Origin: Acidipropionibacterium timonense
GTDB taxonomy: Bacteria; Actinomycetota; Actinomycetes; Propionibacteriales; Propionibacteriaceae
NCBI RefSeq assembly: GCF_900605005.1
Contig: NZ_LR027558.1
Location: 443,140 to 507,139 of the forward strand
Length of the DNA stretch: 64,000 bases
Direction: 5' to 3'
Shown: positions 1 through 64,000 of the stretch, one piece after another
How the letters are laid out: every line of letters starts with the position of its first letter
Numbering within the stretch: position 1 is the stretch's first letter
Translations under genes and position numbers: made by a program
The notes under the pieces: model-generated
Told to the model about the DNA's origin: nothing
What the model saw: the letters and a program-made list of their open reading frames with translations, nothing else
The model's database searches: none

Positions 1-93
1 CGCTACTTCTCCGACACCTCCATGCGCAAACTCATCCACACCCTCACCGACCACCACGACGCCACCAGACCCCAACTTCACCTCACCGCCTGA
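1..93 (+). CDS. C-terminal end of an unidentified protein, cut by window edge
   Basis: An open frame enters from the left edge and ends at a TGA at 91-93, giving the last 30 residues of a protein. The tail is rich in His, Thr and Arg (it includes DTSMRKLIHTL). I do not recognise the family. Its position directly beside a beheaded ATPase gene would fit the end of a transposase or another inserted gene, but that is inference from position. The frame is the same as that of the ATPase remnant starting at 133, separated by this stop. Confidence 0.4.
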   Translation, partial: RYFSDTSMRKLIHTLTDHHDATRPQLHLTA

Positions 94-132
94 CCCCCAC
101 CCAGCAGACGAAGTGACACCACTCAAAGGGAC

Positions 133-849
133 TTGACCGTACGGCGGCAGTTGCTGGACTTATACCTCCAGCGAGTCATTGACCGGGACCTACCCGACCA
201 GGGCTTCGAGGTGCGTCGCCCCGAGGTCCTGCGGCGCTGGCTCGCTGCCTATGCGGCCGCATCGTCGACCACGACGTCCTACTCCAAACTGCTTGACGCC
301 ACGACCGGAGGTGACGGCAGTCAACCAGCGAAGACGACCACGGCCACCTATCGAGAACATCTCACCCGACTGTGGTTGTTGGACCCCGTTCCAGGATGGT
401 TGCCCGCGAACAATCCCATCAAGCGGCTCCAACAGGCACCCAAGCATCAGCTCGCCGATCCCGCGCTGGCTGCTCGGCTCCTGGGCCTGACCCCAGCGAT
501 GCTTGCGGGATCGGCGGGCGCCCACATGTTCGGCCCGCTCCTCGAGTCGTTGGCGGCCTTGGGGGTCCGGGTGTCTGCTGAGGCGGCGGAGGCGCGCGTG
601 AGTCATCTCCGGCTTCTCGGTGGGGATCGGGAGATCGACCTGATCGTCGAGGGACCTGAAGGGCAGATCTTGGCTATCGAAGTGAAGCTGGCTGGCGCCA
701 TCGACGACTCCGACGTGCGTCATCTCCTCTGGTTGCGCGATCAGATCCCCGACCGGGTTGTGGACCTCGTGGTTCTCAACACCGGGCCGTTCGCATACCG
801 ACGTCGGGACGGAGTGGCCGTCGTCCCGGTGGCCTTGCTGGGTGAGTAG
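133..849 (+). pseudogene. N-terminally truncated ATP-binding protein (DUF4143 C-terminal region)
   Basis: The 238 residues match the C-terminal half of the AAA ATPase/DUF4143 family. A helical region includes DLYLQRVIDRDLPDQG near the start, a central segment contains LWLLDPVPGWLP, and the end is nuclease-fold-like (REIDLIVEG, then AIEVKLA, a D-x(n)-E-x-K arrangement). Full family members are about 400-450 residues with an N-terminal Walker A/B ATPase domain, which is absent. The only start is a TTG at 133 with no convincing ribosome-binding site. The stop at 91-93 and a 39-base gap with non-homologous codons lie just upstream. I read it as the 3' remnant of a gene beheaded by insertion or deletion; it may not be expressed. 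Confidence 0.6.
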
Positions 850-1579
850 TGGGAGCAGAGCCTTTTCACCATTGACGCGACCACCGATACCTGCATGCCC
901 GTGATGGGGACCACTACTGGGCCTCGCTGTCGTTTCGCATTCCACCGTTGCCGGGTGAGGAAGACGCCGGCGATGAACCTGGCTGCGACAGCGCGGTCTG
1001 TGGCAGCGGCTGCCTCGGCCTCAGGGATGGCGTGCCTGCCCGATCGGCACCGGCGGTGGCTGTGGATCGTCGGGGGCTGTGGCTGGGTGACCGCTGGACT
1101 GATGTCTGCGTCCCGGTCCGCACGCGCCATCCATGGTCGTCGCAGTGGCGCGTGATCCAGCCACCCGACGCCGCAGCGACATCGCTGCTCACCTTCCTCA
1201 CGGAGCGTCCGGACCTTGGGTGCTGATGCCTACGTGCAGCGCAATGTGGTCGCCTTCGATGCGAAGGCGAGCGAACGGGACACAGGAAAGGAGTTCCATT
1301 GTCTTGCGCAGCTACGCGACCTGCTGGGGAAGTGATGGTCGTCGGTGCCAGCCCGGCAAGACGGCGTGGCGTACGTGACGCTCGGGGTCCTCGCGACGGG
1401 CGAGACAGACGTCCATCACCCGGCAGCATGGCGGGTATACTCCGGATCGCGTCATGGATCCCGCGGCGATGAACACGTGACTCACCGCCCATGGGTCACC
1501 CGAGAGCGGATGGCTTGTCGGTTGCGCTCCCGGTGGCCTGAGTTCTGAACCATGACCACGGACCTCCATGAGGGTGGCG
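850..1579. other. Gene-poor decayed stretch
   Basis: About 730 bases hold no intact gene that I can support. All longer frames lack a ribosome-binding site and have Arg/Ala/Pro-rich composition typical of random translation of GC-rich DNA. The one stretch with protein-like character is listed separately at 876-1335. No terminator, repeat or RNA gene was recognised. Confidence 0.5.
876..1335 (+). pseudogene. Possible frameshifted relic of an unknown gene
   Basis: Frame 3 from 876 reads a plausible beginning (DGDHYWASLSFRI near 903-941) and runs to a stop at 1224-1226. Near 1210-1221, frame 1 takes over with a protein-like tail containing ADAYVQRNVVAFDAKASE and GKEFHCLAQLRDLLGK, ending at TGA 1333-1335. 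Joining the frames needs one indel near 1215. The tail looks like a natural C-terminus (balanced charge, alternating hydrophobic residues), whereas the middle of the frame-3 part does not. No family was recognised. Confidence is low because only short segments look genuine. Confidence 0.25.
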
Positions 1580-2110
1580 ATGATCGAACTCGGAAGTGCG
1601 GCCGACTGGGTGGCCGCGATCGGTGGCCTCCTGGCCGTCGTGGCGGCGTCGATGAGTTGGAAGTCCAGCCAGCGCATGCTGGACCTCGAGCGCCATCGTG
1701 ATCGCAACGAGGCTGATCGTGCGGAACGCGAGCAGGCTGAGTTGGTGTTCGTCCTGGGGGCCAAGCTGCTCGGGCGGGCGCCCGGCGAACAATGGGCCAT
1801 CTACATCTACAACGGGTCGACCAAGCCGATCTATGACGTGAGCATCGAGAGCAGGCGGCTGGATGGCGTCAAGGCGAATCATCCGCTGAATCTCGGCGCC
1901 GTTCCGCCCGGGCGATTCGTCGTTCCCTCTGACCCCAAATATCACTGGGGTGTGCTCGTCGACCTCGACGGGCCACGAGACGAGGAGGTTGAACTGCTCG
2001 TCAAGGGCAAGGGAAATGGCATGATCACAAGTGTTCAGTTCTCGGACTCCGCTCGGCGGAGGTGGGAGCTGGACGGGGGAGACGAGTTACGCCCGATGGG
2101 GGAGGCCTGA
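1580..2110 (+). CDS. Membrane-anchored hypothetical protein with coiled coil
   Basis: This 176-residue protein starts at ATG 1580, preceded by an AGGG at good spacing; an in-frame ATG 12 bases upstream is the alternative. Residues about 5-25 form one hydrophobic helix (AAIGGLLAVVAASMSW). A highly charged helix follows, rich in Glu, Arg and Asp (about residues 30-55), and is probably a short coiled coil. A soluble beta-rich domain of about 110 residues follows, with YIYNGSTKPIYDVSIES. Such small one-helix proteins are common in actinobacterial accessory DNA, and no function is assigned. It is the only intact gene in the first 2.3 kb. Confidence 0.6.
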   Translation: MIELGSAADWVAAIGGLLAVVAASMSWKSSQRMLDLERHRDRNEADRAEREQAELVFVLGAKLLGRAPGEQWAIYIYNGSTKPIYDVSIESRRLDGVKANHPLNLGAVPPGRFVVPSDPKYHWGVLVDLDGPRDEEVELLVKGKGNGMITSVQFSDSARRRWELDGGDELRPMGEA

Positions 2111-2145
2111 CACTCCGCTGAGGTGAGGCCCGCGTCGCCGCCGCT

Positions 2146-2265
2146 TCACGACCTGCCGGCCAGCTCCCGCAGGATCTGCACGAACTGCGCCGGATCCTCC
2201 TCGTGGAACTCGTGGCCGGTCTCCACCTTGACGAGGTTCATTCTCGGCTCGTCGTGTCCACTCAT
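2146..2265 (-). pseudogene. C-terminal remnant of an alpha/beta hydrolase-like gene
   Basis: A 39-residue minus-strand frame (ATG at 2265, stop at 2146) contains VKVETGHEFHEEDPAQFVQ and ILRELAGRS. This resembles the last strand, catalytic His (GHEFHEEDP) and C-terminal helix of haloalkane-dehalogenase or epoxide-hydrolase-like alpha/beta hydrolases. The rest of such a protein (about 250 residues) is absent, because the aldo/keto reductase gene starts 43 bases further up this strand. It is probably a degraded leftover. The family call rests on a short motif. Confidence 0.35.
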
Positions 2266-2308
2266 GGTGGGCGAGGTTGTTCATCCACCACCGCCCCGGG
2301 GCCACCTC

Positions 2309-3316
2309 TCAGGCGACCGCCGCGTCGAACAGAGTCAGCTGCCACTCGCTGAGCTCAAGACTTCCGGCGGCGACGTTCTGCTCGAGATGATCGATCGAGG
2401 CCGTCCCGGCGATGACAAGGGTGTTCGGTGCATGATGAAGCAGCCAGAAGAGCCCGATCTGGGCCGGCGTCGCCCCCGTCTGCTCGGCGATCGCGAGCAC
2501 CGCAGGCAGCTCGACGACCTTGGCGGAGCCGGGGAACCCGCCGCCCAGCGGGAAGTACGGCGCCCAGGCGATGCCCTCATCCCGGCAGATCCCGAGGAGC
2601 GGCTCGTCGTCGAGGGAGACGAGGCTGTAGGCGTTCTGGACGCAGACGATCCCGGCCGGCAGAGCACCACGCAGCTGGTCGGCGTCGACGGTGCTCAGGC
2701 CGATGGCCCCGATGAGCCCTTCCTGGCGCATGGCGACCATCTCGGCGAGCTGGTCCTCGAAGGGGACGACCTGGCCGGGCCCCGGCGGGACCGTGCCTTC
2801 CGGGATACGCCGCAGGTTGACGACGTCGAGCTGTTCGACGCCGAGGGTCCGCAGGTTCTCGTGGACGTCCTCGCGCAACTCCTCGGGGCGTTGAGCCGCC
2901 TGCAGCGGGACCGGGCCGGAGGCGGGGCGCGCGCCGACCTTCGTGACGATGACGACCTCGGGGTCGCCGACGACCTCGGCGGCCAGGCATGCGTTCGCCG
3001 CTCCATTGCCGTAGAACTGGGCGGTGTCGAAGTGGTTGACGCCGAGCTCGCGGGCCCTGCGCAGCACCGCCCTCCCGGCGTTGACGTCGCCCAGGCGGGG
3101 TAGCTGCATGGTGCCGAACCCGACCCGTGCGATGCGGCGTCCTGCCAGGACGGCCTCGCCTCCGGGGCGAGAGGGGGTGGTGAGTGTCTCGGCCGTGATG
3201 TCTCCTCCTGCCGTGACGGGTGCGGCAAGCTGATGCTGGTGGCCCTCCGCGACAATCCAAGCTGTCGGATCGCACGCTCTCGCGTTGTTGGCGTCGTTCC
3301 CCTTGGCCTGGCTCAT
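2309..3316 (-). CDS. Aldo/keto reductase family oxidoreductase
   Basis: A cytoplasmic NAD(P)H-dependent reductase with a TIM-barrel fold. The barrel starts near residue 57 (ARVGFGTMQLP) and continues with HFDTAQFYGNG (Asp and Tyr of the catalytic tetrad), VIVTKVGA (Lys) and VQNAYSL. Where most members have the tetrad His, this one reads DVVNLRRI, so Arg or Asn replaces His; some actinobacterial AKRs share this. The ATG at 3316 overlaps the stop of the Fic gene by four bases (ATGA), suggesting translational coupling. That start gives an unusually long, low-homology N-terminus of about 50 residues. Inside it, AGGAGG lies four bases before an in-frame ATC at 3199 (see findings). Substrate unknown. 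Confidence 0.8.
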   Translation of the reverse strand: MSQAKGNDANNARACDPTAWIVAEGHQHQLAAPVTAGGDITAETLTTPSRPGGEAVLAGRRIARVGFGTMQLPRLGDVNAGRAVLRRARELGVNHFDTAQFYGNGAANACLAAEVVGDPEVVIVTKVGARPASGPVPLQAAQRPEELREDVHENLRTLGVEQLDVVNLRRIPEGTVPPGPGQVVPFEDQLAEMVAMRQEGLIGAIGLSTVDADQLRGALPAGIVCVQNAYSLVSLDDEPLLGICRDEGIAWAPYFPLGGGFPGSAKVVELPAVLAIAEQTGATPAQIGLFWLLHHAPNTLVIAGTASIDHLEQNVAAGSLELSEWQLTLFDAAVA

Positions 3317-4407
3317 GTCGGTAACGGAGTGTGGAACAGGGTCCTCAGGAGGTCGCTGTTGATGAAGAGGACGGACCGTCCCATCTTCTCCTTGATGATG
3401 AGCCCTGCGTCGGCGATCTCGGTGAGCCAGCGGGACGCCGTCTGTCGGCGTGCCAGACCCGCGTCGACGACGTTGCCGATCCGAAGATACGGTTGCGAGA
3501 ACAGCATGCGGCTGAGTTCCGGCGCCGGCAGGCTCGCGTTGAGGGTGCGAAGGCGGGACTCCATGTCCGAGCGCATGACGTCAGTCGACTCGACGATGTC
3601 GAAGGTCCACGTGGCGGTCGATTCGACGGCCCTCAGCATGAAGAGGACCCACGATTCCCAGTCGTCGTCACGGGTGACGGCGTTGAGGCGTTCGTAATAG
3701 GTGTCCTTGTGGCGCACGATGTGGCCCGACAGGTACAGCACTGGCAATTGTAGAAGGCCCGCTTCGATGAGGATGAGCATGTTGAGGATGCGGCCTGTCC
3801 GACCGTTGCCGTCGAAGAAGGGGTGGATGGCCTCGAACTGATAGTGGGCCAGAGCCATGACGACGAGGGGGTCGAGCTCGGTGTCGGAGTGGAGGAACCG
3901 TTCCCAGGCCGACAGGTGGTCGAGGATGACGTCCTTGCCCTCCGGTGGTGTGTAGATGCGGGTGCGCGTGCTGGGATCGCCGATGTATGTTCCCGGCTGG
4001 TCCCGGATGAGTGCCGGACTGGCCTGGATGTGGGAGCAGATGTCGATCGCGGTCTGCGTGGTCACCGGTCGCGTCATGAGCGAGTCGAACCCGGCCCGAA
4101 GGGCTTCCCGGTATCGCAATGCCTCCTTGACCTGCGGCGTGGCCTCGGACAGCGCGCTGTTGGCTGCCTTGAAGAGTTCGTCGTTGGTCGTCACGATGTT
4201 CTCGATCTCACTGGATGCCTGCGCCTCCATGAGGGGGATGAGGTTGATGAGCATCGTGGGGTCGGGCAGACGCTCGCAGGCTCCATCCAGCCGTGCCAGG
4301 GCGCGGCTGGCGCTGATGGCGGCCTTGAGCACGGCGGGGGTCTCGACGTCGGCCTCCTGTGGCAGTGCCGGAAGGTCCTGACGTGGTCGATCAGGATGGT
4401 TCCACAT
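3313..4407 (-). CDS. Fic family protein (AMPylase-type) with inhibitory helix and wHTH tail
   Basis: The 364-residue protein has the Fic active-site signature at residues 195-203 (HPFFDGNGR), the motif that transfers AMP or another nucleotide moiety to a target hydroxyl. An N-terminal helix carries S65-x3-E69-N70, matching the (S/T)xxxE(G/N) inhibitory motif of class II Fic proteins, whose Glu blocks productive ATP binding. The C-terminal 70 residues look like a winged helix (RRQTASRWLTEIADAGLIIKEK), so the protein may bind DNA and control its own promoter. No separate antitoxin gene is present, as expected for a self-inhibited form. It is the first gene of a two-gene unit with the aldo/keto reductase, and palindromic repeats lie upstream. 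Confidence 0.88.
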   Translation of the reverse strand: MWNHPDRPRQDLPALPQEADVETPAVLKAAISASRALARLDGACERLPDPTMLINLIPLMEAQASSEIENIVTTNDELFKAANSALSEATPQVKEALRYREALRAGFDSLMTRPVTTQTAIDICSHIQASPALIRDQPGTYIGDPSTRTRIYTPPEGKDVILDHLSAWERFLHSDTELDPLVVMALAHYQFEAIHPFFDGNGRTGRILNMLILIEAGLLQLPVLYLSGHIVRHKDTYYERLNAVTRDDDWESWVLFMLRAVESTATWTFDIVESTDVMRSDMESRLRTLNASLPAPELSRMLFSQPYLRIGNVVDAGLARRQTASRWLTEIADAGLIIKEKMGRSVLFINSDLLRTLFHTPLPT

Positions 4408-4432
4408 GTCCGCAGCTTACCCACGTTGTCAG

Positions 4433-4482
4433 AACGTGTCGAAAAACATCAACAATTTCGACACGTTTTGACGACGTGTCGA
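4433..4482. promoter_or_regulatory. Palindromic control region upstream of the Fic gene
   Basis: A perfect 12-base inverted repeat, AACGTGTCGAAA at 4433-4444 and its complement at 4456-4467, is separated by 11 bases. A third partial copy, ACGTGTCGA, lies at 4474-4482. The spacer and flanks are AT-rich against a roughly 70% GC background. It lies 26-75 bases upstream of the Fic start and probably overlaps that promoter. It is a natural candidate for the site bound by the winged-helix tail of the Fic protein; this is inference. Confidence 0.6.
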
Positions 4483-4525
4483 TGGCGTGGACATGTTCAC
4501 CCACCCACACCGACGTCGACCCGAC

Positions 4526-4993
4526 TCAGAACGGGTAGTCACCCTTGATGACGAAGAAGCTCCCGCGGATCGTCCCGGCGAGCTTCGAGCGCTGACGGGC
4601 GAACTTGAAGGCTCCGAGCTCGGCGGGCACGTCCATGCCGTCGCAGAGCTTGAACCCGACGGCGCGTTTGCCGGAGTCGGCGAGCGTCCACAGGACGTTG
4701 ATCGCCAACCCGGACTCGTGGAAGACGTGCACCCAGTGGATCCCCTCGACGTCGTTGACGCTCACCTCGAGGGCCGGCGACGCGACGACGATGCCCCGCT
4801 CCTCCTCGAGGATCCGGGTGACCCAGGCGAGGGCATCGGGCTGCTCGGCGGCGGGGGAGACCTCGAAGACGTGCTTGAACTTCGTGTGGAAGTACCTCGC
4901 CTCGTTGGCGCGCAGGCCGGCGAGGGCCTCGGCATGCGGGCTGGACTCGAGGCCAGCCGTCGAGACGGTGGTGAAGTCGACCGGGATGGGCAT
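4526..4993 (-). CDS. Conserved-looking hypothetical protein (155 aa)
   Basis: The start is ATG 4993, preceded by a strong GAGGAGG at good spacing (GAGGAGGTCCCATG). The protein is soluble, with no signal peptide or membrane helix, and mixed alpha/beta (IHWVHVFHESGLAINVLWTL; FKLCDGMDVPAELGAFKFA). I do not recognise a domain. It is transcribed in the same direction as the MFS transporter upstream (25 bases apart), so the two may share a transcript; no functional link is evident. A longer upstream reading frame exists but overlaps the transporter and lacks its own ribosome-binding site. Confidence 0.65.
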   Translation of the reverse strand: MPIPVDFTTVSTAGLESSPHAEALAGLRANEARYFHTKFKHVFEVSPAAEQPDALAWVTRILEEERGIVVASPALEVSVNDVEGIHWVHVFHESGLAINVLWTLADSGKRAVGFKLCDGMDVPAELGAFKFARQRSKLAGTIRGSFFVIKGDYPF

Positions 4994-5018
4994 GGGACCT
5001 CCTCGTGGCGAGTGGGTG

Positions 5019-6269
5019 TCAGGCGGATCGGGCGGCGGACGATGCCGACGTCGTGCAGTTGAGTCGCTCGAACATGACCAGGCCCAGGATGACGAGCAGC
5101 CCGAGGTACACCGGCAGCAACCACAGCCCGGTGGCCGCCGAGATCGCGCCGAAGAGCGGCGGGGCCAAGGTGGACCCAGTGTAGGCCGCGGCCATCTGGA
5201 TGCCGATGATCGCCTGCGAGTTCTCGGCACCGAAATTCGACGGCGTCGAGTGGATGATGGCCGGGTAGATCGGTGCCGATCCGAGGCCGGCGATGACGAG
5301 TCCGGCGAGCGGCAACCACGTGGGCCCGACGGGAATCGCGATGAGGACGACGCCAACTCCCACCGTCGTGAACCCGCCCCGGATGAGCATGCGGTCGCCG
5401 ATGCGATCGGCGACGAACCCGGCGAGGAATCGTCCCGCGGTGATGCCGAGGACGAAGAGCGAGGCGAAGGCGGCGGCCGTCGCGGCGTCGACCCCGCGGT
5501 CGGACACGAGGTACGTCGCGGCCCAGAGGATCGACGTGCTCTCGGCGGCGCAGTAGGCGAAGAAGGTCGCCAGGACGGCAGGGACGCCGGCGATCCGGAC
5601 GGCGGTGGCGAGGGGCACGTGGGTGGACGGCGTCGCCCCCTGGTCCGGCGGCGTGGGTGCCCCGCCGGTCGCGGGGTCCGAGGCGGGATCAGGTGCCGTC
5701 GCCTCCGCGTGCCTCACCGGGTGGACCTTCGTCCACAGCGGCAGCGAGACGACGAGGATGACCGTGAGCACCGCTTGGAGCGTGCCGATCGTGCGGTACG
5801 CCGACGGCCAGCCGTGCCCGCTGCCGATGGCATGGCTCATGATGAACGGGCTGATCGACGCCCCGACCCCCCAGAAACTGTGCAACCAGTTCATGTGACG
5901 TGCGGCGTAGTGGAGGGCGACGTAGTTGTTGAGGGCGGCGTCGACCGCGCCGGCGCCCATGCCGTAGGGGACCGCCCACAGACACAGCATCCAGAACTGG
6001 GTCGACAGGGAGAACCCGAAGAGCGCGGCGGCCGTCATGGCGACGCTCACCGCGGTGACCCCTCCGGCGCCGAACCGGCGGGTGAGGCGCTCGGAGGCCA
6101 GACTGGAGACGATCGTGCCGCTGGCGATGATGACGGTGATGATGCCGGCGAAGGACACCGGCACCCCGAGATCGACGTGCATGGCGGGCCAGCCCGCGCC
6201 GACGAGGGAGTCGGGCAGTCCGAGACTGATGAACGCCAGGTAGATGATCGCCAGCAGAAGTGCGTACAT
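5019..6269 (-). CDS. MFS transporter
   Basis: A 416-residue major facilitator protein with about 12 predicted helices in two six-helix halves. The first helix is MYALLLAIIYLAFISLGL. A hydrophilic loop of roughly 45 residues rich in Pro, Ala and Thr (about residues 190-235) joins the halves. The loop after helix 2 has ERLTRRFGAG, in the place of the MFS A-motif. Overall it resembles the fucose/glucose/FPN-type permease group found next to sugar or unknown catabolic genes, but the substrate cannot be read from sequence. The start is ATG 6269 because the first helix follows it directly; the frame remains open further upstream. The 155-residue gene lies 25 bases downstream on the same strand. Confidence 0.8.
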   Translation of the reverse strand: MYALLLAIIYLAFISLGLPDSLVGAGWPAMHVDLGVPVSFAGIITVIIASGTIVSSLASERLTRRFGAGGVTAVSVAMTAAALFGFSLSTQFWMLCLWAVPYGMGAGAVDAALNNYVALHYAARHMNWLHSFWGVGASISPFIMSHAIGSGHGWPSAYRTIGTLQAVLTVILVVSLPLWTKVHPVRHAEATAPDPASDPATGGAPTPPDQGATPSTHVPLATAVRIAGVPAVLATFFAYCAAESTSILWAATYLVSDRGVDAATAAAFASLFVLGITAGRFLAGFVADRIGDRMLIRGGFTTVGVGVVLIAIPVGPTWLPLAGLVIAGLGSAPIYPAIIHSTPSNFGAENSQAIIGIQMAAAYTGSTLAPPLFGAISAATGLWLLPVYLGLLVILGLVMFERLNCTTSASSAARSA

Positions 6270-6288
6270 GCAGGCAGCCTTTCGTCGC

Positions 6289-7518
6289 TCAGTGCGGCCA
6301 GCTCGACGTGAGGTAGGCGCCGACCGCTCGGTGCCGGAACCCGTACGGCCGGCCGCGGTGAATGATTCCACGGACGACGTCGAGACGTTGTGAGGTCGGC
6401 CCGGCGTCCGTGGCCTTCGCATGGCCGATGGTCCGCGCGATGGTGGTCAGGGTGCGGTCCTCGGGGGCCAGTTCGGCCATGACCTCGAGGAACTCGCGCT
6501 CCCGGTCGGGCAGGCGGTCGAGGATGCGCAGCACGTGCGCCTCCGCCTCGGGTGCGGCCTCCACCCAGCCACGCTCGACGTCTTCGACGGTGATGACGTC
6601 CGACCGTCCGGCGTACCAGGCGCGGGCGCCAGCCAGCTGGAGGAGGAAGGGTTCACCGCACGCCAGCTCGGTGATGCGACGCTGCGCCGCCGGTTCCATG
6701 AAGATGGGATGCGTGCCGCCGTCGTCGTCGGGAACCGGCCACCCCTGGGTGACGAAGGGCTGCAACGCGGTCATGACGGCGTCGTCGTCGAGGGCGTCGA
6801 GGACGGTCGTCTGGAACCGTCGGGCGAAGGTCGCGCCCTTGCGCGCACCGGCCATGTCGGCGAACTCGGGCAGCCCGGTGAGGTGGACGGCCACGGGAAG
6901 GGCGCGGTCGATCCGCAGTCCGCCCGGGGCGGTGACGGGCTCGTCATGGGCCAGGGCGTCACCCAGTGCGATGAGCAACTGGGAGCGGGCCTTGTCGTCG
7001 GTGATGTTCTGGACCTCGTCGATGTGCAGGCCGATCATGACGTCACCCTGACGGATGGCGGCGCGGCCCAGCTCGACGATGACGTCGGTGAGGGCGCGAT
7101 AGGGCTCGGGACCCTCCTCGGCCCGCATCGACAGGGACACTCCGGAGACGGCCACCGCCTCGACCCGGCGCAGGAGGTCGGACATGCCCTTCTCGCGAGC
7201 GGTGGCCAGCCCGGCCGTCTCGGACAGGTCGAGCAGGGCCGACGCCACCCGCTTGACCGGGTCGGTGCCCGAGGGGATCCGCAGCTGAGGTGTCACCCAG
7301 TCGCCCGAGCGGGCGGCGTCCAGGGCGATGCGTCGGACGAGGGCGGACTTGCCCGACCCCGCCTCGCCGAGAATGGTTCGTCCACGTTCGTGGATCCCGG
7401 CGATCCGGCGGGGTCGCAGGATGTCGCGCCAGTCCGACAGCTGGCTGGTGCGGCCGGCCCAGACCTGGGGGACCGTGTCGGAACCCGGGCTGAACGGCGA
7501 GTCGATCGGCGTCCTCAC
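6289..7518 (-). CDS. AAA ATPase, AAA_16/ORC-like
   Basis: The 409-residue ATP-binding protein has Walker A GEAGSGKS at residues 51-58 and a Walker B-like strand GLHIDEVQN near 165. A helical lid follows, and then a C-terminal segment that may form a winged helix (LEVMAELAPEDRTLTTIARTIGHAKATDAG). This arrangement is typical of stand-alone P-loop ATPases of the AAA_16/AAA_22 groups that occur singly in actinobacterial genomes. No partner nuclease or transposition gene is adjacent. The TGA lies 20 bases before the MFS start on the same strand. Confidence 0.75.
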   Translation of the reverse strand: MRTPIDSPFSPGSDTVPQVWAGRTSQLSDWRDILRPRRIAGIHERGRTILGEAGSGKSALVRRIALDAARSGDWVTPQLRIPSGTDPVKRVASALLDLSETAGLATAREKGMSDLLRRVEAVAVSGVSLSMRAEEGPEPYRALTDVIVELGRAAIRQGDVMIGLHIDEVQNITDDKARSQLLIALGDALAHDEPVTAPGGLRIDRALPVAVHLTGLPEFADMAGARKGATFARRFQTTVLDALDDDAVMTALQPFVTQGWPVPDDDGGTHPIFMEPAAQRRITELACGEPFLLQLAGARAWYAGRSDVITVEDVERGWVEAAPEAEAHVLRILDRLPDREREFLEVMAELAPEDRTLTTIARTIGHAKATDAGPTSQRLDVVRGIIHRGRPYGFRHRAVGAYLTSSWPH

Positions 7519-7589
7519 AGCGATAACTTTATCGACGACGAGTCCGGGCGGTCGGGTGTGCCCGGGTCCCGGGTCCTCGTCCGTGATCC

Positions 7590-8366
7590 TCAGTCGTGAC
7601 GTCGGCGTGCCGTGATGACGCCGTAGCCCGCGGTCGATCGGATGCGTCCGTCGTCGGCGTGGGACTCGAGATGGTCACGCAAAGCGTCGAGCAGGGCGTC
7701 TCGCCTGTTCCCGGCCGTGCGCAGCGACCAGGCGTGGGTGGGGCTCCCGTCGAGATACAGGGACATCCCGTCGTCGACGCTGTCGAAGGTCCAGTCGAGG
7801 GACCGGTGGGTGACGACGATCTCGTCGAACCATGGGCCGAGTCGGTCGGCGGCGACCTGGGGCCGGGTCCACTCCATGTGTGGTGGCTGGACGTCGAGGT
7901 CGGGGTGGAGGGCCGCCATCATGCGGTCGGTCATCTCGGCCAGGAAGCCGGAGTCGTCCCAGGCCGTCATGACGAGCGCGCCGGCCGGCCGCAGGACTCT
8001 GGCCCACTCGGCCGGACCCGCGGCCGGGTCGCAGAACATCGAGCCGAACGAGCTGGCGACGGCGTCGACCGATGCATCCTCCAGCCCGGTGCCCTCGCCG
8101 GTGGACCCCATCCACCGGGCGCCGGGGCAGGTGTGGACGCCGACCTCGCGCATCCGCTTCACGGGTTCGACGGCGATGACGTCGAACCCGGCGTCCACGA
8201 GTGCAGCTGCCGTGTCGCCATGGCCTGAACCGATGTCGACGACCGTCGAGCCGCGGGGGACGCGCCGGGAGACGTCAGCCGCGACGATGGTCGAGACCGG
8301 GCGAAGGCGGGTTGCGGTCGGGGCGTAGTCGCTCGCGGCCCAGATGTCGTCATGCGCAGTGGTCAT
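7590..8366 (-). CDS. Class I SAM-dependent methyltransferase
   Basis: The 258-residue protein shows the Rossmann methyltransferase motif I VVDIGSGHGDTA near residue 40, an acidic strand-2 end (FDVIAVEP) and the post-I to motif IV sequence VDAVASSFGSMFCDP. It resembles Methyltransf_11/25 small-molecule methyltransferases; the substrate is unknown. A Zur-like palindrome lies 16 bases upstream of its ATG (8382-8396), so expression may respond to zinc. It diverges from the membrane-anchored gene at 8492. Confidence 0.8.
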   Translation of the reverse strand: MTTAHDDIWAASDYAPTATRLRPVSTIVAADVSRRVPRGSTVVDIGSGHGDTAAALVDAGFDVIAVEPVKRMREVGVHTCPGARWMGSTGEGTGLEDASVDAVASSFGSMFCDPAAGPAEWARVLRPAGALVMTAWDDSGFLAEMTDRMMAALHPDLDVQPPHMEWTRPQVAADRLGPWFDEIVVTHRSLDWTFDSVDDGMSLYLDGSPTHAWSLRTAGNRRDALLDALRDHLESHADDGRIRSTAGYGVITARRRHD

Positions 8367-8381
8367 GACGCCAGCCTATGG

Positions 8382-8396
8382 TGAGAATGGTTCTCG
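8382..8396. promoter_or_regulatory. Zur/Fur-like operator
   Basis: TGAGAATGGTTCTCG is a near-perfect palindrome (GAGAA-TGG-TTCTC). It matches 13 of 15 positions of the minus-strand box at 46369-46383 in front of the zinc-type ABC binding protein (TGATAATGGTTCTCA). Actinobacterial Zur boxes have the general shape TGAxAATxATTxTCA. It lies between two divergent genes, 16 bases from the methyltransferase start and 95 bases from the 8492 gene. Zinc control is inference from this similarity. Confidence 0.5.
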
Positions 8397-8491
8397 ACAA
8401 CGAAGAGTCGTCCCCGTGATGACAAGCGGGGGGGGTAACGTTCTGCCCGACATGCGTCACGGTGGACGCAGCAACACAGGAGAGCATGGTC

Positions 8492-9112
8492 ATGGCGTCG
8501 AAGTTTCACGGCGTGAAGAGGTGGGTTTTCGGGATTCTCGTCGTTCTGGTCGTGGTGTCCGTGGCTGTCGTGGCGCTCCTCGTCAAGCTGTCGCCCGGAA
8601 CCCTCTTCGGTACCGACACCAGGACCTCGAACACCCAGATCGTCCAGGCGGTGACGAAGGAGGAGCAGGTGGTCCTGCTCAGCCTGGGGATCCAGGGCAT
8701 CGTCTCCCAGGAGTCCGAGCAGAAGGTCTTCGGGATCGCCATCCCGGGGTCGGACCGGGCTCAGTTCGTCGAGTACTCCTACCTCGCCAAACTCGGGATC
8801 GAGGGCAAGGACGTCAAGATCGCCAAGACCGGTGACAAGGCCTACAAGGTCTCCATCCCCGACTTCATCTTCATCGGTCACGACAAGGAGAAGTTCCGCA
8901 TCGCCGTGGAGAAGGACGGTGCCCTGAGTTGGGCGACGCCGCAGGTCGACACCGCCGCACTCGTGTCCAAGGTCCTCAGCGAAGACGCCCAGAGCGCCCA
9001 GCTCACGGAGCACCGCGAGGACCTCCAGGCCCAGGCCAAGACCTTCTACACCGGGATCATCAAGGGCATCGAGCCCGAGGCGACGGTGACCTTCGAGTTC
9101 TCGAAGGCCTGA
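8492..9112 (+). CDS. Membrane-anchored protein, possibly DUF4230-like
   Basis: The 206-residue protein has a short basic N-terminus (KFHGVKRW), one membrane helix at about residues 9-30 (VFGILVVLVVVSVAVVALLVKL) and a soluble extracytoplasmic domain with alternating strands (SYLAKLGIEGKDVKIAKTGD). It ends with a helical region. The shape resembles DUF4230 proteins, but that is a tentative match. The start ATG 8492 sits nine bases after AGGAG; an ATG six bases earlier is too close to that site. It may be co-regulated with the divergent methyltransferase through the palindrome at 8382. Confidence 0.65.
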   Translation: MASKFHGVKRWVFGILVVLVVVSVAVVALLVKLSPGTLFGTDTRTSNTQIVQAVTKEEQVVLLSLGIQGIVSQESEQKVFGIAIPGSDRAQFVEYSYLAKLGIEGKDVKIAKTGDKAYKVSIPDFIFIGHDKEKFRIAVEKDGALSWATPQVDTAALVSKVLSEDAQSAQLTEHREDLQAQAKTFYTGIIKGIEPEATVTFEFSKA

Positions 9113-9311
9113 GGGGTCGGGCTGCTGGCCCGTCATTCTCGTCCGGGTCCCGGGGGTCGGACTCGCGACGGAACTCGCAGTGCCTGGCGCGTGGCGTCAC
9201 TGTGCTCCATGGCACCCTCGGCCGACGTCGTGTCTGAGAACGGCGCGGCGGTGGAGCGTGCTCCGGCGGGCGCCGTCTCGGTGGAGGGCGCTTCCTCCCT
9301 TGGATGACTTC

Positions 9312-9401
9312 GCTCCGGAAAACGCCGTCTCGGTTGACTGTGCTCCGGAAAACGCCCTCTCGGATGACCTTGCTCCAGAAGGTGCACGTCGCTCCAGATA
9401 C
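9312..9401. repeat. 30-base tandem repeat, three units
   Basis: Units beginning GCTCCGGAAAACGCC (9312), GCTCCGGAAAACGCC (9342) and GCTCCAGAAGGTGCA (9372) are spaced exactly 30 bases apart, and a related GCTCCGGCGGG lies at 9260. The third unit is also the left arm of the palindrome at 9372-9429. Units after the first drift in sequence. The same 30-base spacing recurs at 9587 and 9617 before the second palindrome. Confidence 0.7.
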
Positions 9402-9429
9402 TCCAGGAGCAACGTGCACCTTCTGGAGC
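9372..9429. repeat. 58-base two-tier palindrome, copy 1
   Basis: The outer arms 9372-9389 and 9412-9429 are perfect 18-base complements (GCTCCAGAAGGTGCACGT and its reverse complement). One C/A mismatch follows, then an inner 5-base stem GCTCC/GGAGC at 9391-9395 and 9406-9410 around a 10-base loop. It could form a long hairpin or cruciform. It lacks a T-run on either strand, so it is not a typical terminator. Confidence 0.8.
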
Positions 9430-9616
9430 GGAGTGGGGTTTCAGCGGGGTTGGGAGGTGGTTTCCGGAGCAGGGTGGGGACCTGTGTCGGGGCCAGGGTG
9501 CGTCGACCGGTGGCTCCGATGGGCCATGGCTCCGCGTGTGGCCAGCCGTTGATCGCGGAAGGATAATCAGACCCCTATGGCACTTCGCTCCGGAAAATGC
9601 CGTCTCCATCGACTGA

Positions 9617-9674
9617 GCGCCCAAAAGGCCACGTGGCGCCGGATACTCCAGGAGCATCGTGGCTTTTCCGGCGC
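9617..9674. repeat. 58-base two-tier palindrome, copy 2
   Basis: It has the same length and layout as copy 1: 18-base outer arms at 9617-9634 and 9657-9674 that are imperfectly complementary (about 14 of 18), and an inner block 9636-9655 containing GATACTCCAGGAGC, identical to copy 1. Like copy 1, it is preceded 30 bases upstream by a GCTCCGGAAAA unit (9587) and followed by an inverted TTTCCGGAGC (9746). The conserved core and exact spacing indicate one element family. Confidence 0.7.
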
Positions 9675-9870
9675 AGAGTCGGGTCTGGGCTGCCTTGAGT
9701 GGAGGTTCCGGCGCAGAGCTGCCCCGGGGGCTTCGCAGGTGGAGGTTTCCGGAGCACAGTGGAGGTGGGCGGCCGTCCCATGACGTGCTGTGACCGACGC
9801 CGGGTGGGGCCCGCGGTTCTCGCCGGGCACGTCGTGATCTCCACGCTGTCGCCCATCCTTGAACGACTGA

Positions 9871-9889
9871 GTTACGATATGTCGGTAAC
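9871..9889. promoter_or_regulatory. Candidate PadR operator
   Basis: GTTACGATATGTCGGTAAC has perfect 5-base ends (GTTAC/GTAAC) and a partly symmetric core, 22 bases upstream of the PadR start. The flanks are AT-richer than the surroundings and probably contain the promoter. PadR proteins normally bind dyads at their own promoters; assignment to this protein is by position. Confidence 0.4.
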
Positions 9890-9911
9890 CTGTCGTTGAA
9901 GGGAGACGATC

Positions 9912-10541
9912 ATGGAACGCGAACACTGGATGCGGGACGACGGCCCACGTGGGCCCCGCGGACGCGGACCCCGTGGGATGGGTCCGCGCGGCATCGGGCC
10001 CCGAGGCATGTGGGGGCCGGACGCCTGGGGATGGCCCTTCCGCGACCTGGCCGCCGGGCGTGACCCCTTCGGCCCCGACCGAGGACCGCGCCACCGTCGC
10101 GGACGCGGCGACGTGCGCAATGCCGTCCTCGCGCTGCTGGCCGAGGAGCCGATGCACGGCTACCAGATCATCCACGAGATCGAGGAGCGCAGCGGTGGCT
10201 TCTGGCGCCCGAGCCCCGGTTCGGTCTACCCGACCCTGCAGATGCTCGTCGACGAGGGGCTGGTCACCGCTCAGGCCGATGGTGAGAAGAAGACCTACAC
10301 GCTCACCGACGAGGGTCGCGAGGCTGCCCCGGACGATGACGCCCCCCGCCCCTGGGACGGCCCCCAGTCCGAGCGTCCGCGGGGCCCGGAGTCCCTCGGA
10401 GCCCTTCCCAAGGCCGGAATGAGGCTCGCCCAGGCAGCCAGTCAGTTCGGCCCGGGCACGAGCCCCGAGCAGATCGAACGTGCCGTCGAGGTGCTCGACG
10501 ACGCCCGGCGCAAGCTGTACTCCATCCTCGCGGAGGGCTGA
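9912..10541 (+). CDS. PadR family transcriptional regulator with Pro-Arg-Gly-rich N-terminus
   Basis: The 209-residue protein begins at ATG 9912 after GAAGGGAG. Residues 12-65 are low complexity (repeated PRG/GPRG units). The PadR winged helix follows from about residue 72: NAVLALLAEEPMHGYQII, then GSVYPTLQMLVDEGLV and the wing KKTYTLTDEG. A C-terminal helix (EQIERAVEVLDDARRKLY) is the usual dimerisation arm, after a second Pro/Arg-rich linker. It precedes the UbiB-type kinase gene by 3 bases and likely shares its transcript. The palindrome at 9871 suggests self-regulation. Confidence 0.85.
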   Translation: MEREHWMRDDGPRGPRGRGPRGMGPRGIGPRGMWGPDAWGWPFRDLAAGRDPFGPDRGPRHRRGRGDVRNAVLALLAEEPMHGYQIIHEIEERSGGFWRPSPGSVYPTLQMLVDEGLVTAQADGEKKTYTLTDEGREAAPDDDAPRPWDGPQSERPRGPESLGALPKAGMRLAQAASQFGPGTSPEQIERAVEVLDDARRKLYSILAEG

Positions 10542-10544
10542 CCC

Positions 10545-12374
10545 TTGCCGGACGCCCCCGCAGCGCCCCGACCCCTGACGCCCCGAACCTCGGTGCCCCG
10601 GACCGGCGTCGACCGGCCCGGCCACACCTGGCCCGCCGTCAGTCGGGCCGACGTCGACCGACCGGGTGCTCATCGGCTGCTGCGGGGGCGCGCCCGGTAC
10701 CGCCGGATCGTCGGTTTCGCCACCCGGTTCATGATCCTCGAGTGGTGGTTCGCCGTCGTCCTGCCGCGGATCGGGCTGCGTCGTCTGGCGGCCCGGGGTC
10801 GTGACGAGCGGCTGCGGCGTTTCGCCCGGCAGTTCCACGACCTGGCTGTCGACCTGGGCGGGCTCATGATCAAGGTCGGCCAGTTCATGTCGACCCGGCT
10901 CGACGTCCTGCCACCGACCATCACCCACGAACTCGACGGCCTGCAGGACGAGGTGCCGGCCGAGCGGTTCGACGACATCCGGGCCGTCATTGAGGCCGAA
11001 CTCGGACGACCCGTCGACCGGGCCTTCGTCGAGGTCGACCCGACGCCCTTGGCGGCCGCGTCCCTGGGGCAGGTGCATCGAGCCCGGCTCACCGACGCCC
11101 TGGCCCGCGACACCGGATTCGGAGAGGTCGTCGTCAAGGTCCAGCGGCCCGGCATCGACGAGATCATCGACGTCGACCTGGCCGCGCTACGACGCATCGC
11201 CCAGCTGGCCTCACGGGTGCGGGCGGTGCGCTCCCGGGTCGACACCCGTGCCCTCGTCGACGAGTTCGCGACGATCTGCACCACCGAGATCGACTACCTC
11301 AACGAGGCCTCGTGGGCCGAACGATTCGCCGACAACTTCGCCGACGACCCCCGGGTGCGCGCGCCGCGGGTCGCGTGGGAGCGCACCACCAGGCGGGTGC
11401 TCGTCCTCGAGGACGTCTCGGCCATCAAGATCACCGACGTCGACGCCCTGCGTGCCGCCGGTATCGACCCGTCCGAGGTCGCCGACGAGCTGGCCCGGGT
11501 GAGCTGCCACCAGCTCTTCGTCGACGGTTTCCTCCACGGCGACCCGCACCCGGGCAACATCTTCGTCACGCCCGTGCCCGACGCCCCCGTGCCCGACGCA
11601 CCAGGTCCCGACGCCACCCGGGACGTCTCCTGGACCCTCACCTACGTCGACTTCGGGATGATGGGCGAGGTGACGCCGCAGTTGAGGTCGGCGCTCACCG
11701 ATCTGCTCATGGCCATCGTCGGGAGGGACGCCGACGGCATGGTCGCCGCCGTCCAGCATGTCGGGTTCCTCCTGCCCGGTGCCCGGACCGAGGACCTGCG
11801 TCGCGCCATGACCGAGACCTTCGACCGGTTCGGCGGCATGGCGGTGGCCGACCTGGCCGGCGTCGACCCCCGCGAGATGGCCGAGTTCGGGCAGCGGCTC
11901 GGTCGAACCCTCCGGGACCTTCCCCTGCAGCTTCCCGAGGATCTGCTCCTCGTGGCACGCGCCAGTTCGCTGGTCTCGGGCCTGTGCACCGCCCTGCAGG
12001 CCGACTTCAACATCTGGACGGCCCTGGAACCCTTCGCCGCCGACCTGGCCCGTGAGCAGTCCGGTGGGGTGCTCACCAGCGCCGGACGCCGTGCCGTCGA
12101 CACCCTCGTCACCGCGGCGTCCCTGCCGGGGCGGCTCGACGCGCTGGCCCGCCGGGCCGAACGGGGCGATCTGGCCCTGCGCATCCCCGACGTCGACCGG
12201 CGTCTGGGGCACGTGGAACGGGCCATCGAGCGGGCCGTGCGGGCCCTCGTCTTCGCCGCCATGCTCCTGGCCGGGGCGTGGGTGCGCACGAGTGACCCAC
12301 GGCTGGGAACCGCCCTCATGGCGGCGTCGGTGATCCCGCTCGTCGCACTGCTCGTGGTGTCGCGTCGACGCTGA
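10545..12374 (+). CDS. ABC1/UbiB family atypical kinase-like protein
   Basis: The 609-residue protein starts at TTG 10545, 3 bases after the PadR stop. UbiB features appear in order: the KxGQ motif (IKVGQFMSTR, about residue 107), the Ala-rich nucleotide loop (AAASLGQVHRARL), an invariant Lys strand (VVVKVQRPG), the catalytic loop HGDPHPGNIF and the metal-binding YVDFGMMGE. The C-terminus has two hydrophobic helices (about 565-605), typical of membrane-anchored UbiB. The insert after GNIF is a short VPDAPVPDAPGPDA repeat. UbiB proteins support lipid and quinone metabolism; the exact substrate is not known. The 3' end overlaps the convergent membrane gene by 59 bases. Confidence 0.88.
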   Translation: MPDAPAAPRPLTPRTSVPRTGVDRPGHTWPAVSRADVDRPGAHRLLRGRARYRRIVGFATRFMILEWWFAVVLPRIGLRRLAARGRDERLRRFARQFHDLAVDLGGLMIKVGQFMSTRLDVLPPTITHELDGLQDEVPAERFDDIRAVIEAELGRPVDRAFVEVDPTPLAAASLGQVHRARLTDALARDTGFGEVVVKVQRPGIDEIIDVDLAALRRIAQLASRVRAVRSRVDTRALVDEFATICTTEIDYLNEASWAERFADNFADDPRVRAPRVAWERTTRRVLVLEDVSAIKITDVDALRAAGIDPSEVADELARVSCHQLFVDGFLHGDPHPGNIFVTPVPDAPVPDAPGPDATRDVSWTLTYVDFGMMGEVTPQLRSALTDLLMAIVGRDADGMVAAVQHVGFLLPGARTEDLRRAMTETFDRFGGMAVADLAGVDPREMAEFGQRLGRTLRDLPLQLPEDLLLVARASSLVSGLCTALQADFNIWTALEPFAADLAREQSGGVLTSAGRRAVDTLVTAASLPGRLDALARRAERGDLALRIPDVDRRLGHVERAIERAVRALVFAAMLLAGAWVRTSDPRLGTALMAASVIPLVALLVVSRRR

Positions 12375-13059
12375 GTGACCTCGCACCGGGGACGAGCCGG
12401 CTCACCCCGTAGCCGATCCAGAAACCGGCCAGACCGGCCGCCAGTGTGAGCAGGTAGTACCAGGGCTGCGGCACGAAGGGCAACAGCGGCTTGTCGCGCT
12501 GGTAGAAGTAGTTCCCACCGGTGAGGGCATTCGCCCCGACGGCGAGCAGCGAGAAGGCGACCATCCAGCCGAAGGCCCGCCACAGGGCACGTCGGGTGGG
12601 CCGCCAGTCGGTCGTGATCCACGCGAAGGCCGGCATGAGCAGGGTGACGACGTGGTTGACGAGGAAGCTCCACCCGAAGACGTTGTCGGCCGGCTGGACG
12701 TTCTGCGGGTACGAGAAGCTCGCCCAGGCCCACAGGCCGAAGTAGAAGAGGACGTCCATGACCCGCTTGGAGCCCGTCGCCAGGTAGACGATGCACAGGA
12801 GGGCGGAGACCCGCGAGATGTGCAGGGGCAGCGAGTCGGCCCACCGCCAACCGGTGATGAGGTACGTGCCGTAGAGGACGCACTGCTGGACGACGGCCAC
12901 CGTGAGGACGGTCCACCTCACCCCGCGGGTGTGCGCGCGGACCCACCGACGTCCGCCGATGAGCCCCACGGCGGCGATGACGAGGACGGCGACGTAGATC
13001 CCCTGGTCGAGGCTGCCGATGGCGATCCAGCCCGGGTCGGGGTCGAAGAAGTGGCGCAC
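12316..13059 (-). CDS. TIGR02206/YwaF family integral membrane protein
   Basis: A 247-residue protein with about seven hydrophobic segments. The motif LPLHISRVSALLCIVYLATGSKR and the late segment GGNYFYQRDKPLL...PWYYL are typical of the TIGR02206 (YwaF-like) membrane proteins, whose function is unknown. The start is GTG 13059, giving VRHFFDPD as the N-terminus, 10 bases after the stop of the VOC gene on the same strand. The 3' end overlaps the UbiB gene tail-to-tail by 59 bases. Confidence 0.75.
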   Translation of the reverse strand: MRHFFDPDPGWIAIGSLDQGIYVAVLVIAAVGLIGGRRWVRAHTRGVRWTVLTVAVVQQCVLYGTYLITGWRWADSLPLHISRVSALLCIVYLATGSKRVMDVLFYFGLWAWASFSYPQNVQPADNVFGWSFLVNHVVTLLMPAFAWITTDWRPTRRALWRAFGWMVAFSLLAVGANALTGGNYFYQRDKPLLPFVPQPWYYLLTLAAGLAGFWIGYGVSRLVPGARSLSVDATPRAVRRAGSPTPP

Positions 13060-13069
13060 GGGTGCCGGC

Positions 13070-13561
13070 TCAGTCCTGGGCGGCGGCCTCGAGGGTGGCG
13101 ACGTCGATCCGACGCATCTGCCACAGGGCCTCGGCCACCTTCTGGGCGCGTCGCGGATCACCGCTGGTGAGGCGCTCCCAGGCTGCCGGGAGGATCTGCC
13201 ACGACACCCCGAAGGGGTCGACGAGCCAGCCGCAGGCCAGCTCCTGGCCGCCGGCGTCGAGGAACCCGTCCCAGACGCGGTCGAGGGCAGCCTGGTCGGG
13301 CAGGACGAGCCACATCGAATGGGCCATGGTGAACTCCTGGCCACCGGTCGACCCCATGACGTGCACCGTCGACCCGGCGATCTCGAGGGTCCACACCCGG
13401 ACGATGCCGGTGGGCTGGTCCTCGTTGCGCAGGCTCAGCGACTCGACGACCCGCGAGCCCGGGACGAGGTGGGTGTAGAGGTCGACGGCGCGGGAGGCGA
13501 CCTCGGGGTCGAACCAGAGGCAGGTGGCCGCGTGGGCGGGGGTGGGATCGGTCGAGGTCAT
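13070..13561 (-). CDS. VOC superfamily protein (PhnB/glyoxalase-like)
   Basis: The 163-residue protein matches the PhnB/3-demethylubiquinone-like branch of the vicinal oxygen chelate fold. The N-terminal TCLWFDPEVASRAVDLYTHLVP and the final DPFGVSWQILP are family hallmarks, and the C-terminal tail with KVAEALWQMRRIDVATLEAA is usual for this branch. Metal-ligand positions of true glyoxalase I are not all present, and the substrate is unknown. It is followed after 10 bases by the membrane protein gene. Confidence 0.8.
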   Translation of the reverse strand: MTSTDPTPAHAATCLWFDPEVASRAVDLYTHLVPGSRVVESLSLRNEDQPTGIVRVWTLEIAGSTVHVMGSTGGQEFTMAHSMWLVLPDQAALDRVWDGFLDAGGQELACGWLVDPFGVSWQILPAAWERLTSGDPRRAQKVAEALWQMRRIDVATLEAAAQD

Positions 13562-13619
13562 CGTCGTACCTGTCGGGTCGGGAACCGTGTCGGCACGAGC
13601 ATGCCACGGGTCCGGGGCG

Positions 13620-14237
13620 TCAGGGCACGAGCGGGAGGAGTTCGGTCAGGCTCCGGACGTGATGATCGGCCGAGGTCGACGCGTGCCCGGTCGGATCGAG
13701 CAGGGCGGAGGCGCACCCGGCGGCGCGGGCGGCGTCGACGTCGATCTCGCGGTCCCCGACGCACAGCACCCGCGCCGGATCGAGGTGGTGCCGTGCCAGC
13801 AGCAGGAGGTTCATCGCCGGATCCGGCTTGCGGGCGATCCCGTCGGGGGCGCAGACGAGATCGTCGACGGTGATGCCGAGGGCCTCGAAGAGCTGTTCTG
13901 CGCTCGTGCGGTCGCGGTGGGTGGCGACGAGGTTGAGTCCGCCGGCGGCGTGGACGGCGTCCATGACCTGCCTGGCCCCGGCCATGAGCGGCGCAGGGTG
14001 GGTTCGCCAGCGGTCCTTGAGGTCGGCGTACGCCTGCTCGAGGAGACGCCGCTCGACGCCGTGCCGGGCGGCCAGGACATCGATGGCGTGGGCGATCGAC
14101 ACCTGGGTGAGCTGCGAGACGGCCGCCCGCCCGGGGTGCACCCCGCAGGCGCGTCGGACGGCGTCGGCCAGGGCCTCGTCGACCTGCGGATAGGTGTCGA
14201 CGAGGGTCCCTCCCATGTCCCAGATGATGGTGCGCAT
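13620..14237 (-). CDS. HAD superfamily hydrolase (phosphatase-like)
   Basis: The 205-residue protein has HAD motif I as IIWDMGGTLVDT (residues 4-15) with the first Asp intact but Gly in place of the second Asp, as in several phosphatase-like HADs. A helical cap follows, then motif II at VATHRDR, the motif III Lys in RKPDP and motif IV CVGDREIDVDAARAAG. It resembles the Gph/PGP-like group. The ATG at 14237 fits the first strand. A much longer open frame continues upstream through several real plus-strand genes and is not coding. It diverges from the PTH2 gene with a 61-base gap. Confidence 0.8.
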   Translation of the reverse strand: MRTIIWDMGGTLVDTYPQVDEALADAVRRACGVHPGRAAVSQLTQVSIAHAIDVLAARHGVERRLLEQAYADLKDRWRTHPAPLMAGARQVMDAVHAAGGLNLVATHRDRTSAEQLFEALGITVDDLVCAPDGIARKPDPAMNLLLLARHHLDPARVLCVGDREIDVDAARAAGCASALLDPTGHASTSADHHVRSLTELLPLVP

Positions 14238-14298
14238 CGCCCCCAGTGTGGCAGACGGCGTCGGGTGGGGGCCGATCGGTTCGCGTAGGGTGCGGGCC

Positions 14299-14988
14299 GT
14301 GACCACCCCCGAGCACGAACCGAACCCCTGGGCCATGAACCTCGTCGTCCTACGCGATCGGCACCACCCCGCGCGCCGGGTCGACGCCGCCGAGGCCGCG
14401 GCACGCGCGGTGGCGACACTGCTCGACGACCCCCGCGCCACCGGCGACGGCCCCTGGGCCCCGGCGGTGCGCCACTGGGAGGACGCCCGCATCCGCAAGA
14501 TCGTCCGACGTGCCGACGGCAAGCGCTGGACCGACGTCCAGGTGGTGCCCGGAGTCACCGTCGTCCAGCCCTCCCCGCGCCCCGACCACGGTGACGCCGC
14601 CGTGCGCGCCCTCCTGCCCGGGCCGGTCGACGCCCAGGACCGACTCGTCGACCGGCTGCAGATCGCCGGCACCCACCTGCCCGACGCCGGCCCCACGGCC
14701 AGCCACGACGCCGTCGTCACCATCGAGGTCAACCCCGACGTCGAGATGACGACCGGCAAGCTCTGCGCCCAGTGCGGCCACGCCGCCCAGCTGGCGCTGC
14801 GGGCCCTGCAGGGCGGGGGAGCGGCCGACGCGCGGACGCTGGAACGCTGGCGCACCGACGGGTTCCGCGTGCGCGTCGTCGTGCCAGACCCGGCCACCTG
14901 GCGCGGCGCCCACCGGCCGGTCGAGGTCGTCGACGCCGGCTTCACCGAGTTCGACCGGCCGACCCCGACGACACGCGCCTGCTGGTGA
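14299..14988 (+). CDS. Peptidyl-tRNA hydrolase PTH2-family protein
   Basis: The 229-residue protein carries the PTH2 core in its middle and C-terminal part: VTIEVNPDVEMTTGKLCAQCGHAAQLAL, where the GK-x-CAQCGHA segment is the family signature. Bacteria normally use Pth1 for recycling peptidyl-tRNA; many actinobacteria carry this extra archaeal/eukaryotic-type homologue. The N-terminal 130 residues are specific to the actinobacterial form. The start is the GTG at 14299; an ATG 36 bases downstream is possible. Confidence 0.75.
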   Translation: MTTPEHEPNPWAMNLVVLRDRHHPARRVDAAEAAARAVATLLDDPRATGDGPWAPAVRHWEDARIRKIVRRADGKRWTDVQVVPGVTVVQPSPRPDHGDAAVRALLPGPVDAQDRLVDRLQIAGTHLPDAGPTASHDAVVTIEVNPDVEMTTGKLCAQCGHAAQLALRALQGGGAADARTLERWRTDGFRVRVVVPDPATWRGAHRPVEVVDAGFTEFDRPTPTTRACW

Positions 14989-15092
14989 GGAGGTGGCCCG
15001 TGGCCGAGGACGGTCTGCCGTCTGGTGACGACCTGTCCGCGATACGACCCACAACCGGCCGCTCCAGACCACCCTCCGGCTACCCTCGAGGC

Positions 15093-15611
15093 ATGGCACA
15101 ACTCGTTCTCACAGTGGTCGGCCCGGACCGCGCGGGCCTCGTCTCGACATTGTCGTCGACCGTGGCGGAACACGACGGCAACTGGCTCGGCAGCCGGATG
15201 GCCCGGCTCGCCGGTGCCTTCGCCGGCATCGTCCTCGTCGACGTTCCCGACGCCCGCCAGGACGACCTGCGGGCGGCCCTCGACTCCCTGACCTGCCGGG
15301 GGCTCACCGTCACCGCGACCGACACCCGCCAGGGTGAGGCTCCCGACCAGGTCGTCCTCAAGGTGCGTCTGCTCGGCCACGACCACCCGGGCATCGTCCG
15401 TCAGGTCACCGGCACCCTCGCCCGGCTCGGCGTCACCATCGACGACATGACCACCGGCCTGCGCGAGGCCCCCATGGGTGACGGCGTCCTCTTCGAGGCG
15501 GAGGTGCTGTGTCGGATCACCGGCGCCACCACCGACGAGGATCTGCGCGCCGAGCTGGAGTCCATCGCCTCCGAGCTCATGGTCGACATCTCGGTCGTCG
15601 ACCGCACCTGA
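15093..15611 (+). CDS. Two-ACT-domain protein (GcvR-like amino acid sensor)
   Basis: A 172-residue protein made of two ACT domains. The first starts LVLTVVGPDRAGLVSTLSS; the second repeats the motif as VRLLGHDHPGIVRQVTGTL. Residue 3 onward fits the first strand, supporting ATG 15093. GcvR of enterobacteria has this layout and modulates the glycine cleavage regulator, but no gcv genes are adjacent here, so regulation of another amino acid process is equally possible. Confidence 0.8.
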   Translation: MAQLVLTVVGPDRAGLVSTLSSTVAEHDGNWLGSRMARLAGAFAGIVLVDVPDARQDDLRAALDSLTCRGLTVTATDTRQGEAPDQVVLKVRLLGHDHPGIVRQVTGTLARLGVTIDDMTTGLREAPMGDGVLFEAEVLCRITGATTDEDLRAELESIASELMVDISVVDRT

Positions 15612-15692
15612 GTGTTCGACGACCGCTGAACGCGGGCCCGGGACGACGTCGCCGTCGTAGCGTGGGCGGTGACCCCGCTGACAAGGAGCACC

Positions 15693-16658
15693 ATGACACG
15701 CATCCCGGGTACCGACATCGACATCCTCCCGCTCGCCCTGGGCGGCAACACCTTCGGCTGGACGAGCGACGAGCCGACCTCGTCGGCCGTCCTCGACGCC
15801 TTCGTCGACGCCGGCGGGTCCTTCATCGACACCGCCGACGGCTACTCGGCGTGGGCGCCGGGCAACCACGGCGGCGAATCCGAGACGATCATCGGCCGCT
15901 GGTTGGCCAGGACCGGACGTCGCGACGACGTCGTCATCGCGACGAAGGTCGCCACCCACCCCGAGTTCAAGGGTCTGGCCCCCAGCACCATCGCCGCGGC
16001 CGCCGACGCCTCCCTGTCCCGCCTGGGCACCGACGTCATCGACCTCTACTACGCCCACTTCGACGACGACACCCGCAGCGTCGAGGACATGGCGGTCGCC
16101 TTCGACCAGCTCGTGCGCGCCGGCAAGGTGCGACACGTCGGTCTGTCGAACTTCTCGGTGGCCCGCGAGCGCGAGTGGCTCGAACTGGCCGAGCGCGAGT
16201 CCCTGGCCCGCCCGGTGGCCCTCCAACCGCACTACAACCTCCTGCACCGCGGCGACGTCGAGGGACCCGACGGTTACGGCCGGTTCGCCGCTGAGCACGA
16301 CCTGGCGATCTTCCCGTACTTCTCCTTGGCCTCCGGCTTCCTCACCGGCAAGTACCACGAGGCCGCCGAGCTCGACGGGTCGGCCCGCGCCGGCATGATG
16401 CAGTCCTACCTGCCCGACGACGAGGCGACGAGGGCCGCCTTCGAGGCGCTCGACGTCGAGCGTCGGATCGCCGACGACCACGGCGTCGAGGTGACCTCGG
16501 TGTCCCTGGCCTGGCTGCGAGCCAAGGGCGTCACCGCCCCCATCGCCTCGGCCCGGACCCCCGAGCAGTTGCCCGCCCTCCTGGCCTCGGCCACCCTCGA
16601 GCTCACCGCGGCCGAGGTCGCCGACCTCGATCGGGTCTCCTCCCGCTTCGTCGGCTGA
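15693..16658 (+). CDS. Aldo/keto reductase
   Basis: A complete 321-residue AKR. The catalytic tetrad is visible as D46 and Y51 (FIDTADGY), K85 (VIATKV) and H122 (YYAHFDD). The NADP-binding C-terminal part includes SLAWLRAKGVTAPIASAR. The start is ATG 15693 after AAGGAG. Unlike the reductase at 2309 it keeps the tetrad His. Sequence style matches general-stress or sugar-type AKRs (YajO/YhdN-like); the substrate is unknown. The Tpx gene follows 69 bases downstream. Confidence 0.88.
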   Translation: MTRIPGTDIDILPLALGGNTFGWTSDEPTSSAVLDAFVDAGGSFIDTADGYSAWAPGNHGGESETIIGRWLARTGRRDDVVIATKVATHPEFKGLAPSTIAAAADASLSRLGTDVIDLYYAHFDDDTRSVEDMAVAFDQLVRAGKVRHVGLSNFSVAREREWLELAERESLARPVALQPHYNLLHRGDVEGPDGYGRFAAEHDLAIFPYFSLASGFLTGKYHEAAELDGSARAGMMQSYLPDDEATRAAFEALDVERRIADDHGVEVTSVSLAWLRAKGVTAPIASARTPEQLPALLASATLELTAAEVADLDRVSSRFVG

Positions 16659-16727
16659 GCTCGCCCGCGGGATGTCCGACTCCCACCCCTGTTGTCCCTG
16701 ACCCCCACACCCGGAAGGATTGATCCC

Positions 16728-17225
16728 ATGGCCACCACCGCATTCAAGGGAACCCCCGTCCACACCGTCGGCGAGCTGCCCGCCCAGGGCTCCGTCGCCC
16801 CCTCCTTCGAGCTCGTCGGCACCGACCTGACGCCGGTCACCGACACCTCCGTCGAGGGTCGACTCGTCCTCAACATCTTCCCGAGCATCGACACCGGCGT
16901 GTGCGCCACGAGCGTGCGCACCTTCAACCGGAAGGCCGCCGGCCTCGACGGCGTCACCGTCCTGTGCGTCTCCCACGACCTGCCCTTCGCCCAGGGCCGC
17001 TTCTGCGGTGCCGAGGGCATCGAGGACGTCGTCGTCGCCTCCGCCTTCCGCTCCTCCTTCGGGAAGGACTACGGCGTGACGATGACCGACGGCCCGCTCG
17101 AGGGCCTGCTCGCCCGCTCCGTCGTCGTCCTCGACGCCGACCGCACGGTGCGGTACGTCCAGCTCGTCGACGAGATCACCACCGAGCCCGACTACGACGC
17201 CGCCCTGGCCGCCGCCCGGGCCTGA
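16728..17225 (+). CDS. tpx: Thiol peroxidase (Tpx type, atypical 2-Cys peroxiredoxin)
   Basis: The 165-residue length is standard for Tpx. The peroxidatic Cys is C59 within [14 protein letters not shown] and the resolving Cys is C93 within [11 protein letters not shown], the spacing of atypical 2-Cys Tpx enzymes that reduce alkyl hydroperoxides and H2O2 with thioredoxin. GGAAGGA precedes ATG 16728. A strong hairpin follows 14 bases after the stop, so the gene probably ends its transcript there. Confidence 0.93.
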
Positions 17226-17239
17226 CCTCATTCCTCGCG

Positions 17240-17270
17240 GACGCGCCCCGTCGCTCGGACGGGGCGCGTC
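17240..17270 (+). terminator. Hairpin terminator after tpx
   Basis: A perfect 13-base stem (GACGCGCCCCGTC at 17240-17252 with its complement at 17258-17270) and a 5-base loop, 14 bases past the tpx stop. The T-run is weak (TCGTCGTGTTG), as is common in high-GC actinobacteria. Confidence 0.8.
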
Positions 17271-17362
17271 TCGTCGTGTGTTGCGCGGCCGCACGCACAT
17301 GCTGGGTGAGTACCCTGTCCCGCGGTGTCCTCATCGGGCACCTGACTTCGGAGGGACATCCC

Positions 17363-18844
17363 ATGACGACGACCGACGAGCTCGACCGGACCGACACGCC
17401 CACACCGCCGACCCCCGACGGTGACGGCCTGCGCCGCGGCCTGGAAGCCCGCCACATGAACATGATCGCCATCGGTGGGGCGATCGGCACCGGGCTCTTC
17501 CTGGCCTCCGGGGCGACGATCACCAAGGCTGGGCCGGGCGGAGCCCTGGCCGCCTATGCGGTCATCGGCCTCATGGTGTACCTCCTCATGCAGTCCCTGG
17601 GTGAGATGAGCGCCTACCTGCCGGTGCCCGGCGCCTTCGAGACCTACGCGAACCGGTTCGTGTCGCCCTCGTTCGGGTTCGCCCTGGGCTGGAACTACTG
17701 GTTCAACTGGGCCATCACGGTGGCCGCCGAGCTCGCGGCGGCGTCGATCGTCATGCGCTACTGGCTCCCGGACGTCCCGAGCTGGGTGTGGTCGCTGGCC
17801 TTCTTCCTGCTGCTCGTGGCCATCAACTACCTGTCGGCGCGCGCCTATGGCGAGGGCGAGTTCTGGTTCGCGGCCATCAAGGTGACCGCCGTCATCGTCT
17901 TCCTCGTCCTGGGGGTCCTCATGATCGCCGGCGTCATGGGGGGACGCTCCCCGGGCCTGACGAACCTGAGGATCGGGGACGCCCCCTTCGTCGGCGGGTT
18001 CGGCGGTGCCATGGCGGTGTTCCTCATCGCCGGGTTCTCCTTCCAGGGCACCGAACTCATCGGGATCGCCGCGGGGGAGTCCAAGGACCCCGCAACGGCC
18101 GTGCCGAAGGCCGTCCGTCAGATCTTCTGGCGGATCATGATCTTCTACATCGGGGCGATCGCCGTCATCGGGATCCTCATCCCGTACACCGACCCCCACC
18201 TCTTGGCCGGCGACGTCACCCAAGTGGCCATGAGCCCCTTCACGCTCGTCCTGGGACGGGCCGGCATCGCCGGCGCGGCGGCCGTCATGAACGCCGTCAT
18301 CCTCACCTCGATCCTCTCGGCAGGGAACTCGGGACTGTACGCGTCGACCCGGATGCTCTACGCCATGGCCAAGGAGCACAAGGCCCCCGCCGTCTTCGCC
18401 CGGACCAATGCGCGCGGAGTGCCCGTCGCCGCCCTCCTGGCGACCGCCGCGGTGGGTGCGGCCTGCTTCGCCTCCAGCCTCGTCGGCTCGGGGAGGGCGT
18501 ACACCTGGCTGGTCAACATCTCGAGCCTGTGCGGGTTCATCGCCTGGCTCGGCATCGCCGTGTGCCACGTACAGTTCCGACGAGCCCTGCGAGCCCAGGG
18601 ACATGACCTGTCCGAGCTCCCGTTCCGGGCGCGCTGGTTCCCGGCCGGGCCGATCATCGCCTTCGCGCTGTGCCTCGTCGTCACCGTCGGACAGGGATGG
18701 GAGGCGATCGCCGCCCGCGACTGGCAGGGCACCGTCGTCGCCTACATCGGCATCCCGGTGTTCCTGGGGATCTGGCTCGGACACCGGCTGGTCACCGGGT
18801 CGAGGAGGTCCGATCTGAGGACCGCCAAGCTCACCGTCGATTGA
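17363..18844 (+). CDS. APC family amino acid permease (AAT subgroup)
   Basis: A 493-residue protein with about 12 membrane helices. The signature at the first helix is HMNMIAIGGAIGTGLFLASG, and PGGALAAYAVIGLMVYLLMQSLGEMSAYLPVPGAF covers helices 2-3, both diagnostic of the amino acid transporter (AAT) group that includes LysP, GabP and AnsP. FSFQGTELIGIAAGESKDP is the helix 6 consensus. The sequence reads closest to basic amino acid (LysP-like) permeases, but specificity is not certain. GAGGGA precedes ATG 17363. It stands alone between the tpx terminator and the GH13 gene. Confidence 0.87.
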   Translation: MTTTDELDRTDTPTPPTPDGDGLRRGLEARHMNMIAIGGAIGTGLFLASGATITKAGPGGALAAYAVIGLMVYLLMQSLGEMSAYLPVPGAFETYANRFVSPSFGFALGWNYWFNWAITVAAELAAASIVMRYWLPDVPSWVWSLAFFLLLVAINYLSARAYGEGEFWFAAIKVTAVIVFLVLGVLMIAGVMGGRSPGLTNLRIGDAPFVGGFGGAMAVFLIAGFSFQGTELIGIAAGESKDPATAVPKAVRQIFWRIMIFYIGAIAVIGILIPYTDPHLLAGDVTQVAMSPFTLVLGRAGIAGAAAVMNAVILTSILSAGNSGLYASTRMLYAMAKEHKAPAVFARTNARGVPVAALLATAAVGAACFASSLVGSGRAYTWLVNISSLCGFIAWLGIAVCHVQFRRALRAQGHDLSELPFRARWFPAGPIIAFALCLVVTVGQGWEAIAARDWQGTVVAYIGIPVFLGIWLGHRLVTGSRRSDLRTAKLTVD

Positions 18845-18912
18845 CCGGACCCGCCCGGGAACCCGGCCGAGTGTCGTGCCATGCTGGAACGACCCTGTCG
18901 AGAGGAAGTCCC

Positions 18913-20154
18913 ATGACCGCCCGTCCGGACTGGGTGACGCATCTGGTCGCCTGGCACGTCTACCCGCTCGGCTTCGTCGGGGCGCCCATGACCCCGCAGG
19001 GCCTCGACGCCCCGGTGGTCCACCGGCTCGGGCACCTCGAGGCCTGGCTCGACCACGCCGTCTCCATCGGTTGCTCCGGGCTCGTCCTCGGGCCGGTCCT
19101 GGCCTCGCGCACCCACGGCTACGACACCCTCGACCATCTGCGGGTCGATCCACGACTGGGGGACGACGCCGACCTCGACCACCTCCTCGCGGCGGCCCAC
19201 GACAAGGGGCTGCGGGTCATCCTCGACGGCGTCTTCAACCACGTGAGTCGGGAGCACCCCCTGGTGCAGCGGGCCCTGGCCGCGGGACCGGGCACCGAGG
19301 CCGGCGGCGTCATCGCCTGGCAGGACGGCCGCCCCCGGGTGTTCGAGGGACACGACGACCTCGTCGTCCTCGACCACCGTGCGGACGCCGTCGTCTCCCT
19401 CGTCACCCAGGTCATGTCGCACTGGGGCGACCGTGGGGTCGACGGATGGCGTCTGGACGCCGCCTACGCCGTCGAACCGACGTTCTGGGCGCGGGTGCTG
19501 CCGGCGGTGCGCGCCCGGCGACCCGACACCTGGGTCTTCGGTGAGGTCATCCACGGTGACTACGCCGGCATCGTCGAGTCCTCCGGGATGGACTCGGTGA
19601 CCCAGTACGAACTGTGGAAGGCCATCTGGTCGTCCATCTCCTCGCGCAACTTCTTCGAGCTCGACCACGCCCTGGGGCGCCACGACGAGTTCTGCGACCA
19701 CTTCACGCCGATGACCTTCGTCGGCAACCACGACGTCACCCGCATCTGCAGCCGAGTGGGGCCGGACGGGGCCGTGCTGGCGATGGCGGTCCTGGCGACG
19801 GTCGGCGGCGTCCCGTCGATCTACTACGGCGACGAACTGGCCTACCGCGGCGTCAAGGAGGAACGGTTCGGCGGGGACGACCAGATCCGCCCGGTGTTCC
19901 CGCCGACGCCGGCCGACCTGTCGACGCTCGGTGCGGACATGCTGCACGTCCACCAGGAGCTCGTCGGACTGCGACGGCGTCATCCCTGGTTGGTCGACGC
20001 CCGCACCTCGTCCCTGGCCCTGGCCAACGAGCGGTACGTCTACCGCACCGGGGTGCCGGGGGTCGAGCCGCTCATCGTCGAGCTCGATCTCACCGCTCAG
20101 CCCTGGGTCGTCATCCGGGAGGCCGGGCAGGTCGTCTGGTCCTGGGGACGCTGA
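18913..20154 (+). CDS. Glycoside hydrolase family 13 (alpha-amylase superfamily), short form
   Basis: The 413-residue TIM-barrel enzyme has all GH13 conserved regions: DGVFNHV (I), GWRLDAAY with nucleophile D182 (II), FGEVI with acid/base E211 (III) and FVGNHD with D274 (IV). It has no signal peptide, so it acts in the cytoplasm. It is short, with a compact C-terminal domain, resembling small maltodextrin or glucosylglycerol/sucrose-phosphorylase-like members; the substrate is not evident. GAGAGGAAG precedes ATG 18913. It is convergent with ugd (62-base gap). Confidence 0.88.
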   Translation: MTARPDWVTHLVAWHVYPLGFVGAPMTPQGLDAPVVHRLGHLEAWLDHAVSIGCSGLVLGPVLASRTHGYDTLDHLRVDPRLGDDADLDHLLAAAHDKGLRVILDGVFNHVSREHPLVQRALAAGPGTEAGGVIAWQDGRPRVFEGHDDLVVLDHRADAVVSLVTQVMSHWGDRGVDGWRLDAAYAVEPTFWARVLPAVRARRPDTWVFGEVIHGDYAGIVESSGMDSVTQYELWKAIWSSISSRNFFELDHALGRHDEFCDHFTPMTFVGNHDVTRICSRVGPDGAVLAMAVLATVGGVPSIYYGDELAYRGVKEERFGGDDQIRPVFPPTPADLSTLGADMLHVHQELVGLRRRHPWLVDARTSSLALANERYVYRTGVPGVEPLIVELDLTAQPWVVIREAGQVVWSWGR

Positions 20155-20216
20155 CCGACGCGGCCCGGGTCGCCGTCCGAAGGGGCTCGTCAGCGCAGGT
20201 CGGTCCTGCCCGGCAG

Positions 20217-21383
20217 TCAGTCCTGCCCGAAGAGATCGCGGGTGTAGACCTTCTCGGCGACATCGGCGAGGTCCGGCGACATCCGGTTGGCGATGATGAG
20301 GTCGCAGTCGGCCTTGAAGGCGGCCAGGTCGTGGGTGACGGGGGAGCGGAAGAACTCGTCCCCCTCGAAGGTCGGCTCGTACACCTCGACCGGGATGCCC
20401 TTGGCCTTGATCCGCTTCATGACCCCCTGGATCGAGGACGACCGGTAGTTGTCCGACCCGGCCTTCATGACGAGCCGGTAGATGCCGACCCGACGCGGGT
20501 TGCGCCCGACGATGTCGGCGGCGATGAAGTCCTTGCGCACCGTGTTGGAGTCGACGATGGCCTGGATGAGGGTCTGCGGGACGTCCTGGTAGTTCGCCAG
20601 GAGTTGGCGGGTGTCCTTGGGCAGGCAGTACCCGCCGTAGCCGAAGGAGGGGTTGTTGTAGTGGTCGCCGATGCGCGGGTCCAGGCACACCCCCTCGATG
20701 ATCTGGCGGGTCTCCAGGCCACGCTGTGAGGAGTAGGTGTCGAGCTCGTTGAAGAAGGACACCCGCATCGCCAGGTAGGTGTTGGCGAACAGTTTGATGG
20801 CCTCGGCCTCGGTGGAGCCGACGTGGAGCACCGGCACGTCCTCGTCGGCGGCGCCTTCCACCATGAGGGCGGCGAAACGTCGGGCCCGCTCGTCCTGGCT
20901 GCCCACCACGACCCGGGAGGGGTGGAGGTTGTCGTGGAGGGCCCGGCCCTCGCGCAGGAACTCGGGGCTGAAGACGATGTCGAGGCCGGGGTGGGCCCGG
21001 CGGGCCGCCTCGGTGTGGCCCACCGGCACCGTCGACTTGATGACAACCATGGCGTCGGGGGCGAGTCGTTCGACCTGGTCGATGACGGCGTCCACGCTGG
21101 AGGTGTCGAAGTAGTTGCGGTCTGGGTCGTAGTTGGTCGGGGTGGCCACGATGACGTACTCGGCAGCCTCGAACGCCCGGTCGGGGGAGGTGGTGGCGGT
21201 GAGGTCGAGCGGGACCCGCGCCAGGAAGTCCTCGATGTCGGGGTCGACGACCGTGGAGTGACGTGAGCACACCTGCTCGACCTTCCGCGGGTCGGTGTCG
21301 AGCCCGACGACCTCGTTGTGCTGGGCCAGCAGGACGGCGTTGGCCATTCCGACGTAACCCAGACCTGCCACGGCGATCTTCAT
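20217..21383 (-). CDS. ugd: UDP-glucose 6-dehydrogenase
   Basis: The 388-residue NAD-dependent enzyme oxidises UDP-glucose to UDP-glucuronate for surface polysaccharides. It shows the N-terminal [10 protein letters not shown] dinucleotide fold, the conserved FSPEFLREG segment, the catalytic loop [12 protein letters not shown] with its nucleophilic Cys, and the second Rossmann domain with EVYEPTFEG. The short length matches the compact Streptococcus-type form. GAGGAGGCAGCG precedes ATG 21383. No capsule or glycosyltransferase genes are adjacent in this window. Confidence 0.93.
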
Positions 21384-21445
21384 CGCTGCCTCCTCACGTC
21401 AGTGGACACCGGAAGTCTAGATGCCGCGAGGAGCGGGTCGGGCGG

Positions 21446-22093
21446 TCAGGGGCCGACGAGCATCCCGTGGACGAGGGAGTCGACGTAGTCGCGCAACACG
21501 GCGCGCTGGTCGCGGGTGCACCGGTGGCCCAGGCTCATCCCGAGCAGCTCCATGCACATCGAGGACCAGACGAGCCTGCCTGCCTCGCGCGGTGTGAGAC
21601 CTTGCCGCAGCTGCCGGTGGGGATCGGCGACGAGGATCTCACCGATGCGGGTCTCCAGGGCGGCCAGGACGTCGAGGGCCTCCGAGCGGTGCGGCCCGGG
21701 AGGGCCGAACAGCGACTCGCGGGTGTAGGCGGCGAAGTTCTCCGGCCGTCGGGTGGCCACCTCGACGATGGGTTCCAGCAGGGCGCAGATGTGGTCGACC
21801 GCGGCGTCGGAGTCGGTCAGCCCGGCGACACTGTCGGCGATGCGGCCGATGAGCACTTCCTCGGTGAAGTCGTTGGCGACCCACATGAGCAGTTCGGCCT
21901 TGCTGGTGGCGTAGTTGAACAGGGTGCCGGTGGCTACGTCGGCGGTCTCGGCCACCTCCTGGGTGGTGACCTCGTCGAAGGGTTTGGTGGCGAACAGGGA
22001 TCGTGCTGCGGCCAGGATGCGTCGTTGCTTCTCGGCCTTGTTCCGCTCGCGCCTGGACACCGGCCCGTCGACAGTGGTGGTCACTCGCTCCAT
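21446..22093 (-). CDS. TetR family repressor, probable regulator of the lipid operon
   Basis: From ATG 22093 the protein is 215 residues. Its HTH lies at about residues 15-60: EKQRRILAAARSLFATKPFDEVTTQEVAETADVATGTLFNYA. A helical ligand domain follows. An upstream GTG at 22144 would add 17 poorly conserved residues. The gene diverges from the oleate hydratase operon, and an 18-base perfect palindrome overlaps that promoter. TetR proteins beside fatty-acid genes commonly bind acyl-CoAs or fatty acids; I infer that this one senses a lipid and represses the operon. Confidence 0.85.
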   Translation of the reverse strand: MERVTTTVDGPVSRRERNKAEKQRRILAAARSLFATKPFDEVTTQEVAETADVATGTLFNYATSKAELLMWVANDFTEEVLIGRIADSVAGLTDSDAAVDHICALLEPIVEVATRRPENFAAYTRESLFGPPGPHRSEALDVLAALETRIGEILVADPHRQLRQGLTPREAGRLVWSSMCMELLGMSLGHRCTRDQRAVLRDYVDSLVHGMLVGP

Positions 22094-22174
22094 TGTGGCG
22101 GAAACGGACGACGTGGTCACGTCGATCGTCTGTGGGCGTGACACCGTTCAAGTGTGGACGTCTGTGCACAATCA

Positions 22175-22202
22175 TTGACACGCACTCGCTTTTGAGTACA
22201 CT
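22175..22202 (+). promoter_or_regulatory. Promoter of the oleate hydratase operon
   Basis: TTGACA at 22175-22180 and TACACT at 22197-22202 are separated by 16 bases. The -35 is a perfect sigma-70/SigA consensus. The -10 lies inside the palindrome at 22190-22207, the position expected for a repressed promoter. Transcription would start about 90 bases before the oleate hydratase ATG. Confidence 0.6.
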
Positions 22203-22213
22203 CAAAAATGAGT
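22190..22213. promoter_or_regulatory. TetR-type operator, perfect palindrome
   Basis: TTTTGAGT-AC-ACTCAAAA occupies 22190-22207, with 8-base arms that match perfectly. An overlapping second dyad, ACTCA-AAAA-TGAGT, extends to 22213. It overlaps the -10 hexamer and lies about 100 bases upstream of the TetR start on the other strand, so it could control both directions. Confidence 0.7.
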
Positions 22214-22299
22214 TCGATCCACTCGAGATGTCATCGGGCGGTGCAGCCCGGTGGCGCCCGGGTGGCAGCGGGCGAGATCACTGACGAAGGAGTCAAGAC

Positions 22300-24066
22300 A
22301 TGTCCACCTACTACGACCGGTTCCGTCCCGTGGCACCCGACGACATCACCGACCGCAGGCTCTACACCGTCGGCGGCGGCCTGGCAGCGTTGGCAGCCGC
22401 CTTCGTCGCGATCCGCGACGCAGGGATGCCCGGGTCCAACATCACGATCCTCGAGATGAACGACGTCCCCGGTGGCGGCATCGACGCAGCCGGCACCGCC
22501 GAGACCGGATACATCCTGCGCGGCGGGCGCGAGATGGAGCCCGACTACAACTGCTTCTGGGACCTCTTCCAGGACGTCCCGGCCTTCGAGATGGGGGAGG
22601 ACTACTCCGTCCTCGACGAGTTCCACCACATCGACGACGTCGACCCCAACTACTCCAACTGTCGACTCATCCACCACCAGGGCCAGCCCAAGGACAACTC
22701 ATCCTTCGGGCTGACGAAGTCCATGCAGCGCCAGCTCGTCAAGGTCTTCCTCGCCCGCGAGGAGGACCTCCAGGGCATCGCCATCGACCAGTTCTTCGAG
22801 CCGGACTTCCTCAAGACGAACTTCTGGTACTTCTGGCGCACGATGTTCGCCTTCCACGACTGGGAGTCGCTCATCGAGATGAAGCGCTACATGCACCGGT
22901 TCATGCACTGCTTCTGGGGCTTCAAGGACATGTCGGTGGTGAAGTTCTGCAAGTACAACCAGTACGACGCCTTCATCAAGCCGCTGCGCGACGTCCTGGT
23001 CTCGAAGGGGGTCACCTTCCGTTACGGGGTCAACGTCACCGACCTCGACATGGGCATCGCCCCGGACCGCAAGGTCGTGCGCGCCATCGTGGGCCAGGAG
23101 CAGGGCGAACCGGTGAGGATCGAGGTCGACCCGACCGATCTCGTGCTGGTCACCAACGGTTCGCTCACCGAGTGCACCGGCTACGGGACGATGGACACCC
23201 CGGCCCCGTTGGTCACCGAGGAGCAGGGCGGATGCTGGAACCTGTGGCGCAACCTCGCCGCCAAGGACCCGAGCTTCGGACACCCCGACGTGTTCACCCC
23301 CGGGCCCGACAAGACGGCCTGGGAGTCCTTCACCATCACCTGCCACCGCTCGGCCCTCACCGACAAGATCGCCGAGCTGTCGGGGCGTGACCCCTTCGCC
23401 CGCACCACCGCGACCGGCGGGATCATCACCGTCACCGACTCGAACTGGCTGCTGAGCTTCACCGTCAACCGCCAGCCGCAGTTCCCCGACCAGCCCGACG
23501 ACGTCATCGTGGTGTGGGGCTACGGACTGCTCATGGACACCGTGGGCAACCACGTCCACAAGACGATGCCCGAGTGCACCGGGGCCGAGATCCTCGAGGA
23601 GTTGTGCCACCACCTCGGCCTGCTCGACCACTGGGACGAGATCCGGGAGGCCAGCATCAACATCCCGACGATGTTGCCCTACATCACCTCGTTCTTCCAG
23701 GTCCGTCGCCTCGGTGACCGGCCCCAGGTCGTCCCCGAGGGGTCGGTCAACCTCGGCTTCATGGGCGAGTTCGTCGAGACGCCGACCGACTGCTCCTTCA
23801 CCCTCGACTCGGCCATCCGTACCGGCGAGGAAGGGGTCTACCAGCTCCTCGGGCTCAACAAGCACGCCCCCGACATGGTCGAGAAGCAGTACGACATCCG
23901 TTACATGGTCCGGGCCCTGAGGTCCCTCAACGACGGGGTCATGCCCGGCGACGAGATCCTCGGACGCCTCGCCCGGGGCACCTACTACGAGGACCTCTTC
24001 AGCCCTGCCGCCAAGGCGGCCTCCTTGGGGATCACCGAGCGCGGCGTCCGTCGCGGACGCTGCTGA
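22300..24066 (+). CDS. ohyA: Oleate hydratase (FAD-dependent fatty acid hydratase)
   Basis: The 588-residue length is typical of the MCRA/oleate hydratase family, which adds water to the cis-9 double bond of oleate or linoleate to give 10-hydroxy fatty acids, with FAD in a structural role. Visible features are the nucleotide-binding turn VGGGLAALAAAF (residues 24-35), LEMNDVPGGG (51-60), the active-site GGREMEPDYNCFWDLF (75-90) with its catalytic Glu, and the later YITSFF...GFMGEFVE segment. GAAGGAG precedes ATG 22300. It is the first gene of the TetR-controlled operon. The enzyme works on free fatty acids, whereas the following genes need CoA esters. Confidence 0.95.
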   Translation: MSTYYDRFRPVAPDDITDRRLYTVGGGLAALAAAFVAIRDAGMPGSNITILEMNDVPGGGIDAAGTAETGYILRGGREMEPDYNCFWDLFQDVPAFEMGEDYSVLDEFHHIDDVDPNYSNCRLIHHQGQPKDNSSFGLTKSMQRQLVKVFLAREEDLQGIAIDQFFEPDFLKTNFWYFWRTMFAFHDWESLIEMKRYMHRFMHCFWGFKDMSVVKFCKYNQYDAFIKPLRDVLVSKGVTFRYGVNVTDLDMGIAPDRKVVRAIVGQEQGEPVRIEVDPTDLVLVTNGSLTECTGYGTMDTPAPLVTEEQGGCWNLWRNLAAKDPSFGHPDVFTPGPDKTAWESFTITCHRSALTDKIAELSGRDPFARTTATGGIITVTDSNWLLSFTVNRQPQFPDQPDDVIVVWGYGLLMDTVGNHVHKTMPECTGAEILEELCHHLGLLDHWDEIREASINIPTMLPYITSFFQVRRLGDRPQVVPEGSVNLGFMGEFVETPTDCSFTLDSAIRTGEEGVYQLLGLNKHAPDMVEKQYDIRYMVRALRSLNDGVMPGDEILGRLARGTYYEDLFSPAAKAASLGITERGVRRGRC

Positions 24067-24119
24067 GGCACCCCACCTGCCACGACACCACGAACCGACA
24101 ACACCAAGGAGGAAGGACC

Positions 24120-25274
24120 ATGTGGTACCTCAACGAGGAGCGCACCCTCGTCCAGCAAGCGGCCCGCGAGTTCGTCGACAAGGAGGTGCGACCGGTCGCC
24201 CTCGAGATCGACCGTGAGGACAGGTTCCCACTGGAACTGTTCAAGCGGGCCGGTGAACTGGGCTTCCTGGGGATCACCACCCCCGAGGAGTACGGCGGCA
24301 TGGGCAGCGACTACACCACCGTCGCCCTCGTCATGGAGGAGATCGCCAAGGCCAGCCCCGTGCTGTGCGTGGCCATGGGTGCCCACAGCCAGCTCGCCGG
24401 CGGGATGCTCAAGATGCTGGGCAGCCCGGAACAGAAGGAGCGCTACCTGCGTCCTGCCGCCAGTGGCGAGATCATCATGGCCTGCGGGTCGACCGAGGCC
24501 GTCGGGGGAGCCGACCACGAGGAGCACACCACCAGGGCCGTCCTCGACGGCGACGAGTGGGTCATCAACGGCGGCAAGGTGCTCATCTCCAACATCGGCG
24601 TCGCCGACGTCTATCTCGTCTTGGCCATCACCGCCGACCACGTCGACCCGGTGACCAAGGCCGGCTTCAGCGCCTTCATCGTCCCCAAGGACACTCCCGG
24701 ACTCATCATCGGCGACCCCGAGCACAAGCTCGGATGGCACGGCTCGGCCACCGGGTCCATCGAGTTCCGAGACATGCGGCTGCCGCGCGAGGCCATTCTC
24801 GGCCCGGAGGGTGGGTGCATGCAGGCGATGTTCGTCTCCTGCACCGACGAGTTCCTCACCTGCGGGCCGGTCGGCCTGGGCATCGCCGAGGGGGCCTACG
24901 ACATGGCCTTCGACTACTCGATGCACCGGATCCAGCACGGCATGCCCATGTACGACCGCTTCCAGGTCACCCGGCACAAGCTCGCGCGGATGTGGATGGA
25001 CATCGAGCAGCTGCGGGGCCTCGTCTACTCCGTCCACGCCATGCGTGACACCGGTGACCTCCAACTGCCCCAGGGTCGCATGCTCAAGATCCTCGGCGCC
25101 GAGGTCTCCGAGCGGGTGGCCCGTGAGGCGATCCAGCTCTACGGCGGGCTGGGGGTCATCCGCGACGTCGGCGTCGAGCGCTACTGGCGCGACGCCAAGG
25201 TGCTGGCCATCGGCGGGGCCTCGGTGGAGGCCATGACCGAGGAGATCACCCAACTGCTGCGCCCGCGCAACTGA
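24120..25274 (+). CDS. Acyl-CoA dehydrogenase, long-chain-like active-site type
   Basis: The 384-residue FAD enzyme of beta-oxidation introduces the alpha-beta double bond and passes electrons to an ETF. Landmarks are GITTPEEYGGMGSDY, ACGSTEAVGGADHEEH, the Arg-rich helix and QLYGGLGVIRDVGVERYWRDAK. Short- and medium-chain enzymes have the catalytic Glu in YEGTSEI near the C-terminus; here the segment reads AIGGASVEAM, so that Glu is absent. Long-chain and isovaleryl types also lack it and use a Glu on an earlier helix. E244 (in CTDEFLTCG) occupies about that position by my alignment. GGAGGAAGG precedes ATG 24120. Its electron acceptor is probably the FixA/FixB pair downstream. Confidence 0.9.
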   Translation: MWYLNEERTLVQQAAREFVDKEVRPVALEIDREDRFPLELFKRAGELGFLGITTPEEYGGMGSDYTTVALVMEEIAKASPVLCVAMGAHSQLAGGMLKMLGSPEQKERYLRPAASGEIIMACGSTEAVGGADHEEHTTRAVLDGDEWVINGGKVLISNIGVADVYLVLAITADHVDPVTKAGFSAFIVPKDTPGLIIGDPEHKLGWHGSATGSIEFRDMRLPREAILGPEGGCMQAMFVSCTDEFLTCGPVGLGIAEGAYDMAFDYSMHRIQHGMPMYDRFQVTRHKLARMWMDIEQLRGLVYSVHAMRDTGDLQLPQGRMLKILGAEVSERVAREAIQLYGGLGVIRDVGVERYWRDAKVLAIGGASVEAMTEEITQLLRPRN

Positions 25275-25287
25275 ACCGACACGGGCC

Positions 25288-25315
25288 GTCGCGCCGGGTC
25301 CGGGCCCGGCGCGAC
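25288..25315 (+). promoter_or_regulatory. Intercistronic hairpin
   Basis: An 11-base perfect stem (GTCGCGCCGGG at 25288-25298 with 25305-25315) and a 6-base loop lie between the acyl-CoA dehydrogenase and SDR genes. No T-run follows and the downstream gene has its own good ribosome-binding site. It is more likely an mRNA-stabilising, processing or partial-attenuation element than a full terminator. Confidence 0.55.
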
Positions 25316-25341
25316 GACCCACCCACCACACGAGGAAAGGA

Positions 25342-26217
25342 ATGACGATGATGACCAGCTACGACGACAAGGGTGTCGTCATCACCGGGGCGGCCAACGG
25401 GATCGGACGCGAACTGGCCGAACGCCTCGGCCGGGCCGGGGCGCGACTGGCCCTGGCCGACATCGACGAGGAGCGGCTGCGGCCCCTGGCCGAGGAACTC
25501 AGGGGCGAGGGGGTCGACGTCGTCGACACCGTCCTGGACGTCGCGCAACCCGACGGCCTGGCGGCCCTGGCCCAACGCCTGGGCGAGGAATGGGACCGGG
25601 TCGACTACGTGTTCTCCAACGCCGGGGTCATCTCGGTCGGCTGCATCTGGCAGGAGCCCGTCAGCGACTGGCAGTGGCTGCTGGGAACCAACACGATGGG
25701 GGCGGTGCACACCATGAGGGCCTTCATTCCCCTCATGGTCGACCAGGGGCCTGATGCCGAGGGCGCCAGCTCCCACTTCGTCACCACGGCCTCCATCGCC
25801 AGCCTGCTCACCGTCGAGAACTCACCGGCCTACGTCGCCTCGAAGTTCGCCGCGCTCTCGGCGACCGAGGTCCTCGAGCTCCAGCTCCAGGACGCCGGGG
25901 CCCCGGTCATGGCCCACGCGGTGTGCCCGGCCATCGTGCGCACCGACCTGCTCGACTGCGCCCGGCACCGCCACCCCGGCAGCTTCGACCCCGCCGACGC
26001 GTACTACGCCAGCCCCGACTTCCGACGCCGCGCCCAGGGAGCGGCTCAGGAGATGGCCACCGTCGGCATGCCGGTCGAGCAGGCCGTCACGACGATCCTC
26101 GACGAGGTCGAGAAGGGCACCTTCTACATCCTCACCCATCCCCAGTACAACCCGGCCGTCCTCGGTCGTGTCCAGGGCATCGTCAACGGCGCCCGGCCGA
26201 CCAAGGTCGTCCGCTGA
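25342..26217 (+). CDS. Short-chain dehydrogenase/reductase
   Basis: A 291-residue classical SDR: cofactor motif TGAANGIG (residues 14-21), ADIDEERL, which suggests NAD rather than NADP (an Asp after the second strand), NAG at FSNAGVISVG, and the catalytic Ser and YVASK in TTASIASLLTVENSPAYVASKFA. AGGAAAGG precedes ATG 25342. In this operon it could oxidise a 3-hydroxyacyl-CoA or the hydroxy fatty acid made by the hydratase. The second idea parallels the hydratase-SDR pairing of lactobacillal linoleate saturation but is inference. Confidence 0.87.
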   Translation: MTMMTSYDDKGVVITGAANGIGRELAERLGRAGARLALADIDEERLRPLAEELRGEGVDVVDTVLDVAQPDGLAALAQRLGEEWDRVDYVFSNAGVISVGCIWQEPVSDWQWLLGTNTMGAVHTMRAFIPLMVDQGPDAEGASSHFVTTASIASLLTVENSPAYVASKFAALSATEVLELQLQDAGAPVMAHAVCPAIVRTDLLDCARHRHPGSFDPADAYYASPDFRRRAQGAAQEMATVGMPVEQAVTTILDEVEKGTFYILTHPQYNPAVLGRVQGIVNGARPTKVVR

Positions 26218-26233
26218 CCCGAGGAGGCCAACC

Positions 26234-27040
26234 ATGTACGACTACACCCGCGAGTACGACCACGTCCTCACCTACGAGGTCGACGGCCACGTCGCCACCA
26301 TCACCCTGGACTGTCCCCAGAACTGGAACAGGATCAGTGAGCAGTACGTCGACGAACTCACCGCGGCCCTCGAGAAGGCCAGCTGGGACACCGAGGTGCG
26401 CGCGGTCATCCTCACCGGCGTCGGCCCGGTGACCTTCGGCGCCGGGGCGTTGAGTGTCATCAAGTCCAAACTGGCCCACGACCTCGTCTCCGCCCGTCAG
26501 GTCATGACCGAGATCGGGGCCATGGTCAAGCTGCTGTACTCGATGCCCAAGCCGGTCATCGGCGTGGCAGAGGGTGCCTGCATGGGAGGAGGGGCCAACC
26601 TCCTGCTCAGCACCGATGTCGTCATCGTCGGTGCGAAGGCCACCTTCCAGGAGGTCTTCGTCGACTACGCCCTCAGCCCCGACACCGGCGGCCTGTGGGC
26701 CCTCCAGCGGCTCGTCGGGCCCATGCAGGCCAAGGTGCTCGCCATGACGGGTGAGGTCGTCGACGCCGCCCGGGCCGAGGAACTGGGGATGGTCTACCAG
26801 GTCACCGAGGAGGGAGGGGCCCTCGAGGCGGCCAGGGCCTTGGCCGAGGTCATCGCCTCCAAGTCGCCGGTGGGCGTCAACCACGTCAAGCAGCTGTCGA
26901 ACCGGCTGCACGACCTCACCCTCGACACCTACTTCCAGGTCGAGGCCGACTACCTGTCCATGGGCGCCCTGTCCCAGGACTTCAAGGAAGTCGTCACGGC
27001 CGCAGCACAGAAACGTCAGCCGGTCTTCGTCGGGTACTGA
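26234..27040 (+). CDS. Enoyl-CoA hydratase/isomerase (crotonase family)
   Basis: A 268-residue crotonase-fold protein. The oxyanion-hole segments are TFGAGALS and ACMGGGANLLLSTDVVIV. The second active-site region reads FQEVFVDYALSPDTGGLWALQRLVG, as in PaaG-type isomerases and hydratases that keep a single acidic catalytic residue (Asp in PDTGG) instead of the two Glu of classical hydratases. It may therefore isomerise double bonds or hydrate unusual enoyl-CoAs. GAGGAGG precedes ATG 26234, 16 bases after the SDR stop. Confidence 0.88.
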   Translation: MYDYTREYDHVLTYEVDGHVATITLDCPQNWNRISEQYVDELTAALEKASWDTEVRAVILTGVGPVTFGAGALSVIKSKLAHDLVSARQVMTEIGAMVKLLYSMPKPVIGVAEGACMGGGANLLLSTDVVIVGAKATFQEVFVDYALSPDTGGLWALQRLVGPMQAKVLAMTGEVVDAARAEELGMVYQVTEEGGALEAARALAEVIASKSPVGVNHVKQLSNRLHDLTLDTYFQVEADYLSMGALSQDFKEVVTAAAQKRQPVFVGY

Positions 27041-27045
27041 CCGAC

Positions 27046-27068
27046 CCGCACCCGGGGCCCGGGTGCGG
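27046..27068 (+). promoter_or_regulatory. Intercistronic hairpin
   Basis: A 10-base perfect stem (CCGCACCCGG at 27046-27055 with 27059-27068) and a 3-base loop, directly after the crotonase stop and before fixA. It is followed by a partial direct repeat of the same sequence (GCACCCGCACCCGGGCCC). With no T-run, it resembles the hairpin at 25288. It may separate dosage of the oxidation genes from the fix genes. Confidence 0.55.
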
Positions 27069-27108
27069 TGAGCACCCGCACCCGGGCCCGACCTCAGCAA
27101 AGGAGCAG

Positions 27109-27870
27109 ATGATGACCATCGCAGTTGCCTACAAGTGGGCGGCCGATCCCCAGGAGGCCCAGGTCGGCGAGGACGGGACCGTCGACTGGAGTCGGGCCAA
27201 GCCCGGTGTCGCCGAGTACGACGCCGTCGCCGTCGAGGCCGCCCGTCTCCTCGCCGAACCCGCGGCCGAGGAGTGCGTCGCGGTGAGCGTCGGCCCGGCG
27301 GCCACCGGGTCCTCGCTGGCCCGCAAGGGGATCATGTCGCGCGGTGCCGACCGTGGTCTGGTCGTCGCCGACGACGCCGTGCGGTCGTGGCCGACGACCC
27401 AGCAGGCCGAGGCGCTCGCCGCGCTGGTGGGACGCAGCGGGGCCGACGTCGTGATCACCGGGGACACCTCGGTCGACGAGAACGCCCGGATGATGTCGGG
27501 CCTGGTGGCCGGGTTCCTGGGTTGGCCCTGCCTGCAGATGGTCAGTCGGATCACCCGCACCGAGGACGGGTTGGAGCTCGTCCAGGCCGTCGCCGGGGGA
27601 ACCCGAACCCTGCACGTCACCGGGCCGGTCGTCGTGGCCGTGACCTCGGACTGCGTGCCCACCCGGGTGCCCGGGATGAAGGACATCCTGGCTGCCGGCC
27701 GCAAACCCTTCGACGTCGTGGCGGTCGAGGACCTGACGACCACACCGGTGTCCCTGCCCGTCACCGGGGCACGGCGGCCCGACGGTCCGCGACGTGCCCG
27801 TCGCACCCTCACCGGCCCCGACGCAGTGGCCGACCTCGTCGCCGCGCTCCACGCCGACCAGGTGTTGTGA
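27109..27870 (+). CDS. fixA: Electron transfer flavoprotein beta subunit, FixA type
   Basis: A 253-residue EtfB/FixA homologue: N-terminal VAYKWAADPQEAQV with the usual Lys, SRAKPGVAEYDAVAVEAA, the AMP/FAD-contact loop ADVVITGDTSVDENARMM and the EtfB signature region VPTRVPGMKDILAAGRKPFDVV. It forms a heterodimer with FixB. AAGGAG lies before tandem ATGs at 27109 and 27112. It follows the crotonase gene after a hairpin. Confidence 0.9.
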   Translation: MMTIAVAYKWAADPQEAQVGEDGTVDWSRAKPGVAEYDAVAVEAARLLAEPAAEECVAVSVGPAATGSSLARKGIMSRGADRGLVVADDAVRSWPTTQQAEALAALVGRSGADVVITGDTSVDENARMMSGLVAGFLGWPCLQMVSRITRTEDGLELVQAVAGGTRTLHVTGPVVVAVTSDCVPTRVPGMKDILAAGRKPFDVVAVEDLTTTPVSLPVTGARRPDGPRRARRTLTGPDAVADLVAALHADQVL

Positions 27871-27905
27871 GCCAGCACCGTCCACGAACACACAGGAGAA
27901 CTGAG

Positions 27906-28790
27906 ATGACTGCATGGATCCTCACCACGACACCGGATGTCTGCGCCCTGGTCAGTGCGGCCCGTGACATCGGTGGCCCCGTCAGAGCCGTCCTCGTGGG
28001 CCACTCGAAGGCGACGCTGGCAGGAGTGGACTCGCTGACCGTCATGACCCCGGACCGCCCCGACGCTCCCCTCGAGGCCGTCGCGGCAGCGGTCGCCGAG
28101 GGCTTGGACTGCCGTGACGGTGACGTCGTCCTCGTGCCCGACCGGGAGGCCGACCGTGTCCTGGCCGGGGCGCTGGCCGCCCGCCACCACGCGCCCGTCC
28201 TCACCGCCGTGCGACGGGTCGGGCCGCAGGAGGCCACCGTGGGCCGGTTCGGCGGCGTGGTCGAGCAGACCGTGTCGCTGGGGTCCACGACGACGGTGCT
28301 CGTCATGGACCCGGGCGGTGCCCTCACCGGCCCGCAGGTGGCGGCGGAGCAGGTCACCGTGGCGGCCGGCCCCGTCACGGTGGTCTCGCAGAGTGCGGCC
28401 GACCACGAGGTGCCCGACCTGTCGAAGGCCCGCCGGGTCGTCGCCGTGGGGCGTGGCCTGCGCCAGGAGTCCGACCTGGCGATCATCGGTGACCTGGCCC
28501 GCGCCCTGGGCGCCGAGGTGGCCTGCTCGCGACCGCTGGCCGAGGGGTTGGGATGGATGCCCAAGGAGACCTACGTCGGGGTCTCCGGGCTCCACCTGTC
28601 CCCGGAGCTCTACGTCGCCGTGGGCATCTCCGGTCAACTCCAGCACATGGTCGGCTGTCAGGGCGCCCGGTGCGTCGTCGCCGTCAACACCGACGAGAAG
28701 GCTCCCGTGATGGAGCAGGCCGACTACGCGGTCCTCGGGGATCTCTACGACGTCGTGCCGGCACTCACCGCCGAGTTGGGAGGCCGGTGA
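27906..28790 (+). CDS. fixB: Electron transfer flavoprotein alpha subunit, FixB type
   Basis: A 294-residue EtfA/FixB protein, slightly short for the family. The C-terminal FAD-binding domain is clear: RVVAVGRGLRQESDLAII, LGAEVACSRPLAEGLGW, VGVSGLHLSPELYVAVGISG and QHMVGCQGARCVVAVNTDEKAPV. It carries electrons from the dehydrogenase to FixC. Its TGA overlaps the fixC ATG by one base (TGATG), showing tight coupling. Confidence 0.92.
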   Translation: MTAWILTTTPDVCALVSAARDIGGPVRAVLVGHSKATLAGVDSLTVMTPDRPDAPLEAVAAAVAEGLDCRDGDVVLVPDREADRVLAGALAARHHAPVLTAVRRVGPQEATVGRFGGVVEQTVSLGSTTTVLVMDPGGALTGPQVAAEQVTVAAGPVTVVSQSAADHEVPDLSKARRVVAVGRGLRQESDLAIIGDLARALGAEVACSRPLAEGLGWMPKETYVGVSGLHLSPELYVAVGISGQLQHMVGCQGARCVVAVNTDEKAPVMEQADYAVLGDLYDVVPALTAELGGR

Positions 28791-30085
28791 TGACACAGGA
28801 GGAGGTCTTTGACGCCGTCGTCGTCGGCGCCGGGATCGCGGGGTCGGTGTGCGCGCTGCAACTGGCCCGCCAGGGTCACGAGGTCGTGCTGCTGGAGCGC
28901 GGCGCCGAGCCCGGGTCGAAGAACCTGTCCGGAGGGGTGTTCTACTGCCGGGTCATGGACGAGGTCTTTCCCGACTTCGCCCGGGTGGCCCCCGTCGACA
29001 GGCGCATCACCCGCAACGTCGTGAGCTTCTGCAACGACGGGTCGTGGGTCAACGTCGACTACTGGGACTCCCGGCTGGCCGATCCCGTCAGCGCCGTGAC
29101 GGTGCGCCGGGCCGTCCTCGACGCCTGGCTGGTCGAGCGCTGCGAGGAGGAGGGGGTGATGGTCATGCCGGGCGTGCGCGTCGACGAGCTCGTGCGCGAG
29201 GGCGACCAGGTCGTCGGCGTGCGCGCCGGCGAGGAGGAACTGCGCGCGCGGGTCGTCATCGCCGCCGACGGGGTCAACTCCTTCCTCTCGCGCGACTCCG
29301 GGCTGCGGGAGCGGGAACCGCGCAACCACCTCGCGGTGGGGGTGAAGTCCGTCATCGGGCTCGCCCCCGCGACGATCGAGGAACGCTTCCACCTGCGCGA
29401 CGGGGAGGGGGCCGCCTACGCCATGGTCGGCGACGTCACCCGTGGCCTGGGCGGTGGTGGCTTCCTCTACACCAACACGGAGTCGGTGTCGGTGGGTGTC
29501 GTCGTGCGACTCGACGCCCTGGAGGCCTCCGGTGAGTCCTCCTCGGGCCTGCACGACCACCTGCTGTCCCACCCCCTCGTCTCGTCGTTGGTCGAGGGAG
29601 GGGAGTTGTTGGAGTACGGGTGCCACCTCGTCGCCGAGGGGGGACAGGTCATGCAGCACGACCTCGTGCGGCCCGGTCTCATGGTCATCGGCGACGCCGC
29701 GGGGTTCACCCTCAACACCGGGCTGACGGTGCGCGGGATGGACCTGGCCGCCCAGTCGGCGATCAGTGCCGCTCGTGCGGCACATCGGGCCCTCCAGACA
29801 GGAGACCTGTCCGAGCAGGCGATGGCGGGCTACCTCGAGGACTACCGCTCGACATTCCTCGGTCGCGACATGGCGACCTACTCGGCGGCGCCGGGCTTCC
29901 TGGAGAACCACCGCCTCTACGACACCTACGGGCCGCTGCTGGCCGACATCCTCCACGAGGTCTACCACCTCGACACCACGCCGAGGCGCCACCTGGTGCC
30001 CACGGCCGTGGGGGTGCTGCGCCGCAGAGGCCCCCGTGCCACGACCCTGGCCCGTGACATCGCCTCGGCGGCGCGGGCACTGTGA
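28790..30085 (+). CDS. fixC: FixC-type FAD-dependent oxidoreductase (ETF dehydrogenase)
   Basis: A 431-residue protein of the FixC/ETF:quinone oxidoreductase family. It shows DAVVVGAGIAGSVCALQLARQG (FAD GxGxxG), PGSKNLSGGVFYCRVMDEV (the family GS-KNxSGG motif), ADGVNSFLSRDSG, and PGLMVIGDAAGFTLNTGLTVRGMDLAAQSA near residues 300-330. It probably binds the membrane surface and, with FixX, passes electrons from FixAB to quinone or a ferredoxin. Operons of this type occur with carnitine or lipid dehydrogenases as well as in nitrogen fixers. Confidence 0.93.
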   Translation: MTQEEVFDAVVVGAGIAGSVCALQLARQGHEVVLLERGAEPGSKNLSGGVFYCRVMDEVFPDFARVAPVDRRITRNVVSFCNDGSWVNVDYWDSRLADPVSAVTVRRAVLDAWLVERCEEEGVMVMPGVRVDELVREGDQVVGVRAGEEELRARVVIAADGVNSFLSRDSGLREREPRNHLAVGVKSVIGLAPATIEERFHLRDGEGAAYAMVGDVTRGLGGGGFLYTNTESVSVGVVVRLDALEASGESSSGLHDHLLSHPLVSSLVEGGELLEYGCHLVAEGGQVMQHDLVRPGLMVIGDAAGFTLNTGLTVRGMDLAAQSAISAARAAHRALQTGDLSEQAMAGYLEDYRSTFLGRDMATYSAAPGFLENHRLYDTYGPLLADILHEVYHLDTTPRRHLVPTAVGVLRRRGPRATTLARDIASAARAL

Positions 30086-30100
30086 CCCCAGGAGGACACC

Positions 30101-30430
30101 ATGACAGTTCCGACCACCGGCGCGCAGCCCCACGACGACAGCAGCGCGTGGGGAACCGTGGCCCAACGGCTGGCCCTCAACCACGTCGACATCGACGAGG
30201 ACAACAACCACATCGTCGTCAACCAGCGGATCGTGCGTCGCACCGGGTGCGCGTCCCTGCTTGTGCGGGCCTGTCCGGCCCACGTGTTCAGCCAGGAGGC
30301 CGACGGATCGGTGACCACGGAGTACGCCGCCTGCTTGGAGTGTGGCACCTGCACCGCGATCGCCCCCGCAGGGGCGGTTCACTGGCGCTATCCGCGGGGA
30401 GGGTTCGGCGTCTCCTACCGCGAGGGCTGA
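30101..30430 (+). CDS. fixX: Ferredoxin-like protein FixX
   Basis: A 109-residue partner of FixC. The C-terminal half holds RACPAHVF, then ACLECGTCTAIAP and the family ending WRYPRGGFGVSYREG. There are three Cys in the CxxCxxC block and one upstream; the position after GTC that is Cys in ordinary ferredoxins is Ala, as also occurs in enterobacterial FixX, so this is not a defect. GGAGG precedes ATG 30101, 16 bases after fixC. Confidence 0.92.
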   Translation: MTVPTTGAQPHDDSSAWGTVAQRLALNHVDIDEDNNHIVVNQRIVRRTGCASLLVRACPAHVFSQEADGSVTTEYAACLECGTCTAIAPAGAVHWRYPRGGFGVSYREG

Positions 30431-30493
30431 GCCGGACGGCCCGTCACGGTCCCTAGACTGGACGGGCCGGACCAGCCATGCAGAGGAGCAGCC

Positions 30494-31414
30494 ATGGACA
30501 CCATCACCCTCACCGCCGACGACGGAGCCGACCTCGACGTCCTCCAGTGGACCCCGACCGGCACGGTGCGGGGGATCGTCCAGATCGTGCCGGGGATCAC
30601 CGAGTACGCCGCCCGGTACGACGAGTTCGCCTCCAAGCTCGCCGCCGACGGCTGGTTCGTCGTCGCCAGTGACCACCGCGGTCACGGGCCGCGCGCCCTG
30701 GCCAACGGCGACCTCGGACGGCTTCCCGACCGCGGCTACCACCAACTCCTCGACGACCTGTCCCTCGTGGCCGACGACGCCCGCTCCCGGTCCCCGGGGC
30801 TGCCTTGGGTGGTGGTCGGTCACTCCATGGGCTCGTTCCTCGTGCGCATCCTCGCCGCCCAGCGCGGACGCGACATGGCGGCCCTCGTCGTCATCGGCAC
30901 CGGCGGCCCCCTGGGGGCGCTCACCCAGGTGGGCATCACCCTGGCGACGGCCCAGGTCGTGCTGCTCGGTGAGGACAGCCGCAGCCCGCTGCTCGACACC
31001 CTCACCTTCGGGTCGTACAACCAGGGCTTCCACCCGGCGCGCACGAAGTGGGACTGGCTCTCGCGGGACCGGCGCCAGGTCGACGCCTACATCGCCGACC
31101 CGCTGTGCGGTTTCGTCTGCTCGGCGGGGTACTATCGCGAGCTCATCCGGATGAGCGCTGCCGCCAACAGCGTCGACGTCATGCGGGCCACCCCGCCGCG
31201 GCTGCCGGTGGGGCTCTTCTCCGGGGCCCTCGACCCGGTCGGTGGAGCCGGACGTGGGGTGCGGCACGTCGCCCGGAACCTCGCGGCGCACGGCGTCAAG
31301 CACGTCGACCTGCGCCTCTTCGGGAAGGACCGGCACGAGATCCTCAACGAGCAGGACCGTCCGCGGGTCCAGGCGGAGATCATCGACTGGATCGATCGCG
31401 CGGTGGAGTCCTGA
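30494..31414 (+). CDS. Alpha/beta hydrolase (serine aminopeptidase/monoacylglycerol lipase-like)
   Basis: The 306-residue hydrolase has the oxyanion segment IVPGITEYAARYDEFASKL, the DHRGHG strand, the nucleophile elbow VVGHSMGSFL, the acid in FSGALDPVGG and the His in KDRHEILNE. The lid and HRGHG patterns match Hydrolase_4/monoacylglycerol lipases, so it may release fatty acids from glycerides and feed the operon upstream. The gap from fixX (63 bases) has a GGCCCGTC/GACGGGCC inverted repeat (30438-30445, 30461-30468) and a CTAGACT box, so it may have its own promoter. Confidence 0.85.
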   Translation: MDTITLTADDGADLDVLQWTPTGTVRGIVQIVPGITEYAARYDEFASKLAADGWFVVASDHRGHGPRALANGDLGRLPDRGYHQLLDDLSLVADDARSRSPGLPWVVVGHSMGSFLVRILAAQRGRDMAALVVIGTGGPLGALTQVGITLATAQVVLLGEDSRSPLLDTLTFGSYNQGFHPARTKWDWLSRDRRQVDAYIADPLCGFVCSAGYYRELIRMSAAANSVDVMRATPPRLPVGLFSGALDPVGGAGRGVRHVARNLAAHGVKHVDLRLFGKDRHEILNEQDRPRVQAEIIDWIDRAVES

Positions 31415-31550
31415 GGCCGTCCGGTCACCGGGCCACGCGACGCCGGCCAGGGTCGCCGATCGCCGGGCCCGGGGTGACGGAGCTGCACGATTGTGCGGGC
31501 TTGGTACCCGCGCGCCCATTCGGATGTGCAGCCTTATAGGATCGGGGGTG

Positions 31551-31762
31551 CTGGTGTCGGGTGTGTCCACGCACATCCGACGGCAAGAGGGAAGCCGGTG
31601 GGAATCCGGCGCTGCCCCGCAGCGGTGAATGGGAACGACATCACCATCGCCGCCGCCCCGGTCCCCGGGTCGACGACGATCAAGCACTGGGCCTCGGTCC
31701 GGGAAGCGGTGACGTAGGACTCGTCGGCAGACGAGGTGCCCGTGAGTCCGAACACCTGCCAG
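31551..31762 (+). promoter_or_regulatory. Cobalamin (B12) riboswitch
   Basis: It has all main landmarks of the AdoCbl riboswitch: an opening CTGGTGT pairing with ACACCTGCCAG at the 3' end (31752-31762), and the conserved core GGGAAGCCGGTGGGAATCCGG (31589 on) followed by CTGCCCCGCAGCGGTGA. AAGCACTGG occurs in the 3' half, and GAGTCCGAACACCTGCCAG closes it. The length of about 212 bases is normal. It lies 94 bases upstream of the mutA ATG, so cobalamin probably controls mutA-mutB expression. A TATAGGAT box at 31535-31542 may be its -10 region. Confidence 0.93.
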
Positions 31763-31769
31763 CGTGTCT

Positions 31770-31784
31770 TCGCACCCGGTGCGA
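31770..31784 (+). promoter_or_regulatory. Small hairpin in the riboswitch expression platform
   Basis: TCGCAC-CCG-GTGCGA forms a 6-base stem just after the closing helix of the riboswitch and 71 bases before the mutA start. It is short and lacks a T-run. It could be part of a translational or Rho-type control platform rather than an intrinsic terminator. Confidence 0.4.
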
Positions 31785-31855
31785 TGACGTGGCGAAAGCC
31801 TCGAGGGAGGGCTGCGGCACATGTCCATCCACAGCGGAGCAGGAGTCTGAAGAGT

Positions 31856-33763
31856 ATGACTGATCCCGACAACCTCTCGGCGCCGGCCCAGGCCGACGTC
31901 CCCGAGGAACTCACCCTCGCCGGGGACTTCCCGGCCCCGACGGTCGATCAGTGGCACAAGGAGGTGCTCAAGGTCCTCAACCGCGGTCGTCCGGAGGGCA
32001 AGGAGCTCACCCTCGACAAGGCCATGGCGCGTCTGGAGCCGACGACGGTCGACGGCATCAAGTTCGAGCCCATGTACACCCGCCAGGACGCCCCCGAGCA
32101 CCTGGGTGTTCCCGGAGTGCCGCCGTTCACCCGCGGCACGACGATCCGGACCGGCTCCATCGACGCCTGGGACGTCCGCTCCCTCCATGAGGATCCCGAC
32201 GCCGCCGTCACCCGCAAGGCCGTGCTCACCGACCTCGAGCGCGGCGTGACCTCCATCTGGCTGCGCATCGGCGCCGACGCCATCGCCGCCTCCGACATCT
32301 CCACCGTGCTGGCCGACGTCATGCTCGACCTGGCCAAGGTCGAGGTCTCGAGCCGCGACGACCAGGCGGGCGCCGCCCAGGCGCTGCTCGACGTCGTCAA
32401 GGCCTCCACGGTCGAGGCCGACAGGATCAGCTTCAACCTCGGCCTGGACCCCATCGGTTTCGCCGCCCTCAACGGGGGCACCCCCGACCTGTCGGGGATG
32501 GCCGAGTGGGTCGGGAAGGTCAAGGACTTCAAGCAGGCCCGCCCCTTCGTCGTCGACTCGACGATCTACCACAACGCCGGTGCCGGTGACGTGGCCGAGC
32601 TCGCCTGGGCCATCGCCACGGGCATCGAGTACGTGCGCGCCCTGGTGGAGCAGGGGGTGTCCGCCGCGGACGCCTTCGAGTCCATCAACTTCCGGGTGAG
32701 CGCCACCCACGACCAGTTCCTCACCATCGCCCGGCTGCGTGCCCTGCGTACCCTGTGGAACCGCGTCGGCGAGGTCTTCGAGGTTCCCGCCGCCCAGCGT
32801 GGCGCCCGTCAGGAGGCCGTCACGAGCTGGCGCGAGCTCACCCGCGACGATCCCTACGTCAACATCCTGCGCGGGACGATCTCGACCTTCGGTGCGGCCG
32901 TCGGCGGTGCCGAGGCCATCACTACCCTGCCCTTCGACGCCGCCATCGGTCTGCCGAACGGCGACTTCACCCGCAGGATCGCCCGCAACACCGGGATCAT
33001 CCTCTCGGAGGAGTCGAACATCGAGCGGGCCAACGATCCGGCCGGCGGCTCCTTCTACGTCGAGTCGCTGACGACGACCCTCGAGCAGGCCGCCTGGGGC
33101 GAGGTCCAGGCCGTCGAGGCCGCCGGTGGCATGGCGAAGGCCCTCACCGACGGTCACGTCGCCGAGGTGCTCGACAAGGTCAACGCCGAGCGCGCCGCCC
33201 GTCTGGCCAACCGCAAGCAGCCGATCACGGCGGTGAGCGAGTTCCCGATGATGGGTGCCCGCAGTGTCGAGACCAAGCCCTTCCCGGCTACGGTCGAGCG
33301 CAAGGGCCTGCCCTGGCACCGTGACGCCGAGGTCTTCGAGGCCCTCGTCGACCGGTCGGCCGCCGCTGCCGACAAGCCCAAGGTCTTCCTGGCCTGCCTG
33401 GGGACCCGCCGCGACTTCGGAGCCCGCGAGGGCTTCTCGGCCCCGGTGTGGCACATCGCCGGTATCGAGACCCCGCAGTGCGAGGGTGGTTCGACCGCCG
33501 AGATCGTCGAGGCCTTCACGAAGTCCGGTGCCCAGGTCGTCGACCTGTGCTCGAACGCCAAGACCTACGCGGCCCAGGGCCTCGAGGTCGCCAAGGCCCT
33601 CAAGGAGGCCGGCGCCAAGGCCGTGTACCTCTCGGGCGCCTTCAAGGAATTCGGTGACGACGCCGCCGAGGCCGAGCAGATCGTCGACGGACGGGTCTTC
33701 CTCGGAATGAACGTCGTCGACACCCTCAGCACCGCTCTCGACACGATGGGAGTTGCCAAGTGA
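31856..33763 (+). CDS. mutA: Methylmalonyl-CoA mutase small (beta) subunit
   Basis: At 635 residues from ATG 31856, it is close to the known propionibacterial MutA. It pairs with MutB in the cobalamin-dependent interconversion of succinyl-CoA and methylmalonyl-CoA, the core of propionate fermentation. The barrel half has [11 protein letters not shown] and [20 protein letters not shown]. The C-terminal B12-type domain has [17 protein letters not shown] in place of DxHxxG, so this subunit cannot ligate cobalamin, as known for MutA. AGGAG lies 10 bases before the ATG. Its stop overlaps the mutB start (GTGA). Confidence 0.95.
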
Positions 33764-35949
33764 CCACCTTGCCCCGTTTCGATTCCATCAACCTCGGGGA
33801 GTCCGCGGTTCCCGCGGACGCCGAGGAACAGTTCGCCAGGCTCGCGAAGGCGGCGGGGGAGCAGGAGCCGTGGCTGACCCCCGAGCAGATCGAGGTCGGA
33901 CACCTCTACTCCGAGGACGTCTACCAGGACATGGACTGGCTGGGCACCTACGCCGGCATCCCGCCCTTCGTCCACGGACCGTACGCCACCATGTACGCCT
34001 TCCGTCCCTGGACGATCCGCCAGTACGCCGGGTTCTCCACGGCCAAGGAGTCCAACGCCTTCTACCGGCGCAATCTCGCCGCCGGCCAGAAGGGCCTGTC
34101 GGTCGCCTTCGACCTGCCCACCCACCGCGGCTACGACTCCGACAACCCGCGCGTGCCCGGTGACGTCGGCATGGCCGGTGTCGCCGTCGACTCGATCCTC
34201 GACATGCGTGAGCTGTTCGCCGGCATCCCGCTGGACCAGATGTCCGTCTCGATGACGATGAACGGCGCCGTGCTGCCGATCCTCGCCCTCTACGTGGTGA
34301 CCGCCGAGGAGCAGGGTGTCAAGCCCGAGCAGCTCGCCGGGACGATCCAGAACGACATCCTCAAGGAGTTCATGGTTCGTAACACGTACATCTACCCGCC
34401 GCAGCCGTCCATGCGGATCATCTCCGACATCTTCGCGTTCACCAGCGCGAACATGCCGAAGTGGAACTCCATCTCGATCTCCGGCTACCACATGCAGGAG
34501 GCCGGCGCCACCGCCGACATCGAGATGGCGTACACCCTGGCCGACGGCGTCGACTACATCCGTGCCGGCGAGTCGGTGGGCCTCAAGGTCGACCAGTTCG
34601 CCCCGCGTCTGTCGTTCTTCTGGGCCATCGGGACGAACTTCTTCATGGAGGTCGCCAAGATGCGCGCGGCCCGCATGCTCTGGGCCAAGCTCGTCAAGCA
34701 GTTCGGGCCGAGCAACCCCAAGTCGATGAGCCTGCGTACCCACTCGCAGACCTCGGGTTGGTCGCTCACCGCCCAGGACGTCTACAACAACGTCGTCCGT
34801 ACCTGCGTCGAGGCCATGGCTGCCACCCAGGGCCACACCCAGTCGCTGCACACGAACTCCCTCGACGAGGCCATCGCCCTGCCGACGGACTTCTCGGCCC
34901 GCATCGCCCGCAACACCCAGCTGTTCATCCAGCAGGAATCGGGCACCTGCCGGGTCATCGACCCGTGGAGCGGCTCGGCCTACGTCGAGAAGCTCACCCT
35001 GGAACTGGCCCGCAAGGCATGGGGCCACATCCAGGAGGTCGAGGCCGCCGGCGGCATGGCCAAGGCCATCGAGAAGGGCATCCCGAAGATGCGCATCGAG
35101 GAGGCCGCGGCCCGCACCCAGGCCCGGATCGACTCGGGCCGTCAGCCCCTCATCGGCGTCAACAAGTACCAGCTCGACCAGGAGGATCCGCTCGAGGTCC
35201 GCAAGGTCGACAACTCCCAGGTGCTCGCCGAGCAGAAGGCCAAGCTCGTCAAGCTCCGTGCCGAGCGCGACGAGCAGGCCTGCCAGGCCGCTCTGGAGAA
35301 GCTGGCCTGGGCGGCTGCCAACCCGGATCCGACCGACCCGGACCGCAACCTGCTCAAGCTGTGCATCGACGCCGGACGCGCCCAGGCCTCCGTCGGCGAG
35401 ATGAGCGACGCCATGGAGCGGACCTTCGGACGCTACACCGCCCAGATCCGTACCATCTCTGGTGTGTACAGCAAGGAATCCGGCAGCTCCGAGTCCGCGA
35501 CGAAGGTCCACGAGCTCGTCAAGGAGTTCGAGAAGAAGGAGGGGCGTCGTCCCCGCATCTTCATCGCCAAGATGGGCCAGGACGGTCACGACCGCGGCCA
35601 GAAGGTCGTCGCGACCGCCTATGCCGACCTCGGCATGGACGTCGACGTCGGCCCGCTGTTCCAGACCCCGGAGGAGGCAGCTCGACAGGCTGTCGAGGGC
35701 GACGTCCACGTCGTCGGTGTCTCCTCCCTGGCCGCCGGCCACCTCACCCTGGTGCCGGCCCTGCGCAAGGAACTGGACAAGCTGGGACGCCCCGACATCA
35801 TGATCGTCGTCGGTGGCGTCATCCCGACCCAGGACTTCGACGAACTGCGCGCTGACGGCGCCGCGGCGATCTACCCGCCCGGCACGGTCATCCCCGATGC
35901 AGCCGTCGATCTCATGGAGCAGCTGCTCAAGCACGTCGACGAGGACTGA
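33760..35949 (+). CDS. mutB: Methylmalonyl-CoA mutase large (alpha) subunit
   Basis: The 729-residue catalytic subunit binds adenosylcobalamin and substrate. The barrel shows [37 protein letters not shown] and NGAVLPILA. The C-terminal cobalamin domain has [10 protein letters not shown] with D608, H610 and G613; H610 is the lower axial ligand. [11 protein letters not shown] and [10 protein letters not shown] complete the B12 motif. The start is GTG 33760, overlapping mutA by four bases, so the subunits are translationally coupled. A strong terminator follows. Confidence 0.97.
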
Positions 35950-35961
35950 TCCTCTCCGGCG

Positions 35962-35995
35962 GACGGGCCGGGACGCCATGGCGTCCCGGCCCGTC
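35962..35995 (+). terminator. Terminator after mutB
   Basis: A perfect 16-base stem (GACGGGCCGGGACGCC at 35962-35977 with 35980-35995) begins 12 bases after the mutB stop. It is followed by GCTCCATCCCC without a clear T-run, usual for GC-rich actinobacterial terminators. Confidence 0.8.
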
Positions 35996-36080
35996 GCTCC
36001 ATCCCCGGGCGCCGCGCCCCGGTCGTCCCGCCCCGATGACCCTCACGACCACGTCCATCCGACCACCCGAGGGAGGCACG

Positions 36081-37556
36081 ATGTTGGAGGTCGAGCGGAA
36101 GTACACCCTGCCGGCCGGCGTCACCGCGGCCGAGGCCGCCGAGGAGCTCGATCTGGGCCCCGGGCGTCACGACCTGCTACGGGCGACGTATCTCGACACC
36201 CCCGAACTCGACCTGGCCGGGGCGGGCGCCACCCTGCGACGTCGACTCGGCGGTCCGGACGAGGGCTGGCACCTCAAACTGCCGGTCCACGGGGACGCGC
36301 GCCTCGAGCTGCAGTGTCCCCTCGACGCCGCACCCGGCGAACTCCAGGTGCCGGCGTCCCTTCGTGAGCGGGCCGACGTCGGACCGCGCCCCCTGGTGCC
36401 CGTCGCCGAGCTCCACACCGAGCGCACCCGGACCCCGATCCTGTACGACGGAACCCCGGTCGCCACCCTGTGCGACGACCTCGTCACGGCCCGGTGCGCC
36501 GGTCGGGTCGAGGCATGGCGTGAGGTCGAGGTCGAACTCGTCGGGGAACCCGCCGACGCCGACCGGCTCCTCGACGATCTCGGCGCCTGTCTGGAGTCCC
36601 ACGGGGCGACGCCGGCGCGTCCGGTCCCCAAACTCGTCCGTGCCCTCGGCCCGGTGATGGACCGGGGGACCGTCCTTCCCGGCGACCCGCACAGTGCTGC
36701 CCGGGTCGTCGCGAGCTACCTGGCCGATCAGCTCGGCGTCATCCAGTCGAGGCTGGCACAGGCCGAGGACGGCGACCCGGACGCCGTCCACAAGGTCCGG
36801 GTGGCCACCCGACGACTGCGCTCCACCCTGCGCACCTTCCGCCCGCTCCTCGACGCCGGGCTCACCGAGCCGCTGCGGCCCCGCATCCGTGACCTCTCGG
36901 CGGCCCTGGGCGGGCCCCGGGACGCCCAGGTGCTCGAGGAACGGCTCATCGGGCTCATCGGCGACCTGCCGTCCACGGCGATCCACGGACCGGTCGAGCA
37001 GCGGGTGCGCGCCGAGCTCGACGCCCAACGGACCACGGCGCTGGCGGGCCTGGGGCAGGTGCTCACGGAACCGACCACCCTCGACCTGCTCGACGACCTC
37101 AGCCGGCTCGTCGCCGCCCCTCCGCTGCGTCCCGAGGCCGACCGTCCGGCACGCGAGGTCCTGCCGCGACTGCTGCGCCACTCGGCCCGGCGGACGTTGC
37201 GCGCCTGGGGACGGGCGCAGGACGCCGACGAAGGACGGCTCGAGCTCGTCCACGAGAGCCGCAAGAAGGCCAAGGCCACCCGTTACGGCTGGGAGGCCGC
37301 CGTCGACACCCTGCCGCGCGGCGAGGAGACCGCCCGGGCGTGGGAGGCGATCACCGAGGCCCTGGGAACCGCCCAGGACACCGTCGTCGCCCGGTCCAGG
37401 CTGCAGGACCTGGCCGCTGCGGCCGTCGCCCACGGCGAGCCGACCTTCACCTACGGCGTCCTGTGGCAGCAGGAGATGGACCGTCAGGAGGAGGCCCTGG
37501 CCGATGCCGCGGCCGCACTGGGGGCGGTGCGCTCCCCGCGAGTGGGCCGGCGGTAG
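36081..37556 (+). CDS. CYTH and CHAD domain protein
   Basis: The 491-residue protein joins an N-terminal CYTH domain (triphosphate tunnel fold; EVERKYTLP is the ExExK signature at residues 3-7, then YLDTPELDLAGAGATLRRR) to a C-terminal CHAD domain. The CHAD helices carry conserved His and basic residues (DAVHKVRVATRRLRSTLRTFRPLL; LELVHESRKKAKATRY). CHAD binds polyphosphate and CYTH hydrolyses triphosphates, so a link to polyphosphate is likely. GGGAGG precedes ATG 36081. It sits between the mutB terminator and meaB, 32 bases before meaB. Confidence 0.9.
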   Translation: MLEVERKYTLPAGVTAAEAAEELDLGPGRHDLLRATYLDTPELDLAGAGATLRRRLGGPDEGWHLKLPVHGDARLELQCPLDAAPGELQVPASLRERADVGPRPLVPVAELHTERTRTPILYDGTPVATLCDDLVTARCAGRVEAWREVEVELVGEPADADRLLDDLGACLESHGATPARPVPKLVRALGPVMDRGTVLPGDPHSAARVVASYLADQLGVIQSRLAQAEDGDPDAVHKVRVATRRLRSTLRTFRPLLDAGLTEPLRPRIRDLSAALGGPRDAQVLEERLIGLIGDLPSTAIHGPVEQRVRAELDAQRTTALAGLGQVLTEPTTLDLLDDLSRLVAAPPLRPEADRPAREVLPRLLRHSARRTLRAWGRAQDADEGRLELVHESRKKAKATRYGWEAAVDTLPRGEETARAWEAITEALGTAQDTVVARSRLQDLAAAAVAHGEPTFTYGVLWQQEMDRQEEALADAAAALGAVRSPRVGRR

Positions 37557-37588
37557 GTTGGGGGGACGAGTCCCGATGGAGGAGCGAC

Positions 37589-38614
37589 ATGCCGATTGAC
37601 GTATCCGAGCTCGTCGACCAGGTGCTGGCCGGCAGCAGACCGCACATCGCCCGAGCGCTGACGCTCGTCGAGTCGAGCAAGCCCTCCCACCGGGAGAAGG
37701 CCCACGACATGCTGCGGCGTCTCGCCCCCCACACCGGCAAGGCCATTCGCGTCGGCATCTCCGGTGTTCCCGGGGCAGGCAAGTCGACCTTCATCAACGC
37801 CCTGGGCACCAAGCTCATTCGCGAGCACGACCATCAGGTCGCCGTCCTGGCGGTCGACCCGTCCTCGACCCGTACCGGCGGCTCGATCCTCGGTGACCGC
37901 ACGAGGATGGGGGAGCTGGCGACCCTCGACGAGGCGTTCATCCGGCCCTCGCCCTCCGGCGGACACCTCGGCGGCGTCGCCCGGGCGACCCGGGAGGCCA
38001 TGATCGTCATGGAGGCCGCCGGCTACGACGTCGTCCTCGTCGAGACGGTCGGCGTCGGTCAGTCCGAGGTGGCCGTGTCCGGCATGGTCGACACCTTCCT
38101 CATGCTCGCGGTGGCCGGCACCGGTGACCAGCTCCAGGGCATCAAGAAGGGCATCCTCGAGCTGGCCGACGTCGTCGCGGTCAACAAGGCCGACGGCGAC
38201 AACGCCGGCAACGCGCGGGTCTCGGCCCGTGAACTGTCGATCGCCATGAAGCTCGTCCAGGGAGACCAGAAGCGACGGGTCCCCGTGCTCACCTGCTCGG
38301 CGTACACCGGGGACGGGTTGGACGACGTCTGGCAGGCCGTGCTCGACCACCGGGAGTGGTTGGAGTCCGACGGATCGCTGTCGTCGCGTCGTCTGGACCA
38401 GCAGAGGGAATGGCTCTGGGCCATGGTGCGCGACGAGATCCTCGAGTCCCTGGCGACCGACCCGACCGTCCAGGAGCAGGCCGAGCGGATCGAGGCGGCC
38501 ATGGGCACCGAGGCGACGAGCGCGCTCGAGGGGGCCGAGCAGATCCTGCGCACCTTCGCCCGGGCGGTGCCGTCGATGCCGTGGGCCGACGGTCAGCTCC
38601 GCGCGACGTCCTGA
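37589..38614 (+). CDS. meaB: Methylmalonyl-CoA mutase-associated GTPase MeaB
   Basis: The 341-residue G3E GTPase loads and protects the cobalamin cofactor of methylmalonyl-CoA mutase. It shows Walker A GVPGAGKS at 59-66, VAVLAVDPSSTRTGGSILGDRTRM (Switch region), ETVGVGQSE (Walker B/Switch II) and VNKADGDN (base specificity). The length and C-terminal helical dimerisation arm are standard. ATGGAGGAG precedes ATG 37589. It is probably transcribed with the CHAD gene rather than by readthrough from mutB. Confidence 0.95.
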   Translation: MPIDVSELVDQVLAGSRPHIARALTLVESSKPSHREKAHDMLRRLAPHTGKAIRVGISGVPGAGKSTFINALGTKLIREHDHQVAVLAVDPSSTRTGGSILGDRTRMGELATLDEAFIRPSPSGGHLGGVARATREAMIVMEAAGYDVVLVETVGVGQSEVAVSGMVDTFLMLAVAGTGDQLQGIKKGILELADVVAVNKADGDNAGNARVSARELSIAMKLVQGDQKRRVPVLTCSAYTGDGLDDVWQAVLDHREWLESDGSLSSRRLDQQREWLWAMVRDEILESLATDPTVQEQAERIEAAMGTEATSALEGAEQILRTFARAVPSMPWADGQLRATS

Positions 38615-38621
38615 CGCCGCC

Positions 38622-38849
38622 TCACCACGGGACGTCGACGGGGGACAGGTCGACCTCGACCGTCGTCGGACCGTCGACGGTGGTGAGGGTGACCTCGTCG
38701 CCGGGATGGAGTTGACGTCCGCGACGGGTCTCCACCTCGCCGTTGACCGCGACAGCACCGGCGGCGATGAGTTCGCGCGCCTGACCGCCGGTCTCGACGA
38801 GGTTGGCGAACTTGAGGAACTGGCCGAGGCGGATCATGTCGTCCTTCAC
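38622..38849 (-). CDS. Small S4-domain RNA-binding protein
   Basis: The 75-residue protein is a single S4 fold: IRLGQFLKFANLVETGGQARELIAAGAVAVNGEVETRRGRQL, followed by a short beta end with DEVTL. It is similar to YbcJ/RlbA-like free-standing S4 proteins thought to bind RNA, often linked to ribosome assembly or quality control. It is convergent with meaB (7-base gap). Confidence 0.88.
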   Translation of the reverse strand: MKDDMIRLGQFLKFANLVETGGQARELIAAGAVAVNGEVETRRGRQLHPGDEVTLTTVDGPTTVEVDLSPVDVPW

Positions 38850-38887
38850 ACGGTCATTGTCCCATCGGGTGCCGTGGGGCGGGCGGC

Positions 38888-39685
38888 TCAGAGCACCGAG
38901 TCGAGGAAGTCCTTGAGCCGCGGCGACCTCGGGTGGTCGATGACCTCCTCGGGCCGCCCGGACTCGACGACGACGCCACCGTCCATGAAGGCGACCCGGT
39001 CGGCCGCCTCCCTGGCGAACCCCAGCTCGTGGGTGACGACGATCATCGTCATCCCGGCTGCCGCGAGGTCCTTGAGCACTGCGAGCACCTCCCCGACGAG
39101 CTCGGGATCGAGGGCCGAGGTGGGTTCATCGAAGAGCATGAGCTCGGGATCCATGGCCATGGCGCGGGCGATGGCGACGCGCTGCTGCTGGCCGCCGGAC
39201 AGTTCGGCGGGGTAGTGGTCGGCCCGATCGGCCATGCCCACGCGTTCGAGCAGCTCCATGCCGCGGGCCCTGGCCCGGGCCGAGGACACCCCGGCGACGT
39301 GGATCGGCGCTTCCATGACGTTCTGAATGGCGGTCATGTGCGGGAAGAGGTTGAACCTCTGGAACACCATGCCGACCTTGGCACGCTGGGCGGCGATCCG
39401 CTTGTCCGACAGCCGTCGCAGCCGCCCGTCGGAGGTCGGCCTCTCCTCGAACCCGACGAGCTCCCCGCCGACCCGGATCGACCCGGCCTCGAAGGTCTCG
39501 AGCTGGTTGACGCAGCGCAGCAGGGTCGACTTGCCCGAGCCGGAGGGCCCGAGAAGGACGCACACCTGGCCGGGCTCGACGTCCAGGTCGATGCCCTTGA
39601 GGATGTGCAGCGGGCCGAACTCCTTGTGGAGGCCGCGGATCTCGACCATGGGTCGGGTCGCGGTCACGGTGACGTCCTGGCTCAC
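38888..39685 (-). CDS. Polar amino acid ABC transporter, ATP-binding protein
   Basis: The 265-residue ATPase has Walker [13 protein letters not shown]-loop [13 protein letters not shown] (the NLFPHMT form is typical of GlnQ-type amino acid transporters), the signature LSGGQQQR and Walker [15 protein letters not shown]. The start is GTG 39685, overlapping the permease stop by four bases. It is the last gene of a three-gene minus-strand operon (binding protein, permease, ATPase). Confidence 0.93.
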
Positions 39686-40632
39686 AGTTCCACCTCCGGG
39701 AGGGGCTCGTGCGGGGTCGTGCCGGCCGCGTTGACGGCTGCCTGGCGGCGCAGTCGCCGCGACGAGCCGCCGCTGGAGAAGCCGCGGCCGTAGTAGGCCT
39801 CGAGATAGTGCTGAGCCACCATGAGCACGCTCGTCATGACGAGGTACCAGATGGCCGCCACCATGAGCAGCGGGATGGGGGCGTAGATGCGGTTGGCGAT
39901 GGCGTTCGTCGCGAACTGCAGGTCGAGGGTGAAGGGCACCGCCAGGACGAGTGAGGTCGTCTTGAGCATGCCGATCGTCTCGTTGCCCAGGGGCGGGATG
40001 ATGACCCTCATGGCCTGCGGGATGATGATCCGCCGCAGGATGAGTCCGGGCTTCATGCCGAGGGCCTTGGCGGCCTCGGTCTGGCCGGCGTCGACCGACT
40101 CCAGACCGGCCCTGATGATCTCGGCCAGGTAGGCACCCTCGTTGAGCCCCAACCCGACGACGGCGGCGACGAGGGCCGTCACCACCTGGGCGGTGCTGAA
40201 CCTCACGAACTCAGGGCCGAAGGGGATGCCGACCGACAAGGTGGGGTAGAGCACCGCCAGCAGACCCCAGAAGACGAGCTGGGTGTACACCGGCACGCCA
40301 CGGAAGACGAAGATGTAGGCCCACGAGACGCTGCGCAGCACCGGGTTGCTCGCCCGGCGCATGATCGCCATCGTCAGGGCGATGATCGTGCCGAGGACCA
40401 TCGCCGCGACGGTGAGCAGCAGGGTGTAGCCGATGCCCTGGATGACCTTGACGTCCCGGAAGTACAGCCAGACGATGTCCCACTGGAAGTTGCGGTTGGT
40501 CACCAGGGCGTGCAGGAGCATCGCCGTGACGACCGCGACGATCGCCGCCGCGATCCACGTCCCGGGATGGGCGACCTCCTTGACCCGGATGCGACCGGGG
40601 ATGTCCGCGTGGTGCTGGGCCATGTGTCTCAC
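39682..40632 (-). CDS. Polar amino acid ABC transporter, permease
   Basis: The 316-residue membrane protein has about 6-7 helices, more than the usual five, because of an N-terminal extension of some 60 residues. The HisM/GlnP family motif is visible as [30 protein letters not shown] and the following [24 protein letters not shown] (EAA loop). The start may be GTG 40632 or ATG 40623. The C-terminal tail after [14 protein letters not shown] is basic and cytoplasmic. Confidence 0.9.
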
Positions 40633-40668
40633 GCTCTCTCGTACCGGACCTCGTCGAGGATCGGTGGA

Positions 40669-41601
40669 TCAGGCCTTGGGGTTGATCTCGGAGGTCTGGA
40701 TCATGCCGTCCTCATTGCCCCAGGTGGCCAGAAGCTTCTTCATGGTGCCGTCGTCGATGAGCTTCTGAGTGGCGGCCTGGATGGCCTTCGACAGCCCCTG
40801 GTCGTTCTTGGCGGTGACGACGCCGAAGAGGGCGGCGTCCGTCATGCCGCCGAGGTTCTCCAGGGCGCTGTTGCGCTTGACGGCGTAGGCGGTGATCATC
40901 GAGTCGGCGTAGAGGACGTCGGCCTTGCCGCCGGCGACGTTCGTCGTCGCATCGGCCTGGGAGGCGTACGACAGGATGGTGATGGCCTTCTTGCCCGCGG
41001 CCGTGCACTTCTTCGACTTGTCCTGGGCGGCGGTCTCCTGGGCGGTGCCGGTCTGGACGGCCACCGAGTGACCGCACAGGTCGGTCGGGTCGATCTTCTT
41101 GGGGTTGCCCTTGGGGACGGCCATGCCGAACCCGGCCTTGAAGTAGGAGACGAGGTTGACCTGCTTCTCGCGCTCGGCGGTGATGGTGAAGGACGACACG
41201 GAGATGTCGTACTTCGTGCCCACCGCCGGGATGAGGCTGGGGAAGGCGCCGTTCGTCGTCGTCGAGGTGAGCCCCATGACCTTGGCGATGGCCTTGACGT
41301 AGTCGACGTCGTAGCCGACGATCGTCGACCCGTCGGCGTCGATGAACTCGGCAGGGGCGTAGTTGGCAGCCGCCCCGTTGGCCAGGGTGCCCTTCTTGGC
41401 GATGTCGGCCGGCACGAGCTTGGCGATGGCGTCGTCCTTGGTGATCGAGGCGATGAGGGCGTCATTGGTCTGGGCGGTGGCCGCCGAGCCGGAACCGCTG
41501 CTGGTAGTCGCGGGGGTGTCCTCCGAGGCGTGGGTGCATCCGGACAGGGCCAGGGCCAGGACCGCGAGGGAGGCGGGGGCGAGACGAGCGAGCTTGTGCA
41601 T
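40669..41601 (-). CDS. Amino acid ABC transporter substrate-binding lipoprotein
   Basis: The 310-residue SBP_bac_3 family protein has the signal peptide and lipobox LALALSGC (Cys at residue 22), then a Ser/Thr/Ala linker and two lobes with ADGSTIVGYDVDYVKAIAKVMG and VAVQTGTAQE. EFIDADGSTIVGYDVD is the amino acid-binding consensus, so the ligand is probably a polar amino acid. The ATG at 41601 fits the signal peptide. A good promoter lies 44 bases upstream. Confidence 0.92.
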   Translation of the reverse strand: MHKLARLAPASLAVLALALSGCTHASEDTPATTSSGSGSAATAQTNDALIASITKDDAIAKLVPADIAKKGTLANGAAANYAPAEFIDADGSTIVGYDVDYVKAIAKVMGLTSTTTNGAFPSLIPAVGTKYDISVSSFTITAEREKQVNLVSYFKAGFGMAVPKGNPKKIDPTDLCGHSVAVQTGTAQETAAQDKSKKCTAAGKKAITILSYASQADATTNVAGGKADVLYADSMITAYAVKRNSALENLGGMTDAALFGVVTAKNDQGLSKAIQAATQKLIDDGTMKKLLATWGNEDGMIQTSEINPKA

Positions 41602-41644
41602 GGTGACTTCCTGAGGTCGGGGCCGCGGGGCCGTGATGCACATA

Positions 41645-41672
41645 ATTATGCACGCCTACGCATATTTGTAAA
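41645..41672 (-). promoter_or_regulatory. Promoter of the amino acid ABC operon
   Basis: Read on the minus strand: TTTACA (41672-41667), a 16-base spacer, and CATAAT (41650-41645), five of six consensus bases in the -10. The -10 lies within CATAATTATG, a perfect 10-base palindrome (41641-41650) that may be an operator. The patch is strikingly AT-rich for this genome. Confidence 0.65.
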
Positions 41673-41683
41673 ATCGGGAGACG

Positions 41684-41717
41684 CCCGTGGCGTCCCACCG
41701 GTGTGGGACGCCACGGG
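41684..41717 (-). terminator. Terminator after the phytase-like esterase gene
   Basis: A perfect 15-base stem (CCCGTGGCGTCCCAC at 41684-41698 with 41703-41717) and a 4-base CGGT loop lie just past the 41740 stop. In minus-strand orientation it precedes the amino acid ABC promoter and separates the two units. A few T residues follow it (CTCCCGATTTTAC). Confidence 0.8.
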
Positions 41718-41739
41718 AACTGGGTGTGGAGGAGGGGCG

Positions 41740-43485
41740 TCAGCCCTGGTGGGAGCGCCATCCCCAGGCCTTGCCCCGGGGGGTGTGGGAGGCCGCGGCG
41801 GCCCCGGCGTTCGGCTTGCCGGTGAGATGGGTCGACGTCGACGAGACGAGGGAGTCGTCGAGGTAGAGGCCCAGGGTCCGGTTGCCGTTCCCGACGACCG
41901 ATCGGTCGAGGACGACGTCGGCCGCCCGGCCGGTCGAGTCGGTGCGGACCGTGGCCAGCAGGACGCGGGCGTCCTTGTACAGCTGGTAGGTGGTGTCGGG
42001 CTCCAGGCCGGTCAGGTGCAGGCTCACCGTGGAGCCGGAGATCGACGCCGTGAGCGTCGGGTCGAGGAAGCCGGCGCCCTTGTACCGGGCCGGCACCTTG
42101 CGCACGTCGACGCCGAGGGCCTCGCCGACGTCGATGCCGTCGGCGTAGGTCTTCTGGACCATCTGGTAGGGGTTGGAGACCCCGGGGACCGATCCCGACA
42201 GGGCGAAGTCGGAGTCGTTGGAGAGGGTGACGCGGGTGCCGCCGCCGCTCACCGCGACCCCCTCGACCTTGTCGTGGCTGAAGGTCGCACCGCTGGGATC
42301 GGCACCCCAGACGAGCTTGGTGACGTCGAGGAAGAGGGAGCCGGTGGCCGGCGTGATGCCCGCGGCCTCGAGGGCCTGCTGGGCGACGACCTCATTGGCC
42401 TTGGCGTCCTTGGTGTGCGAGACGTAGCCCTCGAGGGACTGACCCTTGACGAGCAGGCCGCCCTTGTCGGCGTCGTACTCGCCCTTGAGGTCGAGCAGGT
42501 TGGTCGCCCGGGCCAGGTCGGTCCGGTAGAGACGCTTGAAGGTCGACGAACCGGCGTCGCCGTCGCGCTCGTCGACGAGCAGGGTGTGGTTGCCCAGGGC
42601 CGAGATCTCCGAGACGGTGGTGCCGGCCTCGCTCGAGTGGAGCAGGTAGAGGTACTGGCCGGTGACCTTCATGGTCGCGGTGTCGATCGCCACGATCCGG
42701 ATGAAGGGCACGTTCTTCGACTTGCCCTTGAGGTCCGGGGTCTCGAGGGCGGCCTGCATGCTGCCGTAGAGGGTCTTGCCGTCGGGGCTCAGGGTGAGGC
42801 CCTCCATGCCCTTGTTGGCGGTGCGGAAGCGCAGCTCGCCGGGCAGGGTGCCGCGGTACGGGCTGAGGCGGCCGATCTCGTGGCCGGAGGCGTCGAAGTG
42901 GGTGATGAAGGGGCCGTACTCGTCGGAGACGTAGAAGGTGCCGTCGGGGGCGACGACGAGGCCCTCGGGGTCCATGCCGTCGGCATTGGGGGCGATGACC
43001 TTGCCGTTGACGTCGACGATGGTCTCGCCGGTGCTGGCCTCGGTGTTGACCGCCCCGTTGATCTTGCCGCCGTCGGCCCCGACGAGGCCGATCCGCTGGA
43101 GCGGGACCATCCGGCCGTCGACGAGACGGAACTTCTCGATGGCCGGCTGGAAGGAGGGGACGGGCTCGATCTTGTCCCCGTTGTCGGCGTCGACATTGGG
43201 CCCGCGGTCGGTGAGGCCGTAGAAGATGTCGCCCCGGTCCTTGGGGCTGGTGGCGGGCGCGCGGTAGAAGGAGGAGCCGTAGCCGGAGGCGGTCACCCGG
43301 ACGCCGTTCGGCATGGTCGTCAGCAGTCCGATCTGGTTGTGGTAGAGGGTGATCGCGGCGGCGGCGTCGGCGTCGCCGGACTGTGGTGCTGCCTGGGCGA
43401 GGACGGGGCAGGCCGTCATGACGGCCGCGGTCGCCAGGGCGAGGGCGGTGGTGAGCCATGAGGTGGCGGTGCGCTTCGAGGTCAT
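41740..43485 (-). CDS. Secreted esterase-like phytase-family protein
   Basis: The 581-residue exported protein has a Sec signal peptide ending around ALA-QAA (residues 1-33). The body matches the esterase-like activity of phytase domain (beta-propeller-like): YGLTDRGPNVDADNGD, ADGMDPEGLVVAPDGTFYVSDEYGPFITHFDASG and KGMEGLTLSPDGKTLYG. The C-terminal 110 residues look like a separate beta domain (SISGSTVSLHLTGLEPDTTYQLY) ending with GWRSHQG. Such proteins may release phosphate or act on surface esters; no substrate is proven. No sorting signal was seen. Confidence 0.85.
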   Translation of the reverse strand: MTSKRTATSWLTTALALATAAVMTACPVLAQAAPQSGDADAAAAITLYHNQIGLLTTMPNGVRVTASGYGSSFYRAPATSPKDRGDIFYGLTDRGPNVDADNGDKIEPVPSFQPAIEKFRLVDGRMVPLQRIGLVGADGGKINGAVNTEASTGETIVDVNGKVIAPNADGMDPEGLVVAPDGTFYVSDEYGPFITHFDASGHEIGRLSPYRGTLPGELRFRTANKGMEGLTLSPDGKTLYGSMQAALETPDLKGKSKNVPFIRIVAIDTATMKVTGQYLYLLHSSEAGTTVSEISALGNHTLLVDERDGDAGSSTFKRLYRTDLARATNLLDLKGEYDADKGGLLVKGQSLEGYVSHTKDAKANEVVAQQALEAAGITPATGSLFLDVTKLVWGADPSGATFSHDKVEGVAVSGGGTRVTLSNDSDFALSGSVPGVSNPYQMVQKTYADGIDVGEALGVDVRKVPARYKGAGFLDPTLTASISGSTVSLHLTGLEPDTTYQLYKDARVLLATVRTDSTGRAADVVLDRSVVGNGNRTLGLYLDDSLVSSTSTHLTGKPNAGAAAASHTPRGKAWGWRSHQG

Positions 43486-43618
43486 CGTGGTCCTTCGATT
43501 CTGCGGTGGTCGGACGATCCGACCCGATTCAATCGAGGGCCGATGACGGCTCGGTGAACGGCGGGCGACGAGTCGGCGTCAGCCAGGAACACGCTCGGCG
43601 ATGCCCCGGCAGCGGTGG

Positions 43619-44476
43619 TCAGGCGATGTGCCGGCGTCCCCAACCAGCGCGCGCCCGCAGCGCACCGACCCCCAGGCAGACGAGGTAGATGAGGAAGCTC
43701 ACTGTCGTCACGTAGGGGCTGATCGGCAGGCCCGGGCCCAGGGACAGGAGGATGCCGCCCACCGCCGACACCGAGGCGAAGAGGATCGACAACAGACTCA
43801 GCGCCAGGGGTCGCGCCGTGACGCGAGCGGCGGCCGCCGTCGGGGTGATGAGCAGGCTGAGGACGAGCAGGGCACCGACGAGCTGGACGGCCATGGCGGT
43901 CGTGAGCCCGAGCAGCACCATGAAGATGATCGACAGGGCCCTCATGGGCACGCCCCGCGCCCGGGCGACCTCGGGGTCGGCGGAGGCGAAGAAGAGCGGG
44001 CGCCAGATGATCGCCAGGATGACCGAGACGATGACGGCGACCGTCGTCAGGGTGGTGAGCTGGGCGCTGTCGACGGCGACGATCTGGCCGGCCAGCAACC
44101 CGAACTTGTTGGACGAGCGGCCCGGGTAGAGGCTGAGGAAGAGCATGCCGATGCCCAGCCCGAAGGGCAGCATGACGCCGATCGAGGCATTGCGCTCCTT
44201 GGCGCGGACCCCGAGCAGGCCGAGGATGACGGCCGCGACGAGGGAGCCCACGACCGCGCCGTTCGTCACCGAGACGCCGAGGTAGAGGGCCACCGAGGCT
44301 CCGGCGAAGGACAGCTCCGAGGTGCCGTGGACGGCGAAGGCGAGGTCGCGGGCATGGATCATCGGGCCGATGAGACCGGCGAGGATGCCGAGGATGAGGC
44401 CCGCCAGCAGGGAGCCGGTGACCAGCGGGACGAGGTTCGCGAAGTCGTTGAAGTTGATGAAGGTGCTGATGCTCAC
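43619..44476 (-). CDS. znuB: Metal (zinc/manganese) ABC transporter permease
   Basis: The 285-residue protein of the ABC-3 family has about 8 helices. It includes HARDLAFAVHGTSELSFAGASVALYLG (family loop), GLLAGQIVAVDSAQ and the late VQLVGALLVLSLLITPTAAAARVTARP, the typical permease-ATPase contact segment. The GTG at 44476 overlaps the ATPase stop (GTGA). The symbol is by analogy; sequence alone does not separate zinc from manganese, although the Zur-like box favours zinc. Confidence 0.88.
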   Translation of the reverse strand: MSISTFINFNDFANLVPLVTGSLLAGLILGILAGLIGPMIHARDLAFAVHGTSELSFAGASVALYLGVSVTNGAVVGSLVAAVILGLLGVRAKERNASIGVMLPFGLGIGMLFLSLYPGRSSNKFGLLAGQIVAVDSAQLTTLTTVAVIVSVILAIIWRPLFFASADPEVARARGVPMRALSIIFMVLLGLTTAMAVQLVGALLVLSLLITPTAAAARVTARPLALSLLSILFASVSAVGGILLSLGPGLPISPYVTTVSFLIYLVCLGVGALRARAGWGRRHIA

Positions 44477-45306
44477 TGGTGTGACCTCCTGCCGGACCCG
44501 CCGTGCAGGTGGGGGCCCTGTTCCTCGTCGGCCAGGACGATGATGCGGTCGCCGTGATGGAAGACCTCGACCGGGGAGCCGTAGAGGTCGGTGAGGACCT
44601 CGCTGCGCAGCACCTCGTCGGGGGTGCCGATACGCATCCGACCGTTGGCGACGTAGACGACCCGGTCGACGAAGGGCAGCACCGGATTGACCTCGTGGGT
44701 GACGAAGAGGACGCCGAGCTGGCGGTCGCGTCGGGCCTCGTCGATGAGACGGGTGACGGCCTGCTGGTGCTTGAGGTCGAGGCTGAGCAGGGGCTCGTCA
44801 CAGAGCATGAGGGCCGGGTCGGTGACGAGGGCCTGGGCGATCCGCAGGCGCTGTTGTTCCCCTCCGGACAGGACCGACAGGGGGGAATCGGCGTAGGCCC
44901 GGGCTCCCACCCGGGCGATGACCTCGTCGACCCGACGCCGCTTGGCCCGCGACGGCCAGCCCGGACCCCACCGGTGCCCGTCGATCCCCATGGCGACGAG
45001 GTCGCGGCCCCGGATGGGGGCCAGCGAGTCGAGGTAGCGCTGCTGCGGGATGTACCCGACGTCGGCCGAGCCACGACGTACGGGATGTCCGGCGACGCGG
45101 GCGCTCCCCGAGGCCAACGGGGTCTGGCCGAGCAGGACCCGCAGCATCGTCGTCTTCCCGACCCCGTTGGGGCCGAGGATGGCGATGAACTCACCGCGGT
45201 GGACGGTGAGGTCGACGTCGCTCCACAGGACGCGGTCACCGAAGGCGACGGTGGCGCCCACCAGCTCGGCGGGTGGCGCCGGTTCAGCAGGTGGGGGTGT
45301 CGGCAT
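44473..45306 (-). CDS. znuC: Metal ABC transporter ATP-binding protein
   Basis: From ATG 45306 the protein is 277 residues, with a Pro/Ala-rich N-terminal tail. It has Walker A LGPNGVGKTT, Q-loop VGYIPQQRYLD, signature LSGGEQQRLRIA, Walker B LMLCDEPLLSLDLKHQ and switch His in FVTHEVNPVLP, which is typical of MntB/ZnuC-type ATPases. A GTG at 45336 is an alternative start but lies in the hairpin. The Gly-His-rich C-terminus (GPHLHGGSGRRSHQ) could bind metal. Confidence 0.9.
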   Translation of the reverse strand: MPTPPPAEPAPPAELVGATVAFGDRVLWSDVDLTVHRGEFIAILGPNGVGKTTMLRVLLGQTPLASGSARVAGHPVRRGSADVGYIPQQRYLDSLAPIRGRDLVAMGIDGHRWGPGWPSRAKRRRVDEVIARVGARAYADSPLSVLSGGEQQRLRIAQALVTDPALMLCDEPLLSLDLKHQQAVTRLIDEARRDRQLGVLFVTHEVNPVLPFVDRVVYVANGRMRIGTPDEVLRSEVLTDLYGSPVEVFHHGDRIIVLADEEQGPHLHGGSGRRSHQ

Positions 45307-45335
45307 GAGTGGGCTCCAGATTGGTGTGGACGGCA

Positions 45336-45368
45336 CAGGTGGTCCTCGGGCGAGCCGAGGACCACCTG
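45336..45368 (-). terminator. Hairpin between metal-binding protein and ATPase genes
   Basis: A perfect 14-base stem (45336-45349 with 45355-45368) and a 5-base loop lie in the znuA-znuC gap. No T-run follows on the minus strand. It probably acts as a partial terminator or stability element, allowing more binding protein than ATPase, as is common in ABC operons. Confidence 0.6.
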
Positions 45369-45407
45369 TTCATGATACCGGGAACGATTCGCATCCCCGG
45401 TGGAGGA

Positions 45408-46343
45408 TCACTTGAGGGCGGCGCCGATGGCGTCGATCGTCTTGCCGACGAAGTCGTCGTAGGTCGTGACACCCTCCGGGAAGGTCTCGTGGGTGCCGAC
45501 GGTCGGGACCTTGGCCTTCTCGGCGGCCGCGACGAGCCGCTTCGACACGTCATCGGTGGTCTGCGCATTGACGAGCAGGACGGAGGCCTTCTTGTCGGTG
45601 AGCAGCTTGGTCGTCTCGTCGACGACCTTGGTGGAGGGGCCGGCGTCGGTCTCGGACTGCTCGACGAACTCGTCCGGGGTGATGTTCTTGATGCCCATGT
45701 CGGCCAGCAGGTAGCCGACGACGGGCTCGGTGGCGACGGCCGTGGCACCCGCGTGGGCGGCGCCGACCTTCTTGGCCTTGGCGATGAGGGTGTCCATCGT
45801 CGTGCCGAAGGACTTGGCGTTCTCGGTGTACTTGGCGGCGTTCGCCGGATCGGCCTTGCCCAGGTCGGTGGCGACGACCTCGGCCACCTTGCGGGCCGTG
45901 GCCATGGAGTAGAAGACGTGCTCGTTGAAGTCGGCCTCGCCGTCCTTCTTGAGCCCGGAGGTCTCGACGGCGTCGATGAGGGTCGGCTTCGAGGCGGAGG
46001 TCGTGGCCAGCTTCGTGGCCCAGTCGTCGTAGCCGCCGCCGTTGACGATGGCGATCTTGGCCTTGGAGAAGACGAGCTTGTCCTGGGCGGTGGCCTCGTA
46101 GTCGTGCGGGTCCTGGGTGGGCTTGGTGATGATGGGGGTGACCTCGGCCATGTCGCCGGCGACGACCTTGGCGACCGAGCCCCAGACATTTGTCGAGGCG
46201 ACGACGGTGACCTTCTCGGTGGTCTTTGACATGGCCGACCCGGACGACGCCGGGGAGGTGCCGGTCGACGAGCCATTGGAGCAGGCGACGAGACTGACGG
46301 CAAGGGTTCCTGCGGCCACGGCGGCCAGCAGACGATGACGCAT
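45408..46343 (-). CDS. znuA: Metal ABC transporter substrate-binding lipoprotein
   Basis: A 311-residue cluster A-I binding protein. Signal peptide and lipobox AVSLVAC (Cys at 21) are followed by a Ser/Gly/Thr linker. The first lobe has VVASTNVWGSVAKVVAGD and TQDPHDYEATAQD (His ligand), the helical linker follows, and the second lobe has TETDAGPS-like segments and VGTHETFPEG (late acidic/His ligands). There is no long His-rich loop. CAGGAGG precedes ATG 46343. The Zur-like box overlapping the promoter supports zinc uptake. Confidence 0.9.
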   Translation of the reverse strand: MRHRLLAAVAAGTLAVSLVACSNGSSTGTSPASSGSAMSKTTEKVTVVASTNVWGSVAKVVAGDMAEVTPIITKPTQDPHDYEATAQDKLVFSKAKIAIVNGGGYDDWATKLATTSASKPTLIDAVETSGLKKDGEADFNEHVFYSMATARKVAEVVATDLGKADPANAAKYTENAKSFGTTMDTLIAKAKKVGAAHAGATAVATEPVVGYLLADMGIKNITPDEFVEQSETDAGPSTKVVDETTKLLTDKKASVLLVNAQTTDDVSKRLVAAAEKAKVPTVGTHETFPEGVTTYDDFVGKTIDAIGAALK

Positions 46344-46368
46344 GGACTGTCCTCCTGACGGAATCAAC

Positions 46369-46405
46369 TGAGAACCATTATCAGACTCATCCTCGGTGTG
46401 GGCAA
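46369..46405 (-). promoter_or_regulatory. Promoter with Zur-like operator, metal ABC operon
   Basis: On the minus strand: TTGCCC (46405-46400), a 17-base spacer, then GATAAT (46382-46377) as -10. The operator TGATAATGGTTCTCA (46383-46369) covers the -10 hexamer, so a bound repressor would block the promoter. It matches the 8382-8396 box at 13 of 15 positions and ends 26 bases before the znuA ATG. Confidence 0.65.
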
Positions 46406-46473
46406 ACCTGTGGGCGGCCAGGGCCGACGGCGGCCGTCGTTGGGGTGGCCGGGGCGCGGGCTCCGGCGCACGA

Positions 46474-46549
46474 TGTCGGGAAATCCCCGCCACGGAGGAT
46501 GTCGTCCCCCGGAGGGGAACACATCGCCGCTGGGGGGGATTTCCCGACA
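46474..46549. repeat. 76-base two-tier palindrome
   Basis: The outer arms TGTCGGGAAATCCCC (46474-46488) and its exact complement (46535-46549) enclose inner pairs GATGT/ACATC (46498-46502, 46521-46525) and TCCCC/GGGGA (46505-46509, 46514-46518). The layout, long outer arms around a smaller CTCC/GGAG-like hairpin, resembles the elements at 9372 and 9617, although the sequence differs. It lies between the znuA promoter and the downstream end of the isochorismatase gene. Confidence 0.7.
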
Positions 46550-46606
46550 CCTCGACTGGGCGACCCGGGGGAGGCGCGGCAGGGGGTCGGGCATCGTCGC
46601 CCGCCT

Positions 46607-47161
46607 TCACCGCGCGGCGAGCAGCTCCTCGACCCCGATGACCTCGATCTGCGGCCCGAAGAGCCCCATGACCTGAAGTGCCGCGGCCTGGTTCGTGTCG
46701 TCACTGCCGGCCACCGCCTCGGGCACGACCTGCACCCAGGCGCCGGCGTCGGCCGCGGCCAGGGCGGTCGAGACGACGCAGCAGTCCGTGGCGACCCCGG
46801 CCAGGACGAGGTGCGGGGTGGGCCCGGTGACGGCCGTCAACCCCGGACCCCACTTGCCGAAGGTCGTCACGTCGAGGGTGGGACGGCGCACCCAGCCTCG
46901 GGCGGCGTCGACGAGGTCGAAGAGGGGATCGTCGGCCGGTCGGTCGGCGAAGGTCCATCGCTGGAAGTACTCGCCCCAGGACCCCTCGTGCACCGCGGAC
47001 GGCAACCACCGGGTGACGATGACCCGCTCGCCGAAGGCGGTGGCCAGGCGGTCGATGGGCGGGACGGTCTCGTCGAACCGAGGCGCGCACCAGTCCGAGG
47101 TCGGGTCGGCGAAGATGCGCTGCGGGTCGATGACGACGAGCCAGGGGTCCTCCCCACTCAT
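46607..47161 (-). CDS. Isochorismatase-fold cysteine hydrolase
   Basis: The 184-residue enzyme has the catalytic triad positions of the nicotinamidase/isochorismatase fold: D12 in LVVIDPQRIF, Lys in TTFGKWGPGL and Cys in AGVATDCCVVSTALAA. The cis-peptide VATD precedes the Cys. Such enzymes hydrolyse amides (nicotinamide, N-carbamoyl compounds, biuret-like substrates). Its ATG overlaps the stop of an NCS1-type permease by four bases, so import and hydrolysis of one nitrogen compound is likely; the permease is now frameshifted. Confidence 0.88.
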   Translation of the reverse strand: MSGEDPWLVVIDPQRIFADPTSDWCAPRFDETVPPIDRLATAFGERVIVTRWLPSAVHEGSWGEYFQRWTFADRPADDPLFDLVDAARGWVRRPTLDVTTFGKWGPGLTAVTGPTPHLVLAGVATDCCVVSTALAAADAGAWVQVVPEAVAGSDDTNQAAALQVMGLFGPQIEVIGVEELLAAR

Positions 47162-48620
47162 CGCTCCTCCTGACGCCGGATTCGACCGCGTCGACCCACC
47201 AGGGTGACGACGTACCCCAGGACGAGGGCGACGATGACGCCGATGTTGGCGTAGGCCCACGGCCCCTCCTTGCCGCCCAGACCGAGCGGGCCGAGGAGGT
47301 AGCCCTGCCAGTTGTTCCAGTTGACGCCCTCGTACTGGTTGATGACCAGACCCCAGCCGATGATCGTCACGACGATGAGGGTGACCAGCGAGACGACGTC
47401 GACCGAGCCGTACCGGCCGGACTGGTCGAAGAGGTCGGCGTCGTCGTAGGGTCGGCGTCGGGCGGTGATGTCGGCCATGACAATGCCTGCCCAGGCCGCC
47501 AGCGGTACGCCGAGGGTGACGAGGAAGGACTGGAACGGAGAGATGAAGTTGGGGGAGAAGAAGACGACGTAGATCGTGCCGATCGACAGGATCGTCCCGT
47601 CGATGAGGGAGGCGGCCGGGCGCGGGATCCGGATGCCCAGGCTGAGCAGGGTGAGGCCCGAGGAGTAGATGCCGTTGATGGCCCCCGACAGCAGCGACAG
47701 GATCGCCACGACGAGGAAGGGGACGAGGAACCAGGTCGGCAGGATCGTCGCCAGGGCGCCGACCGGATCACCCGAGATGGCGTCGGAGAGGTCCTTCGAG
47801 GAGCCGGCCAGCAGCAGTCCGACGGTGATGAGGACGACCGGGCCGAGCGACCCGCCGAAGGTGTTCCAGAAGACGATGGAGCTTCCCGAGGCGTCGCGAC
47901 TCTGGTAGCGCGACCAGTCGGCGGCGATGTTGATCCAGCCCAGGCCCATGCCCGTCATGACCATGGTGAGGGCCCCCACGCTCGCCTGCCAGGGGCCGGC
48001 CGGCAGGGCGGCGACCGCTGACCAGTGGATGTGCGGGACGGCCATGGCCAGAGGTAGATGACGGTGACGATGCCGGTGATCCACGTGAGGATGCCCTGCA
48101 TCTTCATGATGATGTGGTAGCCCGCGACCGCCCCGGCGACGATGAGCACCGCGACGAGCACCGTCGCGCCGATCTTGACTCCGGTGCCCGAGCTCCAGCC
48201 GAGCCTCTTGAAGATCGTCGCGGTGGCGAGCACCGAGGTGATGGCCAGGGAGGTCTCCCAGCCGATCGACGTCACCCAGGAGATGATCCCGGGCACCTTG
48301 TTGCCCTGCACCCCGAAGGCGGCGCGCGAGGTGACCATCGTCGGTGCCGACCCGCGCTTGCCGGCCAGGGCGACGATGCCGCAGAGGAAGAACGACCCGA
48401 TGACGCCGACGAGGGTGGCCAGGAGGGCCTGTCCGAAGGACACCCCGAACCCCAGGACGAAGGCCCCGTAGCTCATGCCGAACACGGAGATGTTCGACGC
48501 GAACCAGGGCAGGAAGAGGTCGCGCGGGCGAGCAGTGCGCTCGGACTCGGCGATGATCTCGATGCCCGTCGTCTCGATGCCGGTGGTGCTGCCCGACGGT
48601 CGCGCCGTGGACTCGCTCAT
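47158..48620 (-). pseudogene. Frameshifted NCS1 (cytosine/purine/allantoin-type) permease
   Basis: The N-terminal half runs from ATG 48620 in one frame: SERTARPRDLFLPWFASNISVFGMSYGAFVLG, on to HIIMKMQGILTWITGIVTVIYL. At about 48052-48060 the frame is lost, and the family sequence resumes in another frame as AMAVPHIHW, then GWINIAADWSRYQSRDAS, PTWFLVPFLVV and YSSGLTLLSLGIRIPRPAAS, to the stop at 47158. Together they give a full-length protein of about 485 residues with 12 helices. One indel explains it, either a real mutation or a sequencing error. The gene overlaps the isochorismatase-fold hydrolase. Confidence 0.85.
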
Positions 48621-48801
48621 GGGGACTCTCCAAAGGTCTTGGGGTCAGTGCTCAGGTCGAAGGGTGCGGACGGCGTCCTCACCGTCCCGGGCGACATTCT
48701 GGCAGACGCCGCCGGCGGCGTGCGCCGGGTTCCATGATGATCGTGCCGCCCAGCGGGCTGAACCCCCTTGTGGACCGGTGGACCCCCACTATCGTGAGCC
48801 C

Positions 48802-51800
48802 ATGAGCAGCGCAGCACAGGAGCCTTGGACCTCGCCCGACCCCGCCCCGGCGGACCTCGTCGAGGAGGCCGTCGCCCAGGTGAGACGGTGGCTCGACCCG
48901 ACCACCGACCCCGCCGATCCAACCGATCCGACCGACCGATCGCGCCGGTCGTCCCGGGGGCCATCGGGCGGCGGCCGCGCCGCGACGGCCGCCAGGTTGC
49001 TGTCGAGGGTCCTGTCGCACCCGGCCGGGCTGCCGTTCACCCTGGCCTTCATCGACCGCGTCGTGAGGCCGGAGGACACCAGGACCGCCGCGACGAACCT
49101 CGCCGCCCTGTCACGCACCGACTGCACCTTCCTCCCGCCCGCCCTGCGAGCCCTGGTGCGCCTCGGCGGTCGTGTCGCCCCGGTGGCGCCGGACGTCGTC
49201 ATCCCCGCCGCCCGCGTCACGCTGCGCTCGATGGTGGGTCACCTCCTCGTCGACGCCCGACCCCGTCCGCTCACCCGCACCCTCAGGGCGCTGCGCCGCG
49301 ACGACGTCCGGCTCAACATCAACCTGCTCGGCGAGGCCGTCCTCGGTGACCGGGAGGCGGCGGCCCGGCTGGCCGGGACCGAGCGGCTCCTCGAGCGTCC
49401 CGACGTCGACTACGTGTCGATCAAGATCTCGGCCGTCGTCAACCAGCTCGACCTGTGGGCGCACGAGCAGACGGTCGAGCGGGTCGTCGATCACCTCGTG
49501 CCGCTGTACCGGATCGCCGCGCAGTCGCCGAACCCCAAGTTCATCAACCTCGACATGGAGGAGTACCACGACCTCGACCTGACGATCGACGTCTTCACGA
49601 CCCTGCTCGAGCGGCCGGAGTTCGCGCAGCTGGAGGCCGGCATCGTCCTGCAGGCCTACCTTCCCGACGCCCTCGGGGCCCTGCAACGGCTCACCGCCTG
49701 GGCCGATCGGCGCACCGCCGCCGGAGGCGCCGGGATCAAGGTCCGTCTGGTCAAGGGCGCCAACCTGCCCATGGAACAGGTCGACGCCGAGCTGCACGGC
49801 TGGCCGCAGGCCCCGTGGACCTCGAAGATCGACACCGACGCCAACTACAAGCGCGTCCTCGACTGGGCGCTCACCCCCGAGCGCACCCGCTCGGTGCGGT
49901 TCGGGATCGCCGGACACAACCTCTTCGACGTCGCCCTGGCCACACTCCTGGCCGACCGACGCGGGGTGGGCGACCGGATCGAGGTCGAGATGCTCCTGGG
50001 CATGGCCCCCGACCAGGCCCGCCGGATCGGTGCCGACGTCGGCGGGCTGCTCCTCTACACCCCGGTCGTCGACCCGGCCCACTTCGACGTCGCCATCTCG
50101 TACCTCGTCCGACGCCTCGAGGAGAACGCCGCCTCCGACAACTTCATGTCGGCCGTCTTCGACATCGGGTCCGACCCCGAGCTCTTCGCCCGCGAGGAGG
50201 CCAGGTTCCGCGCCTCCGTCGACCGGCTCACCCGTGAGGTGCCGGCCCCGAGACGTCGTCAGGAGGTCGACCGGGTCCCCGACACCACGAGGGGTTTCGT
50301 CCAGTCGACGGACTCCGACCCCTCGGTGCCGACGGTGCGGGCCTGGGCTGCCGAGGTGGCCGCGGCCATGACGGCGTCCACCCTGGGCGCCGGGACCCTC
50401 GGCCGGTGCGCCGTCGAGAGTGTCGGCCAGGTGGACGACGCCGTCGAGCGCGCCCGGGCCGCGCAGGTCGACTGGGGCGGGCGTCCTGCCGCCGACCGTG
50501 CCGAGGTGCTGCGTCGGGTGGCCGCCGAGTTCGCCCGACGTCGTGGCGACCTCATCGCCGTGGCCGGTCACGAGACCGGCAAGATCCTCGCCGAGGGCGA
50601 CGTCGAGGTGTCCGAGGCCATCGACTTCGCGACGTGGTACGCCGAGCGCGCCGTCGACCTCGAGCGGGTCGACGGGGCACGCCACGTGCCGGCGAGGGTG
50701 GTCGTCGTCACGCCCCCGTGGAACTTCGCCCTGTCCATCACCGCCGGATCGGTGCTCGCCGGCCTGGCGGCGGGGTCGTCGGTCATCCTCAAGCCAGCAC
50801 CGCAGGCCCGGCACTGCGCCGCGGTCGTCGCCGAGTGCCTGTGGGCGGCGGGGGTGCCGCGCGACGTCCTGCAGCTCCTCGATGCCGGCGAGGGGGACGC
50901 CGGGCGACGTCTGGTGAGCCACCCGCAGGTCGAACGGGTCATCCTCACCGGGGCCTGGGACACCGCACGGTTGTTCCGGTCCTGGCGTCATGACCTGCCG
51001 CTGCTCGCCGAGACGAGCGGCAAGAACTCCATCATCGTCACCCCGAACGCCGACTACGACCTGGCGGCCGCCGACATCCTCCGGTCGGCCTTCGGCAATG
51101 CCGGCCAGAAGTGCTCGGCCGCCTCCCTCGTCATCCTCGTCGGTCAGGCCTACCGGTCGGCCAGGCTGCGCCACCAGATCCTCGACGGGGCGGCGTCGTT
51201 GCGGGTGGGGCAGCCCTCCGACCTGCGCTCCCAGATGGGTCCGCTCGTCGAACCGGCCTCCGGCAAGCTCCTCGACGCCCTGACGAGGGTCGATCCCGGC
51301 CAGACCTGGGCTCTCGAGCCGATGCGGATCGACGCCGAAGGACGGTTCTGGAGCCCCGGTGTGCGCGCCGGTGTCAAGCCCGGCGACCCCTACCACCGCA
51401 CCGAGTACTTCGGCCCGATCACCGGAATCATGTACGCCCCCGACCTGGCCACGGCCGTCCAGTACCAGAACGGGACCGACTACGGGCTCACCGCCGGCAT
51501 CCACTCCCTCGACGCCGAGGAGGTGCAGTGGTGGGTCGACCACGTCGACGCGGGCAACCTCTACGTCAACCGCGGGATCACCGGGGCCATCGTCGGACGT
51601 CAACCCTTCGGGGGTTGGAAGCGCTCGGCCGTCGGCCCCGGCGCCAAGGCCGGTGGCCCGCACTACCTCGAGGTGCTCGGGTCATGGCAGCCGGCCGAGC
51701 CGACGACCCCGACCCCGCAGGTCGAGATCCCGGCGCGGGTCCAGGGCTTCGTGGCGCAGGCCTGCGCCCTCCTCGAGGGGCCCGATCGTGACCTCCTGGC

Positions 51801-52320
51801 CGACGCCGTCGCCCGCGACGCGCTGGCCTGGGCGCAGGAGTTCGGGGTGAGCACCGACCTGGGTCGCCTCACCCGCGAGCGCGACGAGCTGCGCCACCGT
51901 CCGGCGGCGACCCTGGTGCGGGCCGGAGCCGGGGCCGAGCCGGCGCAGGTCGTCCGGGTCATCGCAGCCGGACTGTGCGCCGCCCCCGAGCTGCTCACCG
52001 TGAGCCTCGACCCGGCCGTCGAGCCGCGGCTGGCCAGGGTCCTGCGAGCCTGCGGGGTGAGCGTCGACGTCGTCGCCGACGCCGACTGGCTCACCGCGAT
52101 GGGCGGGGCCGGGGCGCCACGGAGGGTGCGACTGCTCGGTGCCGACCCGGTGGCCCTGGCCGACGCCGTCGACGGCGACCCCGACCTGGCGGTGTGGGCG
52201 TGGCCGGTGACCCGGGCCTCGCGGATCGAGCTCCTGCCCTTCCTGCGCGAGCAGTCGGTGAGCATGGCGGCGCACCGGTTCGGCAACCCCGACCCGCTGG
52301 CGGCATCGGTGAGGTTGTGA
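48802..52320 (+). CDS. putA: Bifunctional proline dehydrogenase / L-glutamate gamma-semialdehyde dehydrogenase
   Basis: A 1172-residue PutA that oxidises proline to glutamate in two steps. The PRODH barrel covers about residues 100-480: INLLGEAVLGDREA, VDYVSIKISAV, FINLDMEEYHDLDLT, KVRLVKGANLPME and RFGIAGHNLFDVALA. The aldehyde dehydrogenase domain follows, with TPPWNFALSITAGSVLAGLAAG, general base E737 in LLAETSGKN and catalytic C771 in NAGQKCSA. It lacks an N-terminal DNA-binding domain, so it is not its own repressor. The C-terminal 200 residues form the extra ALDH-like domain of long PutAs. The start is ATG 48802. Confidence 0.95.
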   Translation: MSSAAQEPWTSPDPAPADLVEEAVAQVRRWLDPTTDPADPTDPTDRSRRSSRGPSGGGRAATAARLLSRVLSHPAGLPFTLAFIDRVVRPEDTRTAATNLAALSRTDCTFLPPALRALVRLGGRVAPVAPDVVIPAARVTLRSMVGHLLVDARPRPLTRTLRALRRDDVRLNINLLGEAVLGDREAAARLAGTERLLERPDVDYVSIKISAVVNQLDLWAHEQTVERVVDHLVPLYRIAAQSPNPKFINLDMEEYHDLDLTIDVFTTLLERPEFAQLEAGIVLQAYLPDALGALQRLTAWADRRTAAGGAGIKVRLVKGANLPMEQVDAELHGWPQAPWTSKIDTDANYKRVLDWALTPERTRSVRFGIAGHNLFDVALATLLADRRGVGDRIEVEMLLGMAPDQARRIGADVGGLLLYTPVVDPAHFDVAISYLVRRLEENAASDNFMSAVFDIGSDPELFAREEARFRASVDRLTREVPAPRRRQEVDRVPDTTRGFVQSTDSDPSVPTVRAWAAEVAAAMTASTLGAGTLGRCAVESVGQVDDAVERARAAQVDWGGRPAADRAEVLRRVAAEFARRRGDLIAVAGHETGKILAEGDVEVSEAIDFATWYAERAVDLERVDGARHVPARVVVVTPPWNFALSITAGSVLAGLAAGSSVILKPAPQARHCAAVVAECLWAAGVPRDVLQLLDAGEGDAGRRLVSHPQVERVILTGAWDTARLFRSWRHDLPLLAETSGKNSIIVTPNADYDLAAADILRSAFGNAGQKCSAASLVILVGQAYRSARLRHQILDGAASLRVGQPSDLRSQMGPLVEPASGKLLDALTRVDPGQTWALEPMRIDAEGRFWSPGVRAGVKPGDPYHRTEYFGPITGIMYAPDLATAVQYQNGTDYGLTAGIHSLDAEEVQWWVDHVDAGNLYVNRGITGAIVGRQPFGGWKRSAVGPGAKAGGPHYLEVLGSWQPAEPTTPTPQVEIPARVQGFVAQACALLEGPDRDLLADAVARDALAWAQEFGVSTDLGRLTRERDELRHRPAATLVRAGAGAEPAQVVRVIAAGLCAAPELLTVSLDPAVEPRLARVLRACGVSVDVVADADWLTAMGGAGAPRRVRLLGADPVALADAVDGDPDLAVWAWPVTRASRIELLPFLREQSVSMAAHRFGNPDPLAASVRL

Positions 52321-52351
52321 GCAATCGAGATCAGGACGATCCGAGGAGACC

Positions 52352-54006
52352 ATGAGGATGACGCAGGACATGTCCGCACTTCTCGACCGCCTGCTGGCTG
52401 GACGGGAGAACGAGGTCGTCGAGTTCAAGACGGCGGCACGGCAATTCTCCGAGGAGAGGACCGGTGAGTACGTCTCCGCGCCGAACAATGAGGCCAATCT
52501 GCGCGGAGTCGAAGCGGGCTGGCTCGTGTTCGGGGTCTCCGATGATCGTCGCGCGGTAGGCACGGAACACCTGAGCGCTGTCGAACAGTGTCAGCGATTG
52601 AAATTGCACCTCAGTCAATCGATCGATCAAGGGCTTACCGTACGTGACATCCATGAAGTCGTGTATTCAGGTAAGCGCGTGGTGCTGTTGGAGATTCCGG
52701 CGGCGCCACGTGGTATTCCGATATCTTGGAAAGGGGACTACCGGGCGCGAGCCGGACAGAGTCTGGTACCGCTCTCACTCGACAAGCTGGACGAGATCCG
52801 TCGGCAGACGATCAACGTGGACTGGTCGGCCGTCGTCGTGCCGGAGGCCACCCTGGAGCATCTTGACCCGGCCGCCATTGCTCGAGCTCGTCAGGGCTTC
52901 AAGGAGCGATATGCGTCGCGCATCCCGAACCGGACATCGATGGCTGGAGCGATGAAACCTTCCTCGCCAGGGCCAGGTTGACCCGCGACGGCAAGCTCAC
53001 GCGGGCCGCGCTGCTGTTGCTCGGGGCGGGCACCTCGACGCACCTCCTGACTCCCCACCCGGCGCAGATGACCTGGAAGCTCATGGGGGAGCAACGGGCG
53101 TACGAGCACTTCCATCCCCCGTTCCTGCTCAGCGCCACAGAACTCGCCAGTCGCATCCGCAACGTGCAGCTCCGGCTCATGCCTCCCGATGAGCTGATCT
53201 ACCGGGAGGTGAGCAAGTACGATGAGCGGAGCCTGCTCGAGGCGATCTACAACTGCATTGCGCACCAAGACTATTCGACATGTTCCCGGATCATCGTCAC
53301 CGAGTATCCGGACCGTATCACCTTCGAGAGCGACGGTGAGTTCTTTGACGGCGTTCCGGATGACTACGTGCTGGACGAACGGACTCCGCACCGGTACCGC
53401 CACCCCTGCCTCGTAGAGGCGATGACCGAGCTTCATCTCATCGATCAGATGGGTTACGGTATCCACCGTATGGTTCGGGATCAGATGCGCAGGTTCCTAC
53501 CATTGCCCGACTACGATCTCAGCTCACCCGGAGTCGTGAAGCTCACGATCCCTGGTGCGGTCATCGATCAGGCCTACTCCCAGATGCTCATGATTCGCAC
53601 CGACCTGCCCCTGGACGATGTCCTTGCCCTGGACCGGGTGCAGAAGCGGCTCGACATCAGCCCTGCAGCCATCGCGCACCTGCGGAAGGAGAAGCTCATC
53701 GAGGGGAGGCAGCCGCACCTACGCGTGTCCGAGGCGATCGCTGGTGCCACGGGCAAGCTCGCTGACTACGTGCGCACGCGTCCCCAGACCGATGCGCACT
53801 ACGCGACACTGGTCAAGGACTTCCTGCGCCGCAACGGGTGCGCATCCCGTGCGGACATCAACACGCTGCTTGTGCCCTTGTTGCCCGAGGTCTTGACGGA
53901 GCAGCAGAAGCTCACCAAGGTGTCCAACCTCCTGTCGAAGCTCAAGAGGGAGGGATCGATCGTCAACACCGGAACTCGTGGCAGGCCGAGGTGGGTGCTT
54001 GTCTAG
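52352..54006 (+). pseudogene. Frameshifted AlbA_2 (Schlafen-like) ATP-binding/regulatory protein
   Basis: The first frame from ATG 52352 carries the AlbA_2 domain: ENEVVEFKTAARQF, VFGVSDDRRAVGTEH and VVLLEIPAAPRGIPI...YRARAGQSLVPLS. After FKERYASR (about 52915) the frame shifts, and the expected continuation DIDGWSDETFLARARLT and GKLTRAALLLLG is read in the frame that ends at 54006. That part contains the HATPase-like and wHTH regions (EAIYNCIAHQDYS; MGYGIHRMVRDQMRRFLPLPDY). One indel near 52915-52925 explains it. Base composition is visibly less GC-rich than neighbours. These proteins occur in accessory DNA as regulators of unknown target. Confidence 0.82.
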
Positions 54007-54224
54007 ACTCGGGGTCCGAGCGCGCGCTGCACGAATGAAATACAGCCGGGCATCGGAGAATTCCCTAGTCGTCACGGTGTCGCCTTTTGTAGATCGGCTC
54101 ACGCATGACGCACTCCAAGAAAAGAGGACCGCATGATGCGGGCTTCCGTTCGAGACCTGGCAGCGCTGGACCGACGCGGTCGATCTCATCGCGTTTGACC
54201 GTGTCGGTCCGGCCCGGCGTCGCC

Positions 54225-55274
54225 TCAGCGTCGGGGGTCGATGGCGATCTTGATCCCCGCGTGGCCGGTGACGGCGTCGATGGCCTCGCGCCACTGGGAC
54301 AGCCCGAAGGTGTGGGTGACGATCGGCTTCTCGTCGATGGTCCCGGCGGCGAGCATGTCGACGGCTCGGTGGACGTCGGCTCGGCGGGCGTTGGAGCCGC
54401 CGCTCACGGTGAGTTCGTTGTAGTGGACGGTGTTCGGCTGGACCGTCGCCGAGCTGCCCTTGGGGAACCCGGCGAACCAGCTCACCCGGCCGCCCGGGGC
54501 GGCCAGGTCGAGGGACTGGTCGGCGATCTCGTTGCGTCCGATGGCGACGACGACGACGTCGGCCCCCCACCCGCCGGTGACCTCGGCGACGGTGGCGACC
54601 AAGGAGTCGGGGGAGGCCGTGAGTGCCCCGAGGGCGGTGGCCCGCTCCCGGCGATCGGCGTGCTTCTCGCAGAGGATGACCTGTCGTGCCCCGCAGGCCA
54701 GTGCCAGCTGGGTGTGCAGCAGGCCGATGGCCCCGCCGCCGATGACGACGACGGTCTCACCCGGGTTGACCCCGCCGTGCCGGGTATGACCGTTGAGGAC
54801 GCACGACAACGGCTCCGACAGGGCCAACCGGTTGGCGGGCAGCTCCCGCGGGCTGACGATGACGTTGCCGCGGCTCACCGCCCGGGCCGGCACGAGGAGG
54901 TACGGCGCCAGACCGCCGTCGATCCCGTAGCCGATGAGCTCCATCGACTCGCACAGGTGTTCCCGGCCCGCCAGGCAGGCCCGGCACACCCCGCACGACA
55001 GGACGATGGACACCGTCGCCTGGCAGCCGGGAGCCAGGCCCGTGACGCCCTCGCCGACCGCCTCGATGCGCCCGGCGACCTCGTGGCCGAGGGTCACCCC
55101 GGGGCGCACCCCGCTCGTCTTCTGGCCGCTGATGATGCGTAGGTCGGTGCCGCAGATCGTCGTCGCCTCGACTGCCAGGAGCACCTCGCCGGGGCCGGGT
55201 GTCGGAACGGGCTTGTCGGTGAGGGCGACCTCCCCGGGGCCGAGCAGGGTGAGGGCGGGCATGGAGTTCGACAT
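54225..55274 (-). CDS. Zinc-dependent alcohol dehydrogenase (polyol dehydrogenase-like)
   Basis: A 349-residue medium-chain dehydrogenase. Catalytic zinc ligands lie in ATTICGTDL and LGHEVAGRI; the structural zinc is held by CGVCRACLAGREHLC. The cofactor fold is VVVIGGGAIGLLHTQLALACGARQVILCEK (NAD type). The overall pattern is close to threonine/sorbitol/galactitol-1-phosphate dehydrogenases. GAAGGAG precedes ATG 55274. It diverges from the fused DhaK-DhaL kinase with a shared AT-rich control region, suggesting joint use in polyol or ketose metabolism. Confidence 0.88.
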   Translation of the reverse strand: MSNSMPALTLLGPGEVALTDKPVPTPGPGEVLLAVEATTICGTDLRIISGQKTSGVRPGVTLGHEVAGRIEAVGEGVTGLAPGCQATVSIVLSCGVCRACLAGREHLCESMELIGYGIDGGLAPYLLVPARAVSRGNVIVSPRELPANRLALSEPLSCVLNGHTRHGGVNPGETVVVIGGGAIGLLHTQLALACGARQVILCEKHADRRERATALGALTASPDSLVATVAEVTGGWGADVVVVAIGRNEIADQSLDLAAPGGRVSWFAGFPKGSSATVQPNTVHYNELTVSGGSNARRADVHRAVDMLAAGTIDEKPIVTHTFGLSQWREAIDAVTGHAGIKIAIDPRR

Positions 55275-55417
55275 CGTGGCGTCTCCTTCGAGCACGAAGT
55301 AACATGAGTCATGATGATTCTCTCATCGTTGATGATGATCATCGCGGTAATCCACATCACACCGCCACTCGCCCGGACCACGGTGGCCCGGACCGACCCA
55401 TGGGAGGCACGTCCGTC
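55275..55417. promoter_or_regulatory. Divergent control region of the dehydrogenase and kinase genes
   Basis: This AT-rich patch contains the perfect palindrome GATGATCATC (55334-55343) and repeated ATGATGA/TCATGATGA blocks between 55303 and 55345. It separates two divergent starts and probably holds both promoters and a regulator site. No -35/-10 pair stands out clearly enough to mark. The palindrome differs from the dyad at 59248, so a different regulator may act here. Confidence 0.45.
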
Positions 55418-57109
55418 ATGACCCGACTCGTCAACGATCCCGTCGATTTCCCGGCCCAGGCCGTCGCTGGCCTGGCCAGCGCCTTCCCGAACCATCTGCG
55501 ACCGGTGTTCGGTGGCGTCGTGCGCGCGACCCGCACCGAGCCCGGCAAGGTGGCCCTCGTCGTCGGCGGCGGGTCGGGCCACTACCCGGCCTTCGCCGGC
55601 TGGGTCGGCCAGGGATTCGCCGACGGGGCGGTGTGCGGCAACATCTTCGCCTCGCCCTCGGCCGCCCAGGCGCACGCCGTGTGCAAGGCCGCCGATCGCG
55701 GCGCCGGGGTCCTCATCGGCTTCGGCAACTACGCCGGTGACGTCCTGCACTTCGGACAGGCCGCCGAACGACTGCGCAACGAGGGCATCGACGCCCGCTG
55801 CATCCTTGTCACCGACGACATCGCCTCGGCCGGGCCCGACGAGCACACCAAGCGCCGCGGCATCGCCGGTGACCTGCCGGTGTTCAAGGTCACCGCAGCC
55901 GCCTGCGAGCAGGGCCTGGGCATCGACGAGGTGGAGCAGGTCTTCCAGCGCGTCAACGACCGCACCCGCTCCTTCGGCGTCGCCTTCAGCGGCTGCACCC
56001 TGCCGGGCGCCGACGGCCCGCTGTTCCGCGTCGAGCCCGGTCAGATGGGCGTGGGCATGGGTATTCACGGGGAGCCCGGCATCCACGACGCCGCCCTGGG
56101 CACCTCCGACGACGTCGCCGCCCTCCTCGTCGAGGGGCTGCTCGCCGACCGCCCCGAGAACCCGGGCAGCCGGGTCGTCCCCGTCGTCAACGGCCTGGGC
56201 GACACCAAGTACGAGGAGCTCTTCGTCCTGTGGAACGATATCCGCCGTCGGCTCGTCGACGCCGGTCTGGAGGTCGTCGACCCGCAGGTCGGCGAGTTCG
56301 TCACGAGCCTCGACATGGCCGGCGTCTCGCTCACCCTGGTGTGGCTCGACGAGGTCATCGAACCGCTGTGGCTGGCCCCCTGTGACACCCCGGCCTTCCG
56401 TCGCGGGGCCGTCGACGCCGCCGCCCTCGACACCACCGAGCTGCCCCAGGAGGCCGAGCAGGTGAGCGTCGCCGAGCCCGGGACCGAGGCCTCGTGGCAG
56501 GTCGCCGGCAGGGTCGTCGAGGTGCTCGACGCCGTCGGCGCGGTGCTGGCGGCCCAGCAGGAGGAGCTCGGCCGGCTCGACGCCGTCGCCGGGGACGGGG
56601 ACCACGGCATCGGCATGGCGAGGGGGTCGGCCGCCGCGGCCGCCGAGGCATCGCGTGTCGCGTCCCAGGACGCCGGCGCGGCGACCACCCTCACCGCTGC
56701 CGGTGCCGCCTGGTCGGAGCACGCCGGGGGCACCTCCGGTGCCCTGTGGGGTGCCCTGCTCACCGCCGTCGGGTCGCAGCTCGGAGACGACCGCGGAGCC
56801 GACGAGGTCGACCTGCCCGAGGCCTTCGCCGCCGCCCTCGACGCCGTCGTGCGACTCGGTGGGGCGCAGGTCGGGGACAAGACGATGGTCGACTCGATGA
56901 GCCCCTTCGTCGCCGCCCTCCGGTCCGACGCAGCCTGGGCCGAGGCGGTGTCCGCGGCCCGGGCCGGGGCAGACTCGACCAAGGACCTCGTCGCCCGTCT
57001 GGGACGTGCGCGGCCGCTGGGGGAGCGGTCCCTGGGCACCCCCGACCCCGGTGCGGTGTCCTTTGTCACGGTCGTCGAGACGGTCGGACACGCCCTCGGC
57101 AAGGACTGA
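55418..57109 (+). CDS. Fused DhaK-DhaL kinase (dihydroxyacetone/erythrulose kinase-like)
   Basis: A 563-residue ATP-dependent ketose kinase with both domains in one chain. DhaK (about 1-330) shows VVGGGSGHYPAFAGWVGQG, CGNIFASPSA and the substrate-binding H217 in GVGMGIHGEPG, equivalent to the His that forms a hemiaminal with the ketose. DhaL (about 360-563) has DAVAGDGDHGIGMARG and EHAGGTSGALWGALL for Mg-ATP. No PTS DhaM gene is near. The same architecture is used by dihydroxyacetone kinases and by actinobacterial L- or D-erythrulose kinases. The start is ATG 55418. Confidence 0.9.
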   Translation: MTRLVNDPVDFPAQAVAGLASAFPNHLRPVFGGVVRATRTEPGKVALVVGGGSGHYPAFAGWVGQGFADGAVCGNIFASPSAAQAHAVCKAADRGAGVLIGFGNYAGDVLHFGQAAERLRNEGIDARCILVTDDIASAGPDEHTKRRGIAGDLPVFKVTAAACEQGLGIDEVEQVFQRVNDRTRSFGVAFSGCTLPGADGPLFRVEPGQMGVGMGIHGEPGIHDAALGTSDDVAALLVEGLLADRPENPGSRVVPVVNGLGDTKYEELFVLWNDIRRRLVDAGLEVVDPQVGEFVTSLDMAGVSLTLVWLDEVIEPLWLAPCDTPAFRRGAVDAAALDTTELPQEAEQVSVAEPGTEASWQVAGRVVEVLDAVGAVLAAQQEELGRLDAVAGDGDHGIGMARGSAAAAAEASRVASQDAGAATTLTAAGAAWSEHAGGTSGALWGALLTAVGSQLGDDRGADEVDLPEAFAAALDAVVRLGGAQVGDKTMVDSMSPFVAALRSDAAWAEAVSAARAGADSTKDLVARLGRARPLGERSLGTPDPGAVSFVTVVETVGHALGKD

Positions 57110-57236
57110 ACGGCCGGCCCATGAGGTCGTCGAGCCCCCGCCTCATCCAGCGGGACGTCCCCCGTGCCGGCGGCGCCGGTCCGGTGCGGGGCTTCCCGAC
57201 CGCGGGCTCGGTCGGCCGAGGTGCGGCGGACGGACG

Positions 57237-57740
57237 TCAGCGGGCCGTGACCGGAGGCTTGGCGCTCCACGGGAAGACGATCCACCTGTCGGTGACCCGC
57301 CACTGGAAGTCCGGCTGCACCACGGTGCGCGGCTTCGTGTAGAGCACCGCCGAGCGGACGTCGGCCCCGAACCCGCGCAGCAGCTTGAGGACGAGCGCCA
57401 GGGTCCGCCCCGAGTCGGCGACGTCGTCGACGACGAGGATTCGCTTGCCGCGGATCGAGTCGGTGTCGAGCATCGGGGCCAGCAGCACCGGGTCGGCCAG
57501 GGTCTCCTCGACGTCGGTGTAGAACTCGACGTTGATGGCGTCGGTGAGCTTGACGCCCAGGGAGTAGGTGAGCGCCCCACCGGGGATCATGCCGCCGCGT
57601 GCCACGGCGATGAGGACCTCGGGGCGGAACCCGGAGTCGGCGACCTGTCGAGCGAGCTCCTCCTGGGCCTGTCCGAAGAGATCCCAGGTGAGCACCTCCT
57701 TGTCGGTGAGGTCGGTGGAGTCTGCGTGGTACGCGGTCAT
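57237..57740 (-). CDS. Purine-type phosphoribosyltransferase (Gpt/hypoxanthine-like)
   Basis: From ATG 57740 the protein is 167 residues, a type I PRTase. The PRPP-binding signature is RILVVDDVADSGRTL (two adjacent Asp). VLIAVARGGMIPGGALTYSLG holds the PPi loop. The ending RWIVFPWSAKPPV resembles xanthine/hypoxanthine PRTases of the Gpt type. It belongs to purine salvage, not to the surrounding sugar genes, and is oppositely oriented to them. Confidence 0.88.
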   Translation of the reverse strand: MTAYHADSTDLTDKEVLTWDLFGQAQEELARQVADSGFRPEVLIAVARGGMIPGGALTYSLGVKLTDAINVEFYTDVEETLADPVLLAPMLDTDSIRGKRILVVDDVADSGRTLALVLKLLRGFGADVRSAVLYTKPRTVVQPDFQWRVTDRWIVFPWSAKPPVTAR

Positions 57741-57788
57741 GGGCACACCCTACCGATGCCCCTGCGCTCCCGACCTGGCACCCGGGGC

Positions 57789-58286
57789 TCAGTCGAGGAC
57801 GAGCTGGTACAGGACGACCTCACGCCAGCTGTCGAACTTGCGCGCGGCCTGGGGGATCCGGCCCACCTCGCGGAACCCGAGCCGGGCGTGGAAGCGCAGG
57901 CTGGCCTCGTTGTCGGCGTCGATGACCGCGACGAAGCAGTGGATCGCCGCCGCCCTCGCCCGCGCGGTGAGTTCGGCCATGAGGGCCGTGCCGACCCCCT
58001 GTCCGCGGACCTCGTCACACAGCCAGATGCTCGTCTCGGCCGTCGGGTCGTAGCCGGGCAGGTCACGGAACTGGTGATGGCAGGCGTAACCGACGGGTTC
58101 CCCGTCGATCTCGGCGACGAGCACCGGCCGTCCCTGGGCGACGAGGTCGGTCCACCAGGCGGTGCGTTGGTCGACGGTCGCCTCGACGAGGGCGTAGGAC
58201 GAGGTCGTCCGCACTGCGGCGCTGTTGTACAGGGCGGTCATGGCCGGGATGTCCTCGGCCCTCATGTCACGGATGAGGGTGCTCAC
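57789..58286 (-). CDS. GNAT family N-acetyltransferase
   Basis: A 165-residue GNAT enzyme with IRDMRAEDIPAMTALYNSA at the N-terminus and the acetyl-CoA-binding VRGQGVGTALMAEL (R/QxxGxG/A). The C-terminal INADNEAS-like segment (AVIDADNEASLRFHARLGFREVGRI) matches the phosphinothricin-acetyltransferase-like (Pat/YwnH) subgroup that acetylates amino acid analogues. The start is GTG 58286. It lies between two parts of the sugar cluster without an evident link. Confidence 0.88.
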   Translation of the reverse strand: MSTLIRDMRAEDIPAMTALYNSAAVRTTSSYALVEATVDQRTAWWTDLVAQGRPVLVAEIDGEPVGYACHHQFRDLPGYDPTAETSIWLCDEVRGQGVGTALMAELTARARAAAIHCFVAVIDADNEASLRFHARLGFREVGRIPQAARKFDSWREVVLYQLVLD

Positions 58287-58403
58287 GGCCGGTAGCCTAC
58301 GGTCGCGTCCACCCCGTCCCGTCGCCGTCTCGGCACCCGGCGGACCACGGTCGCGACGGCGACATCGGTCCCCACCCACCACCCCGGAGAACCAGAGGCA
58401 CTC

Positions 58404-59219
58404 ATGAGCACCAAGAAGCCATCCGCACCGGTCGGACCGCGGGCCCGTCAGCTCGCGATCGCCCAGGCCGTCATCCGCAACGGCTCGGCGAGCATCGACG
58501 AGCTCGTCGCCCTCACCGGGGTCTCGGCCATGACGGTGTACCGCGACCTCACCTCCCTCGAGGACAGTGGTGTCCTGCAGCGCCATCGCGGGCTCGTCGT
58601 CGCGGTCGCCAGTGGACTGCACGAGGCCGACGCCGAGTTCCGGCTCGAGCAGAGCTCTGCCGAGAAGCGTGCCGTGGCGGCCTGCGCCGGCCAGCTCATC
58701 GGTGCGGGCAGCTCGATCATGCTCGACGACTCCACCTCGGCGGTGTGGGTGCTGCGGTCCCTGCCGGATCTGTCGGCGGTGACGGTCGTGACGAACTCCC
58801 TCCTCGTGGCCAGGGAGGTCACCGATGTCGCCAGGTCCGAACGGCTCGTCGTCACCGGGGGGGAGTACCAGGCCTGGGCCCACGCCCTCATGGGGCCCGC
58901 CGCGGTGCGCACCATCCGCTCCATGCACGCCGACACGTGCATCGTCTCGGCCTCGGGCATCTTCGAGACGGGCTGCTACCACCCCTACCAGGAGGTCGTC
59001 GAGGTCAAGCGGGCCATGCTCGACTCGGCCGAGTCCAAGGTGCTCCTGCTCGACCACACGAAGTTCAACCGTCGTGCCCTCTTCAAGTTCGCTGATCTGC
59101 AGGAGTTCGACCACGTCATCGTCGACGCGCTCACCCCGGCGACCGTCATCACGCACCTCGAGGGACTGGGGGTCCAGGTGACCGTCGCCACCGGCGAGGG
59201 TGAGAATCCCAACATCTGA
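58404..59219 (+). CDS. DeoR family transcriptional regulator
   Basis: The 271-residue repressor has an N-terminal HTH at about 18-60 (ARQLAIAQAVIRNGSASIDELVALTGVSAMTVYRDLTSLEDSGVLQ) and a C-terminal sugar-phosphate-sensing DeoRC domain with LDDSTSAVWVL, VVTNSLL and ESKVLLLDHTKFNRRALFKFADL. DeoR proteins respond to phosphorylated sugars. It is followed by a promoter region with a perfect dyad (59248-59266) and then the rpiB operon, its most likely target. Confidence 0.92.
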   Translation: MSTKKPSAPVGPRARQLAIAQAVIRNGSASIDELVALTGVSAMTVYRDLTSLEDSGVLQRHRGLVVAVASGLHEADAEFRLEQSSAEKRAVAACAGQLIGAGSSIMLDDSTSAVWVLRSLPDLSAVTVVTNSLLVAREVTDVARSERLVVTGGEYQAWAHALMGPAAVRTIRSMHADTCIVSASGIFETGCYHPYQEVVEVKRAMLDSAESKVLLLDHTKFNRRALFKFADLQEFDHVIVDALTPATVITHLEGLGVQVTVATGEGENPNI

Positions 59220-59247
59220 GCGCAATTCACAGAGTTTCATGGTGTCT

Positions 59248-59266
59248 CTAACACAAGTCGTGTTAG
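59248..59266. promoter_or_regulatory. Candidate DeoR operator
   Basis: CTAACAC-AAGTC-GTGTTAG is a perfect 7-base dyad with a 5-base spacer, 29 bases after the deoR stop and 55 bases before the rpiB ATG. A TTCACA (59226-59231) upstream and a TAACAC overlapping the left arm could form a promoter covered by the operator. The region is AT-rich in contrast to the flanking genes. Confidence 0.65.
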
Positions 59267-59321
59267 TTTCTGGTCTGTCGGGCGATGGCCCGACGGCTCG
59301 CAACGAGGCACCGGAGGAACC

Positions 59322-59819
59322 ATGGGATTTCGTATCGTCGTCGCCGCCGATCCGGCCGGCGTCGACTACAAGGACACCATCAAGGCCGATCTGGAGGCCG
59401 ACCCCAGGGTCGACGAGGTCATCGACGTCGGCGTGACCAAGGGGGAGAACACCCTCTACCCGCACGTCGGCATCGCCGGGGCCAGGCTCATCGTCGAGGG
59501 GAAGGCCGACCGCGGCATCTTCTTCTGCGGCACGGGCATGGGCATGGCCATCTCGGCCAACAAGGTGCCGGGCATCCGGGCCTGCACCGCCCACGACAGC
59601 TTCTCGGTGGAGCGTCTCATCATGTCGAACGACGCCCACGTCCTGTGCCTCGGCCAGCGTGTCATCGGTCGTGAGCTCGCCCGGCGTCTGGCCCGCGAGT
59701 TCCTCGACTACACCTTCGACCCGTCGTCCCACTCCAAGGCCAACGTCGACCTCATCGAGGCCTACGAGAAGGGCGCCGTCGACGGTGCCCAGATCGCCGG
59801 AGCCGGCGAGAGCTGCTGA
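59322..59819 (+). CDS. rpiB: RpiB/LacAB family sugar-phosphate isomerase
   Basis: A 165-residue isomerase with the catalytic Cys C69 in [27 protein letters not shown] and the late [15 protein letters not shown]. The N-terminal [14 protein letters not shown] differs from housekeeping ribose-5-phosphate isomerase B (usually DHAG), and is closer to RpiB homologues of polyol pathways such as erythrulose-4-phosphate isomerases. GGAGG precedes ATG 59322. It is the first structural gene of the DeoR-linked operon. Confidence 0.9.
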
Positions 59820-59938
59820 CCCCGGCCCCGGGCGGACGTCGCGAGGGCGTCCGTCCGGGTCGGTCCGCCGGCGCGGGAGCCGGTGGACCATCACCATCAC
59901 CCGGCGCGGGGCCTACCCGCCAGACCTGAGGAACACAG

Positions 59939-61018
59939 TTGTTCACAGCATCCATCGGAGTCTTCCTCTTCGGACTCCTCGCCGCCATCGCAGGTGGCGC
60001 AGTCGGTGCCGCCATCGGCGGCAACTACGCCTTCGTCCTCACCGGTTTCGCCGTCCTGGCATCCTGGGGCATGTTCGCGGCCACGGGCAACACCTTCGGC
60101 TTCGACTACCTGGCCTTCGGCCCGTTCATGGGCCCGCACATCGCCTTCGCCGGTGGGGTGGCCGGTGCCATCTACGCCCGCTACCGCGGTCACCTCGGTG
60201 ACGGCAAGGACGTCAACACGCCGCTGGCCGGCCTGGGGCGCCCGGACATCCTCCTCGTCGGTGCCGTCTTCGGTGTCTTCGGCTACCTGTGCCAGATGGG
60301 CGTGGCCAACCTCCCCTGGTTCGGCAAGCACACCGACTCCGTCGCCCTCACCGTCCTGCTGTCCAACCTCCTGGCGCGCCTCGTCTTCGGTGGTGTTCCC
60401 GGCAAGGGTCTGTTCCACGGTTCACTTCACAACCCCGAGCTCTTCCACGAGGGGGCCACGAGCTTCCCGGCCAAGATCAAGCCCGGCCCCAACGGTCGCT
60501 GGCTGGAGTGGCAGGAGAAGCCGAGCCAGCTCATCACCATCGGCTCGCTCTTCGGCATCCTCGCCGGCGGTGCCTCGCTCTTCCTGGCGGCCAACGTCGG
60601 TGCCCGCCTCACCAAGCTCGGGTTCGCCAACAGCCTGGCCGCCGCGAACGCCAATTCCTTCACCTTCGGCATCTCGGCCGTCATCATTCTCTTCCTCATC
60701 ACGAACCGGAACATGCCGGTCCAGCACCACGTGACGAACATCGCCGGCCTGGCCGCCATCCAGTTCTTCCCGCTGCTCATGGGCAAGACCTTCGCGACGT
60801 ACACCTGGACCGCCACGAGCACGTGGGACTCCCACACCTGGCTCATGGCCTTCCTGGCCCTCGTCATCGCCGCGATCTTCGGCATCTTCGCCGCCGGTCT
60901 GGCCGAGTTCTGCGCCCGCCTCTGGTACGACCGCGGCACGAGCCACATCGACCCGCCGGCCGCCGCCATCTGGCTGTCCAACACCGTCGTCGTCACCCTG
61001 GCAGCCCTGCTGTCCTGA
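59939..61018 (+). CDS. Unrecognised ten-helix integral membrane protein, candidate transporter
   Basis: A 359-residue protein with about ten hydrophobic segments and Gly-rich helices: SIGVFLFGLLAAIAGGAVGA, AFGPFMGPHIAFAGGVAGAI, ILLVGAVFGVFGYLCQMGV, LITIGSLFGILAGGASLFLA, HVTNIAGLAAIQFFPLLMG and ALVIAAIFGIFAAGLAEFCA. A hydrophilic stretch of about 45 residues in the middle (GKGLFHGSLHNPELFHEGA to WLEWQEKPS) breaks the hydrophobic pattern. It is not MFS, SSS, ABC or PTS EIIC by any motif I know. The start is TTG 59939 after GAGGA. Position inside a polyol operon with no other transporter in view makes it the likely importer; this is inference. Confidence 0.7.
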   Translation: MFTASIGVFLFGLLAAIAGGAVGAAIGGNYAFVLTGFAVLASWGMFAATGNTFGFDYLAFGPFMGPHIAFAGGVAGAIYARYRGHLGDGKDVNTPLAGLGRPDILLVGAVFGVFGYLCQMGVANLPWFGKHTDSVALTVLLSNLLARLVFGGVPGKGLFHGSLHNPELFHEGATSFPAKIKPGPNGRWLEWQEKPSQLITIGSLFGILAGGASLFLAANVGARLTKLGFANSLAAANANSFTFGISAVIILFLITNRNMPVQHHVTNIAGLAAIQFFPLLMGKTFATYTWTATSTWDSHTWLMAFLALVIAAIFGIFAAGLAEFCARLWYDRGTSHIDPPAAAIWLSNTVVVTLAALLS

Positions 61019-61051
61019 CGACCTCCACCCCCTCATCCCAAGGAGCACACC

Positions 61052-61894
61052 ATGGGTGTCCCGACGCAGTTCCACGACGCCTACGTCTTCGACATGGACG
61101 GCACCATCTACCTGGGCGACCACCTCCTGCCGGGAGCCAGGCGCATGATCGAGGAGCTCCGACGTCGGGACATCCCGGTGCGCTTCCTCTCCAACAACCC
61201 CACCAAGGACCCGGCCCAGTACGTCGAGAAGCTGGCCCGGCTCGGTCTGCCGACCGACATCGAGGACATCTCGAACACCGTCGTGACGACGACCCACTGG
61301 CTCGTGGCCAACCACCCCGACGCCAAGGTCTTCGTCGTCGGCGAGGAGCCGCTCAAGAACGCCCTGCGTCAAGCCGGCATCGAGCTGTCCGAGGACCCCG
61401 AGCAGATCGACATCGTCCTGGCCTCCTACGACCGGGGATTCGACTACTGCAAGCTCCAGATCGCCTTCGACGCCATCTGGTTCCACAAGCGGGCCTTCCT
61501 CATCCAGACCAACCCCGACCGGTTCTGCCCCTTCCCCGGAGGTCGGGGAGAGCCGGACTGCGCCGCCGTCACGGCGGCCATCGAGGCCTGCACCGGCACC
61601 ACCTGCCGGGTGAGCCTCGGCAAGCCCTCACCCATCATGCTCGAGCAGTCACTGGCCGGTCTCGACGTCGACCAGTCCAACTGCGTCATGGTGGGTGACC
61701 GGCTGCAGACCGACATCAGGATGGCCGTCGACGCCGGCATGCTCTCGGCATGCGTCCTCACCGGTGAGGCGACGGCCCAGGACGTCGAGGATCTCGAGCC
61801 GGCGCAGCGGCCGACCTGGGTCCTCGACCGGATCGACCGACTCATCCCCGCCGCCGTGTGGGACGAGCTCGGCTGGACCGACACCGACGACTGA
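61052..61894 (+). CDS. HAD-IIA family phosphatase (NagD/AraL-like)
   Basis: A 280-residue HAD phosphatase with a C2 cap. Motif I is YVFDMDGTIYLG (D14, D16), motif II LSNNPTKDP, the motif III Lys lies near LGKPSPIML, and motif IV is CVMVGDRLQTDIRMAVDAG. The family includes NagD and B. subtilis AraL, which dephosphorylates assorted sugar phosphates and is thought to protect against their build-up. AAGGAG precedes ATG 61052, 33 bases after the membrane protein stop. Confidence 0.9.
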   Translation: MGVPTQFHDAYVFDMDGTIYLGDHLLPGARRMIEELRRRDIPVRFLSNNPTKDPAQYVEKLARLGLPTDIEDISNTVVTTTHWLVANHPDAKVFVVGEEPLKNALRQAGIELSEDPEQIDIVLASYDRGFDYCKLQIAFDAIWFHKRAFLIQTNPDRFCPFPGGRGEPDCAAVTAAIEACTGTTCRVSLGKPSPIMLEQSLAGLDVDQSNCVMVGDRLQTDIRMAVDAGMLSACVLTGEATAQDVEDLEPAQRPTWVLDRIDRLIPAAVWDELGWTDTDD

Positions 61895-61955
61895 TCCCGC
61901 GCGGACCGAACGACGGTCCATCGACGACACTCATCTCAGAGAAGAGAGACCCTCC

Positions 61956-63515
61956 ATGCTTGACCACGGCCCCTACCTCCTCGGCATCGACTACGGCACC
62001 GAGTCCTGCCGCGTCGCGATCTTCGATCTCCAGGGGCGCCCGCTCACCTTCGCGGCCACCCCGTACCGCACGACCCACCCGCGCCCGGGCTGGGCCGAGC
62101 AGGACCCCAAGGACTGGTGGAACGCCCTCCAGGCCTCGTGCCACCGCGCCATCGCCAATGCCGGGATCTCCCCGGCCGCCATCGCCGGCATCTCCTACGA
62201 CGCCACCACCCTCACCATGGTCGCCATGAACGACAAGGGCGAGGAACTGCGCCCGGCCATCATGTGGATGGACGTGCGCGCCACCGAGCAGGCGGCCCGC
62301 GCCGAGGGCTCGGACTCGGTCGCCCGCCTGTACAACGGCGCCGGGACCTCCCCGGCCACCGCCGAGTGGTACCCCTTCAAGGCGGCCTGGCTCAAGGAGA
62401 ACGAGCCGGCCACCTACGAGGCCGCCACGCACCTCGTCGACGCCCCCGACTGGGTCACCTACAAGCTCACCGGCGAGTGGACGACGAACATCAACTCGGC
62501 TGCCATCCGGATGTACTACAACCGGGACAAGGGGGGATGGCCGGTCGACTTCTACGAGACCATCGGCTGCGGCGACGTCTTCGACAAGATCCCCGACCGG
62601 GTCCTCGACCTCGGCACCCCGGTCGGCGCCCTCGGCGTCATCCCTGCCCAGCTGCTGGGCCTGCGTCCCGGGATCCCGGTCGCCCAGGGCCCCGCCGACG
62701 CCTGGGCCGGCCAGATCGGTCTGGGCGTGCTGGCCCCCGGGTCGATGGCCCTCATCACCGGGTCGTCCCACGTCCTCACCGGTCAGTCGGCCACGGAGAT
62801 CCACGGCCAGGGCTTCTTCGGGGCCTACACCGACGGCGTCATGCCCGGGCAGTACACCGTCGAGGGCTCCCAGGTGTCCACCGGATCGGTGCTCAAGTGG
62901 TTCAAGGACAACTTCGCGGTCGACGTCACCAATGCCGCCGAGAAGGTCGGGCTCAATCCCTACGACGTCCTCAATGAACAGTCCAGGAACATCCGGCCCG
63001 GTTCCGACGGTCTCATCATCAACGAGTACTTCCAGGGCAACCGGACCCCGTACACCGATTCGAAGGCCCGCGGCATCATCTGGGGCCTGTCGCTGTCGCA
63101 CACCCCGGCGCACTTCTACCACGCCATCCAGGAGTCGGTCTGCTACGGCAACGCCCACAACCTGCGCGCCATGAAGGCCGCCGGCTTCGAGGTCGACAAG
63201 ATGGTCGCCTGCGGTGGCGCCACCAAGAGCCGCGACTGGATCCAGATGCACGCCGACGTGTCGGGAGTGCCCATCGCCCTCACCGAGGTGGGTGACGCCG
63301 TCGTCCTGGGTACCTGCATGGTGGCCGCCGTCGGCGCCGGACTCTTCAAGGACCTGCCCGAGGCCGCCGCCTCGATGGTCCACGAGATCGACCTCCTCGA
63401 GCCCGACCAGCAGCGCCACGAGGAGTACCGGTTCTACGTCGACAAGTACTGCGAGACCTACCCGAAGCTGCAGTCGATGATCCACGAGACCGTGGACCAC
63501 GAAGCCGCTCACTGA
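61956..63515 (+). CDS. FGGY family carbohydrate (polyol/ketose) kinase
   Basis: The 519-residue kinase starts at ATG 61956 with YLLGIDYGTESCRVAIFD (ATP phosphate loop). MWMDVRATEQA and DAPDWVTYKLTGEW are typical of ribulokinase/EryA-like FGGY kinases. GADAWAGQIG-like PADAWAGQIGLG and the C-terminal ADP site MVACGGATKSRDWIQMHADVSGVPI complete it. The family phosphorylates polyols and ketoses such as ribulose, ribitol and erythritol. In this operon an erythritol or pentitol substrate is plausible. Confidence 0.9.
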   Translation: MLDHGPYLLGIDYGTESCRVAIFDLQGRPLTFAATPYRTTHPRPGWAEQDPKDWWNALQASCHRAIANAGISPAAIAGISYDATTLTMVAMNDKGEELRPAIMWMDVRATEQAARAEGSDSVARLYNGAGTSPATAEWYPFKAAWLKENEPATYEAATHLVDAPDWVTYKLTGEWTTNINSAAIRMYYNRDKGGWPVDFYETIGCGDVFDKIPDRVLDLGTPVGALGVIPAQLLGLRPGIPVAQGPADAWAGQIGLGVLAPGSMALITGSSHVLTGQSATEIHGQGFFGAYTDGVMPGQYTVEGSQVSTGSVLKWFKDNFAVDVTNAAEKVGLNPYDVLNEQSRNIRPGSDGLIINEYFQGNRTPYTDSKARGIIWGLSLSHTPAHFYHAIQESVCYGNAHNLRAMKAAGFEVDKMVACGGATKSRDWIQMHADVSGVPIALTEVGDAVVLGTCMVAAVGAGLFKDLPEAAASMVHEIDLLEPDQQRHEEYRFYVDKYCETYPKLQSMIHETVDHEAAH

Positions 63516-63541
63516 CCCCACATCAGAGGAGACACATCATC

Positions 63542-64000
63542 ATGTCCGAACTCATCGAGAAGGCCCTGGCCGACTGCGACGACACCGACGTCGTGGTCAT
63601 GGGGATCGACGTCCTCGACCAGACCGGCCCCACCTTCCGCACGCTCTTCGGTGACGCCAAGGCCATCATCGTCGCCGACGGCAACACCTGGGGGGTCGCC
63701 GGGGAGGCCGTGACGTCGTCGCTCACCGCGGTCGGAGTCGAGCTGGGCGAGCCCCTGCTCTTCCCGGCCCATCCGACCGTCTACGCCAGCTACGAGAACG
63801 TCGAGAAGGTGCGCGACCACCTGGCCGGCCAGGACGGGATCGCCGTCTCGATCGGTTCGGGCACCCTCAACGACCTCACCAAGCGAGCCAGCGACGAGCT
63901 CGGCCGCCGCTACATGAACGTGTGCACCGCCGCCTCGATGGACGGCTACGCCGCCTTCGGCTCGTCCATCACCGAGAACGGCTTCAAGCACACCATGAGC
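63542..64000 (+). CDS. araM: sn-Glycerol-1-phosphate dehydrogenase-like protein (AraM type), partial
   Basis: The first 153 residues of an iron-containing-alcohol-dehydrogenase-fold protein are present; the rest lies beyond the window. The NAD-binding region has AIIVADGNTWGVAG and VSIGSGTLNDLTKRAS. The following VCTAASMDGYAAFGSSITENGFKHT is the AraM/EgsA substrate and metal signature. In B. subtilis araM lies in the arabinose operon next to the HAD phosphatase gene araL, as a HAD-IIA gene is near here. AGAGGAG precedes ATG 63542. It may oxidise a polyol phosphate of sn-1 stereochemistry. Confidence 0.88.
   Translation, partial: MSELIEKALADCDDTDVVVMGIDVLDQTGPTFRTLFGDAKAIIVADGNTWGVAGEAVTSSLTAVGVELGEPLLFPAHPTVYASYENVEKVRDHLAGQDGIAVSIGSGTLNDLTKRASDELGRRYMNVCTAASMDGYAAFGSSITENGFKHTMS

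Follow-up and report, generated by a model that had tools for sequence, protein, structure and literature searches.

A conserved actinobacterial operon as a candidate basis for tetritol catabolism in propionibacteria

The window analysed here is a stretch of 64,000 nucleotides from Acidipropionibacterium timonense, and the gene cluster under study occupies its right end and continues beyond it (Table 1). Open reading frames and family profile matches bear out every gene named in the original prediction, including a ten-helix membrane protein, in the order that it claimed. The prediction lacked two minus-strand genes for a phosphoribosyltransferase and an acetyltransferase, which split the DhaKL/Zn-dehydrogenase pair from the remaining genes and which are not thought to be part of the pathway. 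The DhaKL reading frame opens at 55304 and its start is placed at MTRLVNDP (55418). An isomerase had been expected to the right of the window; inspection of this region revealed AraB and a transketolase instead, followed rightward by a PGA_cap gene on the opposite strand.

Table 1. Features of the cluster; positions are those of the window unless marked C1 (genome) or L005.
Feature	Position	Strand	Remarks
Zn-dependent medium-chain dehydrogenase	54225..55295	-	ADH_N/ADH_zinc_N; threonine/sorbitol dehydrogenase-like
Fused DhaK-DhaL kinase (DhaKL)	55418..57109	+	Dak1 361 bits, Dak2 153 bits; PRK14479 723 bits
Phosphoribosyltransferase	57237..57746	-	neighbour kept across Acidipropionibacterium
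GNAT acetyltransferase	about 57789..58283	-	approximate start
DeoR-family regulator	58404..59219	+	DeoRC 142 bits
Perfect 7+5+7 palindrome	59248..59266	none	between DeoR and RpiB
RpiB, second paralogue	59322..59819	+	RpiB 141 bits
Ten-helix membrane protein	59939..61018	+	no Pfam/NCBIfam match
HAD-IIA phosphatase	61052..61894	+	NagD/phosphoglycolate phosphatase/AraL kind
FGGY kinase	61956..63515	+	start MLDHGPY; FGGY_N/FGGY_C
AraM/G1PDH-family dehydrogenase	63542..64000	+	cut by window end; Fe-ADH_2 (PF13685) 96 bits
AraM, full length	L005:3682-5040 = C1:506681-508039		ends ~0.9 kb past window end
AraB (L-ribulokinase)	about C1:508060-509724		right of window
Transketolase	C1:509784-511943		right of window

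The RpiB of the operon is an extra paralogue which, among 13 genomes compared, occurs only in those bearing the operon and is missing from both genomes that lack it. It shares 39-42% identity with EryI as against about 30% with housekeeping RpiB, and in a tree with few outgroups it forms one clade with rhizobial EryI (support 98/95). Its score against the D-erythrulose-4-phosphate isomerase model NF051858 is 141 bits, for which the curated cut-off is 240, and against the ribose-5-phosphate isomerase model 168.7 bits, just above the cut-off of 168.2. Judged by sequence, it would be a specialised paralogue of the EryI/DerI clade and a candidate D-erythrulose-4-phosphate isomerase. The palindrome upstream of its gene (CTAACAC-AAGTC-GTGTTAG) is a putative operator for the DeoR regulator, and the GTGTTAG half-site is kept in several Acidipropionibacterium loci. 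When the Zn-dehydrogenase/DhaKL intergenic region and the RpiB promoter were compared, no regulator motif common to both was found.

The membrane protein is a putative polyol transporter. Its structure is modelled with confidence, and the model has no fold match in the PDB (best E 0.056, TM-score <0.27); nor does the protein match any Pfam or NCBIfam family. Its relatives adjoin glpK/glpD and alcohol dehydrogenase genes. An internal repeat was considered and rejected, as the full halves fail to align and sub-regions give a weak, non-significant hint.

The FGGY protein is a candidate erythritol kinase giving D-erythritol 4-phosphate (EC 2.7.1.27), an activity of a kind described in propionibacteria. 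At 23% identity to Shinella EryA, it was rejected as an EryA orthologue. The cluster genes include no member of the GlpD family and in its place encode the AraM/Fe-ADH_2 protein, in which alignment reveals invariant D134, H262/H266 and H283, presumably the metal ligands of the family. The original prediction held that C3 of D-erythritol 4-phosphate has the handedness of sn-glycerol 1-phosphate, and a recheck of the stereochemistry found this correct. The literature searched contains no link between AraM and erythritol. A second AraM adjoins glucitol-type PTS genes, which suggests that the family uses polyol phosphates. These properties bear on a tetritol route in which a dehydrogenase acts first, AraM oxidising free erythritol, FGGY or AraB forming D-erythrulose 4-phosphate and RpiB converting it to D-erythrose 4-phosphate. 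Such a route makes D-erythrulose 4-phosphate directly and thus needs no triosephosphate isomerase homologue (TIM), which would account for the single TIM of Cutibacterium relatives, and glycerol dehydrogenases do belong to the iron-type dehydrogenases. However, it is improbable given that AraM best matches G1P rather than glycerol dehydrogenases (126.7 versus 37-56 bits), that the second AraM lies beside PTS genes which make a polyol phosphate, and that both erythritol kinase and, in the accessible part of the literature, L-erythrulose 1-phosphate have been described in propionibacteria.

The Zn-dehydrogenase is a candidate erythritol/L-threitol dehydrogenase in the role of EltD, and DhaKL a candidate L-erythrulose 1-kinase in the role of LerK. 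In Acidipropionibacterium genomes the former is linked with both DhaKL and the operon, and it lies near DhaKL/AraM in Rubrobacter radiotolerans, a plasmid of which carries the membrane protein, transketolase, FGGY, Zn-dehydrogenase, DhaKL, HAD-IIA, AraM and RpiB all together. The window DhaKL is 51% identical to that of Propionibacterium freudenreichii, where a TIM homologue sits between DhaKL and DeoR. This TIM clusters with rhizobial EryH/TpiB (100/98), separate from TpiA, with identities of 44-48% versus 35-38% respectively. Both it and Shinella EryH pass one and the same NCBIfam model. DhaKL is repeatedly grouped with an EryH-like TIM in relatives, in two cases along with an RpiB 58-62% identical to that of the window. 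The window genome, whose only TIMs are TpiA and a PRK04302-type protein, yielded no EryH orthologue, and neither did the Cutibacterium relatives examined; at the window locus and in the flank to its right there is also no LerI TIM-type isomerase. A weak TIM at C1:287119 is unlikely to be EryH, as it is of the PRK04302 type and lies in a glucitol-PTS/DRL/YjbQ locus.

The core of the operon (membrane protein, HAD-IIA, FGGY, AraM and usually RpiB) is repeated across dozens of actinobacteria. Linkage was counted over 42 sufficiently long loci with FGGY and AraM, mostly from other genera and families; HAD-IIA accompanies the pair in 40/42, RpiB in 35/42 and the membrane protein in 34/42, a recurrence which shows that the linkage is not due to chance. 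The order DeoR-RpiB-membrane protein-HAD-FGGY-AraM-AraB-transketolase is found in six of the eight other genomes of the genus, two of these six having a broken kinase, and also in Acidipropionibacterium, while P. freudenreichii DSM 20271 has DhaKL-TIM-DeoR-(SDR)-RpiB-membrane protein-HAD-FGGY-AraM-AraB-transketolase. An Acidipropionibacterium acidipropionici-like genome (G057) likewise carries the operon, including the candidate erythritol kinase gene. Two counts speak against a tetritol function: DhaKL/Zn-dehydrogenase linkage is seen at only 7-10 of the 42 loci, and EryH within 9.5 kb at only one.

AraB scores as a true L-ribulokinase (663 bits against TIGR01234, cut-off 583) and is present at 27 of the 42 loci. 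AraD is found at 12, and the operons of A. jensenii, A. thoenii and numerous Actinomycetaceae contain it; it is not part of the window operon, and a 53% AraD-like gene lies elsewhere in the window genome. These frequencies indicate L-ribulose, which again argues against tetritols. AraB, and AraD in relatives, escaped the original prediction and with AraM and the phosphatase would also make up a ribitol route, so that the function may be ribitol-directed or mixed. In a ribitol operon, FGGY would form D-ribitol 5-phosphate, AraM would oxidise it to L-ribulose 1-phosphate at a carbon of the same handedness, HAD-IIA would free L-ribulose, AraB would phosphorylate this to L-ribulose 5-phosphate and AraD would pass it on as D-xylulose 5-phosphate to transketolase, with RpiB balancing the pentose phosphates. 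The near-universal phosphatase fits this scheme, as do a relative with AraD but without AraM at that place and the ability of erythritol-fermenting species to ferment ribitol. It is nevertheless rather unlikely, because 15 of the 42 loci have neither AraB nor AraD, the search revealed no clear homologue of L-ribulose-5-phosphate 4-epimerase in two otherwise near-complete operon-bearing genomes (G001 and G004), and the EryI-clade RpiB and EryH-clade TIM would be left without a role.

All 21 P. freudenreichii strains studied ferment erythritol and ribitol, for which the pathway was reported as not found, and none ferments D-arabitol (PMC4437456). D-arabitol fits the hand of AraM and the presence of AraB but was rejected as the main substrate on this account. 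A. jensenii ferments erythritol and ribitol (PMC6920887). The P. freudenreichii genes are named araB (two), araM and araL by Loux et al. (PMC4437456), names that would suit an arabinose accessory cluster (araBML) with no substrate of its own, in which AraM would form sn-glycerol 1-phosphate and AraL would serve detoxification. The G1PDH activity of Bacillus subtilis AraM, a member of the ara operon, is in line with such a role, which is very improbable here as no AraA is seen in the cluster and a DeoR regulator, extra RpiB, orphan transporter and second FGGY kinase are kept as a unit.

The tetritol assignment of the original prediction is favoured by the EryI-clade RpiB, the EryH-clade TIM with DhaKL in P. 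freudenreichii, the DhaKL/TIM/RpiB groupings in relatives and the operon in erythritol fermenters, and is weakened by the lack of an EryH orthologue in the window genome. With a probability of roughly 60%, the locus serves sugar-alcohol catabolism centred on tetritols and is the likely genetic basis of the described propionibacterial erythritol pathway. From gene content, conservation and clade membership we infer every substrate and reaction as follows. Erythritol would enter through the orphan ten-helix protein, FGGY would convert it to D-erythritol 4-phosphate and AraM, acting on the hand of sn-glycerol 1-phosphate, would produce L-erythrulose 1-phosphate, which the Zn-dehydrogenase and DhaKL could also supply from L-threitol or L-erythrulose. 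This compound would go to a TIM, which in P. freudenreichii is the EryH-clade protein, and isomerisation would give D-erythrulose 4-phosphate; in the window genome L-erythrulose 1-phosphate may be handled by TpiA, by a different TIM or, in place of these, by an aldolase. The EryI/DerI-clade RpiB would then yield D-erythrose 4-phosphate, which transketolase would feed into the pentose phosphate pathway. A probable task of HAD-IIA is to clear sugar phosphates that stray from the route, or else a ketose 1-phosphate derived from ribitol, and AraB, with AraD where present, could form a pentitol side branch.

A more specific proposal, tentative and somewhat short of even odds, is that an enzyme from the G1PDH (archaeal-lipid) family has turned into a D-erythritol-4-phosphate dehydrogenase in actinobacteria, sparing one epimerase and paired with a polyol transporter of new fold, and that the operon is both the orphan propionibacterial pathway and the basis of erythritol biotyping in Cutibacterium acnes. 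Differences in erythritol fermentation are used for this biotyping according to the accessible part of the source, the main text of which gives test definitions and no per-lineage result for C. acnes with a broken FGGY, a state seen in one C. acnes genome. Shared by propionibacteria of both cheese and skin, the cluster appears to be the genetic basis of their erythritol fermentation that had long been lacking. If so, it would supply genes for an enzyme activity and pathway known from propionibacteria since the 1960s and reported as not found in the 21 P. freudenreichii strains sequenced. Bacteria would then have three erythritol routes, the new one shorter than the Brucella pathway, and there would be a new transporter family to name and a testable basis for the C. 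acnes differences. A further lesson would be that a bacterial gene for 'sn-glycerol-1-phosphate dehydrogenase' (AraM) is no sure sign of archaeal-type lipids.

The proposed tetritol pathway resembles the ery system of Brucella and Rhizobium (EryA, EryB, EryC, EryH/TpiB, EryI) in its initial kinase, ketose 1-phosphate intermediate, D-erythrose 4-phosphate exit and RpiB-type isomerase, which the tree places in one clade with EryI, and in a DeoR-TIM-RpiB neighbourhood as in Shinella. It differs in that FGGY is not EryA-like, AraM stands in place of the GlpD-like EryB and the window genome has no EryH gene; as the phosphate is of the opposite hand, the epimerase EryC would be unnecessary. At the level of gene families, the Zn-dehydrogenase beside DhaKL, the RpiB and the TIM of P. 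freudenreichii recall the EltD-LerK-LerI-DerI pathway of Mycobacterium smegmatis, to which the window locus, itself without a LerI-like TIM, adds an FGGY-AraM branch, AraB, transketolase and the orphan transporter. The araABDLMNPQ operon of B. subtilis shares araB, araL (HAD-IIA), araM and, in relatives, araD; unlike it, the window operon lacks araA and an ABC transporter and has in addition the FGGY kinase, EryI-clade RpiB, transketolase and orphan membrane protein. The erythritol pathway of P. pentosaceum (now A. acidipropionici), to which no genes are assigned in the literature searched, is the subject of a 1968 study whose accessible part concerns L-erythrulose 1-phosphate metabolism. Aldol cleavage has been proposed among its later steps, a difference from the present scheme and a point against it, a passage of a 2023 paper noting that cleavage of L-erythrulose 1-phosphate had been suggested (PMC10733421). 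FGGY and AraM together would provide both the kinase (EC 2.7.1.27) and the L-erythrulose 1-phosphate of this pathway.

All genes of the original prediction, a Zn-dehydrogenase (ZnDH), DhaKL, DeoR, RpiB, a ten-helix membrane protein, a NagD/AraL-like HAD-IIA phosphatase, an FGGY kinase and the G1PDH-family dehydrogenase AraM, are present. The genes from DeoR to AraM are separated by gaps of 26-119 bp, and two minus-strand genes between DhaKL and DeoR set ZnDH and DhaKL apart as a unit of their own. AraM runs on beyond the window end to a full length of 452 aa. Next come a second FGGY protein, an L-ribulokinase (AraB) according to a curated model and the best PDB match, and a transketolase (TKT), after which an opposite-strand gene closes the cluster. 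An isomerase had been thought possible in this right flank, which is instead occupied by L-ribulokinase and transketolase.

Coordinates of features in the window and in locus stretches (L) of compared genomes (G)
Feature	Genome	Position	Genome contig coordinate
Window, in 2.8 Mb genome	G000	G000:C1:443140-507139	
Membrane protein	G000	59939-61018 (+)	
FGGY, candidate erythritol kinase	G000	61956-63515	
Second AraM with glucitol-type PTS		L144:7906-9983; also L142, L143	C1 about 1,555,000
Glucitol-type PTS locus		L054:2480-8785	C1 about 281,500-287,800
Glucitol-type PTS locus		L055:7160-17939	
Glucitol-type PTS locus		L060	
Operon with AraD, without AraM	G027	L032:4276-5004	
FGGY with in-frame stop	G003	L030:6609-8159	
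FGGY with frameshift	C. modestum	L040:6664-8216	

The main explanation of the FGGY-AraM pair is tetritol breakdown. D-erythritol 4-phosphate is the reduction product of D-erythrose 4-phosphate, and a stereochemical check bore out the proposal that its C3 is configured like C2 of sn-glycerol 1-phosphate, the R/S label flipping through changed priorities alone. AraM would oxidise D-erythritol 4-phosphate to L-erythrulose 1-phosphate, reportedly the compound named in 1968 work on P. pentosaceum. A second AraM, 46-49% identical, adjoins glucitol-type PTS genes (IIA in the window genome, where identity is 49%; the corresponding AraM of G057, a relative described below, is near PTS IIBC genes), and this location suggests that AraM proteins act on polyol phosphates. 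AraM would fit equally well a ribitol route, in which it turns D-ribitol 5-phosphate into L-ribulose 1-phosphate and in which HAD-IIA, AraB and L-ribulose-5-phosphate 4-epimerase (AraD) each gain a role.

The unit DeoR-RpiB-membrane protein-HAD-FGGY-AraM-AraB-TKT occurs in six of eight other genomes of the genus, the remaining two (G002, G005) being without FGGY kinase, membrane protein and extra RpiB; the relatives compared include Cutibacterium avidum ATCC 25577 and C. modestum M12. In Acidipropionibacterium jensenii and A. thoenii the operon is preceded by ZnDH-DhaKL and a phosphoribosyltransferase, and AraD lies between AraB and TKT. The same order minus AraD is found in G057, a single contig of 3,651,382 bp from the genus of A. 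jensenii and probably A. acidipropionici, formerly P. pentosaceum. Loci were counted if they had AraM, sufficiently long flanks and an FGGY of at least 50% identity; of the 42 that qualified, 40 contain HAD-IIA, 35 RpiB, 34 the membrane protein, 28 DeoR, 27 AraB, 18 TKT, 12 AraD, 10 ZnDH and 7 DhaKL. Fifteen of these lack both AraB and AraD, and two operon-bearing genomes yielded no clear AraD homologue, which argues against the ribitol route. Most genomes hold only the FGGY-AraM unit at the locus; on a plasmid of Rubrobacter radiotolerans, well outside the family, 19 kb carry ZnDH, DeoR, the membrane protein, TKT, FGGY, DhaKL, HAD-IIA, AraM and RpiB, and because of such co-occurrence the two units are probably functionally linked. 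At four other loci (L091, L092, L086, L095), two of which also have AraD, AraM adjoins AraB without FGGY kinase, HAD-IIA or membrane protein, and this suggests another module for pentoses or pentitols that involves AraM.

The operon RpiB is an extra paralogue, the two operon-less genomes of the genus holding housekeeping RpiB only. Its identity to the RpiB proteins encoded in rhizobial TIM-RpiB loci, among them Shinella EryI from the ery locus, is 39-42%, versus about 30% to housekeeping RpiB, and it clusters with the EryI type at 98/95 in a tree with few outgroups. Curated models are ambiguous as to its function: it scores 141 bits with the D-erythrulose-4-phosphate isomerase model, whose cut-off is 240, and 168.7 with the model of actinobacterial ribose-5-phosphate isomerase, whose cut-off is 168.2. 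The weak point of the FGGY-AraM tetritol route is the isomerase: the triose-phosphate-isomerase homologues (TIMs) of the window genome are TpiA and a PRK04302-type protein in an unrelated-looking PTS locus, and other Cutibacterium genomes hold TpiA only. P. freudenreichii DSM 20271 has the order DhaKL, second TIM, DeoR, remaining operon, and this TIM joins rhizobial EryH/TpiB at 100/98, separate from housekeeping TpiA, and passes one NCBIfam model in common with Shinella EryH. EryH-like TIMs also occur within the window organism's family as DhaKL-RpiB-TIM (G012), DhaKL-TIM (G029) and about 6 kb from RpiB-DhaKL (G025), and the RpiB of G012 and G025 is 58-62% identical to that of the window. Neither EryI-like RpiB nor EryH-like TIM has a part in the ribitol route; a mixed tetritol and pentitol system is likely enough to be considered. 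TpiA and LerI may have their activity in common, and aldol cleavage has been proposed for P. pentosaceum (PMC10733421). The tabulated L054, L055 and L060 loci also hold a DXR-like (DRL) reductoisomerase, a PRK04302-type TIM and a YjbQ protein, and in G011 this TIM type adjoins ispD-ispF and an FBA-type aldolase; speculatively, such loci could serve uptake or breakdown of branched polyols, for example 2-C-methylerythritol.

The membrane protein, present in 42 of 149 genomes of the family, matched no Pfam or NCBIfam family. When its fold was searched against the PDB, the best match had E 0.056, and TM-scores of the matches listed stayed below 0.27; its AlphaFold2 model (49 sequences) has a mean pLDDT of 93.4. 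Distant relatives adjoin glycerol-kinase and glycerol-3-phosphate-dehydrogenase genes on a Microbacterium plasmid and alcohol and aldehyde dehydrogenases on a Rhodococcus plasmid, and a putative polyol transporter is the natural inference.

Known phenotypes fit tetritol use. Erythritol is fermented by all 21 P. freudenreichii strains of a study whose authors did not find the pathway and listed one locus containing two araB, araM and araL (PMC4437456), and also by A. jensenii (PMC6920887). In G003, by elimination and kinship with C. modestum probably C. acnes, a stop at codon 138 interrupts the FGGY frame, and in C. modestum the frame is shifted, the remaining operon being largely intact in both. 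Erythritol fermentation is part of the C. acnes biotype definition (PMC2924382). G003 retains a decayed AraD between DeoR and RpiB.

Every enzyme family in the cluster is already known. What is new is how the genes are combined, the role proposed for AraM, and the transporter; in the literature searched, no paper connects erythritol with AraM or with this FGGY kinase. Brucella makes the opposite hand of erythritol phosphate and therefore requires an epimerase, whereas the AraM route would require none. The DhaKL/TIM/RpiB groupings of the relatives match the LerK-LerI-DerI set described for tetritols in M. smegmatis (PMC10733421).
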